A stretch of DNA of 64,000 nucleotides from Corynebacterium uberis (GTDB taxonomy: Bacteria; Actinomycetota; Actinomycetes; Mycobacteriales; Mycobacteriaceae). The stretch covers positions 744,001-808,000 of the forward strand of contig NZ_CP085051.1 in assembly GCF_020616335.1 (NCBI RefSeq). Reading direction: 5' to 3'. The notes beneath the pieces were generated by a model. It was not told the origin of the DNA. It ran no database searches and worked only from the letters and a program-made list of their open reading frames with translations. Positions 1 to 64,000 of this stretch are shown in pieces (position 1 is the first letter of the stretch; every line of letters starts with the position of its first letter). A program made the translations under genes and the position numbers.

Positions 1-440
1 TGGAAATCATTGTGCATGTCCCCGTCCCAGCGCGCCGCCCAGCCGGTGTGCAGCGCCACGAAGCTGCCCGCCGGGACGCGCCCATGGGCGCGCTCCCACT
101 CGACCAGCGTCTCCGCGGTGACCAGTGCGTCCGGATCCGCGGCGGCCTGCGCGGAGAAGTCCACAAACGCCAGCGGCGCGACGCATTCGGCGGCGGGAAT
201 CTCTCCGAGGGTGCGCGCGCCGGGGTGAAAATGCACGGGCGCGTCGACGTGGGTGCCCCACTGCCCGATCAACCGATACCGCCACACCAGGGCGCCATCG
301 GCGGCCACGCTGGTCCACAGCTCGGTGTCCTGATCTGGGTCGGTGGGGTAGCGCGGCTGGCCAGCGGCAAACTGGTGGCTTAAGTCCACCCAGGTGTGTC
401 CGCGCAGGGTGGCGGCTAGGTCCCACAGGCTGCGGGTCAC
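1..440 (-). CDS. Cyclase family protein (kynurenine formamidase-like), 3' end outside window
   Basis: Partial gene that runs off the left edge; about 146 N-terminal residues are visible. The segment around residues 70-85 reads GQWGTHVDAPVHFHPG, which carries the HxGTHxDxPxH-type metal-binding signature of the cyclase/kynurenine formamidase family. The family consists of metal-dependent hydrolases of amides or lactones. The start is GTG, and its last two bases overlap the TGA of the upstream oxidoreductase (GTGA junction), so the two genes are very probably co-translated. The substrate cannot be deduced. The neighbouring oxidoreductase suggests a small catabolic or detoxifying operon, which is inference only. 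Confidence 0.85.
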   Translation of the reverse strand, partial: MTRSLWDLAATLRGHTWVDLSHQFAAGQPRYPTDPDQDTELWTSVAADGALVWRYRLIGQWGTHVDAPVHFHPGARTLGEIPAAECVAPLAFVDFSAQAAADPDALVTAETLVEWERAHGRVPAGSFVALHTGWAARWDGDMHNDF

Positions 441-1441
441 ACGCCGGCCCCGAAGTCGATGGCGATCTTGCCCACCGTGCGATCCTCCTCAATGAGGCGG
501 TGTGCCTCGCGCAGGGTGCGTGCGGACAGCCCCTCGAGGGTGCGGGTGACGGGGGCGGTGAGGGTGGCGGCGTCGAGAAGCGAGGACACCCGGCCCAGGA
601 TCTCTCCTTGGCGGGCCAAGTCTGGGGTGGCGAACATCGAGCGGGTGAACATGGACTCCCAGTGCACCGCGATGGACTTTTGCTTGAAGGCCGCGAGGTC
701 GAAGTCGGTGGGGTCGTCGATGAGCACCAGGTGCGACTGGGGAGCCATGATCGCGGCAAGCTCGGCCGCACGCCCAGAGGTATGGGTGGAAAGTACCCAG
801 TCAACGCTGTGGGCGTCGAGCTGCTCATCGAGGCGGCGAGAGTGGTCAATGACGGCGGTGGCGCCGCGCTCGCGCACCCACTCGTGGGACTCCGGGCGCG
901 AGGCAGTGGCCACCACGTGAGGCAGCTGGGTAAGCGCGCGGGCCAACCCCAGCGCCAGGGTAGGAACCCCGCCGGCCCCGCCGAGGATGAGCAGGCGTCC
1001 GTGGGGCTGATCGGTGGGGATACACAGCCGGTCGAAGAGGCATTCCCAGGCGGTCAGTGCGGTGAGCGGGACGGTGGCTGCCGCGGCGTCGGAAAGCGAA
1101 CGCGGCGCGCGTGCGGCCAGGCGCTCATCGATGAGCTGGAGCTCGGCGTTCGACCCCTGGCGGGTGATATCCCCGGAGTAGAAGACCCGGTCGCCGCAGT
1201 CGAAGAAGCGGGCCTTGCTGCCGCGGGCCACCACGGTTCCCACCGCATCAAAGCCCAGCACCTTGGGGCTATCCTGCGGGCCGCTGCGCCTGCGGACCTT
1301 CGCGTCGATGGGGTTGATGGACACCGCGTGGACCTTCACCACCAGGTCATGGTCGCGCGGGGTGGGATCAGGAAGCTCGACCTCGTGGAAGCAGTCGGGG
1401 TCACTGGTGGGCAAGGAATCCAAGATTGCTACAGCCTTCAT
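437..1441 (-). CDS. Zinc-type alcohol dehydrogenase-like / quinone oxidoreductase family protein
   Basis: 334-residue MDR-superfamily protein. The N-terminal GroES-like domain (VVKVHAVSINPIDAKVR, then GFDAVGTVV) is followed by a Rossmann domain with LLILGGAGGVPTLALGLAR near residues 150-170. It lacks the structural zinc cysteine cluster, as in the ZADH1/TIGR02817-like group of NADPH quinone or enone reductases. I chose ATG at 1441 because MKAVAILDS is the usual family N-terminus. Longer in-frame starts would run into the neighbouring TatD coding region. It is divergent from the TatD gene (67 bp between starts) and coupled by a 4-nt overlap to the downstream cyclase. The substrate is unknown. 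Confidence 0.88.
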   Translation of the reverse strand: MKAVAILDSLPTSDPDCFHEVELPDPTPRDHDLVVKVHAVSINPIDAKVRRRSGPQDSPKVLGFDAVGTVVARGSKARFFDCGDRVFYSGDITRQGSNAELQLIDERLAARAPRSLSDAAAATVPLTALTAWECLFDRLCIPTDQPHGRLLILGGAGGVPTLALGLARALTQLPHVVATASRPESHEWVRERGATAVIDHSRRLDEQLDAHSVDWVLSTHTSGRAAELAAIMAPQSHLVLIDDPTDFDLAAFKQKSIAVHWESMFTRSMFATPDLARQGEILGRVSSLLDAATLTAPVTRTLEGLSARTLREAHRLIEEDRTVGKIAIDFGAGV

Positions 1442-1508
1442 ACCCTGTGAGCCTAGCCCGGTGAGCCCAGGTGACGCGCTGGCGTGGGCGGGCCTAAAAT
1501 CTGCGGGC

Positions 1509-2351
1509 ATGTCAAAGAAGAAACCTAAACCTGACCCGGTTCCAGCCGAGCCGCTGCCGGGAATCGTTGACGCGCACACCCACCTGGCCTCCTGCGGGGC
1601 CCGCACCGCCGAGGAGGTGGCTGCGGTGGTGGATCGCGCCGTGGCAGCCGGGGTGGACAAGCTATGCACCGTGGGGGACGGGGTGGAAGAAGCCGCCGCA
1701 GCGCTGGCGGCGGCACAAGAAAATCCGCGAGTATATGCGGCGTGCGCGGTGCACCCCACTCGCGCGCGGGAACTCGACGCCCCGACGCGCCAGCGGGTAG
1801 CGCAGCTGGTGGCGGATCCGCGGTGCGTGGCGGTGGGGGAGACGGGGTTGGATACCTACTGGATCCGCCATGATCCGGAGCGCACAGCGCCGCTGGAGAT
1901 GCAGGAAGAGGCCCTGCGCTGGCACATCGACCTGGCCTGCCAGCACGGTAAGGCGTTGATGATTCACAACCGGGAAGCAGATGCGCAGCTGCTGGACATC
2001 CTCGACGATGCCCCCCGCCCGCCGCACGTGATCCTGCACTGCTTTTCTTCGCCTCTCGACGTCGCCGCCCAAGCCATCGAGCGCGGCTATGTGCTCAGCT
2101 TCGCCGGGAACGTGACCTTTAAGCGCAACGAGTACCTGCGCCAGGCCGCCGCGATGGTTCCTCCGGGCCAGCTGCTCATTGAGACGGATGCCCCGTACAT
2201 GACCCCGGAGCCGTTCCGCGGGTGCCGCAACGAGCCGGCCCTGGTTGGGCACACCGCCTATTGCGTGGCGGCGGCCCGGGGACAAGATCCGGGGGAGTTG
2301 GCCGATGAGGTCTCGGCAACCTTTGACCGCGTCTATGGGCTGAATCTGTAG
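1509..2351 (+). CDS. TatD family metal-dependent hydrolase
   Basis: 280-residue TIM-barrel hydrolase. Visible are DAHTHL (metal ligands) near residue 21, GETGLD with the metal-binding Glu, HNREAD, ILHCFSS and ETDAPY near the C-terminus. These are the canonical TatD signatures. TatD proteins are metal-dependent 3'-5' DNases or D-aminoacyl-tRNA deacylase-like enzymes involved in DNA repair and turnover. A gene of this type directly precedes rpf2-rsmA-ispE in corynebacteria, as here. The start at 1509 is used because upstream in-frame codons lie in the promoter of the divergent oxidoreductase. A lysine/proline-rich tail of about 17 residues precedes the catalytic domain. Confidence 0.93.
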   Translation: MSKKKPKPDPVPAEPLPGIVDAHTHLASCGARTAEEVAAVVDRAVAAGVDKLCTVGDGVEEAAAALAAAQENPRVYAACAVHPTRARELDAPTRQRVAQLVADPRCVAVGETGLDTYWIRHDPERTAPLEMQEEALRWHIDLACQHGKALMIHNREADAQLLDILDDAPRPPHVILHCFSSPLDVAAQAIERGYVLSFAGNVTFKRNEYLRQAAAMVPPGQLLIETDAPYMTPEPFRGCRNEPALVGHTAYCVAAARGQDPGELADEVSATFDRVYGLNL

Positions 2352-3840
<1,489 letters not shown>

Positions 3841-3873
3841 CCGGGCTGGGTGTGCCAGGTAGATTCGGAAGCT

Positions 3874-4755
3874 ATGGATCATCGTGAGCACACCCCGGCC
3901 GCCCAGCTGTTGGGGCCCGTTGAGATTCGGGCCCTTGCTGGTGAGCTTGATGTCACGCCCACCAAAAAGTGGGGGCAGAACTTTGTGCATGACCCCAATA
4001 CGGTGCGCCGCATTGTGGGCGCAGCCGAGCTGGATCCTTCCGACCACGTGGTCGAGGTCGGCCCTGGCCTTGGGTCGTTGACCCTGGCGCTGCTGGATAC
4101 CGTCGAGCAGGTCACCGCCGTGGAGATCGATCCGCGCCTGGCGCAGCGGCTGCCGCGCACGGTGCAGTGGCGGGCGCCGGACTTCGCCGAGCGGCTGCGG
4201 GTGGTGCAGGCGGACGCGTTGGCGGTGGGGGCCGACGAGGTGGGGGCGCCGACCGCGCTGGTGGCCAACCTTCCCTACAACGTCTCGGTTCCGGTGCTGC
4301 TGCATTTCTTGGCCACGTTTCCGTCCTTGCGGCGCGTGCTGGTGATGGTGCAGGCGGAGGTCGCTGACCGCCTGGCAGCCCCCGCGGGCTCAAAGGTCTA
4401 TGGTGTTCCGTCGGTAAAGGCGAGCTTCTATGGCAAGGTCAGCCGGGCAGGTGCCATTGGGAAGAACGTGTTTTGGCCTGCCCCGCGCATTGACTCGGGG
4501 CTGGTGCGCGTGGACCGCTTTGCCCCGGGGGCTGCCCCGTGGCCGGTCGATGAGGCCACCCGGTCGCGCGTGTTCCCGCTTATCGACGCCGCCTTTGCCC
4601 AGCGCCGCAAGACCCTGCGCGCCGCGCTCGCGGGCACCTTCGGCTCCGGCGCGGCGGCAGAGGAGGCGCTGCGAAAGGCGCAGATCGATCCGACGCTGCG
4701 CGGGGAAAAGCTCTCCGTTGCTGACTTTGTTCGGCTGGCCGGGGTGGGGGCGTGA
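3874..4755 (+). CDS. rsmA: 16S rRNA (adenine1518-N6/adenine1519-N6)-dimethyltransferase
   Basis: 293 residues. It shows [10 protein letters not shown] (family N-terminal signature), SAM-binding [20 protein letters not shown], and the catalytic NLPYNVS motif (N6-adenine methyltransferase motif IV). KsgA/RsmA dimethylates two adjacent adenines near the 3' end of 16S rRNA and acts as a late 30S maturation checkpoint. The start at 3874 (MDHREHTP) is preferred over 3850, which would add eight residues of intergenic character. It is tightly coupled to ispE downstream through TGATG, an arrangement common in actinobacteria. Confidence 0.96.
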
Positions 4756-5726
4756 TGGGCGCGCCGCTTGAGGGCAGCCGGACGGTGCGCGCGGTGGGCC
4801 GCGCCAAAGTCAATCTTCACCTGGGGGTGGGTCCGGCGCGCCCGGATGGCTTCCACGAATTGGCTACGGTTTTCCAATCGCTCAGCCTGGCCGACCAGGT
4901 CACGCTGCGCTGTGATGACACCCAGGCGTGCCCGCCGGGCGAGCCGGTGGTGCGCGCCGTGACGGTCAGCGGTCTTGACGCGGCGGCTGTGCCCTGCGAC
5001 GCCAGCAACCTGGCGGCCCGCGCGGTGGAGGCCATCGCTGCTAATCTTCGGGCCAAGCGCGGGGCGGTGGAGGTGCCGGCGATTGATCTTGAGATAGTCA
5101 AGGCAATTCCCACGGCCGGGGGCATGGCTGGCGGGTCCGCGGATGCGGCGGCTGCGCTCGTGGCGGCGAATGCGGCGCTGGGGGCGGGATTGGATCAGGG
5201 GCGCCTGCTGGAATTGGCGGCGCAGCTGGGCTCGGACGTGCCGTTTACGCTGTTGGGCGGCACGATGCTGGGCACGGGACGCGGAGAAAAGCTCACGCCC
5301 ATGCTTGCCCGTGGGCAGTACCACTGGGTGTTCGCACTGCCTGGCCTGGGGCTGTCCACGCCACGGGTGTTTGCCAAACTCGATGAGCTGCGTGGCGGCG
5401 ACCAGCCGGCGGGCCCGGCGGCGCCCGATGCGGTGGCGGCTGCGCTGGCCGCAGGCGACGTGCATGCGTTGGCGCGCAGCATGCGCAATGAGCTGGAGCC
5501 GGCGGCGCTGTCCTTGGAGCCGCGGCTGCGGCGGATCCACGCCACGGCCCGGGAATTGGGGGCGCTGCGCGCGCTGGTGTCTGGGTCGGGGCCCACCATA
5601 GCGCTGCTGTGCGAGGATGCCGCCGCGGCGGCGGAGGTTGCCGAGGGGCTGGTGGCAGCCAACCTGGTCTCCCAGGCGCTGCCTGCTCACTCGGTGCCCG
5701 GAGGGGCCCAGCTACTTGGCGGCTAG
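4755..5726 (+). CDS. ispE: 4-diphosphocytidyl-2-C-methyl-D-erythritol kinase
   Basis: 323-residue GHMP kinase of the non-mevalonate isoprenoid pathway; it phosphorylates CDP-ME at the 2-hydroxyl. It has AKVNLHLGVG at the N-terminus, the glycine-rich ATP-binding loop PTAGGMAGGSADAAAALVAAN near residues 117-135, and the C-terminal SGSGPTIALL motif. The ATG at 4755 overlaps the rsmA stop (TGATG), so the two genes are translationally coupled. A GTG directly before it (4752) is an alternative start. It converges closely (13 bp) with the AztD-like gene, with no obvious terminator between. Confidence 0.96.
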   Translation: MGAPLEGSRTVRAVGRAKVNLHLGVGPARPDGFHELATVFQSLSLADQVTLRCDDTQACPPGEPVVRAVTVSGLDAAAVPCDASNLAARAVEAIAANLRAKRGAVEVPAIDLEIVKAIPTAGGMAGGSADAAAALVAANAALGAGLDQGRLLELAAQLGSDVPFTLLGGTMLGTGRGEKLTPMLARGQYHWVFALPGLGLSTPRVFAKLDELRGGDQPAGPAAPDAVAAALAAGDVHALARSMRNELEPAALSLEPRLRRIHATARELGALRALVSGSGPTIALLCEDAAAAAEVAEGLVAANLVSQALPAHSVPGGAQLLGG

Positions 5727-5739
5727 GCCCGCTGAGGGG

Positions 5740-7134
5740 CTAGTGCTCGTGGCCGTGATCGTGGTCGTGCTCGTGGGGGTGGGCGGCGTCGGCATCCGCA
5801 TCAGAGTGCGCGGGGCCGTGGCCGTCCACGATGGCCATCTCGGTGGGGGTGACGCTGAGCTGGTGGCGGGCGGCAACCTCGCCGGAGGTCAGGTCAACGA
5901 CGGCCAGTTCCTTCTTTTCGGCGTCGGTGACAAAGGCGGTGGTGCCGCGGACCTTGAGGATAGGCCCGGGCTGCTGCCACTCGTCCTTTTCAGTCCAGGA
6001 GTCGATGACGGGGATGTCCTTGACCACGGTGGCGGACTGGGGGTCAATGACCTTCAGGTGGCCGTCGGTGGTCAGCACGATGGCCTGCCCGTCCTCGGTG
6101 CGCCCCAGGGAGCGGAACCAGTAGGATTCGCCCAGTTCCACGGTGCGCATGGTGGCCTGCTGGGTGTCGATGAGCGCCACGGAGGTGGGGTGCTCATGCT
6201 TGTTGTCCTTGTCGGTCTTGTTGTCTGCCAGCACCCAGGCAAAGGCGTCGCCGCCGGCCATGTTCCCGGAGCGCTGGTAGGCGTGCTCGACGGGAACCTT
6301 GTGGAAGGCGGAGCCGTCGAAGACGATGGGGCCGTTCTCACAGCCAAAGGCCACTCGGCCGTTCTTTCCGGGGGCTTCGCCGTGGACGCCGGGGCAATCG
6401 TTGGTCTCGGCGAGGGTGGAGCCGTCGGCGGCGACGTGGCGGATGGTGTCACGGTGATCGGTCGTGCCGGCGGTGATCAGGGCGGAGCCGTCGGGAAGCG
6501 GGACGGCCACGCCGTGGTGCCCGGAGCCGGTCTCTAGCTTGCCGATGGGCTTCAAGGCGCCTTCCTCTAGGGAGGCGGTGTCAAAGAGCTCGGCGGAGCC
6601 GGTGCCGTCAGAAAAGACAGCGGTGCGGCCGGCGTGGGCGACCACGTGGCCGATCTTCTTGCCGGAGGTAGTGGCGTCGGTGAGGTAGGGGGTGCCGGCG
6701 TAGTAGTGGGAGTGATCGCCGTGGGGCTGGACGTGGACGGCGGCGTCGTACAGCAGCGCCTCGTCGCCATCGGTGACCATGACGGTGCGGCCGTCGCCGG
6801 TGTCATTGAGGCGCAGGAAGCCGGGATGGTCCGTCTCGTCGAGGACCTTGCCGGTGACGGTGTCAATAGTCAGCAGGCCGTCGTCGTGGCTGATCACCGC
6901 CCGCGGATTGATCCGGGAGACCTCCTTGAGCTCGCCGGGCTTGGCGGCGGAGGAGGAATCAGCGGCCTCTGCGGCGGAGCTGGCGGCAGTGCTGGCGCCA
7001 TCCGTCGACGAGGTGGTATCTGTGGTGCCGCAGGCACCGAGTGCAAGCGCTGCGCCGAGTGCGAGGGCGCAGGCGGGAAGGGCCCGGTGGCTGATGGGAC
7101 GAGTATGGGGGAAACGGCGGGTCTTTCGTGTCAT
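5740..7134 (-). CDS. Secreted metal-binding beta-propeller lipoprotein, AztD (zinc metallochaperone)-like
   Basis: 464 residues. The signal peptide ends in the lipobox LGAC (ALALGAALALGAC), so the protein should be a lipoprotein. A Ser/Ala/Thr-rich linker follows, then repeated propeller-blade segments (HDDGLLTIDTVTGKVLDET, VVDLTSGEVAAR). His-rich patches include VHVQPHGDHSHYYAGTPYL and the C-terminal tail HPHEHDHDHGHEH. This matches AztD-type periplasmic zinc chaperones, which deliver Zn to AztC binding proteins. No aztABC genes are in the window. The start at 7134 is supported by a -10 ending exactly 7 nt upstream, which predicts a leaderless mRNA. A Zur-like box lies in the promoter. Confidence 0.8.
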   Translation of the reverse strand: MTRKTRRFPHTRPISHRALPACALALGAALALGACGTTDTTSSTDGASTAASSAAEAADSSSAAKPGELKEVSRINPRAVISHDDGLLTIDTVTGKVLDETDHPGFLRLNDTGDGRTVMVTDGDEALLYDAAVHVQPHGDHSHYYAGTPYLTDATTSGKKIGHVVAHAGRTAVFSDGTGSAELFDTASLEEGALKPIGKLETGSGHHGVAVPLPDGSALITAGTTDHRDTIRHVAADGSTLAETNDCPGVHGEAPGKNGRVAFGCENGPIVFDGSAFHKVPVEHAYQRSGNMAGGDAFAWVLADNKTDKDNKHEHPTSVALIDTQQATMRTVELGESYWFRSLGRTEDGQAIVLTTDGHLKVIDPQSATVVKDIPVIDSWTEKDEWQQPGPILKVRGTTAFVTDAEKKELAVVDLTSGEVAARHQLSVTPTEMAIVDGHGPAHSDADADAAHPHEHDHDHGHEH

Positions 7135-7141
7135 AGAGGCA

Positions 7142-7170
7142 ACCCTACTGACAATGAAAATCGTGTGCAA
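7142..7170 (-). promoter_or_regulatory. Promoter of the AztD-like gene with embedded Zur-like box
   Basis: On the minus strand TTGCAC (7170-7165), a 17-bp spacer and TAGGGT (7147-7142) form a good promoter. The -10 ends 7 nt before ATG 7134. Inside the spacer lies TGACAATGAAAATCG (7149-7163, plus-strand reading). It matches about 10 of 15 positions of the TGAAAATGATTTTCA-type Zur motif as I remember it. A repressor bound there would block polymerase. The promoter is seen directly; the Zur assignment is inference. Confidence 0.5.
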
Positions 7171-7230
7171 TAAGCCCTGTGGGCGGAATCCGTCATTTGG
7201 CGCACGTCCGGCCTAGACTGTCACCTTGAT

Positions 7231-9051
7231 ATGGCAGCGCAGATAAATTTGATCAATTTGGAGGCCGTGTCCAAAACCTTTGGACTGACCACCCTCCTCG
7301 ACCAGGTCAGCCTGGGGGTCCAAGACACCGACCGCATCGGGGTCGTCGGCCTCAACGGTGGCGGCAAAACCACCCTCCTGGAAGTCCTGACGGGCATCGT
7401 CGAACCGGACTCCGGGCGCGTATCCCACCGCGGAGGCCTGCGCATGGCGGTGGTCACCCAGCGCGCCGAACTTGATCCCCACGCCACGGTGGGCCAATGC
7501 GTGGTCGAGCCCCTCGGGCTCAACACCTTCGAGTGGGCCTCCAACGCCAAAGTCCGGGAAGTGCTCGGCGGGCTGGGAATCATCGGCCTGGGGCTAGACA
7601 CCGCAGTCGGCGACCTCTCCGGCGGGGAGCGCCGCCGCGTCAACCTCGCCGCCGCCCTGGTCCAAGACCTCGACCTGGTGGTCCTTGACGAGCCCACCAA
7701 CCACCTGGACATCGAAGGCGTGCAGTGGCTGGCCCAACACCTCCTCTCCCGACGCATCGCGGTGGTGGTGGTCACCCACGATCGCTGGTTCTTGGACACC
7801 GTGGCCACCCGCACCTGGGAGGTCCACGACGGCCAGGTAGACACCTACCAGGGCGGCTACAATGACTGGATCTTCGCCCGCGCCGAGCGCGCCCGACAAG
7901 CCGATGCCGCCGAGGCACGCCGCCGGAACTTAGCGCGCAAGGAGCTCGCCTGGCTGCGCCGCGGCGCCCCCGCGCGCACCTCCAAACCGCGCTACCGCAT
8001 CGAGGCCGCAGAAGCGCTGATCGCCGATGTGCCCGCCCCGCGCAACAGCGTCGAACTCATGCAGTTCTCCCGCGCCCGCCAGGGCAAGAAGGTCATCGAC
8101 CTGGAAGACGCCCGCATTGAAACCCCCGACGGGCGAACCCTGGTTGACCACCTGACGTGGCGCCTGGGCCCCGGCGAACGGTTAGGCATCGTGGGCGTCA
8201 ACGGCTCCGGAAAAACAACCTTGCTGCGCGCCCTTGCCGGCGACTACCCGCTGGCCAGCGGGCGGCGAGTCGAAGGACTGACCGTGCGGCTCGGATGGCT
8301 GCGCCAGGAACTCGATGACCTTGACCCCACACGCCGTGTTCTCGACGTCGTCGAAGACGTGGCCACCTACGTCCACCTGGGAGACAAAGAACTCAGCGCC
8401 TCTCAACTGGCCGAACGCCTGGGCTTCCCGCCCGCCCGCCAACGCACCCCCGTCGGCGACCTCTCCGGCGGGGAGCGCCGCCGCCTGCAACTCACCCGCA
8501 TCCTCATGAGCGAGCCGAATGTGCTGCTCCTCGACGAGCCCACCAACGACCTGGACATAGACACCCTCCAGGAACTGGAATCGCTTCTCGACGCCTGGCC
8601 CGGCACGTTGGTAGTCATCTCCCACGACCGCTACCTCATCGAGCGCATCGTCGACTCCACCTGGGCACTCTTCGGCGACGCCACCCTGACCAACCTTCCT
8701 GGCGGCATCGACCAGTACCTTGCCCGCCGCAAGGAACTGGCCGCCGCGAGCCAGCAGGCGGCGGTGACCCCGGGGGCGTCGGCACGCGAAACCGCCGCAC
8801 CCGAAAAGAAGAAGCGCAGCTTCCAGCAACAACGCGAAAACAGCAAAGCCCTGAGCAAGCTGGAGCGCGCCATGACACAAACCGCACAGCGCATCGACGA
8901 CCTGGAAACCCAACTCGGTGACGTAGCGCAACAGCTTCCGGTAGACACCGCCGAGCTTGCCCGCCTGGATGCGGCCGTGAAGAAGGAACGCGCGGCGCAT
9001 GAAGAACTGGAATCCCAATGGCTAGAGCTAGCCGAGGCCATGGAGGGATGA
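7231..9051 (+). CDS. ABC-F family ATPase (ribosome-associated translation factor)
   Basis: 606 residues with two ABC domains and no membrane segments. Domain 1 has Walker A GLNGGGKTT, signature LSGGERRR and DEPTNHLDIEG. Domain 2 has GVNGSGKTT, LSGGERRR and DEPTNDLDID. The interdomain linker is basic (RRRNLARKELAWLRRG). A charged C-terminal coiled coil (about residues 530-600) is as in Uup/EttA-type proteins. ABC-F proteins bind the ribosomal E site; some give antibiotic resistance, most tune translation. A -10-like TAGACT (7213-7218) lies 12 bp before the ATG. The downstream hydrolase starts inside the last codons (ATGA overlap). A specific resistance role cannot be claimed. Confidence 0.93.
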   Translation: MAAQINLINLEAVSKTFGLTTLLDQVSLGVQDTDRIGVVGLNGGGKTTLLEVLTGIVEPDSGRVSHRGGLRMAVVTQRAELDPHATVGQCVVEPLGLNTFEWASNAKVREVLGGLGIIGLGLDTAVGDLSGGERRRVNLAAALVQDLDLVVLDEPTNHLDIEGVQWLAQHLLSRRIAVVVVTHDRWFLDTVATRTWEVHDGQVDTYQGGYNDWIFARAERARQADAAEARRRNLARKELAWLRRGAPARTSKPRYRIEAAEALIADVPAPRNSVELMQFSRARQGKKVIDLEDARIETPDGRTLVDHLTWRLGPGERLGIVGVNGSGKTTLLRALAGDYPLASGRRVEGLTVRLGWLRQELDDLDPTRRVLDVVEDVATYVHLGDKELSASQLAERLGFPPARQRTPVGDLSGGERRRLQLTRILMSEPNVLLLDEPTNDLDIDTLQELESLLDAWPGTLVVISHDRYLIERIVDSTWALFGDATLTNLPGGIDQYLARRKELAAASQQAAVTPGASARETAAPEKKKRSFQQQRENSKALSKLERAMTQTAQRIDDLETQLGDVAQQLPVDTAELARLDAAVKKERAAHEELESQWLELAEAMEG

Positions 9052-10865
9052 AACGACTACACCCGTGGGGAATCGTCGGCGCCGGCATCATGTTTGTTCT
9101 GGGGCTGACCCCATCACTGCTGCCCCGCGAGGTGTTCTACCAGGGCGTTGTCTGCGGGCTAGGTGCCGGGATCGGATACCTGGTAGCGCTGGGGGTCCAC
9201 CGCGCGTGGCAACGGTGGGGTGCACCCTGGGTGCTCCCGCGCCTGGCGCGGTGGGTGGCGCGGTGGAGTGCTCGGCGTTCGGAGGAGGCTCGGCGTTCGG
9301 TGGAGGCTCCGCGTTCGGTGGGGTGGTGGCGGCAGTCTAGTAGTGGCGGGACTGGTGGGGCCGTGGCGGTGAGCCCGCGGATGGTGCGCGCCGGGGAGAT
9401 CCTGCTCAGTGTCATCGTGGTGTGCGGGGTGCTCGTGGCCGTTGGCTTTGCGCTGCGCTGGCAGCGTGCCATCGCCGAGCTCACCGGATCGCAGGCCTAC
9501 ACCGTGTGGGAATTTCTGCTGGTCATCCCCGTGGGATTCGCCGTTTTTGGGCTCATGGTTGCGGTGGGGCGCCTGCTGCGCGCCAGTGCGCACTGGATTT
9601 CCCGCGTGCTGCCTGCCCGGGTGCGGCCTACCGTCCGCTCGGCAACGGGGTGGATGACGGTGGTCGTGGCATGCGTGGTCCTGGTCAACGATGTCATCCC
9701 GGGGGCCATCGTGGGATTAGGGGAGCGGGCATTTTCCGCTACCACCCCTGACGCGTCCGGCAGCTACGGCGCGACTGAAGAAGGGGTGGACCAGCCCCAG
9801 GAGTCCACGCGCAGCGGCTCGCCGGCCTCCCCGGTATCCGCCGACGGGTTGGGCACGTTTGGCCGCCGCTTCGTTGCTGGCGGCCTGCGCAGGGCGGACC
9901 TCGCCGCCCTGACCGGGCGGGAGGCCCGGGAACCGGCGCGCGTGTATGCGGGATTGGGTAGTGCGCCCGATAATGCCTCCCGCGCCCAGGTGCTCATCTC
10001 CGAACTTGAGCGCACCGGTGCGGCGGACAGGGAGGCCATTTTATTGGTCATGCCCACCGGCACAGGATGGGTGAATTTGCGCGCCGCCCAGGCATTTGAG
10101 CTGCTGTATGGGGGTAATACCGCGATCGCTTCTGCGCAGTATTCCTCGCTGCCGTCGGCGTTCCATTTCTTTGCGGGCGGCGATGCGGTGCGGGCCGCAG
10201 GCGTCGAGCTTCTCACCCCGCTTATCGATTGGTGGAATGCGCTGCCCCAACAGCACCGGCCCAAGCTGTACCTATATGGGGAGTCGCTGGGTTCTACCGC
10301 CGTGGAGTCCGCCTTTTCAGGTATTCGGGATATTGCAGCCTCGGTGGATGGGATTTTGCTGACCGGGCCGCCCCACTTCAACCCGTTGCATTCCAGCTTG
10401 GTGGCGCGCCGGGACCCGGGCAGTCGTGCGGTCAGCCCAGAATACTCGGGCGGTATGACTGTGCGTTTCGCGCAAGACCGGAACGATATTCGGAACTTAA
10501 CCGCCAGCCCGGACATTGGGTCGCCGCATACCCGCGTGCTTTATGTTCAACACGCCTCCGACCCCGTGGTGTGGTGGTCCCCGCGCCTGCTGGTGCGCGA
10601 GCCCGACTGGCTGCGCGAACCCGCCGGAACGGACCGCTATCCCGGTATGCATTGGATTCCCGTGATTACGTTTCTTCAGGTCTCCGCGGATTTACCGGTG
10701 AGTCAAAATGTCCCGCAGGGCCACGGCCACAATTATGGGGACACGATGGTCGATGGCTTTGCGGCCATCGCCGGGGTAAGCGCGCAGTCACAACCGCTTA
10801 TCGACGCCCTCGCTGAGGCCTTGCCACGCGCCCTCGCCATGAGCGGGGACGAGAGGTTCGGCTAA
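9048..10865 (+). CDS. Integral membrane alpha/beta-hydrolase (Abhydrolase_9 type)
   Basis: 605 residues. The N-terminal part carries about four to five hydrophobic segments (e.g. IVGAGIMFVLGLTPSLL; LLSVIVVCGVLVAVGFAL; LLVIPVGFAVFGLMVAVG; MTVVVACVVLVNDVIPG). The C-terminal alpha/beta-hydrolase region contains the nucleophile motif LYGESLGS and PTGTGWVN. This two-part layout is that of the actinobacterial Abhydrolase_9_N/Abhydrolase_9 proteins of unknown substrate. ATG 9048 overlaps the ABC-F stop (ATGA) and is preceded by GGAGGG, although very closely. ATG 9018 is the alternative start. A compact block of GCGTTCGGTGGAGGCTC-type repeats sits near 9275-9320 within the gene. Confidence 0.82.
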   Translation: MKRLHPWGIVGAGIMFVLGLTPSLLPREVFYQGVVCGLGAGIGYLVALGVHRAWQRWGAPWVLPRLARWVARWSARRSEEARRSVEAPRSVGWWRQSSSGGTGGAVAVSPRMVRAGEILLSVIVVCGVLVAVGFALRWQRAIAELTGSQAYTVWEFLLVIPVGFAVFGLMVAVGRLLRASAHWISRVLPARVRPTVRSATGWMTVVVACVVLVNDVIPGAIVGLGERAFSATTPDASGSYGATEEGVDQPQESTRSGSPASPVSADGLGTFGRRFVAGGLRRADLAALTGREAREPARVYAGLGSAPDNASRAQVLISELERTGAADREAILLVMPTGTGWVNLRAAQAFELLYGGNTAIASAQYSSLPSAFHFFAGGDAVRAAGVELLTPLIDWWNALPQQHRPKLYLYGESLGSTAVESAFSGIRDIAASVDGILLTGPPHFNPLHSSLVARRDPGSRAVSPEYSGGMTVRFAQDRNDIRNLTASPDIGSPHTRVLYVQHASDPVVWWSPRLLVREPDWLREPAGTDRYPGMHWIPVITFLQVSADLPVSQNVPQGHGHNYGDTMVDGFAAIAGVSAQSQPLIDALAEALPRALAMSGDERFG

Positions 10866-10921
10866 AGCGTTCGCCGCGGGGGCGTCGAAAAGCGAGCGGC
10901 GTGGCCGCTATGCTGGGGCCC

Positions 10922-11245
10922 ATGATTTTGATCAACGTGAAATTTCGTCCCCTGCCGGAGTTTGTAGAAACGTTCCGCCAGGAAGTGGAGTCCTTCACCG
11001 CCGCCACCCGCGCAGAAGAGGGCAATATCTTCTTCGAATGGTTCCGCAATGTCGATGACCCCAACGAGTACTTCTTGCTGGAGTCCTTCCAGGATGACGC
11101 GGCCGAAGCGCACGTGGAATCCGAGCATTTCAAGGCCGCGTGTGAGATGTTCCCGCGGATCCTTTCGGAAACCCCGCAGATCATCAACACCACCATTGAG
11201 GGCAAGACCGAGTGGGATCGTATGGCGGAGTTTTCGGTGGACTAG
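10922..11245 (+). CDS. Putative quinol monooxygenase (ABM domain)
   Basis: 107 residues forming one antibiotic-biosynthesis-monooxygenase (dimeric ferredoxin-like) domain: MILINVKFRPLPEF, EEGNIFFEWFRN, EYFLLESFQDDAAEAHVESEHF. Family members (YgiN type) oxidise quinols or other aromatics without cofactors. Length is normal for the family. TATGCT (10909-10914) ends 7 nt before ATG 10922, indicating leaderless transcription and arguing against the longer in-frame start at 10901. It is a stand-alone unit between the membrane hydrolase and the HNH gene. Confidence 0.85.
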   Translation: MILINVKFRPLPEFVETFRQEVESFTAATRAEEGNIFFEWFRNVDDPNEYFLLESFQDDAAEAHVESEHFKAACEMFPRILSETPQIINTTIEGKTEWDRMAEFSVD

Positions 11246-11454
11246 TTCGCCGCCCTGCGAACCTGCAGCCCTTGCCCGCACATGCGTTCGATTGCTATGT
11301 GTGGGCTAGTGGGCGCCGTCACGGGGGGTTGTTAGGTTGGGGGATTTGGCTTAAAAACGCCTGGTCAAGGTGCAAATTTAGGGGGTGGCGCGCGGGCTGG
11401 GTGGTGGTTATAATGGGGTGGCATCGAAGGGGAACACACGATTGAAGGGGGGAT
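11246..11454 (+). promoter_or_regulatory. Intergenic region with a consensus -10 upstream of the DUF222-HNH gene
   Basis: 209 bp without a gene. A perfect TATAAT lies at 11409-11414. GAAGGGGG (11443-11450) is a plausible ribosome binding site just before ATG 11455. A poly-purine/GT-rich stretch precedes the -10 and I found no good -35. Nothing else is recognisable. Confidence 0.55.
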
Positions 11455-12876
11455 ATGGTCACCATTGCGGAACACGTCGCGGCGATTGATGCTGCGTTGC
11501 GTGGAATCTTCGCCGAGCTGGGCCCAGATCTTCCCGCCGAACATTTCCATCCCCTGATCCCTGTACTCAAGGATCTTGAGCGGGTCTGTCACACCAAGGG
11601 GCTGATCGATGCTCTTGTGGCGCACCTCGCGCAGACCACTCACGCCGGGGACACCATTGGCACCGCGCACAGTTCAACCTTCCTGCGGGAGGAATTTGGG
11701 CTGTCCGCCCAGGAGGCCCACCGGCGCCTGCGCCGCGGTGCCATGAACTATGCCGCAGTTGCCGGAACAGGGGCGCACGAGCAGGCGCAGCAGCGCGCCG
11801 CCGTCGCCGTCGAGCTGGACACCGGCGTGTCCGCCGAGAAGGCTGCGATCATCGAGCGCGAACTGCGCAGCCTGCGGCCAGAAGCGGCTGGCCTGCGCGA
11901 CGAGCTTCACCACCAAGCAAGCGCGCACGCTGCCGAGCGTTCCCCGGAAGACTTACGCGACTGGGTGCGCCGCGCCGTCACCCGCGCCGGCGGGGCCACC
12001 CCGGACCCCTTCGCGGGAATCCGCAAACGCTACCTCGCCGTGGCTGCGCCGGATGCTGACGGCGGCGCACGCATCAGCGGCTACCTGCCGGCCCACGTCC
12101 TCGCGCAACTGGAGGTCAGCCTCGCACCGGCACGCCGGCCAGGCCACCTCTTCGACGAGACCCGCAACCCCGAGGAGACAGACGCGCGCACCCTGGGACA
12201 GCGCCGGGTAGACGCGCTGGCGGACATCCTCACCCGCTACAACAGCGGGGCACTGCAACGCCGCCAGGGCATCGGCTCAGTGGTCCTGTCACTGACCCCG
12301 GACGACCTCGCCGAACCGCACGGCCACCAGTGGTGGACGACACGTCACGCCACCAACACCAACGCGCGGCTGAATTTCGCCGAGTTCCTGGCCCTCGGCG
12401 CCGCGCCGCAGGATGTGGCCGTCATCCATGACCCAGACACCGGCCAGCCGCTGCACTGTGGCCGAACCAAGCGGAGCGCCACCCTGCTCCAAAGGCTGAG
12501 CCTCTTTGCCACCGAACTCGTGTGCACTCACCCCGGGTGTACCCAGCCGGCAGTCAACTGCGACGTTCACCACATCGAATCCTGGGCTCGCGGCGGGCCA
12601 ACCGACATAGAAAACCTCACCCTGCTGTGCCGGCGCCACCACAGCGATAACAATGACGCCCGCGCGGCCACCGCAGCCCGCGGATGGGCGGCACGAGACG
12701 AAGAAACGGGCCGCGTCGGCTGGCAACCACCCGCGGCCCCCGGCCAGCCCAGACCGCCAATAAAATTCAACGAGACCACGGCTAGCCAACAATCAGGAGG
12801 GGCGAGAATACGGGCCACAAAACACCACCGGTCAGAGGGGGATTCACACTCTGATCCGCCACGTCATGCTGCCTAA
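11455..12876 (+). CDS. DUF222 / HNH endonuclease domain protein (13E12-type)
   Basis: 473 residues. The N-terminal alpha-helical DUF222 region includes REEFGLSAQEAHRRLRRGA. The C-terminal HNH nuclease motif CTHPGCTQPAVNCDVHHIESW continues into GGPTDIENLTLLCRRHHSDN. Proteins of this kind are multicopy in mycobacteria and corynebacteria (REP13E12-associated). They behave as accessory, possibly mobile genes; their biological role is not settled. The zinc-binding Cys pair and the DVHHIE/NLxxLCRRHH core are intact, so nuclease activity is plausible. It has its own promoter. Confidence 0.9.
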   Translation: MVTIAEHVAAIDAALRGIFAELGPDLPAEHFHPLIPVLKDLERVCHTKGLIDALVAHLAQTTHAGDTIGTAHSSTFLREEFGLSAQEAHRRLRRGAMNYAAVAGTGAHEQAQQRAAVAVELDTGVSAEKAAIIERELRSLRPEAAGLRDELHHQASAHAAERSPEDLRDWVRRAVTRAGGATPDPFAGIRKRYLAVAAPDADGGARISGYLPAHVLAQLEVSLAPARRPGHLFDETRNPEETDARTLGQRRVDALADILTRYNSGALQRRQGIGSVVLSLTPDDLAEPHGHQWWTTRHATNTNARLNFAEFLALGAAPQDVAVIHDPDTGQPLHCGRTKRSATLLQRLSLFATELVCTHPGCTQPAVNCDVHHIESWARGGPTDIENLTLLCRRHHSDNNDARAATAARGWAARDEETGRVGWQPPAAPGQPRPPIKFNETTASQQSGGARIRATKHHRSEGDSHSDPPRHAA

Positions 12877-12989
12877 AAGCAGCGCGGACCGCTGGGGACC
12901 GCGCGCGCATGCGCACGACCGCCGGTGCGGCAGCTCGGTGCGGGATGCAGCCTGCCTCCGGACAGCTGCGCAAGGTGAATAAAGCGCGG

Positions 12990-12995
12990 TACTAT
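12990..12995 (+). promoter_or_regulatory. -10 element giving a leaderless ppk2 transcript
   Basis: TACTAT ends 7 nt before the ppk2 ATG at 13003, so transcription should begin at or next to the start codon. No ribosome binding site is present in the 20 bp upstream, consistent with a leaderless mRNA. Confidence 0.55.
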
Positions 12996-13002
12996 CTCAA
13001 TT

Positions 13003-13905
13003 ATGTCTGACATTCAGTCCGCCGATAGTTCGGTCAGCCTTGGCAAGGACGCTGCCAAGCCCGGCCCCGATCGCCCCCTGGATACGCACGGGAAGCTAGA
13101 TAAAAAGGCGTATGAGAAGGAACTCAAGCGCCTTCAGGCGGAACTTGTTGACATGCAGCAATGGGTCGTGGAAACGGGGGCGCGCCTGGTCATCATCATG
13201 GAAGGCCGCGACGCCGCCGGCAAAGGCTCCGCGATCAAGCGCATCACCCAATACCTCAACCCGCGCACCTGCCGCGTAGAGGCCCTTCCGGCGCCGAACT
13301 CGCGGGAGCAGGGGCAATGGTATTTCCAGCGCTATGTGGAGCGTCTGCCCACCGCAGGCGAGATCGTCATCTTTGACCGCTCCTGGTACAACCGCGCCGG
13401 GGTGGAACGTGTCATGGGTTTTTGCACCTCCCAGGAGTATCGCCGCTTCCTGCACCAGGCGCCCATCTTTGAGCGCTTGCTCACAGAAGACGGCATCATG
13501 CTGCGCAAATACTGGTTTTCGGTCTCTGATGAAGAACAGATCGCCCGCTTTAAATCCCGGCGCAATGACCCGCTGCGCCGCTGGAAACTCTCGCCCATGG
13601 ACTTGCAATCCATCACCCGGTGGCAGGACTATTCCCGCGCTAAAGATGAAATGTTTGTGCATACCGATATCGCCAGCGCGCCCTGGTTCACGGTAGAAAG
13701 CGAAGACAAGAAGCGCTCCCGAATTAACGTCATCTCACACCTTTTGTCCACCATTCCCTACGAGCGCATTGAGCGCGCCCTCCCGCAGATCCCGGATCGC
13801 CCCTCCTCCGACAAGAACTATCGACGCCCCCCGCGCGACGAGTTCCGCTACGTCCCCGACGTTGCGGCAAGCCTGGTCAAGCCCAAGAAGAAGAAAAAGC
13901 GCTAG
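13003..13905 (+). CDS. ppk2: Polyphosphate kinase 2
   Basis: 300 residues, normal for class I PPK2. Walker A-like EGRDAAGKGSAIKRI (E67-K74 region), then the Walker B-type FDRSWYNRAGVERVMGF from about residue 124, and the lid-region SDEEQIARFKSRRNDPLRRWKLSPMD. PPK2 uses polyphosphate to phosphorylate nucleoside diphosphates (typically GDP or ADP), or the reverse reaction. A lysine-rich C-terminal tail (KPKKKKKR) may bind polyphosphate, which is inference. The next gene starts 2 bp after the stop, so they probably form a pair. Confidence 0.95.
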   Translation: MSDIQSADSSVSLGKDAAKPGPDRPLDTHGKLDKKAYEKELKRLQAELVDMQQWVVETGARLVIIMEGRDAAGKGSAIKRITQYLNPRTCRVEALPAPNSREQGQWYFQRYVERLPTAGEIVIFDRSWYNRAGVERVMGFCTSQEYRRFLHQAPIFERLLTEDGIMLRKYWFSVSDEEQIARFKSRRNDPLRRWKLSPMDLQSITRWQDYSRAKDEMFVHTDIASAPWFTVESEDKKRSRINVISHLLSTIPYERIERALPQIPDRPSSDKNYRRPPRDEFRYVPDVAASLVKPKKKKKR

Positions 13906-13907
13906 CA

Positions 13908-14648
13908 ATGACCCCCAGCGAGTCCCTGGAGTACCGGGATGCGCCGAACCGTGCGGTGGCGCCCCGGTACGGGTTCGTCATAGCTGGACTAGCCATTGTC
14001 ATCGCGGCCGGGGTGGTGGCGTGGCTGCGTTTTGCAGAGATACCGGACCCCATGCCTACCCACTGGAGCGGAAGCGGTTCTCCTAACCGGTATAGCGATA
14101 AGTCGCTGCCCCAATACATCGGGCTTTTTACCGTCGGGCCGCTGGTGACGTGGGTGAGCCAAATCGGCGCCCTCGCGCTGATTCGCTCCCAGTCGCGCAA
14201 CGTGGTGGGCCCCAGCCAGGCGCGCCGCCGCCGTATTTGGTTGATGCTGGATCGCACCTATGTGGCCACCGGGTGGTTCTTGTTGGCGCTCATCGCGCTG
14301 ATCTCTGCCAGCTCGGCGGTGGTGGATGCGCAGACCGGCCGGGGGTTGAACTCGCTGTGGTTCCTCGCCGGGTTTGTCGTGGCGCTGGTTGGGTATTTCG
14401 CCTACCTGTGGCGCGCTGACGTGCGTATTCGGGCGACGGTTCCCCTGGAGCCTGGGGTGGATCCGGGGCCGCGGCTGCGCTGGGGCTTTTTGTACTTTGA
14501 GCCCAGTGATCCGCGGGTGATCATTTCTACTAACAAGGGCACCAGTTCAACGTTGAACCTGGCCCGGTTGGGGGCGTGGCTGGTGTTGGCCGGCCTTATG
14601 GCGCCGGCCGTGCTCGTTATTGTGCTGGTTGCGCTGACGGGTCGGTAG
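13908..14648 (+). CDS. DUF1648/DUF5808-type membrane protein
   Basis: 246 residues with four to five membrane helices (FVIAGLAIVIAAGVVAWL; FTVGPLVTWVSQIGALALI; WFLLALIALISASSAVV; FLAGFVVALVGYFAYLW; LVLAGLMAPAVLVIVLVAL). The DUF1648 hallmark IPDPMPTHWSGSGSPNRYSDKSLPQYIG follows helix 1. The cytosolic LRWGFLYFEPSDPRVIIS segment resembles DUF5808. These proteins are widespread in actinobacteria and firmicutes (SdpI-like neighbourhoods) and have no firm function. Its 3' end overlaps the convergent EIIC gene by 32 bp. Confidence 0.8.
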   Translation: MTPSESLEYRDAPNRAVAPRYGFVIAGLAIVIAAGVVAWLRFAEIPDPMPTHWSGSGSPNRYSDKSLPQYIGLFTVGPLVTWVSQIGALALIRSQSRNVVGPSQARRRRIWLMLDRTYVATGWFLLALIALISASSAVVDAQTGRGLNSLWFLAGFVVALVGYFAYLWRADVRIRATVPLEPGVDPGPRLRWGFLYFEPSDPRVIISTNKGTSSTLNLARLGAWLVLAGLMAPAVLVIVLVALTGR

Positions 14649-15879
14649 GGGCGGGGTCATCGTCGGGGTTGCGCCCGGGGGTCATGAGGTTCAGTTTGGT
14701 GATGAGCACCCGGAAGATCACGTAGTAGATGACCGCGAAGATGAGGCCAACGATGATCACCAGCCAGGGTTTGGTGGCAATTCCCCAGTTGAGAACGTAG
14801 TCGGTCGCGCCCGCGGAGAAGCCGAACCCCAGCTTGGCGCCCAGGAAGTTCATCACCGCCAACGCCGTTCCGGTGAGGATGGCGTGGATGACGTAGAGCG
14901 GCATGGCCACGAACATGAAGGAGAATTCGATCGGTTCGGTGATGCCGGTGAGGAAGGCGGTCAGCGCCAGGGAGATCATGGCGCCGCCGACGATCTTCTT
15001 CTGGGCGGGCCGGGCGGTGTGGTAGAAGGCCAGGCAGGCTGCGGGCAGGGCGAACATCATGATGGGGAAGAAGCCGGTCATGAAGCTGCCGGCGGTGGGG
15101 TCTCCAGCCAGGAAGCGGGCGATGTCGCCGTGGACGAGTTCGCCGGAGGCGTTAGGGTATTCGCCCAGGACGAACCAGGGGAAGAAGTTGAGCAGGTGGT
15201 GCAGGCCGAGCGGGATGAGGGCGCGGTTGCAGATGCCGTAGAAGAATCCACCGATGACGTCATTGTTTTGCACCAGCTCGCCGGCGGCGCGCAGCCCGGC
15301 GTTGAAGGCCGGGTAGATCAGCAGCAGGGGGATGGCCACCAGGACTGCGCTGAATCCGACGATCATGGGCACCAGGCGCCGGCCGGAGAAAAAGCCCAGC
15401 CAGTCGGGGAGCTTGGTGCGGTGGAAGCGTTGCCATTCTACGGCTGCGATGAGCCCGATGATCACGCCGCCGAAGACGTTGTAGTTGACCACGGCTTGGT
15501 CCCCGTTGGCGTCCGTGACGCCTTTGAGCACGATGGGGCTCATGGCTTCGAAGGTGCCGGTGAGCATGAGGTAGCCGACGATGGCGGCCAGTGCGGTGGA
15601 GCCGTCGGCCTTCTTGGCAAATCCGATGGCGATGCCCACCGCGAAGAGGATGGGCAGGTTGCTCATGATGGCGTTGCCGGCGCCTCCGAGGAGGTTGGCT
15701 AGCCAGGCCAGGACGGTGACGTCTGGCCAGCGGCCCAAAAGGTCTGCTTGCCCGGCTCTGGCCATGAGGGCGGCGACGGGGAGCGTGGCAATGGGCAGCA
15801 TGAGTGAGCGGCCGAGCCGCTGGAGGACCTTCATGGATCCGCCCTTTTTGGCGGGGGCTTTTTCTCCAGCTCGTGTCAT
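14617..15879 (-). CDS. PTS transporter subunit EIIC (glucose/N-acetylglucosamine family)
   Basis: 420 residues, about ten membrane helices. The N-terminal motif MKVLQRLGRSLMLPIATLPVAAL is typical of glucose/GlcNAc-type EIIC domains. The GITEPIEFSFMFVAMPLYVIH motif near residue 330 marks the sugar-binding/phosphorylation region. It moves sugar across the membrane with phosphorylation by the EIIB/EIIA proteins encoded divergently at 16014-16702. Start ATG 15879 is chosen because AGGAAAGGA lies upstream; an upstream in-frame start (15933) adds an atypical basic stretch. The conserved GITEPIE fits GlcNAc or glucose as substrate, but the sequence alone does not decide. Confidence 0.9.
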   Translation of the reverse strand: MTRAGEKAPAKKGGSMKVLQRLGRSLMLPIATLPVAALMARAGQADLLGRWPDVTVLAWLANLLGGAGNAIMSNLPILFAVGIAIGFAKKADGSTALAAIVGYLMLTGTFEAMSPIVLKGVTDANGDQAVVNYNVFGGVIIGLIAAVEWQRFHRTKLPDWLGFFSGRRLVPMIVGFSAVLVAIPLLLIYPAFNAGLRAAGELVQNNDVIGGFFYGICNRALIPLGLHHLLNFFPWFVLGEYPNASGELVHGDIARFLAGDPTAGSFMTGFFPIMMFALPAACLAFYHTARPAQKKIVGGAMISLALTAFLTGITEPIEFSFMFVAMPLYVIHAILTGTALAVMNFLGAKLGFGFSAGATDYVLNWGIATKPWLVIIVGLIFAVIYYVIFRVLITKLNLMTPGRNPDDDPAPTDPSAQPAQ

Positions 15880-16013
15880 GGCTGGGTGTGTCCTTTCCTT
15901 GGAGACCAATATCCTGCGAAACATCCTAGACACAGCCTTAACCCTGTGCGGTGGGGCTTGTGTAGTGTGAACTTTGAACTGCTTGCTTTTAAGTGATCGA
16001 AGGGCATGAAGTC

Positions 16014-16250
16014 ATGGCTTCTATTGACATTGACAAAATCGTCGCCGGACTGGGCGGCGTGAACAATATCTCCGAAATTGAGGGATGTATCACTCGACTG
16101 CGAACGGTGGTGGAGGATGCGTCTGCGGTAGATGAGGCGACGTTGCGGGCCGGCGGTGCGATGGGGGTTATCGCCGCGGGGGATGCGGTTCAGGTTGTCG
16201 TCGGGCCGCAGGCAGAGATGATCGCCGAGGATATTGAGGACATGCTGTGA
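16014..16250 (+). CDS. PTS EIIB protein (glucose/GlcNAc type), free-standing
   Basis: 78-residue stand-alone EIIB. The phosphorylation-site cysteine C25 is in the canonical context EIEGCITRLRTVVED, followed by GAMGVIAAGDAVQVVVGPQA. It accepts phosphate from EIIA and passes it to the sugar bound by EIIC. The ATG at 16014 gives the usual short N-terminus; an upstream in-frame start (15993) would add seven residues. The stop overlaps the GTG of the EIIA gene (GTGA), so EIIB and EIIA are translationally coupled. It is divergent from EIIC across a 134-bp promoter region. Confidence 0.92.
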   Translation: MASIDIDKIVAGLGGVNNISEIEGCITRLRTVVEDASAVDEATLRAGGAMGVIAAGDAVQVVVGPQAEMIAEDIEDML

Positions 16251-16702
16251 TCATTCATGCCCCGCTGTCTGGAACGGTCACGCCTTTAGCGCAGGTGCCT
16301 GACCCGGTTTTTTCTGCCGGTATGGTCGGCGATGGGATGGCGGTCACGCCGCCGGATGATGCTGAGACGCTGCACGTGGTGGCCCCGGTGTCGGGCAGGC
16401 TCGTGCAAGTCATGCCGCACGCTTTTGCCATTCTGACGCCCGAGGGGCCCGGCATTTTGGTCCACGTGGGCCTGGATACGGTGGAGCTGGAGGGCCGGGG
16501 TTTTGCTACCCACAAGGCCAAGGGCGACCAGGTCGCTGCCGGCGAGGAGGTCATCACCGTCACCGCTGGGGTGGTTCGGGAGGCGGAGCTTTCTTTGGTC
16601 TGCCCGGTGGTGGTGATGGATGCGGCAGGCACGGCGATTGCTCGCCGCGCCGACGCGGATGCCGCTATTGATTCCGGGGAGTTGCTCTTCGAGCTGAGCT
16701 AG
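16247..16702 (+). CDS. PTS EIIA protein (Crr/glucose type)
   Basis: 151 residues. Features are APLSGTVTPLAQVPDPVFS at the N-terminus, the first His region TLHVVAPVSGRL, and the active-site His in PGILVHVGLDTVELEG (H73). The layout is the complete EIIA(Glc) fold. It receives phosphate from HPr and gives it to EIIB. GTG start overlapping the EIIB stop. Its 3' end overlaps that of the convergent HAD phosphatase by 4 bp. With EIIB separate from EIIC, this system is split into three polypeptides on two divergent transcripts. Confidence 0.92.
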   Translation: MIIHAPLSGTVTPLAQVPDPVFSAGMVGDGMAVTPPDDAETLHVVAPVSGRLVQVMPHAFAILTPEGPGILVHVGLDTVELEGRGFATHKAKGDQVAAGEEVITVTAGVVREAELSLVCPVVVMDAAGTAIARRADADAAIDSGELLFELS

Positions 16703-17478
16703 TCGGCGAAGAGTTCGCGCAGGACCTGCATGACGCCGCCTTCGGTGTGGGGCGGCGCGATGTGGTCGGCGATTTCTTTCAGGGCGGGGTGGGCGTTGGC
16801 CATGGCGTAGGAGGTGCCGGCGGCGGTGAGGAGTTCGTAGTCGTTGAGGTAGTCGCCGAAGGCGAGGGTCTGGTCGAGCGTTATTCCGGTGTGGCGTGCG
16901 AGTTCGGTCAGCGCGGTGCCTTTGTTGGCGGCGGGGTTCATCACGTCGATCCAGCGGGCGCTGGAGATGACAACGTGCTGGCCGGCGGCGGCGTCGGCAA
17001 GCGTGGCGGCGAGCTGGTCGGTGGCGCCGTTGCGGCAGTTGACGGCGAGTTTGACTACCTCGTCGCGCTCAGCAACTTCGTGGAGGTCTGCCACCTGCTC
17101 GATGGAGTGGTAGTAGCTGAGTTCTTCGACGGGAGGGGTCTCTGTGTAGGCGCGCAGTGGGTGGCAGACCACCACGTTCATGGTGGTGCCGCGCACGGCA
17201 TCAATGACGCTGTGGACGGCGTCCATGGGCATGGGGGTGGTGGAGACGATGTCTCCGTGGGCGACCACAACGGCCCCGTTTTCGGCGATGAAGTCGAGTT
17301 CGCCGGACAGTGGTTCGAACATTTCGGTCAGCGTGGCCAGCTGGCGCCCGGAGGAGGGGGTGAAGGCGATCCCGGCGGCGCGCAGGCGTGGGTAGAACTC
17401 CCAGAAGTCGGCGGGGATGTGCCCCTGGCCGTCCAGGAAGGTGCCGTCCATGTCCGCGGCTATTAATCGGTAGTCCAC
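16699..17478 (-). CDS. HAD-superfamily hydrolase, Cof-type phosphatase
   Basis: 259 residues from GTG 17478 (AAAGGA 5 nt upstream). Motif I is DMDGTFLD at residues 10-17, motif II TPSSGRQ, motif III region NKGTALTEL, and motif IV FGDYLNDYEL. These are the hallmarks of the Cof/YbiV-type HAD-IIB sugar-phosphate phosphatases. It lies head-to-head with the enoyl-CoA hydratase-like gene and tail-to-tail with the PTS EIIA. A sugar-phosphate substrate linked to the PTS is possible but unproven. Confidence 0.9.
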   Translation of the reverse strand: MDYRLIAADMDGTFLDGQGHIPADFWEFYPRLRAAGIAFTPSSGRQLATLTEMFEPLSGELDFIAENGAVVVAHGDIVSTTPMPMDAVHSVIDAVRGTTMNVVVCHPLRAYTETPPVEELSYYHSIEQVADLHEVAERDEVVKLAVNCRNGATDQLAATLADAAAGQHVVISSARWIDVMNPAANKGTALTELARHTGITLDQTLAFGDYLNDYELLTAAGTSYAMANAHPALKEIADHIAPPHTEGGVMQVLRELFAD

Positions 17479-17522
17479 TGGGGTCCTTTCGGGGTGGGGC
17501 AGGTTGTGGGAGACTGGGCGCC

Positions 17523-18542
17523 ATGACGCAAGAGGTTCTGACAGATGTTACTAATACTACCGGGGTGATCACGCTCAACCGGCCGCGCGCCCTCAACAGC
17601 CTTAATCCGGCGATGGTGCGCGCCATCGCTGAGGCGATCGCGCAGTGGCGGGATGATCCGCGGGTGGAGCAGGTCATCATCGAGTCCAGCTCGCCGAAGG
17701 CGTTCTGCGCTGGCGGGGATGTGCGGTTTGCCCGCGAGGAGATCCTGGCCGGCCGGCAGCGCGAGGTTGATGAGTTTTTCGCGCTGGAGTACCAGATGAA
17801 TAAGGACTTGGCCGCGTTTCCTCGGCCGCTGATCGCGCTGGTCGGCGGCGTAGTGATGGGCGGCGGCCTGGGGGTCTCGGCGCACGGCTCGCACCTGGTG
17901 GTCACCGATGCCGCGTTTGCGTCGATGCCGGAGATGGCCATTGGCTTTAACACGGATGTGGGGATGAGCCACGTGTTTCAGACCCTGCGCGACAGCCCGG
18001 CGCTGGGTCGTTTCCTGGCGCTGACCGGCTGGCGCCTCAACCCCGCGGAGATGATGTGGGCGGGCCTGGCCACAAACTATGTCGGCGACCGCAACCTTGG
18101 CCAGCTCCGCGACCGCCTCATCGATGCGGGCCCGCAGGCGCTTATCGACGCCGCCGCCACCCCCGATCCCGCCACCAATCGGCTTGCGGGTCTCGCCGCG
18201 GACATCGAGGCCGTCTTCGCCGCGGACACCTACACCGAGATCCTGTCGCGCCTAGAGTCTTTCCCGCAGCTGGCCCGTGTGGTAGGCGAGCTGACCGCGA
18301 AGGCCAACCCGACCTCACTGGTGGCCACCGCGGCCTTGTGCGCGGTGACGGTCACGCAGGACCTGCCCGCGGCGATTGATACGGAGGCCCGGCTGGGCGA
18401 GGCGCTGCGCCGGGAGCCCAACTTCGCCGAGGGCGTGCGCGCGGTGCTGGTGGACAAGACCCAGGACGCGCAGTTTAGCCCCGCCACCGTTGAGCAGGTG
18501 GATGCGGGCGCCTACCAGGAGATTCTGCGCGCCTGCTCGTAG
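17523..18542 (+). CDS. Enoyl-CoA hydratase/isomerase family protein, probable 3-hydroxyisobutyryl-CoA hydrolase
   Basis: 339 residues. The crotonase core begins VITLNRPRALNSLNPAMVRAI. FCAGGDVRFAREE and LIALVGGVVMGGGLGVSAHGSH (oxyanion hole), then ASMPEMAIGFNTDVGMSHV, place it with HIBCH, which hydrolyses 3-hydroxyisobutyryl-CoA in valine catabolism. The C-terminal helical extension after residue 260 is also HIBCH-like. ATG 17523 is chosen because it gives the family N-terminus. No ribosome binding site is seen, but GAGACT lies 7 nt upstream, so a leaderless transcript is possible. It overlaps the convergent DUF6882-like gene by 31 bp. Confidence 0.85.
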   Translation: MTQEVLTDVTNTTGVITLNRPRALNSLNPAMVRAIAEAIAQWRDDPRVEQVIIESSSPKAFCAGGDVRFAREEILAGRQREVDEFFALEYQMNKDLAAFPRPLIALVGGVVMGGGLGVSAHGSHLVVTDAAFASMPEMAIGFNTDVGMSHVFQTLRDSPALGRFLALTGWRLNPAEMMWAGLATNYVGDRNLGQLRDRLIDAGPQALIDAAATPDPATNRLAGLAADIEAVFAADTYTEILSRLESFPQLARVVGELTAKANPTSLVATAALCAVTVTQDLPAAIDTEARLGEALRREPNFAEGVRAVLVDKTQDAQFSPATVEQVDAGAYQEILRACS

Positions 18543-19657
18543 GCGTGCCAGGCGCGGGTGGGATCCGCGCCGGCCGGCAGCTCCGCGGCGAGGGTGGCCT
18601 CGGCGGCCGCCGTGGTGGGCTGCGGGAGGCGCAACTGCGGGGCGGACAGCGCCACAATGGCGGTGACCTCTGGCGACAGGGGCAGCGCCGCATGCGTCCA
18701 CACCCCCAGCACCGGCTTGATGGTGGCGGGCAGGTCCCAGCGCTGCGCCAGCTCCAAGGGCAGCTGCGGCCGGGCGAGTACGACGATGCCTGTGTCGTAG
18801 CCGCAGCGGCGCAGCCCGGCGCTGGCCTGGCGGGCCGCCGGGGGCAGGGACTCATCAGCCCAGCCCCATGTCCAGGTCTGCCGAGTGATGGTGGCCACCA
18901 CCGTCGCGCTGGCGCGAATGCCGCCCAGCCGCGCCTGGTTTGTGCCCAGGTCCAGGCTGGGCCGCACCCCGGGGAAGACCCCTTCGTAGAACAGCTGGTG
19001 CTCGGCGGAGAGGTAGGCGGCGTCGGCAGCCATGTCGGCGAGCCGGACGGTGGGGTAGGGGGTTTCGGTGAGCACCTGCTCTGGGGTGCCCGAAGCATCC
19101 AGGGTGACCGTGATGCGTGGGGTGGTGTGCACCACCACGGCGTCGGGCTGCTCGGTGACCTCAAAGCCGCGCAGCGCGGCGTAGCCCAAGACGGTGCGTA
19201 CCTGCGGGTACTGGGCAAGCCCGGCGATGAGCGCCTGCCTGGGGTAGGCCCCGCGCCGCAGGAAGTCCCCGGTGATGGCCACGAGCATCGCCGAGCCGTC
19301 GCGGCGGGGGGAGAGCACCACGGGGGCTCCCGCCATGATGGTGCCGGCGGCGGCGATGAGGGCGTCGGAAAGCGGTTGCGGGGTGTGCAGCTCAGGCAGG
19401 GGGCTGGCATTGATGCGTGCGGTGCGCCACGTCAGGGTGCCCTCGGCGATCTCTGCGAGGCGTACCCCAGTTGCGGGGGCATCGTTGATCCGCAGGTCCA
19501 CCGGGGCGTCGAGCGCGGGATCCGCCGCGCTCGGTCCGGTGGCAGCAAAGGAAGTGACTGCCCCGAAGCGGCGCTCGAGGTCCGCTCTGCCCTCCGCACT
19601 GGCGGCGGCGCCGTCGATGAGGAGCTCGGACAACGTTGAAGGGGCATTAAGCGGCAC
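18512..19657 (-). CDS. Conserved hypothetical protein, DUF6882-like
   Basis: 381 residues from GTG 19657, soluble, without signal peptide. The central segment (SATVVATITRQTWTWGWADESLPP) has the Trp-rich TWxWGWAD feature I associate with DUF6882. The surrounding half (LSAEHQLFYEGVFPGVRPSLDLGTNQARLGGI) has the same character. Function is unknown. The first 190 residues are a separate region with no motif I recognise. It is convergent with, and overlaps, the crotonase gene by 31 bp. The TetR-MMPL pair, also on the minus strand, ends 40 bp upstream of it. Confidence 0.7.
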   Translation of the reverse strand: MPLNAPSTLSELLIDGAAASAEGRADLERRFGAVTSFAATGPSAADPALDAPVDLRINDAPATGVRLAEIAEGTLTWRTARINASPLPELHTPQPLSDALIAAAGTIMAGAPVVLSPRRDGSAMLVAITGDFLRRGAYPRQALIAGLAQYPQVRTVLGYAALRGFEVTEQPDAVVVHTTPRITVTLDASGTPEQVLTETPYPTVRLADMAADAAYLSAEHQLFYEGVFPGVRPSLDLGTNQARLGGIRASATVVATITRQTWTWGWADESLPPAARQASAGLRRCGYDTGIVVLARPQLPLELAQRWDLPATIKPVLGVWTHAALPLSPEVTAIVALSAPQLRLPQPTTAAAEATLAAELPAGADPTRAWHAYEQARRISW

Positions 19658-19697
19658 GACGCGGCCTCGTTTCTTGTGCTGCGGGGATCAGATGTAC

Positions 19698-20285
19698 CTA
19701 AAGGCTACGGATAACCGCAAAGGCGCGGCGCACCCGGGCCACCGCATCGGTCGGCCCGGTGGGGGAAGCCTGATCAAAGTAGGACTCCATCGCCCGGTGC
19801 GCGGCCCCCGCCCCCACCGTCAGCACCACCGACACGTCGAAGGCATCCATGCCGGGAGTGTTGTGCGCGATGCGTTCGAAGAGCGGACCGAACTGTTTTT
19901 TGAGGGTGCGCTGCGCGCGGATCGGCTCTAGGGAGTTGAGCACCTCCCCGAGGCGGTAGAGCGTGGCAAAGGAATCCAGTGTCTCCGAGCCGCCCTCCTC
20001 GATGCTGCTGACCATGAGCCGCTCAAGCGAATCGAGCAGGCTCTCTCCGGGGGTGGGGGACTCCAGCTGGAGGGCAAGGTAGCGCAGCCGGCTGACCACA
20101 AAATGCAGCAGCGCGTCCTCGCGGGAGGTGAAGTAGTTGTGGAAGGTGCGGGTAGATACCCCGGCGAGCCGGGCGACGGAGGACACCGTGGCCGCGTCGA
20201 CCCCGTCGCGCAGGGTGACCAGGGCCGCGGCATCGGCAATGGCGTTTCGGGTGGCGGCCTTCTTTTGCTCCCTGAGCCCAGACAT
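19698..20285 (-). CDS. TetR/AcrR family regulator, partner of the MMPL exporter
   Basis: 195 residues. The N-terminal HTH is ATVSSVARLAGVSTRTFHNYFTSREDALL. The C-terminal ligand-binding region is helical. It is encoded about 40 bp downstream of the MMPL exporter gene on the same strand, so probably one operon. A palindrome of TetR type sits in the promoter of that operon (22820-22838), suggesting autoregulated repression relieved by an exported compound. MSGLREQKK at 20285 is preferred; an upstream in-frame start at 20312 is possible. Confidence 0.88.
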   Translation of the reverse strand: MSGLREQKKAATRNAIADAAALVTLRDGVDAATVSSVARLAGVSTRTFHNYFTSREDALLHFVVSRLRYLALQLESPTPGESLLDSLERLMVSSIEEGGSETLDSFATLYRLGEVLNSLEPIRAQRTLKKQFGPLFERIAHNTPGMDAFDVSVVLTVGAGAAHRAMESYFDQASPTGPTDAVARVRRAFAVIRSL

Positions 20286-20325
20286 CGTCCTAGCGCCATT
20301 GCCTTTCTGCACGTCGTGCTGCTTG

Positions 20326-22719
20326 TTACTGCTGGTTTGGCTGGTCGTGCTCGCCCTGCGTCGTGGTTGGGGCGGCGGCCGCGGAGTCGGTCAGCGCCTC
20401 ACCCTCCACATCCACGCGCGGCAGGATCTTGCCTAACCAGTGTGGCAACCACCAGGCGTGCTTGTCCAACAGGAACATCGTCGCCGGGATGATGGTCATG
20501 CGCACCACAAAGGCATCCAGGAACACGGCGGCGGCCAGGGCAAAGCCCATCGTCTTAATAAAGGCCATATCCTGCAGCGCAAACGCGGCGAATACGGAGA
20601 TCATGATCAGGGCGGCGGCGGTGACCACGCGCGAGCCGTGCTTGAAGCCGTTGGCCGTCGCGTTGCCGGCGGTCTTGCCGTGGTGGAAGCCCTCCCGCAT
20701 CCGGGTGACCAGGAACACCTCGTAGTCCATGGCCAGGCCAAAGACCAGGCCGATGAGCATGATGGGCAGGAAGCTCAACAGCGGCTGCGGGTCGGAGATG
20801 ATGCCCAACCAGCCTTCCTGGAAGATGGCCACGGTCAGCCCGAAGGTCGCCAGGACGGACAGCCCAAAGCCGGCGGCGGCGATCAAGGGTACCCAGATGG
20901 AGCGGAAGACAACCATGAGCACCAGGAATGCCAGGGCGATGACGATCGCCAGGTAGGGCACCAGGACGTCTGCCAAGCGCGCGGACATATCCACAAAGAT
21001 GGGGGTCACGCCGGTGATGCCGTAGTGGGCGCCATCGTGCTGGCTGGAGAAATCCGCCTCGGCGTCGCGCAGCCGGGCCAGCGTGTCCTGGGTGGCCTCA
21101 TCCGTCGCCCCGTCATGCGGGGTGATCATGACCTGGGCGGCGCTGTGATCCTCACTGATGCCCACGATCTGGGCGTTGTCTACCCCTTCCGTGCTGGCGA
21201 AGGTGGACACGGCCTCGGCGAAGACGGGCATGCGGGATTGCTCCGAAACCTGATCTGCCTCCACCAGGGCGATCATGGGGGCGTTGCGCCCGGGGCCAAA
21301 GGACTCCGAGATCTGGTCATAGGCGGCACGCTGTGGGGTGCCAGGGGCCTCCATGCCGTCGGTGGGCATGGCCAGCCGCATGGAGCCGACCGGGATGGCG
21401 CACAGGCCCAGCAGGGCAACGCCGGCGACCAAAAACGCCCAGGGCCGTGCCCTGATCAGGCGCACCCAGCGCAACCCCATGGTGGGGGTGGCGTTTTCGG
21501 GATCGGGGACCTTGGGCCCCGGCACGGTGCCGGCAAAGACCTTGGTGCCCAACAGGCCGAGCAGTGCGGGCAGGAAGGACAGGGCAACCATGACGGCCAG
21601 CGCGACGGTCACGGCCGCGGCCCCGGCCATCCAGGTCAGGAACGGAATGTTGATGATGGACAGCGCCGCCAGCGCGATAAGAACGGTCAGGCCGGCGAAG
21701 ACCACGGAGGATCCGGCGGTGCCGGCAGCGCGGCCCATGGCGTGTGCGCGCTGCTCGACGCTGAGTTCCTTGATCTTGCGTTTGACGTCCGCGGGCGGGT
21801 CATTGTGCGCCCCGGCAAGCGTGATCAGCTCGCTGCGGAAGCGCGAGAGGATAAACAGGGCGTAGTCGATGCCCACGGCCAGCCCGATCATGGAGGCCAG
21901 CGTGGGGGTCATCTCATTGACGTCGCTGCTGACGATGGTGGCCAGCTGGACGCCCAGCACGCCCAACGCCACGCCAATGATCGCGGAGAACAGCGGCATG
22001 CCGGCGGCGACGAAGGAACCGAAGGTCACCAGCAGCACGATGGCCGCCACCGCCAGGCCGAGGAGCTCGGAGCTTAAGTTAAGGCCTTCGCCGCGGCCGC
22101 TAAACGCGTTGCCGTTGTAGGAAACATTGAGGTCGGAGGAGTTGTTCGCCTCGTCGAGGATGTCCGTGACGCGGGTGCGGGCATCGTGATCGATGTCCAT
22201 GGACGTCTCCGCGTTGAACGCGATGGTGAGCGTGCCGGTGGTGTGATCGGGGCTCAGCGGGCTCAGCGCGGCGATATCCGCGTCGATTTTTTCTTCCGGG
22301 GTGCCTTGGGCGCCAAGCTGCTGGTGGAGCTTCTGGCTCATCCCCTGGGCGGCCAGGACTGGGTTAACTAGAGGTGCCTGGGGATCTTCGACGAGGGCTC
22401 CGGTGGCCGTGAGCTTGTCAATGGTGGCGTCTACCTGAGCCATGACGGCAGGATCATCGAGCTTCTTGCCATCCGCCCCGGAGAAGACCACGGTGCCGCT
22501 GGGGGCTTGGAGAGCGTCGCCGGCTTCGGGGAAGTGGGCGAGCATCTTCTCTTGGGTCTCCATGGCCGGCAGGCCAGGGATGGAAAAGGACGTTGCGGGC
22601 TGCTTGGCAAAGGCGCCGGCGAGCCCGCCGACGGCGATGAGGATGATCAGCCAGGTGGCTAGGAACGGCCACTTGTTGCGGTAGGCGGTGCTACCGAGCT
22701 TGTAGAGGAAGCGTGACAC
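20326..22719 (-). CDS. MMPL/RND family transporter
   Basis: 797 residues, two RND repeats. Each has one N-terminal helix, a large extracytoplasmic loop and a block of five helices. Conserved TM4 segments are GLAVGIDYALFILSRFR and GLVFGLAMDYEVFLVTRMRE. MMPL proteins of Corynebacteriales export lipids such as trehalose monomycolate, or drugs; this TetR-linked one more likely exports a xenobiotic or lipid. GTG 22719 (VSRFLYKLG) is chosen because the longer reading upstream is an arginine/cysteine-rich GC artefact crossing the promoter. The last residues are polar (QGEHDQPNQQ). Confidence 0.9.
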   Translation of the reverse strand: MSRFLYKLGSTAYRNKWPFLATWLIILIAVGGLAGAFAKQPATSFSIPGLPAMETQEKMLAHFPEAGDALQAPSGTVVFSGADGKKLDDPAVMAQVDATIDKLTATGALVEDPQAPLVNPVLAAQGMSQKLHQQLGAQGTPEEKIDADIAALSPLSPDHTTGTLTIAFNAETSMDIDHDARTRVTDILDEANNSSDLNVSYNGNAFSGRGEGLNLSSELLGLAVAAIVLLVTFGSFVAAGMPLFSAIIGVALGVLGVQLATIVSSDVNEMTPTLASMIGLAVGIDYALFILSRFRSELITLAGAHNDPPADVKRKIKELSVEQRAHAMGRAAGTAGSSVVFAGLTVLIALAALSIINIPFLTWMAGAAAVTVALAVMVALSFLPALLGLLGTKVFAGTVPGPKVPDPENATPTMGLRWVRLIRARPWAFLVAGVALLGLCAIPVGSMRLAMPTDGMEAPGTPQRAAYDQISESFGPGRNAPMIALVEADQVSEQSRMPVFAEAVSTFASTEGVDNAQIVGISEDHSAAQVMITPHDGATDEATQDTLARLRDAEADFSSQHDGAHYGITGVTPIFVDMSARLADVLVPYLAIVIALAFLVLMVVFRSIWVPLIAAAGFGLSVLATFGLTVAIFQEGWLGIISDPQPLLSFLPIMLIGLVFGLAMDYEVFLVTRMREGFHHGKTAGNATANGFKHGSRVVTAAALIMISVFAAFALQDMAFIKTMGFALAAAVFLDAFVVRMTIIPATMFLLDKHAWWLPHWLGKILPRVDVEGEALTDSAAAAPTTTQGEHDQPNQQ

Positions 22720-22807
22720 GAGTGGGTGAGCTTTCTGTTGAGACTGTGTGGTCTGCCGGGGCTGGCGCGCAGCTGGTTGTGCCGCGTCCCCGACGATACG
22801 GGTGCAC

Positions 22808-22838
22808 AGTGTACGCAAGTTTGCAGCCCACGTGCAAA
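22808..22838 (-). promoter_or_regulatory. MMPL-TetR operon promoter with TetR-type operator
   Basis: On the minus strand TTGCAC (22837-22832), an 18-bp spacer and TACACT (22813-22808) form a promoter about 90 bp before GTG 22719. Overlapping the -35 and spacer is the inverted repeat TTTGCA-7 bp-TGCAAA (22820-22838). This is the probable operator of the co-transcribed TetR regulator. The rest of the 22720-23121 gap is GC-rich, with short GGCAG repeats and nothing else recognisable. Confidence 0.6.
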
Positions 22839-23121
22839 ACCGCCGGTGGGGATGGGTCCGGGCCTGCGGAAGAGGCCGTCCCCAGGCGGCCGCACACCTC
22901 GGCCACGGCCCGCGCCCCTCACAACCACCGTCCCCATGCGGCGGCAGGGACGGCAGGGGCAGCGGAGGCGGCAGCAGACCCGGCAGCAACACGCACGGCA
23001 GCAGCCCCCGGCACCAGGGGCACCCCCGGCACCTGACCCCGTGATGGCACAATAAGAACCGCCCACCCGTGCCGCGGGCCCTACCTGTCTCCGGCACACC
23101 TTCCCACAAGAAAGCGCCTTC

Positions 23122-23784
23122 ATGCTCCACGCGGCGTCCTTCGCCCTGCTCGACTCCGTTAACGTGCTGCTTATTGGCGTGCTCGTCGCCTTAGGTATTG
23201 CGCTGCCGGCCCGCGGCGCTTACGCCAAGGTTGCGGCGCTGCTGGTGGCGGGTGATTGGTTTGGGGTGTTGTCGCTGGCGCTGTTTTCGCTTTTTGTTTT
23301 TGGCGGCCTTGAGCAGCTGGTTCAGCGCTTTATGGATTCGCCTGCTTTCGGCGGCTTGCTCATTGCGGTGGGGGTGGTTTCTGTGTTGGCTACGCTGCGT
23401 GCGCAGGCGGAGTCTACCTCGGCGTTGGTGCGGCGGCTTATCCGTCCGCTGCGGCGTCCGGGGCCGAAGGTTCCGGTGGTGGGTTTTGTGCTCGGGGTGG
23501 TTCAGTCGGTGACGTCGGTCCCGTTTTTTGGGGGTATTGCGTATGTTAGCGTGAGTGGTTTTCCGGTGTGGGCAAGTTACGTGTCCATGATCGCGTACGC
23601 CAGTGTGGCGCTTAGTCTTCCTGCGTTGGCTGCGGTGGCGGTGGGGTGGGTGCGCCGCTATCCGTATTCCCCGGTGGGCAGGCTGTTTTCGTGGGCGCGG
23701 GACAACAGGGAGATGGCTATCGACGTCGCCGGTTACGGCGTCGGCGTGGCGCTTGTGGTGATGGGGGTTGCGGCGCTGCTCTAG
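23122..23784 (+). CDS. Six-helix membrane protein of unknown function
   Basis: 220 residues with about six hydrophobic helices (e.g. VNVLLIGVLVALGIALP, WFGVLSLALFSLFVFGGLE, FGGLLIAVGVVSVLATL, VVGFVLGVVQSVTSVPFF, ALSLPALAAVAVGWV, AGYGVGVALVVMGVAAL). The overall look is that of small GAP/LysE-like exporters of actinobacteria, but no diagnostic motif lets me assign a family. AAGAAAG precedes ATG 23122. It stands alone between the MMPL promoter and the 5-oxoproline module. Confidence 0.75.
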   Translation: MLHAASFALLDSVNVLLIGVLVALGIALPARGAYAKVAALLVAGDWFGVLSLALFSLFVFGGLEQLVQRFMDSPAFGGLLIAVGVVSVLATLRAQAESTSALVRRLIRPLRRPGPKVPVVGFVLGVVQSVTSVPFFGGIAYVSVSGFPVWASYVSMIAYASVALSLPALAAVAVGWVRRYPYSPVGRLFSWARDNREMAIDVAGYGVGVALVVMGVAALL

Positions 23785-23808
23785 CGGGTGGGGGTGGCAC
23801 CCACCCCC

Positions 23809-23824
23809 GGATTGTTGAACAAAG
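23809..23824 (+). promoter_or_regulatory. GntR operator (pxp regulon), copy 1
   Basis: GGATTGTTGAACAAAG. Its core ATTGTTGAACAA is identical to the perfect palindrome at 30833-30849 in front of pxpA. It lies directly upstream of the -35 of the NRAMP-like gene. The most likely ligand is the GntR protein encoded at 26041-26664. Confidence 0.7.
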
Positions 23825-23827
23825 TGC

Positions 23828-23856
23828 TTTACAGATGCCCGGGCTCACCCTAGAAT
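23828..23856 (+). promoter_or_regulatory. Promoter of the NRAMP-like / hydro-lyase transcript
   Basis: TTTACA (23828-23833), 17-bp spacer, TAGAAT (23851-23856). About 80 nt of leader follow, containing a TGGAAAG/CTTTCCA inverted repeat (23870-23876 and 23894-23900) that could form a small hairpin. AGGGAGG precedes the GTG start at 23944. Confidence 0.65.
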
Positions 23857-23943
23857 GTCCAAAAACCCGTGGAAAGGATGACCCAGATCACAACTTTCCA
23901 TGGAAACAACTGACGTCTACATGGTCGACAAGGGAGGCCCCCG

Positions 23944-25191
23944 GTGAGCCAGAAGAGCCATCACCTGACCGAGCGCGAGGAATCCAAGGCCCAAGCTCGT
24001 GCCCGCGCCAGCGCCGGACGCACCGCGGTCCTCGGCGCCATGTTCCTCATGGCTACCTCTGCCATCGGTCCCGGATTCCTCACGCAAACAAGCGTGTTCA
24101 CAGTCAAGATGGGCGCGGCACTCGCGTTTGCCATTGTGGTGTCCATCATCGTGGACGTGGCCATCCAGATGAATGTGTGGCGCGTGCTGGCCGTGTCTGG
24201 CCTGCGCGCCCAGGAGCTGGGCAACACGGTGGTCACGGGCCTGGGCTGGGTGCTCTCAGCCTTCGTCTTCATCGGCGGGCTGGTCTTTAACATCGGCAAC
24301 ATCGCGGGCACTGGGTTGGGGCTTAACGCTATGGTGGGCCTGGACCCGAAGATCGGTGGGGCTATCTCCGCGGGCATTGCCATCTTGGTGTTCCTGTCCA
24401 AGCGCGCCGGGCTGGCATTGGACCGCATCGTCGTCGGGCTCGGTGCCCTGATGATCCTCATGATGCTCTACGTGGCCATCGCCTCGGCGCCGCCGGTAGG
24501 CGAGGCGCTGCGTAACACCGTGGCCCCGGAGAAGGTGGACTTTTTGGTCATCACCACCCTGATCGGCGGCACGGTCGGCGGCTACATCACCTTCGCGGGT
24601 GCGCACCGGATGATTGATAGTCACATCACGGGCCCGGAGAACATTCACCAGATCACCCGCGGGTCGGTGCTGGGCATCATTGTCACCGGTGTGATGCGCA
24701 TCCTGCTGTTCCTGGCGGTGCTGGGCGTGGTGGCCACGGGGGTGGCGCTGTCGCAGGATCACACCGCGGCGGACGCCTTCCACCATGCCGCCGGCGAGGT
24801 GGGCCTGCGCCTGTTTGGTGTGGTGCTGTGGGCGGCGGGCCTGACCTCTGTCATTGGGGCGTCGTATACGTCGGTGAGTTTTGTGACTACCCAGGCGACG
24901 GCGCCGCGGACCCGCAACGTGGTCACCATCGTGTTCATCGCGGTGTGCGCGGTGGCGTTCCTGGTGCTCAACACCGCGCCGCAGGCCTTGCTCATCTTCG
25001 CCGGCGCGTTCAACGGGCTGATCCTGCCCATTGGCTTTGCAGTGGTGTTGTGGGTGGCGTGGCGGCGCACTGATCTGTTGCACGGCTACCGGTATCCGCG
25101 GTGGCTGCTGGTGCTCGGGGTGGCTATCTGGGCGCTGACCATTTACTTGGGGTGGAACTCCCTGTCCGGCATCGCCGCGCTGTGGCACTAG
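23944..25191 (+). CDS. NRAMP-superfamily transporter of the 5-oxoproline module (YcsG-like)
   Basis: 415 residues, about eleven helices. It is homologous in layout to B. subtilis YcsG, which sits in the ycsFGI-kipIA (pxp) operon. The N-terminal motif reads SAIGPGFLTQTSVFT, so the DPGN metal-binding motif of true NRAMP transporters is GPGF here (residues 42-45). The TM6 region reads ITFAGAHRMIDSHITG without the MPH motif. Metal transport is therefore doubtful. GTG start with AGGGAGG 5 nt upstream. The hydro-lyase follows on the same strand. The operator before it links expression to the pxp genes, so uptake of 5-oxoproline or a related compound is my inference. Confidence 0.85.
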   Translation: MSQKSHHLTEREESKAQARARASAGRTAVLGAMFLMATSAIGPGFLTQTSVFTVKMGAALAFAIVVSIIVDVAIQMNVWRVLAVSGLRAQELGNTVVTGLGWVLSAFVFIGGLVFNIGNIAGTGLGLNAMVGLDPKIGGAISAGIAILVFLSKRAGLALDRIVVGLGALMILMMLYVAIASAPPVGEALRNTVAPEKVDFLVITTLIGGTVGGYITFAGAHRMIDSHITGPENIHQITRGSVLGIIVTGVMRILLFLAVLGVVATGVALSQDHTAADAFHHAAGEVGLRLFGVVLWAAGLTSVIGASYTSVSFVTTQATAPRTRNVVTIVFIAVCAVAFLVLNTAPQALLIFAGAFNGLILPIGFAVVLWVAWRRTDLLHGYRYPRWLLVLGVAIWALTIYLGWNSLSGIAALWH

Positions 25192-25222
25192 CTGGCACTA
25201 GCTAGTACTAGCTAGCACTAGG
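25183..25222 (+). repeat. Four imperfect 10-bp tandem repeats with CTAG cores
   Basis: TGGCACTAGC twice, then TAGTACTAGC and TAGCACTAGG. The array begins inside the last codons of the NRAMP-like gene, supplies its TAG stop, and continues into the spacer before the hydro-lyase gene. CTAG is usually rare in such genomes, so four copies in 40 bp stand out. Confidence 0.85.
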
Positions 25223-25255
25223 CCGCATGAGGCGGCACAAGAAAGGAACACCGTC

Positions 25256-26044
25256 ATGGATTACGCACAGCTCAGCCCCGCCCAGGCGCGTCAGTTGGCG
25301 CGCGAGGGGCTGGTGGCCCCGACGGCCGGGTGGTGCCGCGGCTTTACCCAGGTCAATCTGGCGTGCGTGCCGCGCGAGCTGGCTTTTGATTTCTTGTTGT
25401 TCGCCCAGCGCAACCCCAAGTCCTGCCCGGTCATTGGGGTCATTGAGCCCGGCCAGATTACTGATCTCCCCCTGCTGGGCCCCGAGGGTGACGTGCGCCG
25501 AGATTGCCCTGCCTACCGGGTGTTCCGCAACGGCGAGTTGGTGGATCAGGTGCCGGATGCGCGGGATTTCTGGCGCGCGGACTTAGTCTCCTTCCTCATC
25601 GGGTGTTCTTTTACCTTTGAGACCGCCCTGCTGGAAGCCGGGGTCCCGGTGGCCCATATTGAGCAGGGGCGCAACGTGCCGATGTATCGCACCAACCGGC
25701 AGTGCCGCCCGGCGGGGGCGTTTTCGGGCCCGCTGGTGGTGTCCATGCGCCCCATTCCGGCGAGCCAGGTGGCCGATGCGGTGCGTATCAGCGCGCGCTA
25801 CCCGTCGGTCCACGGCGCCCCGGTGCATGTGGGCGACCCGGCGGCCCTGGGGATTGCGGACTTGCAGCGGCCGGATTTTGGGGATGCGGTGGACATTGCA
25901 TCCGGGTCGGTGCCGGTGTTTTGGGCCTGTGGCGTTACCCCGCAGGCCGCCATCATGGAGTCGCGCCCGGATCTGGCCATCACCCACGCCCCCGGGCACA
26001 TGCTGATCACGGACGCGCGCGATAGCGCCTACCAGGTGCCTTAA
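25256..26044 (+). CDS. Putative hydro-lyase (DUF1445/YcsI family)
   Basis: 262 residues. Family signatures seen are [65 protein letters not shown] and, near the C-terminus, [14 protein letters not shown] and [12 protein letters not shown]. It corresponds to YcsI of the B. subtilis ycsFGI-kip cluster. Structural relatives are D-glutamate cyclase-like enzymes; mammalian DGLUCY forms 5-oxoproline from D-glutamate. A role in supplying or consuming 5-oxo-D-proline fits the neighbourhood. AGAAAGGA precedes ATG 25256. The stop overlaps that of the convergent gntR by 4 bp. Confidence 0.88.
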
Positions 26045-26664
26045 GCGTCCAACAGCTTTTCGACGTCCCCGCTGGTCACCGCGAGCGCTCGGTGCAGCCG
26101 CTCAGCAGCTTGATCGCGCTGCCCGGCGGCAAGCAGCGCGGCAACGTCTTCATTATCGGCCACGAAACGCACGTGGAAGTCCGGCTCGACGGCGCTGGCC
26201 TTAAGGAAGGCGAGCCGCATGCGGGCGAGCAGGCGGTCCATTGTTTCGTTGAGGATCGTCGATTCGGCCCCGGCGACGATCGCCCGGTGGAAGTTCTGGT
26301 TGTGGGCTGCCACGGCGTCGATACGCAGGTCCGCGGCGGCGCGCCGGGCGGCGGCCGTGATGGACAGGAGCCTGTCTGGCTGGGGGTTGTGTCCCCAGCG
26401 CAGCGCTGCGGGCTCGATGAGCATGCGGGCCTGGTAGAGGTCGCGTACGGATTCCGCGGTGGGCACCGCCACGGCCACGCCGCGGTGCGGCAGGCGCTCC
26501 AGCAGGCCTTCTGCCTCCAGCATGGCAAAGGCTTCGCGCAGCGTGTTGCGGGAGATTCCCAGGTCGGCGGCGCAGGCCGCCTCGGTCAGCCGGGTTCCGG
26601 GGCGGAAGAGCCCGCGGGAAAGTGAGCGGCGCAGTTCCCGGGCGGCCTGCTGGGCGGCGTGCAT
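26041..26664 (-). CDS. GntR family regulator (FadR/FCD type) of the 5-oxoproline module
   Basis: 207 residues. The winged HTH reads [40 protein letters not shown]. The all-helical FCD ligand-binding domain has [10 protein letters not shown] and [15 protein letters not shown]. The start overlaps the accBC stop (TAATG), so it is the last gene of pxpA-pxpBC-accBC-gntR. Two copies of the same palindromic word stand before pxpA and before the NRAMP-like gene; these are its probable operators. The effector is likely 5-oxoproline or a metabolite of it (inference). Confidence 0.9.
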
Positions 26665-28430
26665 TAGTCTTCGATGCGCGCCAGGGCGGCGCCTTGTTCG
26701 ATGGCCTGGCCGGCCTGGGCGAGCAGGTGGATGGTCCCGCTGGCCGGGGCGGTGACGGCGGATTCCATTTTCATCGCCTCGACGGTGGCTACCTTGTCGC
26801 CTTCGCTGACCTGGTCGCCGTCGGCGACGTGGAAGTCCACGATGCTGCCGGTATACGGGCTGGTCACGGCGGTTCCGGGGCCATCGGGGGAGCCGGCAGC
26901 GGATCCGGCGGACCCACTGGAAGGCTCGCCTGCGGGGCTGGGGCCCGCACCGCCGATAAGCCCTGCGGGCAGCGCCACGGAGTGCAGCCGGCCGTCGATC
27001 TCTATGGCTACGCGGACGCGCTCCTGGTAGGCGGCTTCGATTCCCCCGGCGGCCTGCGGGTAGCGCGGGGTGTATTCCTTATCCACCCAGTCGGTGTAAA
27101 TGCCGAGTTCGTTGCCGACGAGCGCCGGGTGGGTGACGATGTCCCGGTGGAAGGGCAGCACGGTGCGTACCCCTTCGATGCGAAACTCCGCCAGGGCGTG
27201 CTCAGCGCGGCGCAACGCGGCGGCGCGGTTGGGCCCCCACACGATGAGCTTGGCCAAAAGCGAGTCGTAGAAGCCGGGCACCTGGCTGCCGGAGCGCACC
27301 GCGGCGTCGACGCGGATGCCCGGCCCGCAGGGGGCCTCAAAGGTGGTCACGGTGCCGGGGCAGGGCACAAAGCCGTTGGCGGCGTCTTCGGCGTTGATGC
27401 GGAACTCAAAGGCGTGTCCGTGCGCTTGCGGCTCGGGCGGGCAGGACAACTCCAGGCCCGCGGCGATGCGGAACTGTTCGGCCACAATGTCTACCCCGGT
27501 CACGGCCTCGGTGATGGGGTGTTCTACCTGCACGCGGGTGTTGACTTCCAGGAAGGAGACGGTGCCGTCCTGGGAGACGATGTACTCGACGGTTCCGGCG
27601 CCGACGTAGCCTGCTGCCGCGCAGATGTCGCGCGCGCCGTCGATGATCGCCCGGCGCTGCTCCTCCCGCAGGAAGGGGGCCGGGGCCTCCTCGACGAGCT
27701 TTTGAAAGCGCCGCTGGGTTGAGCAGTCGCGGGTGCCCACCACGGAAATGTTGCCGTGCGTATCGGCCAGCACCTGGGCCTCCACGTGGCGGGGCTGGGT
27801 GAGGAATTTTTCTACAAAGCACTCGCCCCGGCCGAAGGCCTCACGGGCCTCCCGCCCGGCGGATTCGAAGGCGGACTCGATGTCGGCGGCGTTGTCTACT
27901 ACTTTCAGCCCGCGCCCGCCGCCGCCGAAGGCGGCCTTGATGGCAATGGGCAGCCCGTGCTCCTCGGCGAAGTCTCGGGCTTGCTCCCAGGAGTCCAGCG
28001 GGTCCGGGGTGCCGGGGGCCAGCGGCGCCCCGGCCTCCTGCGCGATGCGTCGGGCGGCAACCTTGTCACCGAGCTTGTCTATGGTCTCCGGGTCCGGGCC
28101 GATCCAGGTCAGCCCGGCGGCTATGACCTCGCGGGCGAAGTCAGAGTTTTCGGAGAGGAACCCGTAGCCGGGGTGGACGCAGTCGGCTCCGGCGCGCAGG
28201 GCGACGTCGATAAGCGCAGGAATGTTGAGGTAGGTGTCCTTCGGTGAGTTTCCAGGCAGCGCCCAGGCCTCGTCGGCGATGTGGGCGTGTGGGGCATCCG
28301 CATCGGCCTCGGAGTAGACCGCGATGGAACGAATGCCCAGGTCGCGGGCCACTCGCGCCACCCGCACGGCGATCTCACCGCGGTTGGCAATCAGCACCGC
28401 GGACAGGGGAAAAGAGTCAGTCTGGGTCAT
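26664..28430 (-). CDS. Biotin carboxylase-BCCP fusion in the 5-oxoprolinase operon
   Basis: 588 residues. The biotin carboxylase part spans residues 1 to about 450: LIANRGEIAVRVARVARDLG; ATP-grasp loop FGGGGRGLKVV; FLEVNTRVQVEHPITE. An Ala/Pro/Gly/Ser linker follows, then a C-terminal biotinyl domain with the biotin-accepting Lys in VEAMKMESAV (K554). No carboxyltransferase subunit is encoded nearby. A biotin carboxylase is likewise part of the B. subtilis ycs-kip cluster, so its link with PxpBC is established by context but its exact job is not. Starts 3 bp after the pxpBC stop. Confidence 0.9.
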   Translation of the reverse strand: MTQTDSFPLSAVLIANRGEIAVRVARVARDLGIRSIAVYSEADADAPHAHIADEAWALPGNSPKDTYLNIPALIDVALRAGADCVHPGYGFLSENSDFAREVIAAGLTWIGPDPETIDKLGDKVAARRIAQEAGAPLAPGTPDPLDSWEQARDFAEEHGLPIAIKAAFGGGGRGLKVVDNAADIESAFESAGREAREAFGRGECFVEKFLTQPRHVEAQVLADTHGNISVVGTRDCSTQRRFQKLVEEAPAPFLREEQRRAIIDGARDICAAAGYVGAGTVEYIVSQDGTVSFLEVNTRVQVEHPITEAVTGVDIVAEQFRIAAGLELSCPPEPQAHGHAFEFRINAEDAANGFVPCPGTVTTFEAPCGPGIRVDAAVRSGSQVPGFYDSLLAKLIVWGPNRAAALRRAEHALAEFRIEGVRTVLPFHRDIVTHPALVGNELGIYTDWVDKEYTPRYPQAAGGIEAAYQERVRVAIEIDGRLHSVALPAGLIGGAGPSPAGEPSSGSAGSAAGSPDGPGTAVTSPYTGSIVDFHVADGDQVSEGDKVATVEAMKMESAVTAPASGTIHLLAQAGQAIEQGAALARIED

Positions 28431-28433
28431 GGT

Positions 28434-29999
28434 TTACTCCTCGATCGGGGCGGGCAGGGGGACAAAGCGGACCGTATCGCCGGGGGCGAGCTGGCCGGCG
28501 GCGTCCACGTCCGCGGCCACGACTGTGGCGATGACGGGGTAGCCGCCGGTGACGGGGTGGTCGCGCAGGAACACCACCGGCTGGCCATTGGGGGGAACCT
28601 GGATGGAGCCGGCAACCATGCCTTCGCTGGGCAGCTCGGCGGTGGCGTAGGCGTCCTCGCGGGCGAGCGCACAACCGGACAGCCGCAGGCCCACCCGGTT
28701 AGACGTGGGGGTGACCGTCCACTCCTGCTCACTCAGGGCGTTTGCGGCCTCCTGGAACCACTGCGCGCGCGGGCCCGGAATGACCCGCAGGGACACCGCG
28801 CCGTCGGGGTCGGCCTTGCGCAGCGGGTTGACGCCAGGCAACCCGACGCTGCCGCGCACCTGGGCGGCACCGCGCAGCACAGCACCGGCCTCGAGCGGGT
28901 CCGGGCCCAGCCCGGAGAGCACATCCGTTGCCGCACTGCCCAGCTCCGTGGGGGCGCTCAACCCGCCGCGTACCGCCAGGTAGGAGCGCAGGCCGCGGCG
29001 CGCAGGTCCTACGGTCAGCTCGCTTCCGGCGGGCACCAGGATGGGGGTTGCTGGGGGCACGGGCAGCCGGTCGCGGGTGATTGGCGCGTCGGCCCCAGCC
29101 ACCGCCACCACGGCGTCGACCAGGGCGCGCAGCGTCATCCCTCCGATGTTTTCCAGCACCACCGCGCCAGGGGCGTTGCCCACCGCCGCATTGGCCGCGC
29201 GTGCCGACGCCCCATCTGCCGCACCGCTGCCCGTCACCCCCAGACTGGCCTGCCCGCCGCGCCCGGCGTCCTGGTAGAGGGTCTGCATGCCCACGGATTC
29301 GACGGTGAGCAGGGCGCGGGAGGGGCTAGCAGGTGGCTGGGCCGGGGGTGGCGGAGCCAGCTCGATGGCCTCGCGCACGGCCCGGTAGCGCACCGGGGTG
29401 TTGGGGCCCACCAGCGCGGGCGGGGTAGCCGTGGCATCCCACAGCGGGGTGGGGGAGTGTCCGATGAGCTGCCAGCCGCCCGGTGAGGTGCGCGGGTAGA
29501 CGGCGGAAAAGTTATCGGCCAGGCCTACCGCCCCTGCGGGCACGGCGGTGCGGGGGCTGTCCAGGCGCTTAACCGAGCGAGCGTCGGCGGGGTCGGCGGG
29601 CACGCAATAGGTAAACCCGGGGGCAAACCCGCCGAAGGCGCCCACCCATTCGGTGCTGGTGTGCCAGGCGATCAGCGCCTCTTCCGACGTTTCCTGGGCG
29701 GCGGCGAGGGCGGACAGATCAGCGCCGTCATAGACCACCTCGATGGTGACGGGTTCGGCGTGGTCGGCCGCGTGGGTGGCCGGCTGGAAGTCCGCGAGCG
29801 TGCGCGCCGCGGCGGCCACAGCCGCGGGGCTGTCCAGGATGACCAGCAAGGTAGACGCGGCGGCGATGGCCTCGCGCTGCCCGGGCAGCGGGTGGGCGTT
29901 CAACTCGGCGTGCCAGGCCATGACTTCTGCCAGGTCGGGAAGATCGACGAGCAGCCCGTGGTCGCCGACGGGGTGAATGGTCCGGGGGGAGAGGGACAT
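28434..29999 (-). CDS. 5-oxoprolinase subunits B and C fused (KipI-KipA type)
   Basis: 521 residues. The N-terminal CT_C_D (PxpB/KipI) domain is about residues 1-225, with FGGFAPGFTYC and AVPAGAVGLADNFSAVYPRTSPGGWQLIG. A proline-rich linker (APPPPAQPPASPS) precedes the CT_A_B (PxpC/KipA) domain, about 240-521, with QDAGRGGQASLGVTGSGAADGASARAANAAVGN and the C-terminal DHPVTGGYPVIATV. With PxpA it forms the ATP-dependent prokaryotic 5-oxoprolinase, which opens pyroglutamate to glutamate. In many bacteria the subunits are separate. It is in one operon with pxpA (3-bp gap) and accBC. Confidence 0.93.
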   Translation of the reverse strand: MSLSPRTIHPVGDHGLLVDLPDLAEVMAWHAELNAHPLPGQREAIAAASTLLVILDSPAAVAAAARTLADFQPATHAADHAEPVTIEVVYDGADLSALAAAQETSEEALIAWHTSTEWVGAFGGFAPGFTYCVPADPADARSVKRLDSPRTAVPAGAVGLADNFSAVYPRTSPGGWQLIGHSPTPLWDATATPPALVGPNTPVRYRAVREAIELAPPPPAQPPASPSRALLTVESVGMQTLYQDAGRGGQASLGVTGSGAADGASARAANAAVGNAPGAVVLENIGGMTLRALVDAVVAVAGADAPITRDRLPVPPATPILVPAGSELTVGPARRGLRSYLAVRGGLSAPTELGSAATDVLSGLGPDPLEAGAVLRGAAQVRGSVGLPGVNPLRKADPDGAVSLRVIPGPRAQWFQEAANALSEQEWTVTPTSNRVGLRLSGCALAREDAYATAELPSEGMVAGSIQVPPNGQPVVFLRDHPVTGGYPVIATVVAADVDAAGQLAPGDTVRFVPLPAPIEE

Positions 30000-30002
30000 G
30001 GG

Positions 30003-30782
30003 CTAAGAATCCTGTCCGGCGAATGCGCGAATAGCAATGCCCTCTTTTTCTAAGGCGGCGACAATGCCGCGGGCCATCTCCACCGCGCCGGGGGAGTCGC
30101 CGTGGACGCAGACGGACTGTGCGCCCACGTCTACCCGGGTGCCGTCGGTGGCGGTGACGGTCCCGGTGGTGGCCACCTGGATGACGCGGTCGACCACCTC
30201 CTGTGTGGTGGCCAGCACGGCGCCGGGCAAGCGCCGGGAGACAAGGGTGCCGTCGGGGTTGTAGCCGCGGTCGGCGAAGGCCTCGCGGACAACCGGCAGG
30301 CCCTTGGCAGTGGCGGCGTCGATGGCCACGGAGCCGGGAAGCAGCAGCACGGGCAGGTCGCGGCCGAAGGCAGCCACGCCGTCGATGACCGCCTGGGCCT
30401 GAGCCTCGTGGTGGACGATGGCGTTGTAGAGCGCGCCGTGGGGCTTGACATACGCCACCGCGGTGCCGTGGGCCCGGGCGAGCGCGTCGAGGGCGCCGAT
30501 TTGGTAGAGCACCTCGTCGGCGAGCTCCGCGGGGGCGTAGTCCATGAAGCGTCGGCCGAACCCGGGGGCGTCGCGGTAGCCCACGTGCGCGCCCACGGTG
30601 ACGCCGCGGGCGGCTGCGGCCGCGACGGTGCGGGCGATGTCGTGGGGGTCGCCGGCATGGAAGCCGCAGGCCACGTTGGCGCTGCTGACTAGTTCGAGCA
30701 TGGCGGCGTCATCGGCCACCGGGTTGCCGGCGGTGGTTTCTCCCAGGTCCGCGTTGAGGTCAATGCTCAGGTGCGTGCTCAT
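30003..30782 (-). CDS. pxpA: 5-oxoprolinase subunit PxpA (LamB/YcsF family)
   Basis: 259 residues. It has the family signature SIDLNADLGETTAGNPVADDAAML, the conserved SSANVACGFHAGDP, VGAHVGYRDAPGFGRR, VKPHGALYNAI and EAFADRGYNPDGTLVSR. It is the first gene of the operon and has AAGAAAGG about 12 nt before ATG 30782. PxpA supplies the hydrolytic subunit of the PxpABC complex. A perfect palindrome about 50 bp upstream is the probable GntR operator. Confidence 0.95.
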   Translation of the reverse strand: MSTHLSIDLNADLGETTAGNPVADDAAMLELVSSANVACGFHAGDPHDIARTVAAAAARGVTVGAHVGYRDAPGFGRRFMDYAPAELADEVLYQIGALDALARAHGTAVAYVKPHGALYNAIVHHEAQAQAVIDGVAAFGRDLPVLLLPGSVAIDAATAKGLPVVREAFADRGYNPDGTLVSRRLPGAVLATTQEVVDRVIQVATTGTVTATDGTRVDVGAQSVCVHGDSPGAVEMARGIVAALEKEGIAIRAFAGQDS

Positions 30783-30832
30783 GGAAGGGGCCGCCTTTCT
30801 TGAAACAGTGGGCTGGGTCCACCCCATCCAGG

Positions 30833-30849
30833 GGATTGTTGAACAATCC
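30833..30849. promoter_or_regulatory. GntR operator (pxp regulon), copy 2, perfect palindrome
   Basis: GGATTGTTGAACAATCC, two 8-bp arms around a central G. It lies 51-67 bp upstream of the pxpA ATG. The core recurs at 23811-23822 before the NRAMP-like gene. A possible -10 for the minus strand (TAGACT, 30872-30867) lies just upstream of the palindrome in the transcription direction, so binding could block elongation. Confidence 0.75.
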
Positions 30850-30947
30850 GGGGTGGTTTGGGTGGAAGTCTAGCTATTTTTGTTCCACCCCGTCGCCGTT
30901 TTTACCCCCGCGGTGTCCGTTTTCTCCCCCGCAGCCTCCCCCGCGGG

Positions 30948-32615
30948 CTACCCCGCGGCCTCCGCCGGAACGTCGAGCAGCCAGGACACCAGCAGCGCCC
31001 CGGGATCCACCACCCCCACGGCGCGCTCCTGAAGATAGGAGGCCCGCCCCTTGGCCGGGCGCATGGTCGCGGTGGCCTGGGCGCCTGCGGTGGCGGCCTG
31101 CCCGGCTGCGGCGAGCACCGCCGCGAAGTCAGCCTGTGGATTCTCAGCCAGCGCCTCCTCGGCGGCATCCGCAGCCGGGGCCAGCGCATCAATGACCGTG
31201 CGCTGCCCCGGGCGCGCCCCGCCGAGCTCGGTGATGGCCTCTTGTGCGCGGCGCAGCCCGCGGGCCAGGCCTTCAGCGGGACAGTCCGCGTCCGCCAGGG
31301 CGCGGCTCAGCTGCTCGCACAGGGTTCCCAGCACGGCTCCGGAGGTTCCCCCGGCACGCACAAAAAGTCGTTGGGCCAGGCCCTTGAGCACGTCGGTGGG
31401 CTGTCCGCGCAGCGGGAGCTCCAGGCCGCCGAAGGCGGCGGTCATGTTGGTGCCAAAGTCCCCGTCGCCGGCGCGCCGGTCCAGCTCGGTCAGCTCATCG
31501 GCGCCGCCTTGGATGCGCTCGATGGCGGCGCTCAGCCAGGGCTGGGGCTCGCCGGTGCTGGGCAGGGGGTCGCTGATGCGCATGCGCGCAGGGCTGGCCT
31601 GCGGGTCGCTCACCATCTGGGGCCAGGCGGGGGCGGCGGTGGGGGCGTCGAGAAGCTCAAGGATCTCCTCGTCGACGGGGGCGAGGGTCAGCGAGACCCC
31701 GTGCATGTTCACCGAGGTGACAAAGCTGCCCACCAGACCGCGGCGCACGCGGATGCCGCGCTGGTCCAGCTCGCGCAGGGCGTCGGCGAAGAACACCCCG
31801 AGTTCGAGTTGCGTGGTCGATCCCAGGCCGTTGATCACCACCGCGACCTGCGCACCAGCCTCCAGGCCGGCCGCCTGGGTGACGCGCTCGACGAGCGTGG
31901 CAGCGATCTCGGCAGCCGTGGACGTGGCCACGGTGTCGGTGCCCGGCTCGCCGTGGATGCCCACGCCCATTTCCATCTGGCCGGCCGGCAGGTCAAAGGT
32001 GGCGCGCCCCGTGGTGGGCACGTGTCCGGGGGCAAGTGCTACCGCCATGGAGCGGGCGGTGGTGGCCACGCGCTGAGCAAGGTCAACTACGCGCTCTAGC
32101 GAGTCCCCGCGTGCGGCGGCGGCCCCGGCGACCTTTTCCACCAGGATCGTCGCGGCGGTCCCGCGTCGCCCGGGTCCGTCCTCGCCGTCGCGCAGTTCGG
32201 TGGCGACGTCATCGTCCACAAGCACCACCGCGGTATCAACATCCGCGCAGGTCGTGCGTGCGGTGGAGAAGTTCATCACGTCGCCGGTGTAGTTCTTGAC
32301 AATGTGCACCACACCGCGGCCCTGGTCGCACGCCCGCGTCGCCGCGGCAATCTGCACGGCGTTGGGCGAGGTAAACAGCAGCCCCGGCACCGCGGCGTCG
32401 AGCATCCCAGGCCCCACAAATCCGGCGTGCAGCGGCTCGTGTCCGGACCCGCCACCGGAGAGCACGCGCACCTGAGCCGGGGCGTCCGAAAGGGCGGCGC
32501 TGAGCACAAAGCCTCCGTCGTCCCAGCGTGCGTGCGGGTGGGCGGCAAGCAGCCCGCCCAAACCCTCGGGCAGGAAATCATCAGGATCATTGCGTAAAGC
32601 GGCACCGTGAGTCAT
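30948..32615 (-). CDS. Dihydroxyacetone kinase (ATP-dependent, DhaK-DhaL fusion)
   Basis: 555 residues. DhaK domain: VLSGGGSGHEPLHAGFVGPGMLDAAVPG, VKNYTGDVMNF, MGVGIHGEPGT with the substrate-binding His, and VVINGLGSTTQLEL. DhaL domain from about residue 370: DRRAGDGDFGTNMTAAF with the Mg-ADP-binding Asp residues, and AGGTSGAVLG. The fused ATP-type enzyme phosphorylates dihydroxyacetone (or glyceraldehyde) for glycolysis. TAGTCT (32628-32623) ends 7 nt before ATG 32615, so a leaderless transcript probably starts there even though genes lie upstream on the same strand. Confidence 0.93.
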   Translation of the reverse strand: MTHGAALRNDPDDFLPEGLGGLLAAHPHARWDDGGFVLSAALSDAPAQVRVLSGGGSGHEPLHAGFVGPGMLDAAVPGLLFTSPNAVQIAAATRACDQGRGVVHIVKNYTGDVMNFSTARTTCADVDTAVVLVDDDVATELRDGEDGPGRRGTAATILVEKVAGAAAARGDSLERVVDLAQRVATTARSMAVALAPGHVPTTGRATFDLPAGQMEMGVGIHGEPGTDTVATSTAAEIAATLVERVTQAAGLEAGAQVAVVINGLGSTTQLELGVFFADALRELDQRGIRVRRGLVGSFVTSVNMHGVSLTLAPVDEEILELLDAPTAAPAWPQMVSDPQASPARMRISDPLPSTGEPQPWLSAAIERIQGGADELTELDRRAGDGDFGTNMTAAFGGLELPLRGQPTDVLKGLAQRLFVRAGGTSGAVLGTLCEQLSRALADADCPAEGLARGLRRAQEAITELGGARPGQRTVIDALAPAADAAEEALAENPQADFAAVLAAAGQAATAGAQATATMRPAKGRASYLQERAVGVVDPGALLVSWLLDVPAEAAG

Positions 32616-32634
32616 GGCCGCGAGACTACCCGTT

Positions 32635-33036
32635 TTACTCGCACACCAGCCCAAGATTGATCCCGGGGATCTCCCACGCATACTGCTTATCGACGCCCCC
32701 GTCCTCACCCTGCGCCGCCACCTCACCGGTGCGCGCCACGAGCTGCGCGCGCACAGCCTGAGTGATGGGAATGATCCAGCCGGCTACCGGGTCCAATGCC
32801 GGGGCGGGGGTGGCCTTGTCCGGGGCTGCGACAAAGCTCACCGGCCGGGCGTCGGGGCACTCCAGGCGGACGTCCTCGCCCGCGCGCAAGGCGGCCGACA
32901 GTGGCGGCGCGACCTCGGGGGAGAAGGTGACAACCACCAGGGACTCGGCAGTGTGCACGTGGAGGCGCTGCGCAGCCAGGACGTGGGCCTGCTGCGGCGC
33001 GCGGGCCAGCGGGGAGCGGCGGCGAAAGAGCTTCAT
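32635..33036 (-). CDS. Conserved hypothetical protein, 133 residues
   Basis: Soluble protein with no signal peptide: a basic start (MKLFRRR), a His/Ala-rich segment, then ESLVVVTFSPEVAPPLSAALRAGEDVRLE and a C-terminal IPGINLGLVCE. I do not recognise the family. It lies 9 bp after the DUF1707/LiaF-like gene and 19 bp before the dihydroxyacetone kinase gene, all on the minus strand, so co-transcription with the former is likely. Confidence 0.6.
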   Translation of the reverse strand: MKLFRRRSPLARAPQQAHVLAAQRLHVHTAESLVVVTFSPEVAPPLSAALRAGEDVRLECPDARPVSFVAAPDKATPAPALDPVAGWIIPITQAVRAQLVARTGEVAAQGEDGGVDKQYAWEIPGINLGLVCE

Positions 33037-33045
33037 GGCCTGCGA

Positions 33046-33660
33046 CTAACCCCGCGGATAGACCTGAACGTCTACCCCTCCGAAGGCCGCTAGGCCCGTG
33101 ATGCGTACCCGGGGTGCGCCCGCCGGTGCTGGGGCAACACTGCGACCCTGTCTGGACGCCTGGCGCTGGCTGAAGCTGCCGAAGAGCCCCAGGCCCTCGC
33201 AGATGACCTCAACATCGTCGAAGACCTTGATGGTTATCCCCCCGAATAGCGCTACTGCCTGGATGACTGTCTCCGGGGCGCTCAGCTCCACGTTGCGCAG
33301 ATCAATGTCCACCCCGCCGAAGGAAGCGACGGCGCGGTGGGTGGAGGCTAAGGCTCCGCGGGAGCGCTCCGTACCGCCGAAAACCCCCACCGACCAGGAC
33401 GAACCCCGCACTGCGGAGGTGCGCCGGGGTGCGGGGGCTGAAGCTGCAACAGGTGTGGGGACGGTGGGGGCGGGGACGTCGGCAAGCAGGGCGGGAAGCT
33501 CATCGGCGTAGGTCGCCCGGATGGCGGCCATGGTGCGCTCCTCAAACTCCGCGATGGTCAGCTGCCCGCGCGACAACGCCGCGCCGAGCTCTTCGGTGGC
33601 CTGGTGGCGCTGGTCATCGGTGGCGCGCGGGCGCGCGGCGGGGGTGTTCATAGTGGTCAT
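33046..33660 (-). CDS. DUF1707 plus LiaF-like cell-wall-active domain protein
   Basis: 204 residues. The N-terminal DUF1707 helix-turn region reads RATDDQRHQATEELGAALSRGQLTIAEFEERTMAAIRATYADELPALLADV. After an Ala/Pro-rich linker comes a right-handed beta region with repeated glycine-Phe-Gly-Gly units (VGVFGGTERS; ASFGGVDIDLRN; ALFGGITIKVF; AAFGGVDVQVYPRG), as in LiaF_C/DUF2154 proteins that sense cell-envelope stress. No transmembrane helix is present, unlike Bacillus LiaF, so it is cytosolic. ATG 33660 or 33651 (MNTPAARP) may be the start. The 265 bp to prfC hold no convincing gene. Confidence 0.82.
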   Translation of the reverse strand: MTTMNTPAARPRATDDQRHQATEELGAALSRGQLTIAEFEERTMAAIRATYADELPALLADVPAPTVPTPVAASAPAPRRTSAVRGSSWSVGVFGGTERSRGALASTHRAVASFGGVDIDLRNVELSAPETVIQAVALFGGITIKVFDDVEVICEGLGLFGSFSQRQASRQGRSVAPAPAGAPRVRITGLAAFGGVDVQVYPRG

Positions 33661-33925
33661 CCTAGGTGATAGGAATGACCCAGACCATTGCTGCGGGCGC
33701 GCTGGTGTGCCGATTGTCCGGCCGACACGGCTGGCGGGGCTGGTGGTTAGTCGGCCAGATCGTGCCGGGCGTAGCGCCGTGCGGCGCCCAGCTGGCGGCG
33801 TACCGCAAACGGATCGCGGCCAGCGCGTCCTGTCCCGCGGCGCTTGTGCGGCTTGCACAGGGCGCAGCCTCGCCAGCTGCGGGAGGGGTGATGATTAGGC
33901 ACGGGTCGGGTGCTCCTTTTTGGGT

Positions 33926-35569
33926 TTAGTCGTCTGCCACCAGCGGCTCGAGAGTGAACTCCGGGTGCTCCTTCTCGATGAACGCCAGCTTCCACTTATC
34001 CCCGAACAGCGCGATGAGCTCGCCGTCGGTGCGGGTAAACACCTCGACGCCGCGCTGCCGGCCCAACCCGGGGGCGGACTCCGCGTCGGTGCGCCTGGCC
34101 ACCTTATAGGGGATGGGGTCGATCTCCGTCTCCACGTTATATTCGGCGGCCATGCGGGCCTGCATGACCTCGAACTGCATGGGGCCTACGGCGGCCATGA
34201 CGGGGTTGGCATCGCCGCGGATCTCATTGCGCAGGATCTGCACCACGCCCTCTGCATCCAACTGCTCGAGGGCCTTGCGGAACTGCTTGTACTTGCCCAG
34301 AGACTTGGCACGCAGGATCCGGAAATGCTCAGGGGCAAACTGCGGCATGGGCGGGTACTGGATCTTGCGGCCGGTATACAGGGTGTCCCCGGGCGCCAGC
34401 GATCCGGCGTTGACCAGGCCCACAATATCGCCCGGGAAGGCCGTCTCCACCGTGGCGCGGGTGCGCCCAAAGACGGTCAGTGCATACTTGGTGGAAAAGC
34501 TGCGCCCGCTCTGGGCGTGGGTCACCTGCATGCCGCGGTCAAACTCCCCGGAGACCACGCGCATGAACGCCAAGGTGTCGCGGTGATTGCGGTCCATGCC
34601 CGCCTGGGCCTTGAACACGATGCCGGAAAAATCATCATCGACCTCCCGGCGGGTATCCATGGCGCTGGTGGCGGCCTCGATGACCTTCGGGTCCGCGTCG
34701 CGCCCGGCCGGCGAGGGCGCCAGCGCACACAGGGCGTCCAGGATCTGGTGGACACCAAAGTTCAGCATGGCGGAGGCAAAGATCACCGGGGAGGTCTCGC
34801 AGGCCTCGAAAAGCTCCTGGTCATGCACGGCGCCGTCGGCAGCCAGCAGTTCTGCCTCCTCAGCGGCGCGCTCCCACACCTCGCCCTCGCGCTCACGGGC
34901 CTGGTCAGGGGAGTAGTGCTCCTCCGGCGCGATGGTGGAACCGCCGGCCGTGCGGATGAAGTGGACATACTCATCGACCTCGCCGTCCGGGGTGACGCGG
35001 GCCAGGCCCCGGAAATCGCCGGCATCACCGACGGGCCAAAACAGCGGGGTGGGCTGCAGACCGATCTCACTGACAATCTCATCGACAAGCTCCAGCGGTT
35101 CGCGGCCCACCCGGTCCCACTTGTTGATCACCGTCACGATGGGCAACCCCCGGGACTTGCACACGCGGAAAAGCTGGAGGGTCTGGGGCTCGAGGCCTTT
35201 CGCGGCGTCGATAAGCATGACTGCCGCATCGACCGCCATGAGCACGCGGTAGGTGTCCTCGGAGAAGTCCGCGTGGCCGGGGGTGTCCACCAGGTTGATC
35301 ACAAAGGGGGCGCCCTCGTGGCCGCTAGGGGCGTATTCGAACTGCAAGGCTGACGAGGCGATGGAGATGCCGCGGTCCTTTTCCATCTCCATCCAGTCAG
35401 ACACAGTGGACTTGCGTCCCGCCTTACCGTGAACGGCACCGGCCTCAGAAATCATGTGGGCGTGCAGCGCCAAAGCCTCGGTGAGCGTGGATTTACCGGC
35501 GTCCGGGTGAGCGATGACGGCAAAGGTGCGCCGCAGTGCTGCCTCGTTCTTGGTCGCGGTCTCGCTCAT
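33926..35569 (-). CDS. prfC: Peptide chain release factor 3
   Basis: 547-residue translational GTPase. G1 AHPDAGKSTLTEAL, G2 region KDRGISI, G3 DTPGHADFSEDTYRVL, G4 INKWDR; then domains II (VVSGEFDRGMQVTHA) and III (GAVGPMQFEVMQARMAAEY, seen as AAVGPMQFEVMQ). It recycles RF1/RF2 after peptide release. Single gene, ATG 35569. It marks the conserved left side of the low-GC island that begins just upstream of it (35570). Confidence 0.95.
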   Translation of the reverse strand: MSETATKNEAALRRTFAVIAHPDAGKSTLTEALALHAHMISEAGAVHGKAGRKSTVSDWMEMEKDRGISIASSALQFEYAPSGHEGAPFVINLVDTPGHADFSEDTYRVLMAVDAAVMLIDAAKGLEPQTLQLFRVCKSRGLPIVTVINKWDRVGREPLELVDEIVSEIGLQPTPLFWPVGDAGDFRGLARVTPDGEVDEYVHFIRTAGGSTIAPEEHYSPDQAREREGEVWERAAEEAELLAADGAVHDQELFEACETSPVIFASAMLNFGVHQILDALCALAPSPAGRDADPKVIEAATSAMDTRREVDDDFSGIVFKAQAGMDRNHRDTLAFMRVVSGEFDRGMQVTHAQSGRSFSTKYALTVFGRTRATVETAFPGDIVGLVNAGSLAPGDTLYTGRKIQYPPMPQFAPEHFRILRAKSLGKYKQFRKALEQLDAEGVVQILRNEIRGDANPVMAAVGPMQFEVMQARMAAEYNVETEIDPIPYKVARRTDAESAPGLGRQRGVEVFTRTDGELIALFGDKWKLAFIEKEHPEFTLEPLVADD

Positions 35570-35743
35570 CGTCTCCCCTTCACGTGGTGGCTGGTGCCTG
35601 GTGCTTAGTTCTTGGCGCCTGACAGGCGCGCAACCTGAACAGGATACAGCACCTACCAGCGAAGTTGGAACCGGATCCAGTGCACGACTGCGAGGTGATG
35701 AGGGATGCAGGTGTTTGAATAGCGCAACGGCGGTGCAACTTGT
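35570..35743. other. Left junction of the low-GC island
   Basis: 174 bp without a gene between the prfC start and the last gene of the ABC operon. A GCGCCTGACAGGCGC hairpin (35617-35631) lies here. I found no obvious attachment-site duplicate at the right edge. The base composition changes from prfC-like to clearly more AT-rich across this stretch. Confidence 0.4.
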
Positions 35744-36343
35744 TTAGTTCTGGCCCCGTACCCACCGTAAGCACAATGCGGCGCTGGCGATTGCCACTAC
35801 TGCTTCTGCAATAGTCCAATGTGTGATTGTAAGTAGCATGTTCCAGTTTCTGGGGGATGCGGAGCTATCGTAGGCGAAGATGAGTAAGCCTAAAAGCACC
35901 GTGAGGGGAATAAACCAAGCGCGAATATTTCGGATGATACAACAACAAATTATGCAGATGCCTTGCCAGAATAACGTTCCTATCAGGGTTTGTGTTACAT
36001 CCTGTACCGAGAGGTTCACGCAGATGAAAAAACGAAGTAGACCCGCGATGCATACAACAATAACTAACTGAAGAATGCAGAATACGGACATTGCGAAAAG
36101 TCTGATACGGAGGAGGGAGGATGGAGCAACATCTTCCATCGCAGGGGCTACCGGATTGACGGTCGTGCCAGCCAGTCCGCCGAGAACCACGGGTAGCAGT
36201 CGAGCCAAGGGCGTGTCTAATGCATAGTTCGCGCTTGGGATTCCCCATGAAATGGGCATAATCCATAGCAACGACGTCGCAGCGAGCACAGAAAGTGCAA
36301 GCGCGTAACCTATGCGACGCGTTGAAAGGAAGGTAGTAATCAT
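35744..36343 (-). CDS. ABC exporter/immunity operon: small permease subunit
   Basis: 199 residues with about six helices (IGYALALSVLAATSLLWIMPI; LARLLPVVLGGLAGTTV; LFAMSVFCILQLVIVVCIAGLL; TLIGTLFWQGICIICCCII; FIPLTVLLGLLIFAY; TIAEAVVAIASAALCL). There is no signal peptide or soluble domain. ATG 36343 overlaps the stop of the ATPase gene (ATGA), so it is translationally coupled and surely a partner of it. Membrane-only partners of this size are common in lantibiotic-immunity (LanEFG-like) and drug ABC systems. Codon use and GC are lower than in flanking housekeeping genes. Confidence 0.8.
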   Translation of the reverse strand: MITTFLSTRRIGYALALSVLAATSLLWIMPISWGIPSANYALDTPLARLLPVVLGGLAGTTVNPVAPAMEDVAPSSLLRIRLFAMSVFCILQLVIVVCIAGLLRFFICVNLSVQDVTQTLIGTLFWQGICIICCCIIRNIRAWFIPLTVLLGLLIFAYDSSASPRNWNMLLTITHWTIAEAVVAIASAALCLRWVRGQN

Positions 36344-37101
36344 CGGACCGTCTTGGAAATGAGGCTGGTGTAGTTATGCTCCATTTGTTCCAGAGTCGTT
36401 GCGCCGCTAGCTCCCAAGACGCTAGCCGGACCTTGGTAACATAATTGCCCTGAATTGATGACCAATAAGTCATCCGCGCAGGACACCACATCTTCTACAA
36501 GATGGGTGCTCAATAGGACCGTGGGTGGATGCTGTTGGGAGTGGAGCTCTCTAAGTAAGGCTCTAAAATGTGCGCGTTGTTGTGGATCAAGTCCGGCAGT
36601 GGGTTCATCGACGATAATTAGCTGTGGATGTCCGGCAACGGCCGCTGCGATGCCCGCACGTTGACGCATTCCGCCGGAGAGAGACTTCAGCGCGGTATCA
36701 GAATCACCGCCTAGGCCAACAGTGTCGATGGCCTCTGTGGTGGCACGGTCCCGCAGCTTCGAAGGGTAGCAACGCATCCAGAGGCTATAAGAGACAAATT
36801 GACTCACGGTGAGAGACTCATCAGCGCTGAAATTTTGCGGTAAGTAGCCGAGATTGCGTCGGATTTTATCACGGTCACGCCGCACTCGTGGGTCTAGGCC
36901 CCGTATACGTAGTTCTCCTGAACTTGGTCTAGCGACGGTAGCGAGGATGGAAAGCAATGTCGTCTTTCCGGCTCCGTTAGGACCGAGTAGAGCGATAACC
37001 CTACCAGTTCTCAGTTCAAAGGTGATGTCCGTGAGAACCGGACTGTGGCGATACCCGCCAGACACCTTTGTGGCTTGTAGTGCTGGTGGGAGTGAGGTCA
37101 T
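36340..37101 (-). CDS. ABC exporter/immunity operon: ATP-binding subunit
   Basis: 253 residues. Walker A LLGPNGAGKTTLLSILA, Q-loop GYLPQNFSADESLTV, signature LKSLSGGMRQRAGIAAA, Walker B LIIVDEPTAGLDPQQ, and H-loop STHLVEDV. This is the BcrA/CcmA-type of ATPase used by peptide-exporting or peptide-resistance ABC systems. ATG 37101 overlaps the stop of the upstream permease gene (ATGA). The third gene overlaps its own stop in the same way, so three proteins are made from one tightly coupled mRNA. Confidence 0.93.
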   Translation of the reverse strand: MTSLPPALQATKVSGGYRHSPVLTDITFELRTGRVIALLGPNGAGKTTLLSILATVARPSSGELRIRGLDPRVRRDRDKIRRNLGYLPQNFSADESLTVSQFVSYSLWMRCYPSKLRDRATTEAIDTVGLGGDSDTALKSLSGGMRQRAGIAAAVAGHPQLIIVDEPTAGLDPQQRAHFRALLRELHSQQHPPTVLLSTHLVEDVVSCADDLLVINSGQLCYQGPASVLGASGATTLEQMEHNYTSLISKTVR

Positions 37102-38321
37102 GGCACAAGCTCCTCGGCATGAAAGGTACATGTGGTGAAATAGGTGGACAGGCTGGCAGCGAGACGGGCGCGAAGATCATCTGGGTCAAGTTTTTTTAAC
37201 TGTTCTGTCAGGCGGACACGGTTCGCATCGGCTGCTGGATCCTGTGTGGCGAAGCCGCGGAAGTCTATGTCACCATACAGGTAGTTGTTGATGAGAACAT
37301 AGAGTAGATCTGAGTCTTCTGACGGCGGACACGTGGTCCAGGGAAAAGCAGCGAGTAGACTCTGTGCGCCGCTCCAGGATGGGTTATCACCTCCGAAGGG
37401 GTATAAAACGATATTTTGGGGCGGTAGTGAAAGCCCGGGCTCGGCTGCTATGACCGGAGGAATGCTCATCTGGGCGGTTTCAATGAGCGATCGCTGCCTG
37501 GTGAGTTGCGCGTTGAGGGAGTCAAGTTTGAAAGCGTCTTCGGGCCACACACAGGCACGATCGTGTCGGGTGGTGGTGCATTCTGGAGACTTTGCCTGAG
37601 TTCGTGTCACCCCCACGGGCTGTACCCCACCGAAAAGAATAGTAATAATGACAAGGGTAGTGAGTGATACCCCGGCGACGCTCCGGTTGGTCATTGGTAT
37701 GGTTCTAGGGAGGGTGTAGAGTAAGCAAAGAGCTCCAATAAGAAGCGCTAAGCAAGTGCTTATAGCCGCCCAGGCCAGGGGATTAAGCGTCTCCCACGTG
37801 TTGACGATGCCTGGCAGGCGTACCAGGTAGATTCCGCTAAATAGGCCTAGGATGACGGCGAAGATGGCATTACGTATCATTCCCAAGTTCAGATGCGCGG
37901 CCACCGTGCCAATGCACAATGCAATTGCCCCCAATCCGAAACTTAGCCCGAGGTAGCGGTAGTCTAAATAACCCGGAGTATGGCGTACCCACGTAACAAC
38001 GAGGATTGCTCCACTTAAGAGGAACTGTGGTAGAAAAACTGATATCAGGTAGGTCTGGAGCACTTGCCTTGAGTGAACTGCACTCCAGCGTCGCGGAGTA
38101 TGCATCCATACCGGGCGTGCATTGGCACCCACGCGTATGGATTCCTGCCAGGAAGCACACGCAGCAATAACCGGCATAGCATACATAACGGGTGCGCATA
38201 TTGCTACCGTAGCCGCATTCAGGCTGTTGTGCCAGGATGTTGCGAGGGATAGCATGGTTGCTACCCATACTGCTGCCAAAAGTATTGCAGAAAAGAGCTG
38301 GCGCTTCCTTGCAGGCGTCAT
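37098..38321 (-). CDS. ABC exporter/immunity operon: large permease with extracytoplasmic C-terminal domain
   Basis: 407 residues. Six to seven helices (LFSAILLAAVWVATMLSLA; ATVAICAPVMYAMPVIAAC; TYLISVFLPQFLLSGAILVV; GLSFGLGAIALCIGTVAA; AIFAVILGLFSGIYLV; AAISTCLALLIGALCLL; VSLTTLVIITILFGGV) come first. A soluble C-terminal region of about 150 residues follows, with a CVWPED motif and several cysteines, presumably outside the membrane. I do not recognise a named family. ATG 38321 (MTPARKRQ) lies 8 bp after the reading frame of the candidate secreted peptide. It is the first transporter gene of the operon. Confidence 0.78.
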   Translation of the reverse strand: MTPARKRQLFSAILLAAVWVATMLSLATSWHNSLNAATVAICAPVMYAMPVIAACASWQESIRVGANARPVWMHTPRRWSAVHSRQVLQTYLISVFLPQFLLSGAILVVTWVRHTPGYLDYRYLGLSFGLGAIALCIGTVAAHLNLGMIRNAIFAVILGLFSGIYLVRLPGIVNTWETLNPLAWAAISTCLALLIGALCLLYTLPRTIPMTNRSVAGVSLTTLVIITILFGGVQPVGVTRTQAKSPECTTTRHDRACVWPEDAFKLDSLNAQLTRQRSLIETAQMSIPPVIAAEPGLSLPPQNIVLYPFGGDNPSWSGAQSLLAAFPWTTCPPSEDSDLLYVLINNYLYGDIDFRGFATQDPAADANRVRLTEQLKKLDPDDLRARLAASLSTYFTTCTFHAEELVP

Positions 38322-38329
38322 GTGCGGTT

Positions 38330-38643
38330 TTACTGCCAGTGAGTTTGTGCGGTGTGAACGTGGAAGAAGCAACCGGTTTGGGCGATTCCGAGTGACACCT
38401 GATTCTGATAGACCGGGACCCAACGGCTCATGATGGTGGGTTGAGCGGTGCAATGGGCGTGTGTGGCAACCTGTCCGGTTGCGGTAGCTGGGCGGCAGTT
38501 GCTCCATGCAGAAGCGCCCTGGATAAACGCTTGACACCCGTTGACGACTGAGCCCCGATAACCGACCGCTGCCATGGCTATCGGGGTGCAAGGGCTAGGG
38601 TAGCGAGGGTTGCGAGGCTCAGAGCCGATGCCATTTTGGGCAT
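38330..38643 (-). pseudogene. Secreted four-cysteine peptide precursor, split by a one-base frameshift (bacteriocin-like candidate)
   Basis: ATG 38643 has GAAAGGAT ideally spaced (7 nt) and encodes a classic signal peptide, MPKMASALSLATLATLALAP. The frame then hits TAG at 38580-38578. The next frame carries on without stop to 38330 with IAMA and then about 79 residues. Those hold four cysteines, rich in Gly, Ser, Ala and His (segments AVGYRGSVVNGCQAF, SAWSNC, ATHAHC, QTGCFF). Adding one base in the CCCC run just before the stop joins the frames and gives a signal peptidase site (IAMA before AVGYRG). The gene ends 8 bp before the ABC permease. Either the copy is inactivated, or the base is a sequencing error, or a frameshift is used. 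Bacteriocin or signalling peptide is inference. Confidence 0.6.
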
Positions 38644-38674
38644 GAGCATAATCCTTTCGTGTACAGAGGATGGT

Positions 38675-38691
38675 ATGTGCTATCCGCACAT
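38675..38691. promoter_or_regulatory. Inverted repeat upstream of the peptide-ABC operon
   Basis: ATGTGC-TATCC-GCACAT, perfect 6-bp arms, 32-48 bp before the peptide start codon. Its position fits an operator near the transcription start, or an mRNA leader hairpin. No regulator gene is present in the island. Confidence 0.45.
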
Positions 38692-39147
38692 CGCGTAGGA
38701 TACGTGGTCATCGGTGAGGCTGCCATAAGAGTTAGGGAAAATATTTCGGATTACACCCCAATATGGGGTAGGTCCCGTGAAGGTATGTATGGAGGCAAGG
38801 TCGTGTGTTCGCCATAAGGAATACTTAAAATTTATCCGGGATCCAAGGGTCTGTCTCTCCAGAAGGGTGAGCTGTGCGTACTCTTTGGGCGACCGCCCCA
38901 TCTTCATGCTGCAACGCCTCAGTTTCCAGCGTGTTCAGCACTCTTTTGACTATCTGAAGCTGATCAGGGCTCTCACAAAGTAACTACCAAGTCCCCGACC
39001 ATCAGAGGGGATACTGTAGTGGTCATGCTGGGGCTCCTTCATCGCCTGGATCGCTGTATTGGTCCGTTGGGCGGTTCAGGATCGATGTCGCGGAAGGGTG
39101 CGGGCAGGGGGCTAACAACTTTCAATCATGAAAATGTGTCCTTAAGC
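38692..39147. other. Gene-poor part of the island
   Basis: About 450 bp between the operon promoter and the ISL3 remnant. A minus-strand reading frame (38907-38680) begins MKMGRSPKEYAQLTLLERQTL. It faintly resembles the N-terminus of IS30-type transposases but does not continue as one. I see no intact gene. The sequence is probably decayed mobile DNA. Confidence 0.3.
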
Positions 39148-39171
39148 GGCTCTTCGCGTTTTAGAGTGCAT
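39148..39171. repeat. ISL3-type terminal inverted repeat (one end)
   Basis: GGCTCTTCGCGTTTTAGAGT and four further bases, overlapping the 3' end of the transposase remnant. It resembles the GGCCCTTC-starting 24-bp terminal repeats of corynebacterial ISL3 elements such as IS31831 (about 18 of 24, from memory). No matching second end was found, so the element is truncated. Confidence 0.5.
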
Positions 39172-39400
39172 TGATCGCGGCTTGCAGTCCTCCGGAGTGC
39201 AGCAGGGACCGCAAGCTGTAGTTCTCGAGGTTGCGGAACCCTAGGGCGATCCCCTGCAGGGGCTCAAGCGTCCATTGATCGCTTCAACTGGCCCATTGGA
39301 CGCTCCGATACCGCAAAACGCCAAAATGTCTTCGCGACGGCGATACAAGGTATGACCCAGCTGGCGGAGTTCATCTGTTGTGTTGTTAAATATTTTGCTC
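39161..39400 (-). pseudogene. ISL3-family transposase remnant (C-terminal end, frameshifted)
   Basis: On the minus strand the segment reads LRQLGHTLYRRREDILAF, then CGIGASNGPVEAINGRL. A one-base shift follows, then PLQGIALGFRNLENYSLR and SLLHSGGLQAAINAL to a TAA at 39163-39161. This is the typical ISL3 transposase C-terminus (VSNGPTEAINGRLE...GFRNLxNYxLRSLLH). The N-terminal two thirds are missing. It marks the right edge of the low-GC island and indicates past insertion and decay. Confidence 0.8.
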
Positions 39401-39547
39401 GAGTACTAGTTACGTGCTCTCTACGACGAAGCTCCCCTTCATTGCGAGCAGCCTTGATCAGGGCTACGCGAACGAATGGCTGTGGAACTCTACTAAAGAA
39501 TGCACTCCTAGGATGTCTTACACCGATTCTCTGGTGCGATGCACAAG

Positions 39548-40333
39548 TCACGCCGCCTTCCGGTACCGCGCCACCGCCAAGGGGGCGAAGACGACCGTAA
39601 AGATCACCGTACCGGCAAGAACGCCGGCGATGGGGTGCTGCATGGGCCAGGTATCCGGAATGGGGGCATCGCCGGTGTTGCCAAACAGGTCACGGGTGGC
39701 TTGGACCAGGGCAGAGACGGGGTTCCATTCGGCGAAGGCGCGCAAGAACCGGGGCATGGATTGGGAGGGCACAAACGCGTTGGACAGGAATGTCAGGGGG
39801 AACAGGACCATAAAGGACGCGCTGTTCATGGCTTCGGGGCTGCGCACAACAAGGCCCAGCAGAATCATCACCCAGGAAAACGCCCAGCAGAAGATGAGCA
39901 GCAGGCCCATGCCTGCCAAGAAATGCAGCCAGCCGTCTTCGAAGCGCCACCCCACGATTGCTCCGGTGAGCACCATGACGCTCAAGGTAAAGGCATTAAG
40001 CAGCAGGTCGGCGATGGTGCGCCCGACCACGACGGCGGAAGGGGCCATGGGCAGCGTTTTAAAGCGGTCGATCAGCCCCTTCTTTTTATCTTCGGCCATG
40101 AACATGCCGGATAGCGTGGAACCAAAGACGGCGGTTTGGACGAAAATGCCGGCCATGAGGAATTTGGTGTAGTCCGTGCCGGGCACGGTGATGGCGCCGC
40201 CGAAGACCTGGCTAAAGAGCAGCACAAACATGACGGGCTGGGCTACACCCCAGGTAAGCACGTCGGGGTTGCGCCGGAACCGGATGATATTGCGCAGCAC
40301 GATGGCGCGGACGTCGCTCAGCCAGTTGATCAT
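39548..40333 (-). CDS. ABC-2 type drug exporter permease (DrrB-like)
   Basis: 261 residues with six helices. The N-terminal arm reads WLSDVRAIVLRNIIRFRRNPDVLTWGVAQPVMFVLLFSQVFGG. The ABC-2 signature region is LVVRSPEAMNSASFMVLFPLTFLSNAFVPSQSMP. It forms, with the ATPase encoded just upstream (4-bp ATGA overlap), a DrrAB-type exporter of hydrophobic drugs or lipids. GC and codon use are again those of the host, so this pair is outside the island. Its 3' end lies about 150 bp from the ISL3 remnant. Confidence 0.92.
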   Translation of the reverse strand: MINWLSDVRAIVLRNIIRFRRNPDVLTWGVAQPVMFVLLFSQVFGGAITVPGTDYTKFLMAGIFVQTAVFGSTLSGMFMAEDKKKGLIDRFKTLPMAPSAVVVGRTIADLLLNAFTLSVMVLTGAIVGWRFEDGWLHFLAGMGLLLIFCWAFSWVMILLGLVVRSPEAMNSASFMVLFPLTFLSNAFVPSQSMPRFLRAFAEWNPVSALVQATRDLFGNTGDAPIPDTWPMQHPIAGVLAGTVIFTVVFAPLAVARYRKAA

Positions 40334-41322
40334 GAGCGGACTCCTTTGTTGGTGGCGTCAGCTTCTTCGGCGGGTTCGGCGGTCGCGTCATGGCCGGTGA
40401 GCTGTAAGAAGACGTCGTCGAGGGTGGGGCGGGTCAGGCCGGCGTCGTGCAGCGAGATTCCGTGTTGGCGCAGGCCGCGCAGCGCCTCTTCAAGGCTGTG
40501 GGCACCGTGGGTGGCCGGGGCGGTGATGGTGCGCTCGGCGACGTGGGGCTGTGTGCCGGTGGCATTGGCGATGATCTGGGCTGCCTTCATCGCAGCAGTG
40601 GCCTTCTCCACCGTGATGGAGATGCGCTGCCCGCCGACCTCGCGCTTGAGTTCGTCGGCAGTTCCTTCCGCGATGACGCGCCCGTGGTCGATGACGCTGA
40701 TGCTGTCTGCCAACTGGTCTGCCTCTTCGAGGTACTGGGTGGTCAGCAGCAGGGTGGTACCGGCCGCGACGCGCTGGCGGATGATGTCCCACAGGGCTAG
40801 GCGTGCTGCGGGGTCGAGGCCGGTGGTGGGTTCGTCAAGAAAGAGGATGCGTGGGTCATTGACCAGTGAGGCGGCCAGGTCTGCGCGCCGGCGCATGCCT
40901 CCGGAAAATCCCTTGACCGGCCGGTTTGCGGCGTCGGTGAGGTGGAAGGTTTCTAGCAGTTCATCGGCGCGGGCTTTGGCGCGGCGGTCGCCGAGGTGGA
41001 ACAGCCTGCCGATGAGGATGAGGTTTTCACGGGCGGACAGATCCTCATCGATGGTGGCGTATTGGCCGGATGCGCCGATGATGCTGCGCACGCGGTGGGC
41101 CTGGCGCACCACGTCGAACCCATCGATGGTGGCGGTGCCGGAGGTGGGGGTTATCAGGGTGGTCAGTACCTTGACGGTGGTGGTTTTTCCGGCGCCGTTG
41201 GGGCCAAGGAGCCCACGCACGGTGCCTTGTTCTACCTCGAGGTTCAGCCCGTCGAGGGCGTGGACCTCCCCGCTGGAGGTGCGGTAGACCTTGCGCACGT
41301 CGCGCAGTGAGATCAGTGACAT
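40330..41322 (-). CDS. ABC exporter ATP-binding protein (DrrA-like)
   Basis: 330 residues. Walker A LLGPNGAGKTTTVKVL, GQYATIDEDLSARENL, signature FSGGMRRRADLAASL, Walker B ILFLDEPTTGLDP, and the DrrA-type C-terminal domain (about residues 220-330, ending with LDDVFLQLTGHDA). TAGACT (41335-41330 on the minus strand) ends 7-8 nt before ATG 41322, indicating a leaderless mRNA. Substrate unknown; DrrAB relatives export daunorubicin, or phthiocerol lipids in mycobacteria. Confidence 0.93.
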   Translation of the reverse strand: MSLISLRDVRKVYRTSSGEVHALDGLNLEVEQGTVRGLLGPNGAGKTTTVKVLTTLITPTSGTATIDGFDVVRQAHRVRSIIGASGQYATIDEDLSARENLILIGRLFHLGDRRAKARADELLETFHLTDAANRPVKGFSGGMRRRADLAASLVNDPRILFLDEPTTGLDPAARLALWDIIRQRVAAGTTLLLTTQYLEEADQLADSISVIDHGRVIAEGTADELKREVGGQRISITVEKATAAMKAAQIIANATGTQPHVAERTITAPATHGAHSLEEALRGLRQHGISLHDAGLTRPTLDDVFLQLTGHDATAEPAEEADATNKGVRS

Positions 41323-41535
41323 GGTGTCACAGTCTACGCAAACCTAAGGGCGTTTAGCGTTCCAGCTGCTTCTCGACGTCTCTATGGCCCCGCCCGCAGC
41401 CACCTGCGGGAGGCAGGGGCTAACGGTTGAAGGTTAGTGGTGCCCGCTCACAGCCACAGCGCAGCAAAACCCCGCCACCCAAACATTAGAAGACAAGCAT
41501 GGGGAGCGGGGCAGGATAGGCCGGAGGGAATGTAT

Positions 41536-41826
41536 TTAGTGATCGTCCCAGTGGCCCTCGTGGGCGGCGTGGCGGTGGCCGTCATGGATGTAGTCCACGT
41601 GGTCGCCGTGGGGGACGGCGACGTGGCCACAGTTCGGGCCGTGCTCGTGGTCGTGGCCTTCGTGGACGTGGTGCTCTTGGGGCTCGCACTCGTCCCAGTG
41701 GCCCTCGTGCTCGCGGTGGAGGTGGCCGTCGTGGACGTAGTCGGTGTGGTCGCCGTGGGGGACGGCGACGTGGCCGCAGTTGGGGCCGTGGGTGTGGGTG
41801 TGGCCTTCGTGGGTGGTGTGGGTCAT
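41536..41826 (-). CDS. Histidine-rich metal-binding repeat protein
   Basis: 96 residues, about a quarter histidine, no signal peptide. Two near-identical halves each contain HGPNCGHVAVPHGDH, then DYVHDGH or DYIHDGH, and EGHWDE or EGHWDD. Each half has one Cys (PNCGH). The composition and duplicated Cys-His motifs imply cytosolic binding of zinc or a similar metal, for storage or buffering. AAAGGAG precedes ATG 41826. The promoter is AT-rich with TTGAAAACC, a possible Zur half-site. I know similar His-rich repeat proteins in corynebacteria but no assigned function. Confidence 0.85.
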   Translation of the reverse strand: MTHTTHEGHTHTHGPNCGHVAVPHGDHTDYVHDGHLHREHEGHWDECEPQEHHVHEGHDHEHGPNCGHVAVPHGDHVDYIHDGHRHAAHEGHWDDH

Positions 41827-41869
41827 GGTTTCTCCTTTGTGGAGTAGGGAACAACCTTCTTAAGCCCTG

Positions 41870-41897
41870 ACACTACTCATTTTTATTAGGTTTTCAA
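41870..41897 (-). promoter_or_regulatory. Promoter of the histidine-rich protein gene
   Basis: TTGAAA (41897-41892), 16-bp AT-rich spacer, TAGTGT (41875-41870). It leaves a leader of about 40 nt with a strong ribosome binding site (AAAGGAGAAACC before the ATG). The TTGAAAA stretch resembles half of a Zur box; the other half is not convincing. Confidence 0.5.
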
Positions 41898-42020
41898 TAA
41901 GGCCATTCCCGCAGGTAGAAGCGCTATTGAGCACCGTTTCCAACAAGCGGAAAACGGCAAGCTCACAGCCGGTGCGCTGCGTCGCCCTCGCCGCCGCGGC
42001 ATACCCCCATCCGGGGGTGG

Positions 42021-42689
42021 CTAGCTGGAGTGGATGACGTTTTGCGCCTTGGCCAAGCCCTCTGTTGCTACCAACCGGCAGGCGCGCGCGGCGGTGGTGA
42101 TAGCGGCGTCGAGAAGCGGACCCGAATCCACCGCCCCCAGCACCCAATCGATGACCGGAGTACCCTTCGGCGGGCGCGAAATACCGATGCGTACCCGCAG
42201 GTAATCGCGGGATCCCAGGTGCTCGCTAATGGACTTCAACCCGTTGTGGCCGTTCTCGCTGCCACCCTGGCGCAGCCGCACCGTGCCCAGTGGAAGGTCC
42301 AGCTCATCGTGGCAAACGATCACCCGCTCCGGCGGCAGGCCGAGTGCGCGGGCGGCCGGGCCCACCGCCTCGCCCGAGGTATTCATAAACGTTGTGGAGC
42401 GCATCACCACCGCCGTGGAATCACCGATGGGCACCACAGCGGCCTGCGCCGGCACGCCTGTGCACGCTGTGAGCACCTTGCCGTCGACCGCCAGCAGATC
42501 ATCAACGGCCATATAGCCCACATTGTGGCGGGTCGCGGCGTACTTCGCACCCGGGTTGCCCAGCCCCACGATCAGCCAGTCGGCGCTGACCTCACGCAGA
42601 TCCAGCGCAGCTGTCGGGCGCGCCGAGCCGGACGTGTCAGCCGCCGGGCGGCCAGAAACAAGGTCCTTGAACTTCTGAAGAAATCCCAC
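42021..42689 (-). CDS. pth: Peptidyl-tRNA hydrolase (paralogue 1)
   Basis: 222 residues. [25 protein letters not shown] with the catalytic His, STTFMNTSGEAV, CHDELDLPLGTVRLRQGGSENGHNGLKSI and RVRIGIGRPP-type RVRIGISRPPKG. It has an N-terminal extension of about 40 residues compared with the second copy at 46505-47056. It releases peptides from prematurely dissociated peptidyl-tRNA. GTG 42689 is chosen: GACAAT lies 8 nt upstream (leaderless type), and longer readings cross the divergent promoter of the nitronate monooxygenase gene. Confidence 0.93.
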   Translation of the reverse strand: MGFLQKFKDLVSGRPAADTSGSARPTAALDLREVSADWLIVGLGNPGAKYAATRHNVGYMAVDDLLAVDGKVLTACTGVPAQAAVVPIGDSTAVVMRSTTFMNTSGEAVGPAARALGLPPERVIVCHDELDLPLGTVRLRQGGSENGHNGLKSISEHLGSRDYLRVRIGISRPPKGTPVIDWVLGAVDSGPLLDAAITTAARACRLVATEGLAKAQNVIHSS

Positions 42690-42741
42690 GGTCGCCCATT
42701 GTCCCACAACTGCCGCGCCCCGCTGGCCTACCATTGGCACC

Positions 42742-43785
42742 ATGAGCCCCGCACCGGCAACCCCCGCCTGTCCCCGAGTGCCCATCATCGCCGCCCCGAT
42801 GGCCGGTGGGCCCTCCACCCCCGAACTCGTCTGTGCCGTCGGCCAGGCGGGCGGACTGGGATTCTTAGCCTCCGGGTCGTCCGACGCCGCCACGCTCGAT
42901 GACCAGATGCGCACCGTCGCCGACGGCGGCGTGCCGTATGGCGTCAACCTTTTCTGCCCCCAAAACCCTGACCCCGAGCGCGAATGCATCGGCGAGGTTG
43001 CCCAGGAGCTGCAACCGCTGTTTGCCCAACACGGCCTGGAATGGCCCGGCATCCCGGACGTGGATTACATGTTTGGCTGGAACGCCAAATTCAACGCCAT
43101 CCTCGATGCCGTGCGCGCCGGATACGGACCCACTGTGGTCAGCTGCACTTTTGGCATCTTCGCCCCCAACGAGTTCGACTGCCTGCGCGCCTACGGCGTC
43201 GAGGCGTGGGTCACCGTCACCAACCCGCAGGACGCCCGCGTAGCCGCCGACGCCGGGGCCCGCGCCCTGATCGTCCAAGGCCCAGAAGCCGGCGGGCATC
43301 GCAGCACGTGGAGCGTGTGCGCCACCCCCGACGAGCGCCCGCTTGAACAATTGCTTATCGACGTCCACGCCGTCACCGACGCCCCGCTCATCGCCGCCGG
43401 CGGCCTGACCACTCCCGGCGCCGTCGCCCGCGTCCTCGCCCAGGACGGGGTGTGCGCCGCCGCCTGCGGCACCGCGTTCCTGCGCGCCCCCGAAGCAGGA
43501 ACCAGCCAGCGCAATCGCCGTTTGCTTAGCGACGCCACCGCCGAGGCGCTGCGCACAGTGTCCACCCGCGCGTTCTCCGGCCGCTTCGCCCGCGGCCTAC
43601 CCACCGCCTTCACCCAGGCCCATCCCGACCTCAAGCCCTGCTACCCGCACCTGGGAGCACTCATGGCGCCGCTGCGCGGCCGCGATGAATTCGCCTACTG
43701 CCTGTGCGGTGCCGAATATGCGTCCGCGCCGGAGACACCCGCCGGGGAAATCGTGTCCTGGTTGGCCTCCGAGCTGGAAACTTAA
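42742..43785 (+). CDS. Nitronate monooxygenase (2-nitropropane dioxygenase family)
   Basis: 347-residue FMN TIM-barrel enzyme. PIIAAPMAGGPSTPELVCAVGQAGGLGFLASG at the N-terminus, VQGPEAGGHRSTW with the catalytic His region, APLIAAGGLTTPGAVARVLA (phosphate-binding), and CGTAFLRAPEAGTS. It oxidises toxic alkyl nitronates such as propionate-3-nitronate. TACCAT ends 7 nt before ATG 42742, another leaderless start. It is divergent from pth; the two promoters share 52 bp. Confidence 0.93.
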   Translation: MSPAPATPACPRVPIIAAPMAGGPSTPELVCAVGQAGGLGFLASGSSDAATLDDQMRTVADGGVPYGVNLFCPQNPDPERECIGEVAQELQPLFAQHGLEWPGIPDVDYMFGWNAKFNAILDAVRAGYGPTVVSCTFGIFAPNEFDCLRAYGVEAWVTVTNPQDARVAADAGARALIVQGPEAGGHRSTWSVCATPDERPLEQLLIDVHAVTDAPLIAAGGLTTPGAVARVLAQDGVCAAACGTAFLRAPEAGTSQRNRRLLSDATAEALRTVSTRAFSGRFARGLPTAFTQAHPDLKPCYPHLGALMAPLRGRDEFAYCLCGAEYASAPETPAGEIVSWLASELET

Positions 43786-43833
43786 GGGCTGCGGGGCTGT
43801 AACGGCGGGTGATCCGGGGCGGATAAATCGGGT

Positions 43834-44361
43834 ATGAAGAAGCTGCTTGCCGCTGCCAGCGCCGCGACCGCGCTGGCGCTTGCCGTCCCCGCCCCTGCCT
43901 TTGCCACTACACCGGGTCCTGCCCTGGGTGCGTCCTTCACCGCGCCGCTGGTCTACGGGTCATCCGAACACGTCGACGTCTACTACCTGGTGGGCTATGA
44001 GGAATTCAATACCATGGGCCACCACTACGGTGATGCCGGCCAGACCTTCGCCCACTACACGCGTACCCCCAACCAAAACATTGACGGGTTGCGCATCATC
44101 ACTCCGAAGGGGCAGCTGCCCGCGGAGTTCTGGGTGGACGCCGTGCCCTGGGAGTACTCGTCTAACACGTACCCCACGATCAAGATTGTCACGGGCTTCG
44201 AGCCGAAGTTCCCCAATGAACCGGATTCACAGCTGATCACCCCCACCTACTTTGGGCAGGTCCTCTGGACGCTTCCCGAAGTCAACCGCACCATCGTGGG
44301 CTCCACCATCCCTGCGCTCGACACACTCGCGGCGCAGGTTGGTGGGATTTTTCATCCTTAA
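43834..44361 (+). CDS. Secreted hypothetical protein
   Basis: 175 residues. The signal peptide is [24 protein letters not shown] with a clear AFA cleavage site, leaving a mature protein of about 151 residues. The mature part is rich in Tyr, Thr and Pro (e.g. [42 protein letters not shown]) and has no cysteine. Family not recognised. It reads like small corynebacterial exported beta proteins. GATAAA lies close upstream. Its stop overlaps the convergent FAA-hydrolase gene by 4 bp. Confidence 0.75.
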
Positions 44362-45191
44362 ATCTGCTCAAAGACCGTCTTGTTAGCAATGCGCCCCAGG
44401 CCGGCGATCTCAACGGTCACGGTCTGGCCATCGCCGATGTAGCGCTGCGGTTTCCGGGCATGTCCCACGCCGCCCGGGGTGCCGGTGGCAATGACGTCGC
44501 CCGGATTGAGCGGGTAGATGTGTGAGATGTACTCGATGAGGTCCTCTGGCTTAAACACCAGATCATCGGTGGGGGTGGACTGCACCTGCTCCCCGTCGAG
44601 GTAAGTGGCCAGCTCCCCGCCAAAAGCAAACGCATCCGCAGTGGTTAGCCAGGGGCCAAAGCCCGCCGAGCCTTCCATGGACTTTCCTTGGTGCCACTGC
44701 AGGGTGCGGTATTGCATGTCCCGCTGGGTGTAATCATTCATCACCGCATAGCCGGCGATGTACTCTGCGGCATCAGCAGCAGCCACGCGCCGAGCGCGGG
44801 CGCCGATGATCACCGCCAGCTCGCCCTCCCAATCCAAAGCATCGTGCCTGTCATGAGGTGCCAGGACATCATCAAACGGCCCGGTCAGCGCCTCGGGGAA
44901 CTTGACAAAGAGCGTCGGATAATCCGGCTTGGGCCGCCCCATCTCCGCGATGTGATTGGCGTAGTTCATGCCCACACAGATGATCTTCGACGGGTGTGGA
45001 ACTACCGGGGCAAGGTCCGTGGGGGCAAAGGTCAGCGAGGGGGCGTCGGCACGCTGGGCGATCTGCCGCCACGACGGATCAGCTAGCAACGCGCCCACAT
45101 CCGAAAACCCAGCAATGGGCACGCCGGTGGAGTCAGTCTCCACCCGGACGGCAATAGTGGTGGAATCAGAACGAACAGTGGCAAGACGCAT
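44358..45191 (-). CDS. Fumarylacetoacetate hydrolase family protein
   Basis: 277 residues. [50 protein letters not shown] with the metal-binding Glu residues, [14 protein letters not shown], and [25 protein letters not shown]-family enzymes cleave or hydrate acyl-pyruvates or oxaloacetate-like compounds (acylpyruvase, 2-hydroxyhepta-2,4-diene-1,7-dioate isomerase, oxaloacetate decarboxylase). The exact substrate is not predictable. Start ATG 45191; GAAAGGACACC lies upstream. It is divergent from the 67-residue gene at 45240. Confidence 0.92.
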
Positions 45192-45226
45192 CGCAGGGGT
45201 GTCCTTTCAAACGAAAAACTACAGCC

Positions 45227-45232
45227 TAGACT
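45227..45232 (+). promoter_or_regulatory. -10 element for a leaderless small gene
   Basis: TAGACT ends exactly 7 nt before GTG 45240. It fixes that GTG as the start and predicts a leaderless transcript. Confidence 0.6.
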
Positions 45233-45239
45233 AGAAGGC

Positions 45240-45443
45240 GTGGGTAAGGCCGACAAGCAACGCAAGAAGATGGCAAAGGTGCGCCGCCAGCTGGCCAGCG
45301 GCAAAACCAAGAAGAAATGCTGCCGCTCCGACCCGCGATGCCGCACCTGCCCCACAGTCGTGCACCGTTTGAAGCGTTGCGGCGCCTTAGAGCTCGATGA
45401 TCGCGCCCTGGCCAAAGCCGTGAAAAAAGCCCGGAAATGGTAG
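45240..45443 (+). CDS. Small basic cysteine-containing protein
   Basis: 67 residues, strongly basic (MGKADKQRKKMAKVRRQ), with CCRSDPRCRTCP forming a compact four-cysteine cluster, then VVHRLKRCGALELDDRALAKAVKKARKW. It looks like a small conserved actinobacterial protein that may bind nucleic acid and/or zinc. No function is known to me. GTG start defined by the -10 at 45227-45232. Confidence 0.75.
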   Translation: MGKADKQRKKMAKVRRQLASGKTKKKCCRSDPRCRTCPTVVHRLKRCGALELDDRALAKAVKKARKW

Positions 45444-45502
45444 TGCGCTAAGGTGGGGGAAATCACCGCTGAGCTTGAGCTATCCAGGAGGGGTCCACGC
45501 CG

Positions 45503-45910
45503 ATGGGCGAAACCATTGCGCAGCGCAGCAGCGTCAACGCCGCCGACTACATCGCGTCCAACTACAACGACTTTGAGGCGCAGCGCTCCACAGCGCTACG
45601 GCCCGTAGAAGTCTACCGAGTCACCTCCGGATACGGCGGGCCCAGCTCCACGCCCCGCAACCCCTTCGACAGGGTAGAACTCTCCCGCGAACATCCCGTC
45701 GACGCCCACGGCAACGTCCGCCGCACCCTTGATGCCCACCACCAGGTGTTTGATGAAAACGTGGGCAAAAACCTCAACTGGCTTGACACCGCCAAGGCAG
45801 AGGTGGCGAGGAAGAAAATGCCGAACCTTACGGGGGCGTCGATAAGCCTTGCTATCCAGATTCTGCTGCTCTGGGCGGTACTGGTGCCGCTTATTTTCTT
45901 CGTCTTTTAA
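45503..45910 (+). CDS. Hypothetical protein with C-terminal membrane anchor
   Basis: 135 residues. A polar N-terminal part contains the segment VYRVTSGYGGPSSTPRNPFDRVELS. A single C-terminal helix (SISLAIQILLLWAVLVPLIFFVF) makes it a tail-anchored protein. Family unknown. AGGAGG lies 11 nt before ATG 45503. It is followed 16 bp later by another small membrane protein gene, so the two are probably co-expressed. The exact word GGGGGCGTCGATAAGC lies within it (45832-45847). Confidence 0.7.
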   Translation: MGETIAQRSSVNAADYIASNYNDFEAQRSTALRPVEVYRVTSGYGGPSSTPRNPFDRVELSREHPVDAHGNVRRTLDAHHQVFDENVGKNLNWLDTAKAEVARKKMPNLTGASISLAIQILLLWAVLVPLIFFVF

Positions 45911-45926
45911 AGGGGGGCTAAAAGCA

Positions 45927-46508
45927 ATGGCACGACGCTATGTGGTTTATGAAGAAGAAGACTATTCCGGATGTGGCATCTTCCTGGTCATCGCGGTAGG
46001 CCTGTGGCTGCTCACCCTGCTGGCACCACTACTGGTCACACTGGCTAAAATCGCCGCCGCAGGTGGAGCAATCTGGCTCAGCGCCAAAGCAGTGGCAGCG
46101 TGGCTGAAAAAATACCACGAAAAAGAAGACCTGGAACGCGACCGGCATCTCCTAGAACAAGAAACCGTGCTGGTAGAACAAGAAATCCGGGGACGCCTCG
46201 CCACCGCAGTCACCCGGCTAGACAGCCTGCTGGGCCACTGGCATCAACTCTGCGAAGTACAAGGAATAGGCTCCGGCGCAGAAAAGCTGATTAGCCGCTA
46301 TCATGATGCCGCCAACTCCACCGAAGCCCTCGATTTTCTGCGCTATACAGAAGAACGCGCCTACGCGGAACTCAGAAACTCCCGCAACCTCCTTGACTGC
46401 GCCCCCTCCCCGGGAAATGCCCGCGCACTGAGCGCCGCCTACAGCGCCCTTACCCGCGCAGAAGAAGACTTCTACATCGCCGTGTCCTGGGCCAATGTTG
46501 AAGACTAA
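45927..46508 (+). CDS. Hypothetical membrane-anchored protein with coiled coil
   Basis: 193 residues. The start ([17 protein letters not shown]) is followed by one or two hydrophobic helices ([42 protein letters not shown]). A long charged helical region ([48 protein letters not shown]), probably coiled coil, follows. Family unknown. AAAGGGGGG upstream of ATG 45927. It converges with pth paralogue 2 with a 4-bp overlap. Function probably linked to the preceding tail-anchored protein. Confidence 0.7.
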
Positions 46509-47056
46509 CTAGCTGCGGATATTGCCCGAATAATCTCCCGCGCAGCAGTATCCGCAGCAATAGCCACCTCCACCCGCTCAGACTTAGCAAAGCGGCGCAG
46601 CACAAAAGCCGCCGGATCCATGCGCCCCGGTGGACGGCCAATTCCGCACGACACACGCACATAATCCTTCGTACCCAATGCCTTGGTGATAGAGCGCAAA
46701 CCATTGTGGCCCCGATCGCCACCACCCGGCCGCAACGCCACCTGCCCCAAATCAAGCTCAAGTTCGTCATGGCAAACGTAAATGTGGTCTGCGGGGACCT
46801 TATAGTAGTCCGCCAGTACTCTGACCGGACCGCCGGACAGGTTCATCAGGCACCTCGGGCGTGCGAGGACGACATGCTGGCGATCACTGCCCAGGCGAGC
46901 CTCCGCGACCTCCGCGTTCACCTTGCGATTCGCCTTAAACGCCCCGGCCCCCAGCTGCGCGGACAGCTCCGCGATGACCTCGAAGCCAAAATTGTGGCGC
47001 GTACCGGCGTACGAGGCCCCCGGGTTTCCTAGGCCAACAACAAGAACAGTAGACAC
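46505..47056 (-). CDS. pth: Peptidyl-tRNA hydrolase (paralogue 2)
   Basis: 183 residues, the standard Pth length. [25 protein letters not shown] with the catalytic His, [62 protein letters not shown] 47056 (VSTVLVVG) is chosen; TAGAGT lies 8 nt upstream. In related genomes rplY and pth are adjacent. Here a 650-bp repeat-bearing spacer separates them, and a terminator follows rplY, so this copy must use its own promoter. Confidence 0.94.
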
Positions 47057-47165
47057 AAGGCACAACTCTACCGGGCCGCCGCGGGGCGCCCGCGAGGGCG
47101 GGACGGGGCCTTGTGTGTGTGGGCTTGTGCGTCGGGGCCTTGCGTGGGGTCTTTTGCCGGGGGTC

Positions 47166-47292
47166 TTTTGCACCGTGTGACTGGTGTGACTGACCGAGTG
47201 CGTTTTCGGGGGTGAAAAACGGCCGAACGGGGGTGGTTTTGTGCACCGTGTTAATCCCACCAGTCACACGGTGCATGCGGAGGGGCATGCGG
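47166..47292 (+). repeat. Structured 127-bp intergenic repeat, copy 1
   Basis: About 97% identical to 47429-47555. It is bounded by the 15-bp inverted pair GCACCGTGTGACTGG (47170-47184) and CCAGTCACACGGTGC (47260-47274). A second inverted repeat, TGCACCGTGT/ACACGGTGCA, lies near the right end. Between the ends is GTGCGTTTTCGGGGGTGAAA. No reading frame is convincing. Looks like a small non-coding mobile or REP/MITE-type unit. Confidence 0.85.
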
Positions 47293-47428
47293 GACCGGCA
47301 GGGGAGGGTGCGCGGGGCTTCGTAGCAAGGCGGGGCAGTGGGGCAGGGGGATTGCTGCCTCACCTGCTGCTCGTCCCTGCGTGGGTTCTTGACCAGACGG
47401 CGTGGCTATCCCCTTGCGCGGGTCCTCG

Positions 47429-47555
47429 TTTTGCACCGTGTGACTGGTGTGACTGGCCAAGTGCGTTTTCGGGGGTGAAAAACGGCCGAATGGGGGTGAT
47501 TTTGTGCACCGTGTTAATCCCACCAGTCACACGGTGCATGCGGAGGGGCATGCGG
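47429..47555 (+). repeat. Structured 127-bp intergenic repeat, copy 2
   Basis: Direct repeat of the unit at 47166-47292, with about four substitutions. The end-to-end spacing of the inverted pair is identical (47433-47447 and 47523-47537, 105 bp overall). It runs straight into a 12-bp tandem array derived from its own right end. Confidence 0.85.
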
Positions 47556-47595
47556 AGGTGCATGCGGAGGGGCATGCGGAGGTGCATGCGGAGGT
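47536..47595 (+). repeat. 12-bp tandem array
   Basis: Five head-to-tail copies of GCATGCGGAGGK (K = G or T), followed by a partial sixth. Copy 1 of the 127-bp unit ends with little more than one such element, so this array expanded locally, a VNTR-type feature. GCATGC is itself a palindrome in every unit. Confidence 0.9.
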
Positions 47596-47635
47596 GCATG
47601 CGGGACTGACAGGGAGAGCGCGCAGCGCCACGTAC

Positions 47636-47679
47636 CAAAAAGAAAACAGGGGCGACGGCCCACGGTGGGTCATCGCCCC
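47636..47679 (-). terminator. Intrinsic terminator of rplY
   Basis: On the minus strand, 31 bp after the rplY stop, GGGGCGA pairs with TCGCCCC (47679-47673 and 47655-47649). An inner CCCAC/GTGGG pairing and then TGTTTTCTTTTT follow. This is a good rho-independent terminator. It separates rplY from the repeat region and pth. Confidence 0.8.
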
Positions 47680-47709
47680 TGCGTCATGCGCAAGGAACGC
47701 GGAGGGGTT

Positions 47710-48354
47710 TTACTCGGCGTCGGTTTCCTCGGTGGACTCGGCACCGGCCTCGGCGCCGCCTTCCTCGGCAGCCTCGGCGGCCTCCTCGAGTTCTTCGTCA
47801 ACCTCGGGGTAGGAGACGGCCACGATCAGGGTCTCCGGATCGGCGACCAGGGTGACATCGCCCGGCAGGGTGATCTCGCCGGCGGTGATCTTGGTGTCCA
47901 CCTCGGCGCCCTCGATGGAGACGGTGATCTCGTCGGGGATGTTGAGCACGTCGGCCTCGACGAGCAGCACGTCGGCGTCCTGGATGGCCATGGTGCCGGC
48001 GGCGGGCTCGCCTTCGATGACCACGGGGACCTCAACCTCGACCTTTTCGCCGCGCTTGATGGCAAGCAGGTCGATGTGGTCGATGTCCAGGGTGAGCACG
48101 TTCTGGTCAACGTGCTTGACCATGGTCAGGTGGGGGGTGCCGTCTACGTTGAGCTCGACGATGGCGTTGGCGCCGTGGTTGCGCACCAGGGCCTGGATTT
48201 CCAGGCGGGACACGGCAAAGTGGACCGGGGTTTCCATCTCGGGGCCGTAGATGACGCCGGGGACCTTCCAGTCGCGGCGCAGGCGGCGGGCAACACCCTT
48301 GCCAAATTCGGTGCGGGCGTCAGCCTGGATGGTGGGGTACTTGGTCGAAGGCAT
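47710..48354 (-). CDS. rplY: 50S ribosomal protein L25/Ctc
   Basis: 214 residues, the long Ctc form. The N-terminal L25 domain (ARTEFGKGVARRLRRDWKVPGVIYG; HVDQNVLTLDIDHIDLLAIKRGEKVEVEVPVV) binds 5S rRNA. The TL5/Ctc C-terminal beta domain (EADVLNIPDEITVSIEGAEV; GDVTLVADPETLIVAV) is followed by an acidic Glu/Ala tail. AAGGAG precedes ATG 48354. The 248-bp upstream gap to 48603 holds the promoter (TAAAGT-like -10 near 48583) and a GC-rich leader with CCTGTACAGG (48418-48427). I saw no tRNA there. Confidence 0.95.
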   Translation of the reverse strand: MPSTKYPTIQADARTEFGKGVARRLRRDWKVPGVIYGPEMETPVHFAVSRLEIQALVRNHGANAIVELNVDGTPHLTMVKHVDQNVLTLDIDHIDLLAIKRGEKVEVEVPVVIEGEPAAGTMAIQDADVLLVEADVLNIPDEITVSIEGAEVDTKITAGEITLPGDVTLVADPETLIVAVSYPEVDEELEEAAEAAEEGGAEAGAESTEETDAE

Positions 48355-48603
48355 GTGGATGCTCCTTATTCGTTGGAAAGAAGGTCGTGTCCCAGGCCAC
48401 CATTGCCTGCCCGCTGCCCTGTACAGGGGCCTCCGGGCAGCAAAAAGCCTGCGGCGGGACTCTGGTTCTTCGTCTTGGTCGAGTCTCTTCGCAGGCACAA
48501 GTTTGTTTGTGAAGATGGTGATCGCGTCGATAACGGAGCGGCGCACACAAGGCGGGCTCCCTCGCCGAGACTGGTCTACTTTAGCACTGCCCGGCGGTAG
48601 GGC

Positions 48604-49308
48604 TCAACCCTTGGTGCCAATGTGTTTGAGGGCTTCACGCCGGGAGAGTGCGGAAAGGCCTTTTCCTTCGCAGGAGTGCACGAAGTTTCGTACCCAGATG
48701 GGGTTGGTGCGGGCGTAGTCGCGCAGCGCCCAGCCGATGGCCTTATCCAGGAAGAACTCTCCGGTGCCCACGTTCGCCTGGATGCAAGCGGAAAGCAGGT
48801 CGGTGTCTGTGGCGTCGCGTCGGCCTAGCTGGTGGAGGAGTGCCACGCGACGGATCCAGAGGTTTGGGTCATGTGCCCAGGAGAGCATGGTGTCTGTCGC
48901 TGGGGCCATGCGTCCGATCACGCCGGCAAGCGGGTCGACGGTGTCCCACCAGGAGTGGGTGGTCACCAGGCGGTAGAGGGCCGGGAGCTGATCCTGAGGC
49001 ACAGCGTGGCGTTGGGTGCGCAGGTGGTCGCAGGCGACGTACTGGTATTCGCGGTGGGGCTGGTCCCAGCAGTCGTTGATCAGCTCCCAACAGGGCTGGT
49101 CGCGCAGCGGCGAGAGGATTGGTTTGGTGGCGTGGCGGCGGGGCACGGCGCTGATGCCTAGGAATGCGAAACGCCCCCGCATGTAGGCCGCCATGGCCTC
49201 CGCCCGCAGGGGGTCTGCGAGGGGGAGGAGAGCGGCGCGAATGAGCGAGAGCGCGTCAGACAGCTTAGGCCTGGCCTTCGAAGAGGTGGGTGACGGATCC
49301 GTTTTCAA
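48604..49308 (-). CDS. DNA alkylation repair protein (AlkD/HEAT-repeat family)
   Basis: 234 residues, all-helical. RAEAMAAYMRGRFAFLGISAVPRR is the family N-terminal motif (YMKxxFxFlGvxxpxrR). QYVACDHLRTQR, LPALYRLVTTHSWWDTVDPLAG with the substrate-binding WWD, and FFLDKAIGWALRDYARTNP complete the match. AlkD-type glycosylases excise bulky or cationic alkylated bases. The start is uncertain: the first usable codon is TTG 49308, which overlaps the prs 3' end by 44 bp, and no ATG or GTG precedes the conserved MAAYM segment. The overlap suggests coupling to prs. Confidence 0.85.
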   Translation of the reverse strand: MKTDPSPTSSKARPKLSDALSLIRAALLPLADPLRAEAMAAYMRGRFAFLGISAVPRRHATKPILSPLRDQPCWELINDCWDQPHREYQYVACDHLRTQRHAVPQDQLPALYRLVTTHSWWDTVDPLAGVIGRMAPATDTMLSWAHDPNLWIRRVALLHQLGRRDATDTDLLSACIQANVGTGEFFLDKAIGWALRDYARTNPIWVRNFVHSCEGKGLSALSRREALKHIGTKG

Positions 49309-50242
49309 AGATTTCGTTGATGGTCTGTGCCAGCAGCGGGGCGATGGACAGTACCGTGAGGTTGGACCAGCCTTCGGTGGATTGCGGCAGGGTGTCGGTG
49401 GTGATGACTTCTTCGGCGCCGCAGTCGGAGAGCCGTTCGCGGGCGGGGTCGGAAAAGACGCCGTGGGTACAGGCGATGACTACGGACTTCGCGCCGGCTT
49501 CCTTGAGGATGCCCACGGCGCCGGCGATGGTGCCGCCGGTGTCGATCATGTCATCGAGCAGGACGCAGTCCTTCCCGGCGACGTCGCCGACGACGCGGTT
49601 GGCCACAACCTCGTTGGCCACGTCGACGCTGCGGGTCTTGTGCACGAAGGCCATGGGGGCGTCGCCAAGCACATTGGCCCACTTTTCGGCGACCTTGACG
49701 CGGCCGGCGTCGGGGGAGACCACGCAGATGTTGTCCAGGGAGTACTTGCCCTTGATGTAGTCGGTGAGGATGGGCATGGCATGCATGTGGTCGACCGGGC
49801 CGTCGAAGAAGCCCTGGATCTGGTCGGTGTGCAGGTCCACTGCCACGATGCGGTCTGCGCCGGCGGTCTTGAGCAGGTCGGCGACGAGGCGGGCGGAGAT
49901 GGGCTCGCGGCCGCGGTGCTTCTTGTCCTGGCGGGCATAGGGGTAGAACGGCAGGATCGCGGTGATGTGCTTGGCGGAGCCGCGCTTGAGGGCGTCGATC
50001 ATGATGAGCTGCTCCATGAGCCACTTGTTCAGCGGCTGGGTGTGGGATTGCAGCACAAAGCAGTCGGAGCCGCGGACGGACTCTTCGAAGCGGACAAAGA
50101 TTTCACCGTTGGCAAAGTCACGGGCGGTGGTGGGGGTCAGCTCGATGCCGAGCTCGTTGGCCACCGCCTCGCCGAGCTCCGGGTGTGCGCGCCCGGAGAA
50201 GAGCATGAGGTTTTTGTGGGTTTGCTTCCAGTGGGCAGACAT
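49265..50242 (-). CDS. prs: Ribose-phosphate diphosphokinase (PRPP synthetase)
   Basis: 325 residues. LMLFSGRAHPELGEAVANELGIEL, FANGEIFVRFEESVRGSDCFVLQS, PFYPYARQDKKHRGREPISARLVADLL (ATP site), VAVDLHTDQIQGFFDGPVDHM, and the PRPP-binding loop CVLLDDMIDTGGTIAGAV. It makes PRPP for nucleotide, His and Trp synthesis, and for decaprenyl-phosphoribose in Corynebacteriales. ATG 50242 is the family start. It lies 11 bp downstream of glmU, the conserved actinobacterial pair. Confidence 0.96.
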   Translation of the reverse strand: MSAHWKQTHKNLMLFSGRAHPELGEAVANELGIELTPTTARDFANGEIFVRFEESVRGSDCFVLQSHTQPLNKWLMEQLIMIDALKRGSAKHITAILPFYPYARQDKKHRGREPISARLVADLLKTAGADRIVAVDLHTDQIQGFFDGPVDHMHAMPILTDYIKGKYSLDNICVVSPDAGRVKVAEKWANVLGDAPMAFVHKTRSVDVANEVVANRVVGDVAGKDCVLLDDMIDTGGTIAGAVGILKEAGAKSVVIACTHGVFSDPARERLSDCGAEEVITTDTLPQSTEGWSNLTVLSIAPLLAQTINEIFENGSVTHLFEGQA

Positions 50243-50253
50243 GGGTTTTCTGC

Positions 50254-51747
50254 TTAGCCTTCCTGGTCGGTGCCGGAGTGTGACTCGGATGCGGAGCGGG
50301 CCCGCTGGGCGGCCTGCGCGGCCGGGCTTCCCGGACGCTTCTTTTCCACCCATCCCTCAATGATGCGCTGTGGTCCACCGGAGACCACCAGCGCACCGGC
50401 CGGGACGTCCTGTCTGATCACTGTACCCGCCCCGGAGTAGGCCCCGTCACCCACGGTGACCGGGGCGATGAACATGGTGTCCGAGCCGGTGCGCACGTGG
50501 GAGCCCACCGTGGTGTGGTGTTTGTTCACCCCGTCATAGTTGACAAAAACGCTGGAGGCTCCGATGTTGGATTCCTCACCGATGGTGGCGTCGCCCACAT
50601 AGGTCAGGTGGGGCACCTTGGAGCCGCGCCCGATCTGGGCGTTCTTGGCTTCCACGAACCCGCCGAGCTTGCCGTCTTCGCCCAGGACGGTGCCGGGGCG
50701 GATATAGGTAAACGGGCCCACGGTGGCGTTCGGGCCAATCTCAGAGGACAGCCCGTGGGTGCGCACGACGGATGCGCCCGCGCCGATGGTCATGTCTACC
50801 AGGGTGGTATCCGGCCCAATGGTGGCGCCGTCGGCGATGGTGGTGGTCCCGCGCAGTTGGGTGCCGGGCTCGATGGTGACGTCCTGGCCCACGCTCACGG
50901 TCACGTCGATGAAGGTGGTGTCAGGGTCGATGATGGTGGCACCCCCGCGCATGGCCGCTTCGACGGTGCGGCGGTTGAGCACCTTGCCCGCCGCGGCGAG
51001 CTGGACGCGGTCATTGACCCCGGCGAGTTCTTCCGAGTCTTCGGCCACGTGCGCGCGTACGGCAAGTCCGTCGCCGCGGGCGATGGCCAGCACGTCGGTG
51101 AGGTAGAGCTCGCCTTGGGCGTTGTCGGCGGTGATCCGGCCGAGTGCGTCGCGCAGCACGTCTGCGTCGAAGGCAAACACGCCGGAGTTGACTTCGTGGA
51201 TGGCTTTTTCTGCGTCGGAGGCGTCCTTTTGTTCCACGATGGCGGTCACCTCGCCGGCCTCGTTGCGCACGATGCGTCCGTAGCCGGTGGGATCATCAAG
51301 CTCCAGCGTCAGAACGGTCACCGCGGTGGGGGACTGGGTGTGGGCGCGGGCCAGCCTGGCCAGCGTCTCCGGGCGCAGCAGCGGCACGTCACCGTTGGTC
51401 ACAATCACTGTCCCGCTAAACCCGTCGAGCTGGCCTAGCGCGCACTGTACGGCGTGCCCGGTGCCCTTTTGTTCCTCCTGGATGGCAACGGCCACCGGAC
51501 GATTCAGCTCCTGGGCCACCTTCTCGACCGCGGGGGTGACCTGGTCGCGCTGGTGGCCCACCACGGCGACGATGCTGGTGGGGTCCATCCCCGCGGCGGC
51601 GTGCAGGCTGTGGGACAGCAGGGTGCGTCCCCCGATTTCGTGCAACGTCTTTTGGGTGGCTGACTTCATGCGGGTGCCCGCACCTGCGGCGAGGACGATC
51701 ACCGCGCAGGAGGGCGGAGTGAATTCTGTGTTGTTCTCGGTGGGCAC
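50254..51747 (-). CDS. glmU: Bifunctional UDP-GlcNAc pyrophosphorylase / glucosamine-1-phosphate acetyltransferase
   Basis: 497 residues from GTG 51747. The N-terminal nucleotidyltransferase has [41 protein letters not shown] and VTNGDVPLL. The C-terminal left-handed beta-helix has hexapeptide repeats ([81 protein letters not shown]). It makes UDP-GlcNAc for peptidoglycan. GTG 51747 gives the N-terminal length seen in C. glutamicum and has AGGCGG 7 nt upstream. ATG 51780 and a TTG/ATG further up would add a low-complexity SHAPSHAPS stretch. Confidence 0.94.
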
Positions 51748-51781
51748 TGGTAGACCGCCTGCCTTCCTGTTGGGACTCATC

Positions 51782-51814
51782 GATGGCGCGTGAGATGGCG
51801 CGTGAGATGGCGCG
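51782..51814 (+). repeat. 12-bp tandem repeat upstream of glmU
   Basis: GATGGCGCGTGA, 2.75 copies, in the 5' region of glmU. Read in the glmU direction it gives the low-complexity extension of the longer glmU reading frame. It probably lies in the leader or promoter rather than in coding sequence. Confidence 0.8.
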
Positions 51815-51909
51815 CGGCTGGTGGAAGTCTCACGGGCCACAGCATAGCGTGAGGCTAGGGTAGGAGGTAGAAGAGTTGAACCTCAAGGCTTAAAGGTGAG
51901 TCGATATAA

Positions 51910-53445
51910 ATGATGAACATCCAGCGCAGGTCCTTCCTCAAGGGCGCAGCATTTCTTGCCGCTACCGTCGCCGCCGGTCCGTTGATCGTCGCCTGCGGGT
52001 CCAAGCACAAGCAGGCCACCCCGCGCGGCTATGACGGCGCCCGCCGCGCACTGCCCATCCCCCCGCTTCTCGACGGCTCCGTGGTCGCCGGAGTGCGCAC
52101 CTTCGACCTCCATGCGGGGGAGGCCCAGGCGCAGATCCTCCCGGACGTCACCACGCCCGCCTGGGGCTTCAACGGCGGCCACCTAGGCCCCACCCTGCAC
52201 CTGCGCCGCGGGGAGCAGGTGCAGGTCAACGTCCATAATGGGCTGAAAGAGATGACCACCATCCACTGGCACGGCATGAAGCTGCCCGCCATTGCCGATG
52301 GCGGCCCCCACCAGCCCATCGAGCCGGGAGATTCCTGGTCCCCGACCTGGAAGGTCGAGCAGCCCGCGGCCACGCTGTGGTACCACCCCCACCCCCACGA
52401 GCGCACCGCCCTGCACGCCTACCGGGGATTGGCCGGGCTGATTGTCATTGACGATGACACCTCCGCCAAGGTCGACCTGCCGCACAACTACGGCGTGGAT
52501 GACATCCCCGTGGCCATCATGGACCAAAAGTTCAACGAGGACGGCACCCTCAACGAGGAATCCGACCCCGACCTTGGCCTCAAGGGAGACACCCCCACCC
52601 TCAACGGGATCACCAACGCCGAATTCACGGCAACCACCCGCAGGGTCCGCCTGCGCCTCCTCGACGCGTCCACCATGCGCTTTTTCAACCTGCGCTTCTC
52701 CGACGGGCGCTCCTTCCACGTGGTGGCCACAGACTCCGGGCTCCTAGACAAGCCCCTTGAGGTCGACCACCTGCGCATCACCCCAGGCGAGCGCGCCGAA
52801 ATCGTGGTGGACCTTGACGAGGGCAAGGACCTCACCCTCCAGGCCACCCCCTTCGAGGACAACTTTGGCGTCCCGGATGACGAGTACACCCTCGACTTTG
52901 GCCTCCAGGACAGCTTTGACCTGCTGCTCATCCACGGCCCCGAATCCGCACCGGCCCCCGCCGCGCTGCCCGCAGTCCTCGAGCCCGCCGCCGCCAAACC
53001 GCTGGACATCAACGGCGCCGTCGAGCGCGAATTCGTGCTCAACACCTTTGAAATCAACGGCCAAAGCATGGACATGTCTCGCGTGGACCTCACCATCGAC
53101 CGCAAGGCTCCGGAAATCTGGACAGTCACCAACGAAAACCCCGACTGGATCCACAACTTCCACATTCACGACGCCGCCTTCAAGGTGCTGTCCATGGAGG
53201 GTACCGACGTCGACGTGTTCACCGACGGCTGGAAGGACACCGTGGGCCTGCCCCCGGGAGCCACCGCCAAGCTGGCCGTCACCTTCGGCTACTACCCGGA
53301 CCCCAAGTGGGCCTACATGTACCACTGCCACATGCTGCTCCACGAGGACTCCGGGATGATGGGCCAGTTTGTCATCACCGAGCCCGGCCAGAAGGCCGCA
53401 CTCGCCGCCCCCATGGCCGGCGAGCATCACCACCACGGGCACTAG
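51910..53445 (+). CDS. Multicopper oxidase (Tat-exported, CueO/laccase-like)
   Basis: 511 residues. Tat signal RRSFLKGAAFLAATVAAGPLIVAC, in which the last Cys forms a lipobox. Copper ligands: IHWHG (H119, H121), LWYHPHPHE, HNFHIHD (H415-H420) and YHCHMLLHEDSGMM (H472-H474, including the T1 Cys and axial Met region). The C-terminus is EHHHHGH. Family members oxidise Cu(I), Fe(II) or phenols at the cell surface; copper tolerance is the likeliest role. AAAGGTGAG lies about 13 nt before ATG 51910. No copper regulator or transporter gene is nearby. Confidence 0.93.
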   Translation: MMNIQRRSFLKGAAFLAATVAAGPLIVACGSKHKQATPRGYDGARRALPIPPLLDGSVVAGVRTFDLHAGEAQAQILPDVTTPAWGFNGGHLGPTLHLRRGEQVQVNVHNGLKEMTTIHWHGMKLPAIADGGPHQPIEPGDSWSPTWKVEQPAATLWYHPHPHERTALHAYRGLAGLIVIDDDTSAKVDLPHNYGVDDIPVAIMDQKFNEDGTLNEESDPDLGLKGDTPTLNGITNAEFTATTRRVRLRLLDASTMRFFNLRFSDGRSFHVVATDSGLLDKPLEVDHLRITPGERAEIVVDLDEGKDLTLQATPFEDNFGVPDDEYTLDFGLQDSFDLLLIHGPESAPAPAALPAVLEPAAAKPLDINGAVEREFVLNTFEINGQSMDMSRVDLTIDRKAPEIWTVTNENPDWIHNFHIHDAAFKVLSMEGTDVDVFTDGWKDTVGLPPGATAKLAVTFGYYPDPKWAYMYHCHMLLHEDSGMMGQFVITEPGQKAALAAPMAGEHHHHGH

Positions 53446-53510
53446 TGAATAGGAGAACACTCGGCTTTTTCATTACTTGTGTTTGGCCTTTTTGCTTGCT
53501 GACCACAAGC

Positions 53511-53544
53511 AATCCCGTACCGCTCGAGGAGCAGGTACGGGATT
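53511..53544. terminator. Long hairpin between convergent genes
   Basis: AATCCCGTACC (53511-53521) and GGTACGGGATT (53534-53544) are a perfect 11-bp inverted repeat; the loop can pair further (GCTC/GAGC). It sits between the multicopper oxidase and the convergent small membrane protein gene. A bidirectional terminator is the simplest reading, although neither side has a strong T-tract. Confidence 0.55.
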
Positions 53545-53594
53545 GGGGTTAGCGCAGAGACTATCCAGACCCTGCTAGGGATCGACGCGGGAGT

Positions 53595-53948
53595 TTAGGC
53601 CACTGCCGCGTCCGCTCGGCGGGAGAAGCGCTCAGGCAACACTGCTGCGACGAGGAAGAGGACCATAGCCACGATCGCTCCGCCAAATCCTGCGATGTTG
53701 ATGCTTCCCAGCGGCAGCAAGCGGAAGGACGCCAGAGAAACGGCCCCGATTATTCCTGCGACGATCAGCAAGAGACGTGTTTTTCCGCTGGACTGTGCTA
53801 GAGCTAGGCCAACGGCGGCAATTGAAAGGATTACTCCGCCCCAGATGAGCACAGGGAACCACGGTGCGAGATCGTGTGCGGAGGCGTTTCCGAAGACAAA
53901 TATCGCAAACACTGCAGTATTAGCAATCGCCAGAATTCGTGAGATCAT
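53595..53948 (-). CDS. Small four-helix membrane protein
   Basis: 117 residues with four helices (ILAIANTAVFAIFVFGNA; WFPVLIWGGVILSIAAVGLALA; TRLLLIVAGIIGAVSLASFRLLPLG; IAGFGGAIVAMVLFLVAAVLP). TAGGAG lies 7 nt before ATG 53948. Family unknown. It is convergent with the multicopper oxidase. The upstream 290 bp to 54238 hold its promoter region, one terminator-like hairpin (54175-54195) and an AT-rich patch, but no gene. Confidence 0.75.
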   Translation of the reverse strand: MISRILAIANTAVFAIFVFGNASAHDLAPWFPVLIWGGVILSIAAVGLALAQSSGKTRLLLIVAGIIGAVSLASFRLLPLGSINIAGFGGAIVAMVLFLVAAVLPERFSRRADAAVA

Positions 53949-54174
53949 GATATCTCCTAGTCGGCTGCAGCAGTCACCGCAGCATAGCGGCGTTCGGCCA
54001 TGACTTCGCAGTTTCTCCAGGTAGTGTGGGGCAGCTGCGCCGATAACCAAGGCTGACGCGAAACCGATTGTGGCACCCTCGTGACAGGATTCTTTTCCGA
54101 GAAAATGCGTTCGTCACAGGCAAGCCTAAGACGGCTTCACGGCTACCGCAAGACTGTATATCAAGTTGTTATTA

Positions 54175-54195
54175 AAAGTTTAGCATGTAAACTTT
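54175..54195 (-). terminator. AT-rich hairpin downstream of the PLDc_N-like gene
   Basis: AAAGTTTA-GCATG-TAAACTTT, 8-bp perfect arms, T-rich flanks on both sides. It lies about 44-64 bp after the stop of the minus-strand gene at 54239 and is a plausible terminator for it. Confidence 0.5.
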
Positions 54196-54238
54196 TTTGG
54201 TTCGTAAAACGTGTGCTCCTACCGGGGTGGGCTGGAAG

Positions 54239-54487
54239 CTAGCTCTCGCTCTTGCGCCCCGCCACAACCACGTACCAATAGATCAGCGGGCCGATCAGGG
54301 GGACCATCACAAAGAGGATGCTCACCAGGGTCTTCTGGCCCTGGGAGAACTCCGGATTCTTTACCACGTGGCTGATGGCGTAGATGGTCACGGCCACTGC
54401 CGCCACGGTCAGCGCCAGCACGCCCACCGTCCACATGGCGTCGTAGGTGGCGGGCAAGGGGGAATTGGATGATTCGGCAAGCAGCAT
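54239..54487 (-). CDS. Small membrane protein, PLDc_N-like
   Basis: 82 residues, two helices (TVGVLALTVAAVAVTIYAISHVV and TLVSILFVMVPLIGPLIYWYVVV) with KNPEFSQGQK between them. The second helix pattern (GPxIYWYVV) is the phospholipase_D-nuclease N-terminal (PLDc_N) signature found in many short actinobacterial proteins. No enzymatic domain is present. TAGGAGG lies 4 nt before ATG 54487. It is the last gene in the GntR direction, 35 bp downstream of the GntR gene, and may share its transcript. Confidence 0.75.
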   Translation of the reverse strand: MLLAESSNSPLPATYDAMWTVGVLALTVAAVAVTIYAISHVVKNPEFSQGQKTLVSILFVMVPLIGPLIYWYVVVAGRKSES

Positions 54488-54522
54488 GAGTCCTCCTAGT
54501 GTCGGTGCTGTCTGGTTTTAGG

Positions 54523-55284
54523 CTACCCTGCCTGTGGCGGGCAGACCATGGCCACGGGGGAGGGGGCGTGCCGGGAGACCGTGGTGGTGATGCTGGCCTT
54601 GTCAAAGAGGTAGCGGTCATCGGAGGACTCGATGACCGCACCGTCGGGGGTGAACGCTCGGCGGCGTACGCGCAGCAGGGCAGTACCGGTAGGAACGCGC
54701 AGGAGTTCAGCATCCGTGGGGTCGGCAGGCAGCGCGTCGATAGTGCGGGTGGCGCGATCGATGGGCACCCCGCAGTCCACGAGTCGCTGGTAAATGGACC
54801 CAGAATCGGGATCGAAGCTCAAGACGTGTTGGCCGAACTCGAGCGGATAGTTGAGGCGTTCCACCATGGCCGGGGTGCCGTCCATGAGTCGCAGCCGCAG
54901 GACGCTGACGACGGGGGCGGCGTCGGCAAGCTCAAGGGAAGCGGCCAGGCTGGGATCGGCCTTGGTACGGGTGACCCACTGGGTCTGCTGGCCTGGTGTG
55001 ACCCCGGACGCCTGACACCACTGGGTGAAGGAAAACAGGTGATCAAAGGACTGCGTGGGCAGGGTGTCTATGACGCGGGTGCGCCGTCCCTGCCCGGAAG
55101 AGACCATGCCTTCCTGGCGCAGGATTCCCACGGCCTGGCGGACTGTGCCTCGGGCGGCGTTGAATTGTTCACACAACTGGGCCTCAGAGGGCAGTGGATC
55201 GCCGGGGGACAGGGTTCCCGAACGGATGTCATGGCGTAGCTGCGCGGCGATCTCCATGTATCGCTGGACAGGTGGGGTGGCCAC
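54523..55284 (-). CDS. GntR/HutC-family regulator of the phosphonate module
   Basis: 253 residues from GTG 55284 (AAAGGAGG 4 nt upstream). Winged HTH: QLRHDIRSGTLSPGDPLPSEAQLCEQFNAARGTVRQAVGILRQEGMVSSGQGRRTRV. UTRA ligand-binding domain from about residue 85 to the end (SVLRLRLMDGTPAMVERLNYPLEF; GTALLRVRRRAFTPDGAVIESSDDRYL). Divergent from the FAD oxidase gene. Regulators of this type control phosphonate catabolism genes in other bacteria; 2-aminoethylphosphonate or a derivative is the likely effector (inference). Confidence 0.9.
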   Translation of the reverse strand: MATPPVQRYMEIAAQLRHDIRSGTLSPGDPLPSEAQLCEQFNAARGTVRQAVGILRQEGMVSSGQGRRTRVIDTLPTQSFDHLFSFTQWCQASGVTPGQQTQWVTRTKADPSLAASLELADAAPVVSVLRLRLMDGTPAMVERLNYPLEFGQHVLSFDPDSGSIYQRLVDCGVPIDRATRTIDALPADPTDAELLRVPTGTALLRVRRRAFTPDGAVIESSDDRYLFDKASITTTVSRHAPSPVAMVCPPQAG

Positions 55285-55438
55285 GGGGCCTCCTTTGCTG
55301 GACAAGTCAACCGTCCCAGTGGGGTGTGTGAGTCAGGGTGGTACGCGGCAGTAATTGAAGTTCATGATAGCGGAACCGATGTGCGGGGCCCTCCCACTGA
55401 GCGGAGGAAAGCGAACAACCGGTAACAATTTCATGAAC

Positions 55439-55450
55439 ATGTCTAGTCAA
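55439..55450. promoter_or_regulatory. Candidate HutC-type operator before the FAD oxidase
   Basis: ATGTCTAGTCAA, close to the TnGTCTAGACnA symmetry of HutC-type sites, 28-39 bp upstream of the -10 CATAAT (55478-55483), which ends 6 nt before ATG 55490. Similar words, TGGACAAGTCAA (55299-55310) and ATAGACAAGTG (56698-56708), lie near the GntR start and before phnD. Confidence 0.4.
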
Positions 55451-55489
55451 GTATGGCGAGTGGGGGTGAGATCTGCGCATAATCACACC

Positions 55490-56650
55490 ATGACTACTCA
55501 CACTGTGGCTGCACACTCTGCGCAGCCAACTACTGACCTACTCATCGTCGGCGCCGGAATTATCGGCTTGGCCACTGCCTTTTGTGCCCTTGGGGAAGGC
55601 CGCACGGTCCGCATCGTCGACGCCGCCGGAGGGTCTGCTGGCGCCGTTGGCGCCTCCATTCAAAACTTTGGTCATGCCTGTGTGACCGCCCAGTCGGACC
55701 TCATCCAACCGGTGGCACAGGCCTCCCGTGCAGGCTGGCTGCGCGCCGCTGCGGCAGCTGGCTTCTGGGCCCGTGAGGCGGGCACGTGGGTTCCGGCCGT
55801 CACAGAAGTAGAAGCCCAGGTGCTCGATGAATTTGCCCACCACCGTGGCAGCCAGCAGGTGCGGCTGATCGGCCGTGACGACGTTGCTGCTGCGCTGGGG
55901 AATCCTGACCTTGCAGCCGTCTCAGGCGCGCACTTCCCGCGCGACCTGCGAGTCAATCCCCGCGAGGTGGTCCCGGTCCTCACACGCTACCTGGCCGACC
56001 AGGGCGTGGAATTCGTGTGGAATGCCCGTGCCCTGCACGTTGGTGATGGCACCGTGGAGACCACCGCGGGCACGTACGCAGGCACCCAGGTGGTTGTCGC
56101 ACCTGGACACCAGTTGTCTGGGCTTTTTCCCCAGTTGGCGCAGCGTCACCAGGTGCGGGTGTGCGAGCTGGTCATGTCCATGATCCGGCGGCCCGCCCAC
56201 ACTCCGGAGGACTTGAGTGTGCTCACCGGGACCTCGTTGGCGCGCTATGACGGCATCGCCGCCATGCCCAGCGTGACGGCGCTGCGCGAGGAGCTTGTCC
56301 AGCGCGAGCCGCGCTTAGTGGATTGCGTGGCTAACCTCATGATGACGGGTACAGCTGACCACGTGCTCATTGGTGATTCGCACGCCTACTCGCAGGCTCC
56401 GGATCCCTTCATCGACGCGGAGATCGCGCAGCTGCTGCTCGATCGCGGATGTGCGTATCTGGGCATTGAAAAGCCCTGTGTGGTGCAGCGATGGAAGGGC
56501 ATCTACGCCGATAGTACCCAGACCAACCTGGTGCTGGAGCGCCCGGATGCAGCCACGACCGTGGCGGTGGTGACCTCCGGGATCGGCATGACGCTGTCTT
56601 TTGGTATCGCGGAATTGATCCTGAGTGGCGGCAATGTTGCGGGCTTCTAG
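55490..56650 (+). CDS. FAD-dependent oxidase of phosphonate catabolism (TIGR03364/HpnW-like)
   Basis: 386 residues. FAD-binding LLIVGAGIIGLATAFCALGEGRTVRIVDA, NFGHACVTAQ, RDLRVNPREVVPVLTRYL, and the C-terminal WKGIYADSTQTNLVLERPDAATTVAVVTSGIGMTLSFGIAE. It belongs to the DAO/glycine-oxidase-like group that TIGR03364 describes next to phosphonate genes. Relatives oxidatively deaminate 2-aminoethylphosphonate or N-methylated derivatives to phosphonoacetaldehyde. CATAAT 6 nt before ATG 55490 suggests a leaderless mRNA. No aminotransferase (PhnW) is encoded here, so this oxidase is the likely entry enzyme. Confidence 0.88.
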   Translation: MTTHTVAAHSAQPTTDLLIVGAGIIGLATAFCALGEGRTVRIVDAAGGSAGAVGASIQNFGHACVTAQSDLIQPVAQASRAGWLRAAAAAGFWAREAGTWVPAVTEVEAQVLDEFAHHRGSQQVRLIGRDDVAAALGNPDLAAVSGAHFPRDLRVNPREVVPVLTRYLADQGVEFVWNARALHVGDGTVETTAGTYAGTQVVVAPGHQLSGLFPQLAQRHQVRVCELVMSMIRRPAHTPEDLSVLTGTSLARYDGIAAMPSVTALREELVQREPRLVDCVANLMMTGTADHVLIGDSHAYSQAPDPFIDAEIAQLLLDRGCAYLGIEKPCVVQRWKGIYADSTQTNLVLERPDAATTVAVVTSGIGMTLSFGIAELILSGGNVAGF

Positions 56651-56807
56651 GCGGCGGTGAACACTCGGTGACATGTCCATGAATTGCCCTAGCTACTATA
56701 GACAAGTGCCGTGCGGTGTCGGACAATAAGACGAACGACGCCGCATGAAGGGGCGTCGATAAGCACACTCAGCAACCCCTGCTCCCCGCGAAAGGCCGGA
56801 ACACCAC

Positions 56808-57720
56808 ATGTCCCACACCCGCTGGCTGACCGGATGCCTGGCACTGGCAACCACCACAGCACTAGCCAGCTGTGCATCAACACCCACCGACGCGCCCACC
56901 ACCATCACCTTTGCCGCCGTTCCCGCGGAATCTGCCATGAGCTTGGAACAAAGCTTTGGGCACCTCACAGCCCTATTGGAAAAGGAAACCGGTGCGAAGG
57001 TGGAATTTCACAACGCATCGGACTACGCCGCCGTCATCGAAGGCATGCGCGCAGGCCAGATCGATATAGCCTCACTCGGGCCGTTTTCCTACGTCATTGC
57101 CAAAGGCACCGGGATGGACTTAAACCCAGTAGCCGCCGCCTCCCACGCCAAGGACCAGGCGCCCTCCTACACTTCCCGGGCCTACGTGAAAACAGGCTCC
57201 GCCATCCAGTCGCTCAAACAGGCCGAAGGTCACCGGGTCTGTTTGGTGGACAAGGCGTCTACCTCCGGATACCTCGTCCCCCTCAAAGGTTTCATGGACG
57301 CACAGATAGACCCCAACACCGGCATTGAGCAGGTGCTCAGCGGTGGGCACGACGCCGCGCTGCTGGGTCTGAAATCCGGCAACTGCGATGTCGCCTTCGC
57401 GCATGACGCCATGGCCACCACGCTGGAAAAGTCCGGGCAGTTACGCGCAGGTGAGATCCAGGAGATCTGGAAGTCAGAACCCATCCCGGAAGACCCCTTG
57501 ACCGTGAATAATTCCACGCTGACCCCACAGCTGCGCGAGAAGATCACCACCGTGCTGCGCGAACAGGCCACCAAGCCGGCCTTAGTTGAGGCGGGAATCT
57601 GCCCGAGCGAACACGACTGCGAGCTGCCGGAAGAAACCGAGTATGGCTACCTGCCGGTTGACGATTCCTCCTTCGACCCCATCCGTGACCTGTGCACGAC
57701 AACCAAGGCGGAGGCGTGCC

Positions 57721-57734
<14 letters not shown>
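56808..57734 (+). CDS. phnD: Phosphonate ABC transporter substrate-binding lipoprotein (PhnD-like)
   Basis: 308 residues. The lipoprotein signal MSHTRWLTGCLALATTTALASC ends in the lipobox LASC. The mature part has the PhnD/THI5-like fold: ITFAAVPAESAM, FGHLTALLEKETGAKVEFHNASDYAAVIEGMRAGQIDIASLGPFSYVIA and SGYLVPLKGFMDAQID. It binds phosphonate outside the membrane. It is the first gene of an overlapping transporter block (phnD-phnC-phnE). The word GGGGCGTCGATAAGC lies in its 5' region (56750-56764). Confidence 0.93.
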
Positions 57735-58592
<858 letters not shown>

Positions 58593-58596
<4 letters not shown>

Positions 58597-60341
58597 CCAC
58601 TCTGAAAGCCCCGAAGCGCGCACCGATTCCAGCGCTTCCCGTTCGCCTGGCCCAGCCGGGCACCGCGGCCTGGGTGGTAGTGATGATCCTGCTTGCCGCC
58701 GGACTTTGGTCCATGTACTCGCTGGGCATCAATGCTGCTGCTCTGGCTCGCTCGGGCACCAACGCAGTGGCCTTTGTTCGGCGGCTTGTTCCTCTTGACT
58801 TCCCTGGGTTTGCAGAAACTGCGCAGCTTGTCGGCCAGACCCTTGCCATCGTCATCGCTGCGACAGCTGTGAGCGTGGCCCTTTCCCTCCCCGTCGCATT
58901 GCTGGCGGCGCGTGCCACCACACCGGCACCGTGGGCACGGCGCGGGGCGCGCGCAGTGATCGTTGGTTGTCGCGCTGTGCCGGACCTAATTCTGGCCATC
59001 ATTTTTGTGCGCGCCTTCGGCCTGGGTGCCACCGCCGGCGTGTTGGCCATGGGCATCCACTCAGTAGGAATGGTGGCCAAACTCTACGCCGATGCCATCG
59101 AAGACCTCGATCCCAGCGCGCGCCGTGGTGTGGCGGCTACCGGTGCGAGTCGTGCCCAGCAGATCATCGCCGCGATTCCCCAGGCCTTGGCGCCACAGCT
59201 TATTGCCACGGCCCTGCACCGGTGCGACATCAATCTGCGTACGTCGGTGCTGTTGGGGTACGTCGGCGTGGGCGGAATAGGACTGGCCATCGCAGATGCA
59301 CTGCGCGTGCTCAACTATCAGCGCGGGATGGCGCTCGCGCTGATTGTGCTGGTGTTGTGCATCGCCATGGAAATGGTGTCCGGAGTCGCGCGGGCGGTGC
59401 TGCAACGCGGTGGGGCTGGGGGCGTCGGCAGGCGCGGTGTGCTGCGTGGGGGCGGAAGCGCGGGGGCGTCGATACGCGAGAACAACACCACGCCGCCGTG
59501 GACGTGGCAGCGCAGTGGTCGCACCGCGGTGTTCGCGCTAGTGACAACGGTGGTCGTGGTCTCTTTCGTGGCTCTTGATTCCAGCCCGGCGCAGCTTACC
59601 CATGGAATCTCGCTGCTTCCAGAGACCCTGGCGCTATTGTGGCCGCCCACCACGGGCGGGGCGGGGGCGGCGATTTGGGCGGCGCTGCTGGTGACCATCC
59701 AGATTGCGCTGGCAGCTACCGTGATCGGAATGGTGGCCGCTGTGCCCATCGGGATCCTTGCCGCCCGCAATGTGGTGGCCAATAGGGCGGTGCACAGCTT
59801 CTTTCGGCTGCTCATCGTGGTGGTGCGCGGCATCCCAGAACTCATCGTGGCCATCATTTTCGTGGTGATCTCCGGACTGGGTGCCATAGCCGGAACGCTG
59901 GCGTTGTCCCTCGGCGCGGTGGGGTTGCTGTCCAAGCTGGTCGCTGACTCTGTGGAAGAGACGGATCAGCGTGTGCAACACGCCGTGGCAGCCACAGGGG
60001 CCAATCCCGGACAAGTGTTTTTTGCTGCCACGGTGCGCCAGGCTGCCCCCGCGCTGGTCGCGCACATTCTCTATCTGCTGGACACCAACGTGCGCTCGGC
60101 CACCCTGTTGGGCGTGGTGGGCGCCGGCGGCGTGGGTTTCCTGCTGCTCAACGCTGCACGCATCAATCAATTCGGGGTGGTCTCCGCCATCGTGCTGATC
60201 ATGGTTGGCATCGTGGTGCTCATTGAGGCGTGCTCGATGTGGCTGCGCGCGGTCATGTCGGCGCGATCTGCCACGCAATCCGCCGCACGTCGGGCGAGTG
60301 CGGCCCAACATCCCTCAGTTACCCAAGGAGTAAAGCAATGA
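58593..60341 (+). CDS. phnE: Phosphonate ABC transporter permease, two PhnE domains fused
   Basis: 582 residues. Half 1 (about 1-270) and half 2 (about 330-560) are each a complete PhnE permease with their own EAA-type loop (GVAATGASRAQQIIAAIPQALAPQL and AVAATGANPGQVFFAATVRQAAPAL). Both have RAVPDLILAIIFV / RGIPELIVAIIFVV. A hydrophilic, Gly/Arg-rich linker (about 275-310) joins them. PhnE normally homodimerises; here the two halves are on one chain and have diverged. GTG start overlaps the phnC stop. The stop overlaps the next gene (ATGA). Confidence 0.93.
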
Positions 60342-61021
60342 ACAAATACCAGCTTGTTGTCTGCGACATGGCCGGAACTACCATCAACGATCGCGATGAG
60401 GTCTACCGCGTCCTGCGTGCGGCCACCGAGCGCGAAGGGGCCCGGTTGAGCGATGCTCAGTTCCAGGAACACATGGGCACAGAAAAGCGCGACGCCATCA
60501 CGCAACTGCTGCGCATCGGAGGTATTGAGCCTACGCAAGAGCTGGTGGGCCAGGCCTTCGCGTGGTTCACCGCCGAGCTGCGCCGCACCTACCAACAGAC
60601 CCCACCCGAGCCGCTCGAAGGGGTAGCCCCAGCTCTGCGGAGGCTGCGGGGCGCTGGCGTGACTGTGGCGCTGACCACCGGGTTTTCCCGCGAGATCACC
60701 GACATCATCCTCGCCGGGCTGGGATGGGAGCCGGGCGCGCCGGACAGCGTCATAGACATCAGTGTGGCTGGTGACGAAGTCGCCCACGGCCGGCCCGCCC
60801 CGGACATGATTGAGCGTGCCATGAGCATCGCCGGGATCACGGATCCGAGCGAGGTGCTCAGCTGCGGCGATACCCAGGCGGACGTGCGCTCCGCCCAGCG
60901 CGCCGGCGTCACCGCAGTCGGCGTGCTGACCGGTCACCTCAGCCGCGAGGACTTTGCCGCCCTGGATACTGCGGTGGTGCTCGAATCTGCCGCCGACCTG
61001 CCCGAATTGGTCATCGGTTGA
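60338..61021 (+). CDS. Phosphonatase-like HAD hydrolase (TIGR03351 type)
   Basis: 227 residues. Nucleophile motif VVCDMAGTT (D10), where Ala12 replaces the usual second Asp, a phosphonatase feature. The cap domain contains HMGTEKRDAI with K50 at the place of the Schiff-base lysine of PhnX. Then TTGFSRE, HGRPAPDM and CGDTQADVRSAQRAGVTAVGVLTG. Phosphonoacetaldehyde hydrolase splits the C-P bond to acetaldehyde and phosphate. ATG 60338 overlaps the phnE stop; CAAGGAG lies upstream. Fits directly after the oxidase and transporter as the C-P cleaving step. Confidence 0.9.
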   Translation: MNKYQLVVCDMAGTTINDRDEVYRVLRAATEREGARLSDAQFQEHMGTEKRDAITQLLRIGGIEPTQELVGQAFAWFTAELRRTYQQTPPEPLEGVAPALRRLRGAGVTVALTTGFSREITDIILAGLGWEPGAPDSVIDISVAGDEVAHGRPAPDMIERAMSIAGITDPSEVLSCGDTQADVRSAQRAGVTAVGVLTGHLSREDFAALDTAVVLESAADLPELVIG

Positions 61022-62028
61022 TGCGCGCCCAGGCTCAACTATGGAGCGGAGGGCGCAGCTTCTCGCTTATCGACGCCCCCCTTCCCACACTGTCCGCAGG
61101 CGAAGTGCTGGTAGCACTCACGGCGGCGACGGTGTGCGGATCAGACCGTCACACGATCTCCGGACGCCGCAGCGCCGCGTGCCCCTCGATTCTTGGACAC
61201 GAAGGCGCCGGGGTAGTGGTGGAGTCGCGCCGCGATGGAGTGAGAGCCGGTGATGCTGTGGTCCTGGGTGTAACGAGTTCGTGCGGGACTTGCCCGCGGT
61301 GTCGCCGCGGCCTGGCGGCCAAGTGCCTACACGTGCGCAAGGTCGGCCACGAGCGCTTCGATCCCGCAGATACCTGGGTGCTGTCTGGAACCTACGCCAC
61401 CCACGTGGTCGCCCCGGCTGGACTTCCCGTGGCTTTCGCGCCGCACGGGCTTCCACTTGGAGCCGCCGCCACCGCCGGATGCGCAGTAGCAACGGTGATG
61501 GCCATGCTGGAGGCCGCCGGGCAGCTGCGGGGGCGCCGCGTGCTGGTCATGGGATTAGGCCTGCTGGGGTTGTGTGCGGCGCAGGCGGCGCTGCACGCTG
61601 GGGCGCACGGCGTCCATGGTGCGGATCCTGACCCTGCCGCACGCTCGTGTGCTGCCGGGATGGGTGTGACGGTGAGCGCCGACGTGCCTGAGTCCTGTTG
61701 GGACATCGCTTTTGAACTGTCCGGCTCGCAGGCTGGGGCGCGGTCCTGCGTTATGGCACTGGACGTTGGCGGCACCGCTGTGCTGGCAGGCACCGTGGCT
61801 CCCGTGGGAACCATTGACGTGGACCCGGAGTGGATAGTGCGCGGCTGGCGCACCGTCACCGGTGTGCATAACTATCAGCCCTGTCACCTCACCCAGGCAG
61901 TGGAGTTTCTGGATGGACCGGGGCGGGGACTGCCCTGGGACACCATCCTGGGGCGGCGCTACGGCTTGGCTGACCTGCCGCGCGCATTCGCAGAGGCTAC
62001 GGGCCTGCGTGCGGTGGTGGAGTTCTAG
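61021..62028 (+). CDS. Zinc-dependent alcohol dehydrogenase of phosphonate module (TIGR03366/HpnZ-like)
   Basis: 335-residue MDR enzyme. Catalytic-zinc CGSDRH and GHEGAGVVV, structural zinc CGTCPRCRRGLAAKC, and nucleotide fold VLVMGLGLLGLCAAQAAL. TIGR03366 describes such dehydrogenases beside phosphonate genes. It could reduce or oxidise the aldehyde (acetaldehyde or phosphonoacetaldehyde), though this is inference. ATG 61021 overlaps the stop of the phosphonatase-like gene by 1 bp (TGATG). It is the last gene of the module, before tRNA-Gln. Confidence 0.9.
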   Translation: MRAQAQLWSGGRSFSLIDAPLPTLSAGEVLVALTAATVCGSDRHTISGRRSAACPSILGHEGAGVVVESRRDGVRAGDAVVLGVTSSCGTCPRCRRGLAAKCLHVRKVGHERFDPADTWVLSGTYATHVVAPAGLPVAFAPHGLPLGAAATAGCAVATVMAMLEAAGQLRGRRVLVMGLGLLGLCAAQAALHAGAHGVHGADPDPAARSCAAGMGVTVSADVPESCWDIAFELSGSQAGARSCVMALDVGGTAVLAGTVAPVGTIDVDPEWIVRGWRTVTGVHNYQPCHLTQAVEFLDGPGRGLPWDTILGRRYGLADLPRAFAEATGLRAVVEF

Positions 62029-62046
62029 CCCCGCTGGCGCCTCGCT

Positions 62047-62076
62047 TTGAGCCGTGGCCTAGTCCTCGGGTAGAGT
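62047..62076 (+). promoter_or_regulatory. Promoter of tRNA-Gln
   Basis: TTGAGC (62047-62052), 18-bp spacer, TAGAGT (62071-62076), ending 24 bp before the tRNA 5' end. Confidence 0.65.
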
Positions 62077-62099
62077 GTGGCGTGCGCGCAAGCGTGAGA

Positions 62100-62171
62100 T
62101 TCCCCATGGTGTAATCGGCAACACTACGGTTTTTGGTACCGTCATTCTAGGTTCGAGTCCTGGTGGGGAAG
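62100..62171 (+). tRNA. tRNA-Gln (anticodon TTG)
   Basis: 72 nt. Acceptor TTCCCCA (62100-62106) pairs with TGGGGAA (62164-62170), discriminator G. The anticodon stem ACGGT/ACCGT encloses TTTTGGT with anticodon TTG. The T-arm is CTAGG-TTCGAGT-CCTGG. CCA is not encoded. The discriminator G and the 7-bp acceptor fit glutamine identity. Confidence 0.95.
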
Positions 62172-62243
62172 CAATGATAGGGGGAAAGCGGCTGGTTGGG
62201 GGTAGTCCAGCTCGAGGCTGAACCTGGTTAGATTCGCAGGAAC

Positions 62244-62559
62244 ATGGGCCGTGGGAAAATGCCGTCTGCCGCGCCTGAAGGTGCACTCTTTATTGCCGGA
62301 CTTCTTGCTCTTGCTCTTGGGCAGGCAATCAGGGCGGGTGTCAATAGTGCGGTAATTATTGGTGTGGTGTTCACCATCGTGGGCGCATTCGGATGCCTTT
62401 ATCGCATTGTTCTTGGCGCAGCGCCCGGTCCGCGGAAGGGTATTCAGTGGGGCTGTTTCCGTGGCCATCGAACCGGATGGAATTCTCACGGGAGCACCGT
62501 TGTATATCGGTTTAGCCATTGTGGTCTGCCTGTTTTTGCACCGGGGCGAAGGGCAGTGA
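62244..62559 (+). pseudogene. Small membrane protein gene with apparent frameshift
   Basis: From ATG 62244 one frame gives two helices (GALFIAGLLALALGQAI and AVIIGVVFTIVGAFGCLYRIVLG) up to about 62430, then loses membrane character. The frame shifted by one carries FSGAVSVAIEPDGILTGAPLYIGLAIVVCLFLHRGEGQ to a stop at 62559, a third helix and a natural C-terminus. Joined, they make a protein of about 105 residues. Either a real frameshift or a base error near 62415-62450. Function unknown. Confidence 0.5.
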
Positions 62560-62661
62560 GAACTGCCAATAGGGTGCGCATGGTCGCGCTCTGGAGCTGT
62601 ACTTGAGTCTGGGGCCTTCGCGTCAGGGGCCATTGTGTCTAAGGTAGGGGAAGTGAAGACA

Positions 62662-63072
62662 ATGCCGATCCCACCCTCCGGGAGTCCTCGGGTGGTGTTC
62701 TACTATGACGCCACCTGCGGGCTATGCGTGCGTTCGGCACGGTGGGTCCAGGCCGTGGATCGGCGGGGACGCGTGCAGTTTCTTGCCCTGGATAGCCCCG
62801 GTGCCCTAGCAGCGCTGGGAATCACACAGCAGCAGGCTCAGGCCACCGCGTGGGTGATGCGCGGCACTGAGCGGCTGCGCGGTGCCGGTGCGGTCAATGC
62901 TGTATTGGATGCGCTGGTCAGTGCGCATTTTCGGGGCTTTAGCGCCATCTACCGCGTGCCTGGTATTCGTTTCCTGGAGGATCGGGCGTATCGGTGGGTG
63001 GCGGAGCATCGGCATCTATTTCCCGGTGCACGGTCGTGGTGCGATGGGCAGCGGGGAGTGTGTGCGCGATAG
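62662..63072 (+). CDS. DCC family thiol-disulfide oxidoreductase-like protein
   Basis: 136 residues. VVFYYDATCGLCVRSARWVQAVDRRGRVQFLAL contains the DxxCGLC motif that names the DCC (DUF393) family. AWVMRGTERLRGAGAVNAVLDAL and IYRVPGIRFLEDRAYRWVAEHRH complete it. The CxxC suggests redox activity, but no substrate is established. ATG 62662 is chosen (GGGGAAG about 10 nt upstream); an in-frame GTG at 62635 is the alternative. Confidence 0.88.
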   Translation: MPIPPSGSPRVVFYYDATCGLCVRSARWVQAVDRRGRVQFLALDSPGALAALGITQQQAQATAWVMRGTERLRGAGAVNAVLDALVSAHFRGFSAIYRVPGIRFLEDRAYRWVAEHRHLFPGARSWCDGQRGVCAR

Positions 63073-63139
63073 CGTGACGGGAGGGGGCGTCGATAAGCAA
63101 AGATAGGACCTCCACGGTTGACCAGATACCCTGGTTGCC

Positions 63140-63871
63140 ATGGTGAGACAGCGGATGAGTGGGCGCGCCCGGCGTGAGCAGCTCATCGAGATCGGGCGGC
63201 AGCACTTTGCGCAGCGCGGTTTCGATGGCGCCACAGTAGAAGAGATTGCGGCCAGCGCGGGGGTGACTAAGCCGGTAGTCTATGACCATTTTGGGGGAAA
63301 AGAGGGCCTGTATGCGGTGATTGTGGATCGAGAAATGCTCCACATTGAGCAGGTGATTACCTCGGCGCTGTCGGAGGGGGGCTCGCATGAGCGTATTGAG
63401 CGGGCGGTCCTGGCGCTATTAACCTACGTCGAGGAGCGCACGGATGGGTTCCGTATTCTGGTACGGGATTCCTCGCCGCGGATGGGCTCGTCGAATGCCA
63501 CGCTGCTTAATGCGACGGTCGGCCAGGTGTCCTATATTTTGGCGGGCAAGTTTGAGGAATTTGGGCTGGACCCCACAACCGCGGTGCTCTATGGGCAGGC
63601 GTTGGTGGGAATGGTGTCCATGACGGCGCAATGGTGGCTGGATGATCGTTCCATTGACAAGCGGGAGGTGGCGCGGCACATCGTTAACCTGTGTTGGAAT
63701 GGGCTGCACCACCTGGAGATGAACCCGCATCTGTCCGATCGGGTGGTGGCGGCGCTGGATGCGCATGATGCAGAAAAGCGGGCCCAAGAAGGGCAGGTCC
63801 AGGAAGAGCAGGCCCAGGAGCCCCAGCAGGTCCACGAAGACAAGAAGATCCAGGAAGGTTTTGCACAGTAG
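63140..63871 (+). CDS. TetR/AcrR family regulator upstream of mfd
   Basis: 243 residues. HTH QHFAQRGFDGATVEEIAASAGVTKPVVYDHFGGKEGLYAVIVD. The C-terminal domain has TAQWWLDDRSIDKREVARHIVNLCWNGLHHL. It ends with a Gln/Glu-rich tail of about 35 residues (repeating AQE/VQEEQ units) that is probably unstructured. TACCCT ends 7 nt before ATG 63140, so a leaderless mRNA is likely. A TetR gene between glmU and mfd is conserved in corynebacteria. Its stop overlaps the mfd GTG (TAGTG). Confidence 0.9.
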   Translation: MVRQRMSGRARREQLIEIGRQHFAQRGFDGATVEEIAASAGVTKPVVYDHFGGKEGLYAVIVDREMLHIEQVITSALSEGGSHERIERAVLALLTYVEERTDGFRILVRDSSPRMGSSNATLLNATVGQVSYILAGKFEEFGLDPTTAVLYGQALVGMVSMTAQWWLDDRSIDKREVARHIVNLCWNGLHHLEMNPHLSDRVVAALDAHDAEKRAQEGQVQEEQAQEPQQVHEDKKIQEGFAQ

Positions 63872-64000
63872 TGTCTAGTAATTCGGCCCCCATGCTCGCG
63901 GGGCTGCTCAAGGTTGCGGCGACGGACCCCAAGCTCAAGGGCTTGGTCACGCACGTCGGGGAGCCGACGCTGCACCTGACCGGCATTGATCAGGCGCGCT
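63871..64000 (+). CDS. mfd: Transcription-repair coupling factor Mfd, N-terminal fragment
   Basis: First 43 residues only, cut by the window edge. VSSNSAPMLAGLLKVAATDP followed by KLKGLVTHVGEPTLHLTGIDQAR matches the start of corynebacterial Mfd as I know it, and the position next to TetR-glmU is the conserved one. GTG 63871 overlaps the TetR stop by 1 bp; ATG 63892 is an alternative. Assigned mainly by order and this short match. Confidence 0.75.
   Translation, partial: MSSNSAPMLAGLLKVAATDPKLKGLVTHVGEPTLHLTGIDQAR

Follow-up and report, generated by a model that had tools for sequence, protein, structure and literature searches.

ABC systems of the LanFEG and BcrABC type, which serve in self-protection, combine one BcrA-like ATPase with two permeases and adjoin the peptide gene. 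ABC-2 type exporters, for their part, frequently adjoin their cargo. Lactococcin 972 binds lipid II and blocks septum formation. For the lactococcin 972 family, the available part of PMC11796350 reports a beta-sandwich fold, and also strains without a functional peptide. Mature actifensin, in the available part of PMC6989792, has 37 residues, six cysteines and a GA-type leader, and its operon includes a protease, LuxR and other genes. In the BceAB-type systems a single permease of 10 helices, mostly bearing an FtsX motif, is often accompanied by a two-component system; the outside domain of classic BceAB, between helices 7 and 8, is lacking in the Corynebacterium type (both as given in the accessible sections of PMC8003753).

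The window, that is the whole stretch of 64,000 nucleotides of Corynebacterium uberis analysed here, carries a four-gene cassette resembling an antibacterial peptide, secreted and so far undescribed, together with a pump guarding its maker. On the minus strand the genes run from the peptide to a large permease, an ATPase and a small permease. We consider it probable, with moderate confidence, that the peptide is a bacteriocin: unmodified, secreted by Sec, mostly cationic and folded as a beta-sandwich held by disulfides. The dedicated ABC transporter encoded with it would protect the producer.

The peptide gene is split between two frames. A 23-codon ORF (38578-38649, minus strand), with an AAAGGA-like ribosome site just upstream, encodes the first part of a signal peptide and then stops. 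The remainder (38330-38587, minus strand) encodes the end of the signal peptide and the four-Cys mature domain of about 80 aa, ending in HTAQTHWQ. The peptide precursor described by the first-pass annotation is not a single ORF here but two pieces in different frames, which we searched separately and never joined. The mature-domain piece and the intact peptide of C. oculi share 51% identity. In this family the mature domain has about 78-80 residues with four conserved cysteines, and it is predicted to be all-beta, a beta-sandwich. The precursors of intact members show the n-, h- and c-region and the A-x-A-like site of a Sec signal peptide (judged by eye, from sequence only). Such an ordinary signal peptide and cleavage site would permit export by general secretion, leaving the ABC system unneeded for this step. 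The mature domain (about 78 residues, disulfides assumed) could then act outside on neighbouring Gram-positive cells, perhaps on a cell-wall precursor by analogy with lactococcin 972.

The large permease (407 aa; 37098-38321, minus strand) starts 8 bp from the peptide stop and has seven hydrophobic stretches followed by a 174-residue C-terminal part that carries C-x8-C-V-W-P-E-D and a third conserved Cys. The seven preceding stretches support the placement of this part as a large outside domain, in line with the extracytoplasmic CVWPED domain of the first-pass annotation; the predicted fold of the permease has a pLDDT of 50. The ABC ATPase (253 aa; 36340-37101, minus strand) is BcrA/DrrA-like (PF00005, E 3.5e-32), and its best NCBIfam match is the drrA subfamily, below cut-off. 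The small permease (199 aa; 35744-36343, minus strand) has about five hydrophobic stretches. All three transporter frames are whole, and both junctions between them are 4-bp ATGA overlaps (37098-37101 and 36340-36343), so that the overlaps and the BcrA-type ATPase described earlier were found again. Searches of both window permeases against Pfam and NCBIfam models, including ABC-2 membrane models, gave 0 families at E<=1. PADLOC matches of the ATPase were set aside as generic ATPase matches, a 13.5-bit match of the C. oculi small permease to GldF was not accepted as relatedness, and promoter and terminator scans were not above chance.

We suggest that the outside Cys-containing domain of the large permease may capture the peptide close to the membrane, and that the ATPase and the two permeases would then expel or dislodge it. 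The same parts could be read in two other ways. The outside domain and the tight linkage of peptide and permease would also suit a secreted signal or sensor ligand that is read back through that domain, the ABC system being its receptor or importer. This seems distinctly unlikely: no recurring regulator, kinase or sigma factor gene was noticed beside the unit in ORF lists inspected by eye, and at 80 residues this Cys-rich fold is large for a pheromone. Alternatively, the ABC system could be a dedicated exporter of the peptide, or could export a small molecule with the peptide as a structural or binding accessory. An ABC-family ATPase with no peptidase model among the best 25 of its 27 Pfam matches is what was found here, as in an ABC-2 type exporter with a BcrA-like ATPase; operon coupling, the frequent adjacency of such exporters to their cargo and the existence of peptide-less transporters all favour export. 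We nevertheless regard it as unlikely, given the Sec-type signal peptide on the precursor, in which no double-glycine type leader was recognised by eye, and given that same lack of a peptidase domain among those best 25 of 27 matches.

The cassette recurs in other corynebacteria and in Actinomycetaceae. The peptide was identified in 12 genomes, 6 of 242 Corynebacterium and 6 of 213 Actinomycetaceae, the former count leaving out four weak rows that were dropped (G075, G061, G143 and G074; E 3e-4 to 9e-4), of which G074 is another protein of 542 residues. Permease, ATPase and small permease follow in the same order in 10 of the 12, three of these being damaged (G229, G757, G853); in the remaining two, G092 has a truncated permease and G145 the peptide alone. 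The secreted Cys peptide lying directly before its ABC system, the layout named in the first-pass annotation, therefore holds as a recurrent unit (10/12), with the qualification that the peptide gene is broken here. Permease matches occur more widely, in 20 of 213 Actinomycetaceae genomes: beside them we found this peptide (6), another two-Cys secreted peptide (2), a doubtful two-Cys ORF (1) or a contig end (2), and in 9 of the 20 no peptide was seen beside the permease. Regular occurrence of the permease/ATPase pair without a peptide, which had been named as evidence against the pairing, was thus not found in the close group and holds in part among distant kin. Weak permease rows within the genus (G034, G254, G129, G253, G017 and G144; E 4e-5 to 0.01) were dropped; the reading frames of G034, G254, G253 and G017 are other proteins by eye, G129 has no ORF of 380 aa, and G144 was checked by tblastn only.

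Broader searches added little. Among the matches listed from 5.8 billion proteins (8000 candidates), a single-sequence search with the permease recovered only itself and a profile search just one more protein; the peptide search likewise covers 8000 candidates, and none of these searches proves rarity. No relative was found in viral contigs (by profile) or plasmids (C. oculi peptide as query). A 396-genome sample of the phylum returned G000 only, with 12 candidates per genome scored where shown, and a short-pattern scan of genome contigs gave at least 3 loci.

The composition of the island is foreign to its surroundings. Counted in the 64-kb window, operon GC is 0.539 and that of 35570-39540 is 0.538, and all 541 overlapping stretches of equal length elsewhere in the window exceed the operon (mean 0.660, sd 0.028, minimum 0.599). 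GC3 of the three transporter genes is 0.51-0.55, compared with 0.80-0.85 for prfC and drrAB, in agreement with the drop reported earlier between these flanks; one other window ORF in the mechanical listing (56711-57328) is equally low (GC3 0.53). The gene for peptide release factor 3, prfC (33926-35569, minus strand), matched in 241 of 242 genus genomes, forms one edge of a variable site. The other is pth, encoding peptidyl-tRNA hydrolase (42021-42602, minus strand, approximate start), and the interval also holds the high-GC3 genes for a DrrB-like permease and a DrrA-like ATPase (39548-41322, minus strand). In G256, G172 and G107, pth directly adjoins prfC, their matches ending just 25-34 bp apart. 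The IS remnant noted at the island border comes from the 3' end of a transposase gene of the ISL3 family (39164-39405, minus strand), of which 39244-39405 matches PF01610 (E 5e-5); the overlapping piece in another frame, 39164-39283, has no match and was assigned to the transposase by eye. A search of the own genome with 38690-39540 gave the self-match only. Based on the foreign composition, the IS scar and the near-adjacency of prfC and pth in those three genomes, the cassette was likely acquired by this chromosome. This upholds the earlier claim with a qualification, since in C. oculi and G229, too, the operon lies at this site between prfC and pth; Corynebacterium sp. zg-331 is compatible with this, and the peptide genes of G092 and G145 are located elsewhere.

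With its peptide frame interrupted in the signal peptide and its three transporter frames whole, the locus in this genome is now probably immunity-only, or switched off. Five of the 12 members have a broken signal-peptide frame, all in the same direction. The break in the window copy is possibly a sequencing error; for G229 a second record, P0005, which differs by one residue and comes from a contig of 1266 bp, likewise starts only after the break and would speak against such an error there. The zg-331 copy is broken at the longest equal-base run in its operon, and a stop codon follows at once. Meanwhile the mature domain remains under purifying selection. Homopolymer runs as a special cause were rejected: runs of four or more equal bases stand in the first 75 bases of all 6 intact peptide genes, G853 is broken without such a run, and no break has occurred at the 7-base run that is the longest elsewhere in the operon of the window. 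These observations slightly lowered our already small expectation of a frame-switched weapon, which we consider very unlikely; its production would depend on slippage in replication, transcription or translation, and cells would stay immune, with the peptide made by only a few of them or in small amounts. It is possible, though doubtful, that the island is instead a decaying relic whose peptide was lost by chance and whose transporter has no current role. The broken frame and the IS scar would fit decay, as would other damage to the unit in G092, G229, G853, G855 and G757, and with runs near the start of every intact gene the breaks need no special cause. However, decay in G092 and G853 has reached the transporter genes, whereas all three are whole here, and dN/dS of the mature peptide and the transporter is low among G166, G202 and G229.

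If the bacteriocin reading is true, it adds a Cys-rich beta-sandwich bacteriocin family from corynebacteria and Actinomycetaceae that no Pfam or NCBIfam model covers, and a type of self-protection transporter bearing its own outside domain. The pair would also offer a clean test of ABC recognition of a folded protein bacteriocin, since protection should need no more than the three transporter genes. Should living strains confirm that the peptide gene breaks repeatedly and the pump stays, this would indicate a route to immune non-producers, or gene switching.

By sequence, nothing convincing was found in the PDB for peptide or permease. The C. oculi peptide scored 20.5 bits against HIPIP, below the cut-off of 22 (E 6e-4), which was not accepted as relatedness, and Formosin D (9hkj) was given no meaning, the paper of that name among ten listed concerning diterpenes. 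Neither the window fragment nor the C. oculi and G145 peptides matched PF09683 at E<=1. Of 86 genomes of the genus sampled for PF09683 (a sample without G202 and G092), 14 gave a match. G000 was not among them, and the matches of G166, G229 and G145 lie only at sites other than that of the peptide. Compared by profile with 15 Corynebacterium PF09683 proteins, the peptide reached Prob 22 in an alignment that covers mostly the signal peptide, and this was not accepted as relatedness.

Like the lactococcin 972-like bacteriocins (PF09683; streptococcin B), the peptides here have a Sec-type signal peptide, its frame being broken in the window copy. They share the size of 60-80 secreted residues, and the genes after them encode membrane proteins and an ATPase with a presumed role in immunity; they differ in their four conserved cysteines. 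The PF09683 loci of G229 and G166 encode a long membrane protein (an ORF of 704 aa in G229 and one of 567 aa, as called, in G166) and another ATPase, whereas here there are two separate smaller permeases with a BcrA/DrrA-like ATPase, an arrangement distinct from the three-gene operon of that family. The make-up of one ATPase and two permeases next to a peptide gene is that of the LanFEG/BcrABC-type systems; in contrast to these, the large permease has its 174-residue C-terminal outside part and neither permease matches Pfam or NCBIfam at E<=1. Actifensins, the Actinomyces defensin-like bacteriocins, also have a disulfide-rich secreted peptide beside permease, ATPase and permease genes (PMC6989792, available part), a likeness of gene layout; the peptide here is about 78-80 residues with four cysteines rather than about 37 with six. 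The BceAB-type lantibiotic resistance transporters of Corynebacterium are, like the system here, thought to act on antimicrobial peptides (PMC8003753, accessible sections). Unlike them, this locus has two permeases without an FtsX match and an outside part placed at the C-terminus.

Between prfC (33926-35569, minus) and a DrrAB-like pair (39548-41322), the minus strand carries the four genes of the operon in the order peptide gene (38649-38330), permease of 407 residues (38321-37098), ABC ATPase of 253 residues (37101-36340) and small permease of 199 residues (36343-35744). Eight bp separate the peptide gene from the permease gene, and both junctions between transporter genes are ATGA overlaps, as the first-pass annotation had described. 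The low-GC island that it reported is also confirmed. Operon GC is 0.539, and all 541 overlapping stretches of equal size taken from the rest of the window lie higher (mean 0.660, sd 0.028). GC3 is 0.51-0.55 versus 0.80-0.85 in the flanking prfC and drrAB; one other window ORF (56711-57328, among mechanically listed ORFs) also has a GC3 of 0.53. The IS remnant at the border is an ISL3 transposase piece (39244-39405; PF01610, E 5e-5), and 38690-39540 has no match besides itself in the 2.53-Mb genome.

The window peptide gene is frame-broken. An AAAGGA-like site precedes its ATG, but the ORF that begins there has only 23 codons and stops within the hydrophobic stretch of the signal peptide; the mature domain is coded in a different frame. 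Because of this break, the single joined peptide proposed earlier must be regarded as a reconstruction. We used the pieces as separate search queries.

A search with the C. oculi peptide found ten genomes at E<=0.001 among 242 Corynebacterium genomes, six of which were accepted: C. oculi (G166), C. sp. zg-331 (G202), G229, G145 (whose peptide is on record for C. lowii), G092 and the window's own genome. The permease has matches in the own genome, G166, G202 and G229 and a fragment in G092 (six weaker rows left out), and the small permease matches strongly in the same four genomes, the remaining rows having E values of at least 0.0019. G092 has only a broken permease beside its peptide, and G145 has the peptide without transporter genes. 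This intact, solitary gene (L073:9168-9488) encodes an acidic rather than basic peptide. It is flanked by a very long ORF that by eye resembles a repeat-rich surface protein and by one that by eye resembles an oligopeptide transporter.

Among 213 Actinomycetaceae genomes six encode the peptide, followed in all six by permease, ATPase and small permease. The unit of G757 is interrupted ahead of the small permease by an IS21-like pair (by eye), and two transporter frames of G853 are split. Three loci came out of a pattern scan of genome contigs with the peptide profile. One lies in a metagenome-derived Actinomycetaceae genome, where all four genes keep their order, the neighbours differ and operon GC is 0.493 versus 0.56. 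The pairing of peptide and ABC system, whose recurrence in other actinobacteria the first-pass annotation had proposed to check, does recur: the complete set of three transporter genes accompanies the peptide in 10 of 12 genomes, with damage in three (G757, G853 and, in the permease frame, G229).

We compared the insertion site across 12 regions, each from a different Corynebacterium genome, including the peptide-bearing G145, G092 and G202. Its backbone consists of prfC and pth together with a nitronate monooxygenase-like gene. The ends of the prfC and pth matches are 25-34 bp apart in three genomes (G256, G172, G107), and different genes lie between them in others. Across Corynebacterium, the prfC-pth interval (window 35570-42020) serves as a variable insertion site whose cargo differs by species and is often ABC-type. 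In the window, between the drrA-like gene and pth, it also encodes a small His-rich protein (41536-41826, minus) with two HGPNCGHVAVPHGDH-type repeats, possibly metal-binding. The operon is inside the interval in the window, G166 and G229. In G202 it adjoins pth toward a contig end, with prfC near the start of another contig, compatible with the same site; the peptides of G092 and G145 are not at prfC. In an ATPase tree the window copy clusters with three other Corynebacterium copies (support 96/95). The shared site and this grouping make it probable that this part of the genus acquired the unit at a hot spot. With a GC of 0.54, the window copy lies below the other three Corynebacterium copies (0.61-0.63), which suggests later exchange from a lower-GC donor. 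Acquisition of the island, as proposed at first, is likely: low GC, the hot spot and the IS piece agree with it, with the qualification that the same site also holds the operon in G166 and G229.

In six of the 12 peptide genes the frame runs uninterrupted from a plausible start (G166, G145, G660, G756, G757, G851). Another five break within the signal-peptide region, with the first stop at codon 24 (window), 6 (G202), 13 (G229), 12 (G092) and 12 (G853), and in G856 a stop interrupts the mature part (codon 77). The mature parts of G166 and G229 differ by dN 0.09 and dS 0.52, and those of G166 and G202 by dN 0.15 with dS near saturation, so the signal-peptide breaks are either recent or compatible with function. 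Assembly error is a possible cause of the break in the window copy. A bold alternative is a slippage switch controlling the peptide frame. Break positions are resolved only to the interval between start and first stop, and four of the five intervals contain a run of four to seven equal bases, the run in G202 being the longest of its operon. All five breaks also share one direction, which is weak evidence taken alone (about 1 in 16 by chance, assuming both directions equal). However, a run of at least four occurs in the first 75 bases of all six intact genes too, G853 is broken without any such run, and in the window operon the longest of the other runs stays unbroken, all of which argues against a special role of runs. 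The plain explanation of the breaks is that the peptide is lost and immunity retained.

The permease profile matches 20 of the 213 Actinomycetaceae genomes, six of them with the 4-Cys peptide. Two further loci (G850, G857) run into a contig edge, one (G855) has a shortened permease and lacks the peptide, and G739 and G740 have the transporter genes with no peptide visible. The other nine matches are distant (E 8e-31 to 3.5e-6); six have no peptide by a crude signal-peptide scan that recovered 3/3 positive controls, and G746 has a 2-Cys ORF of doubtful signal. In G687 (L162:5069-5407, minus) and G686 (L166:4893-5231, minus) a different, secreted 2-Cys peptide precedes the ATPase, a CVWPED-type permease and the small permease. 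These 2-Cys peptides show a remote profile similarity to the 4-Cys family (Prob 73.5, E 3e-5, with the signal peptide included and only two sequences on one side). The peptide-transporter link drawn at first is accordingly looser in the wider set, where permease and ATPase occur without the peptide in part of the 20 matches, though not in the close group. By prfC, C. oculi (L049:1127-4084) and G229 (L050:2552-5117) carry a second operon of an ATPase and two permeases, adjacent and convergent to the 4-Cys operon; its large permease has the C...C outside pattern, and in C. oculi an ORF for a secreted 2-Cys peptide stands before it. Taken together, these 2-Cys units, peptide-less transporters and second operons look like a wider class of peptide-plus-ABC units, some of whose members have replaced or lost the peptide.

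Gene order, recurrence and conservation of the unit are observed, and intact members carry a Sec-type signal; the beta fold of the peptide and the topology are predicted. Most likely the peptide would act antibacterially and contain disulfides, the ABC system would give self-protection, and the outside domain of the permease would be the peptide-catching part. In the portions seen of the open-licence literature on lactococcin 972/Corynebacterium, bacteriocin phase variation, bacteriocins of Corynebacterium and Actinomyces, C. oculi and actifensin, neither the peptide nor the unit was found described. The closest working parallel is the lactococcin 972 type, whose peptide is reported to be a beta-sandwich that binds lipid II and is presumably exported by Sec, with a membrane protein and ATPase presumed for immunity and transport (PMC11796350). 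PF09683 (the lactococcin 972 family) is present in 14 of 86 sampled Corynebacterium genomes (13 above cut-off), and true family loci lie elsewhere in G229 (L185) and G166 (L186). The window-type peptide does not belong to this family by sequence, and a different membrane protein and ATPase accompany the peptide at both of the true PF09683 loci inspected, those of G229 and G166.
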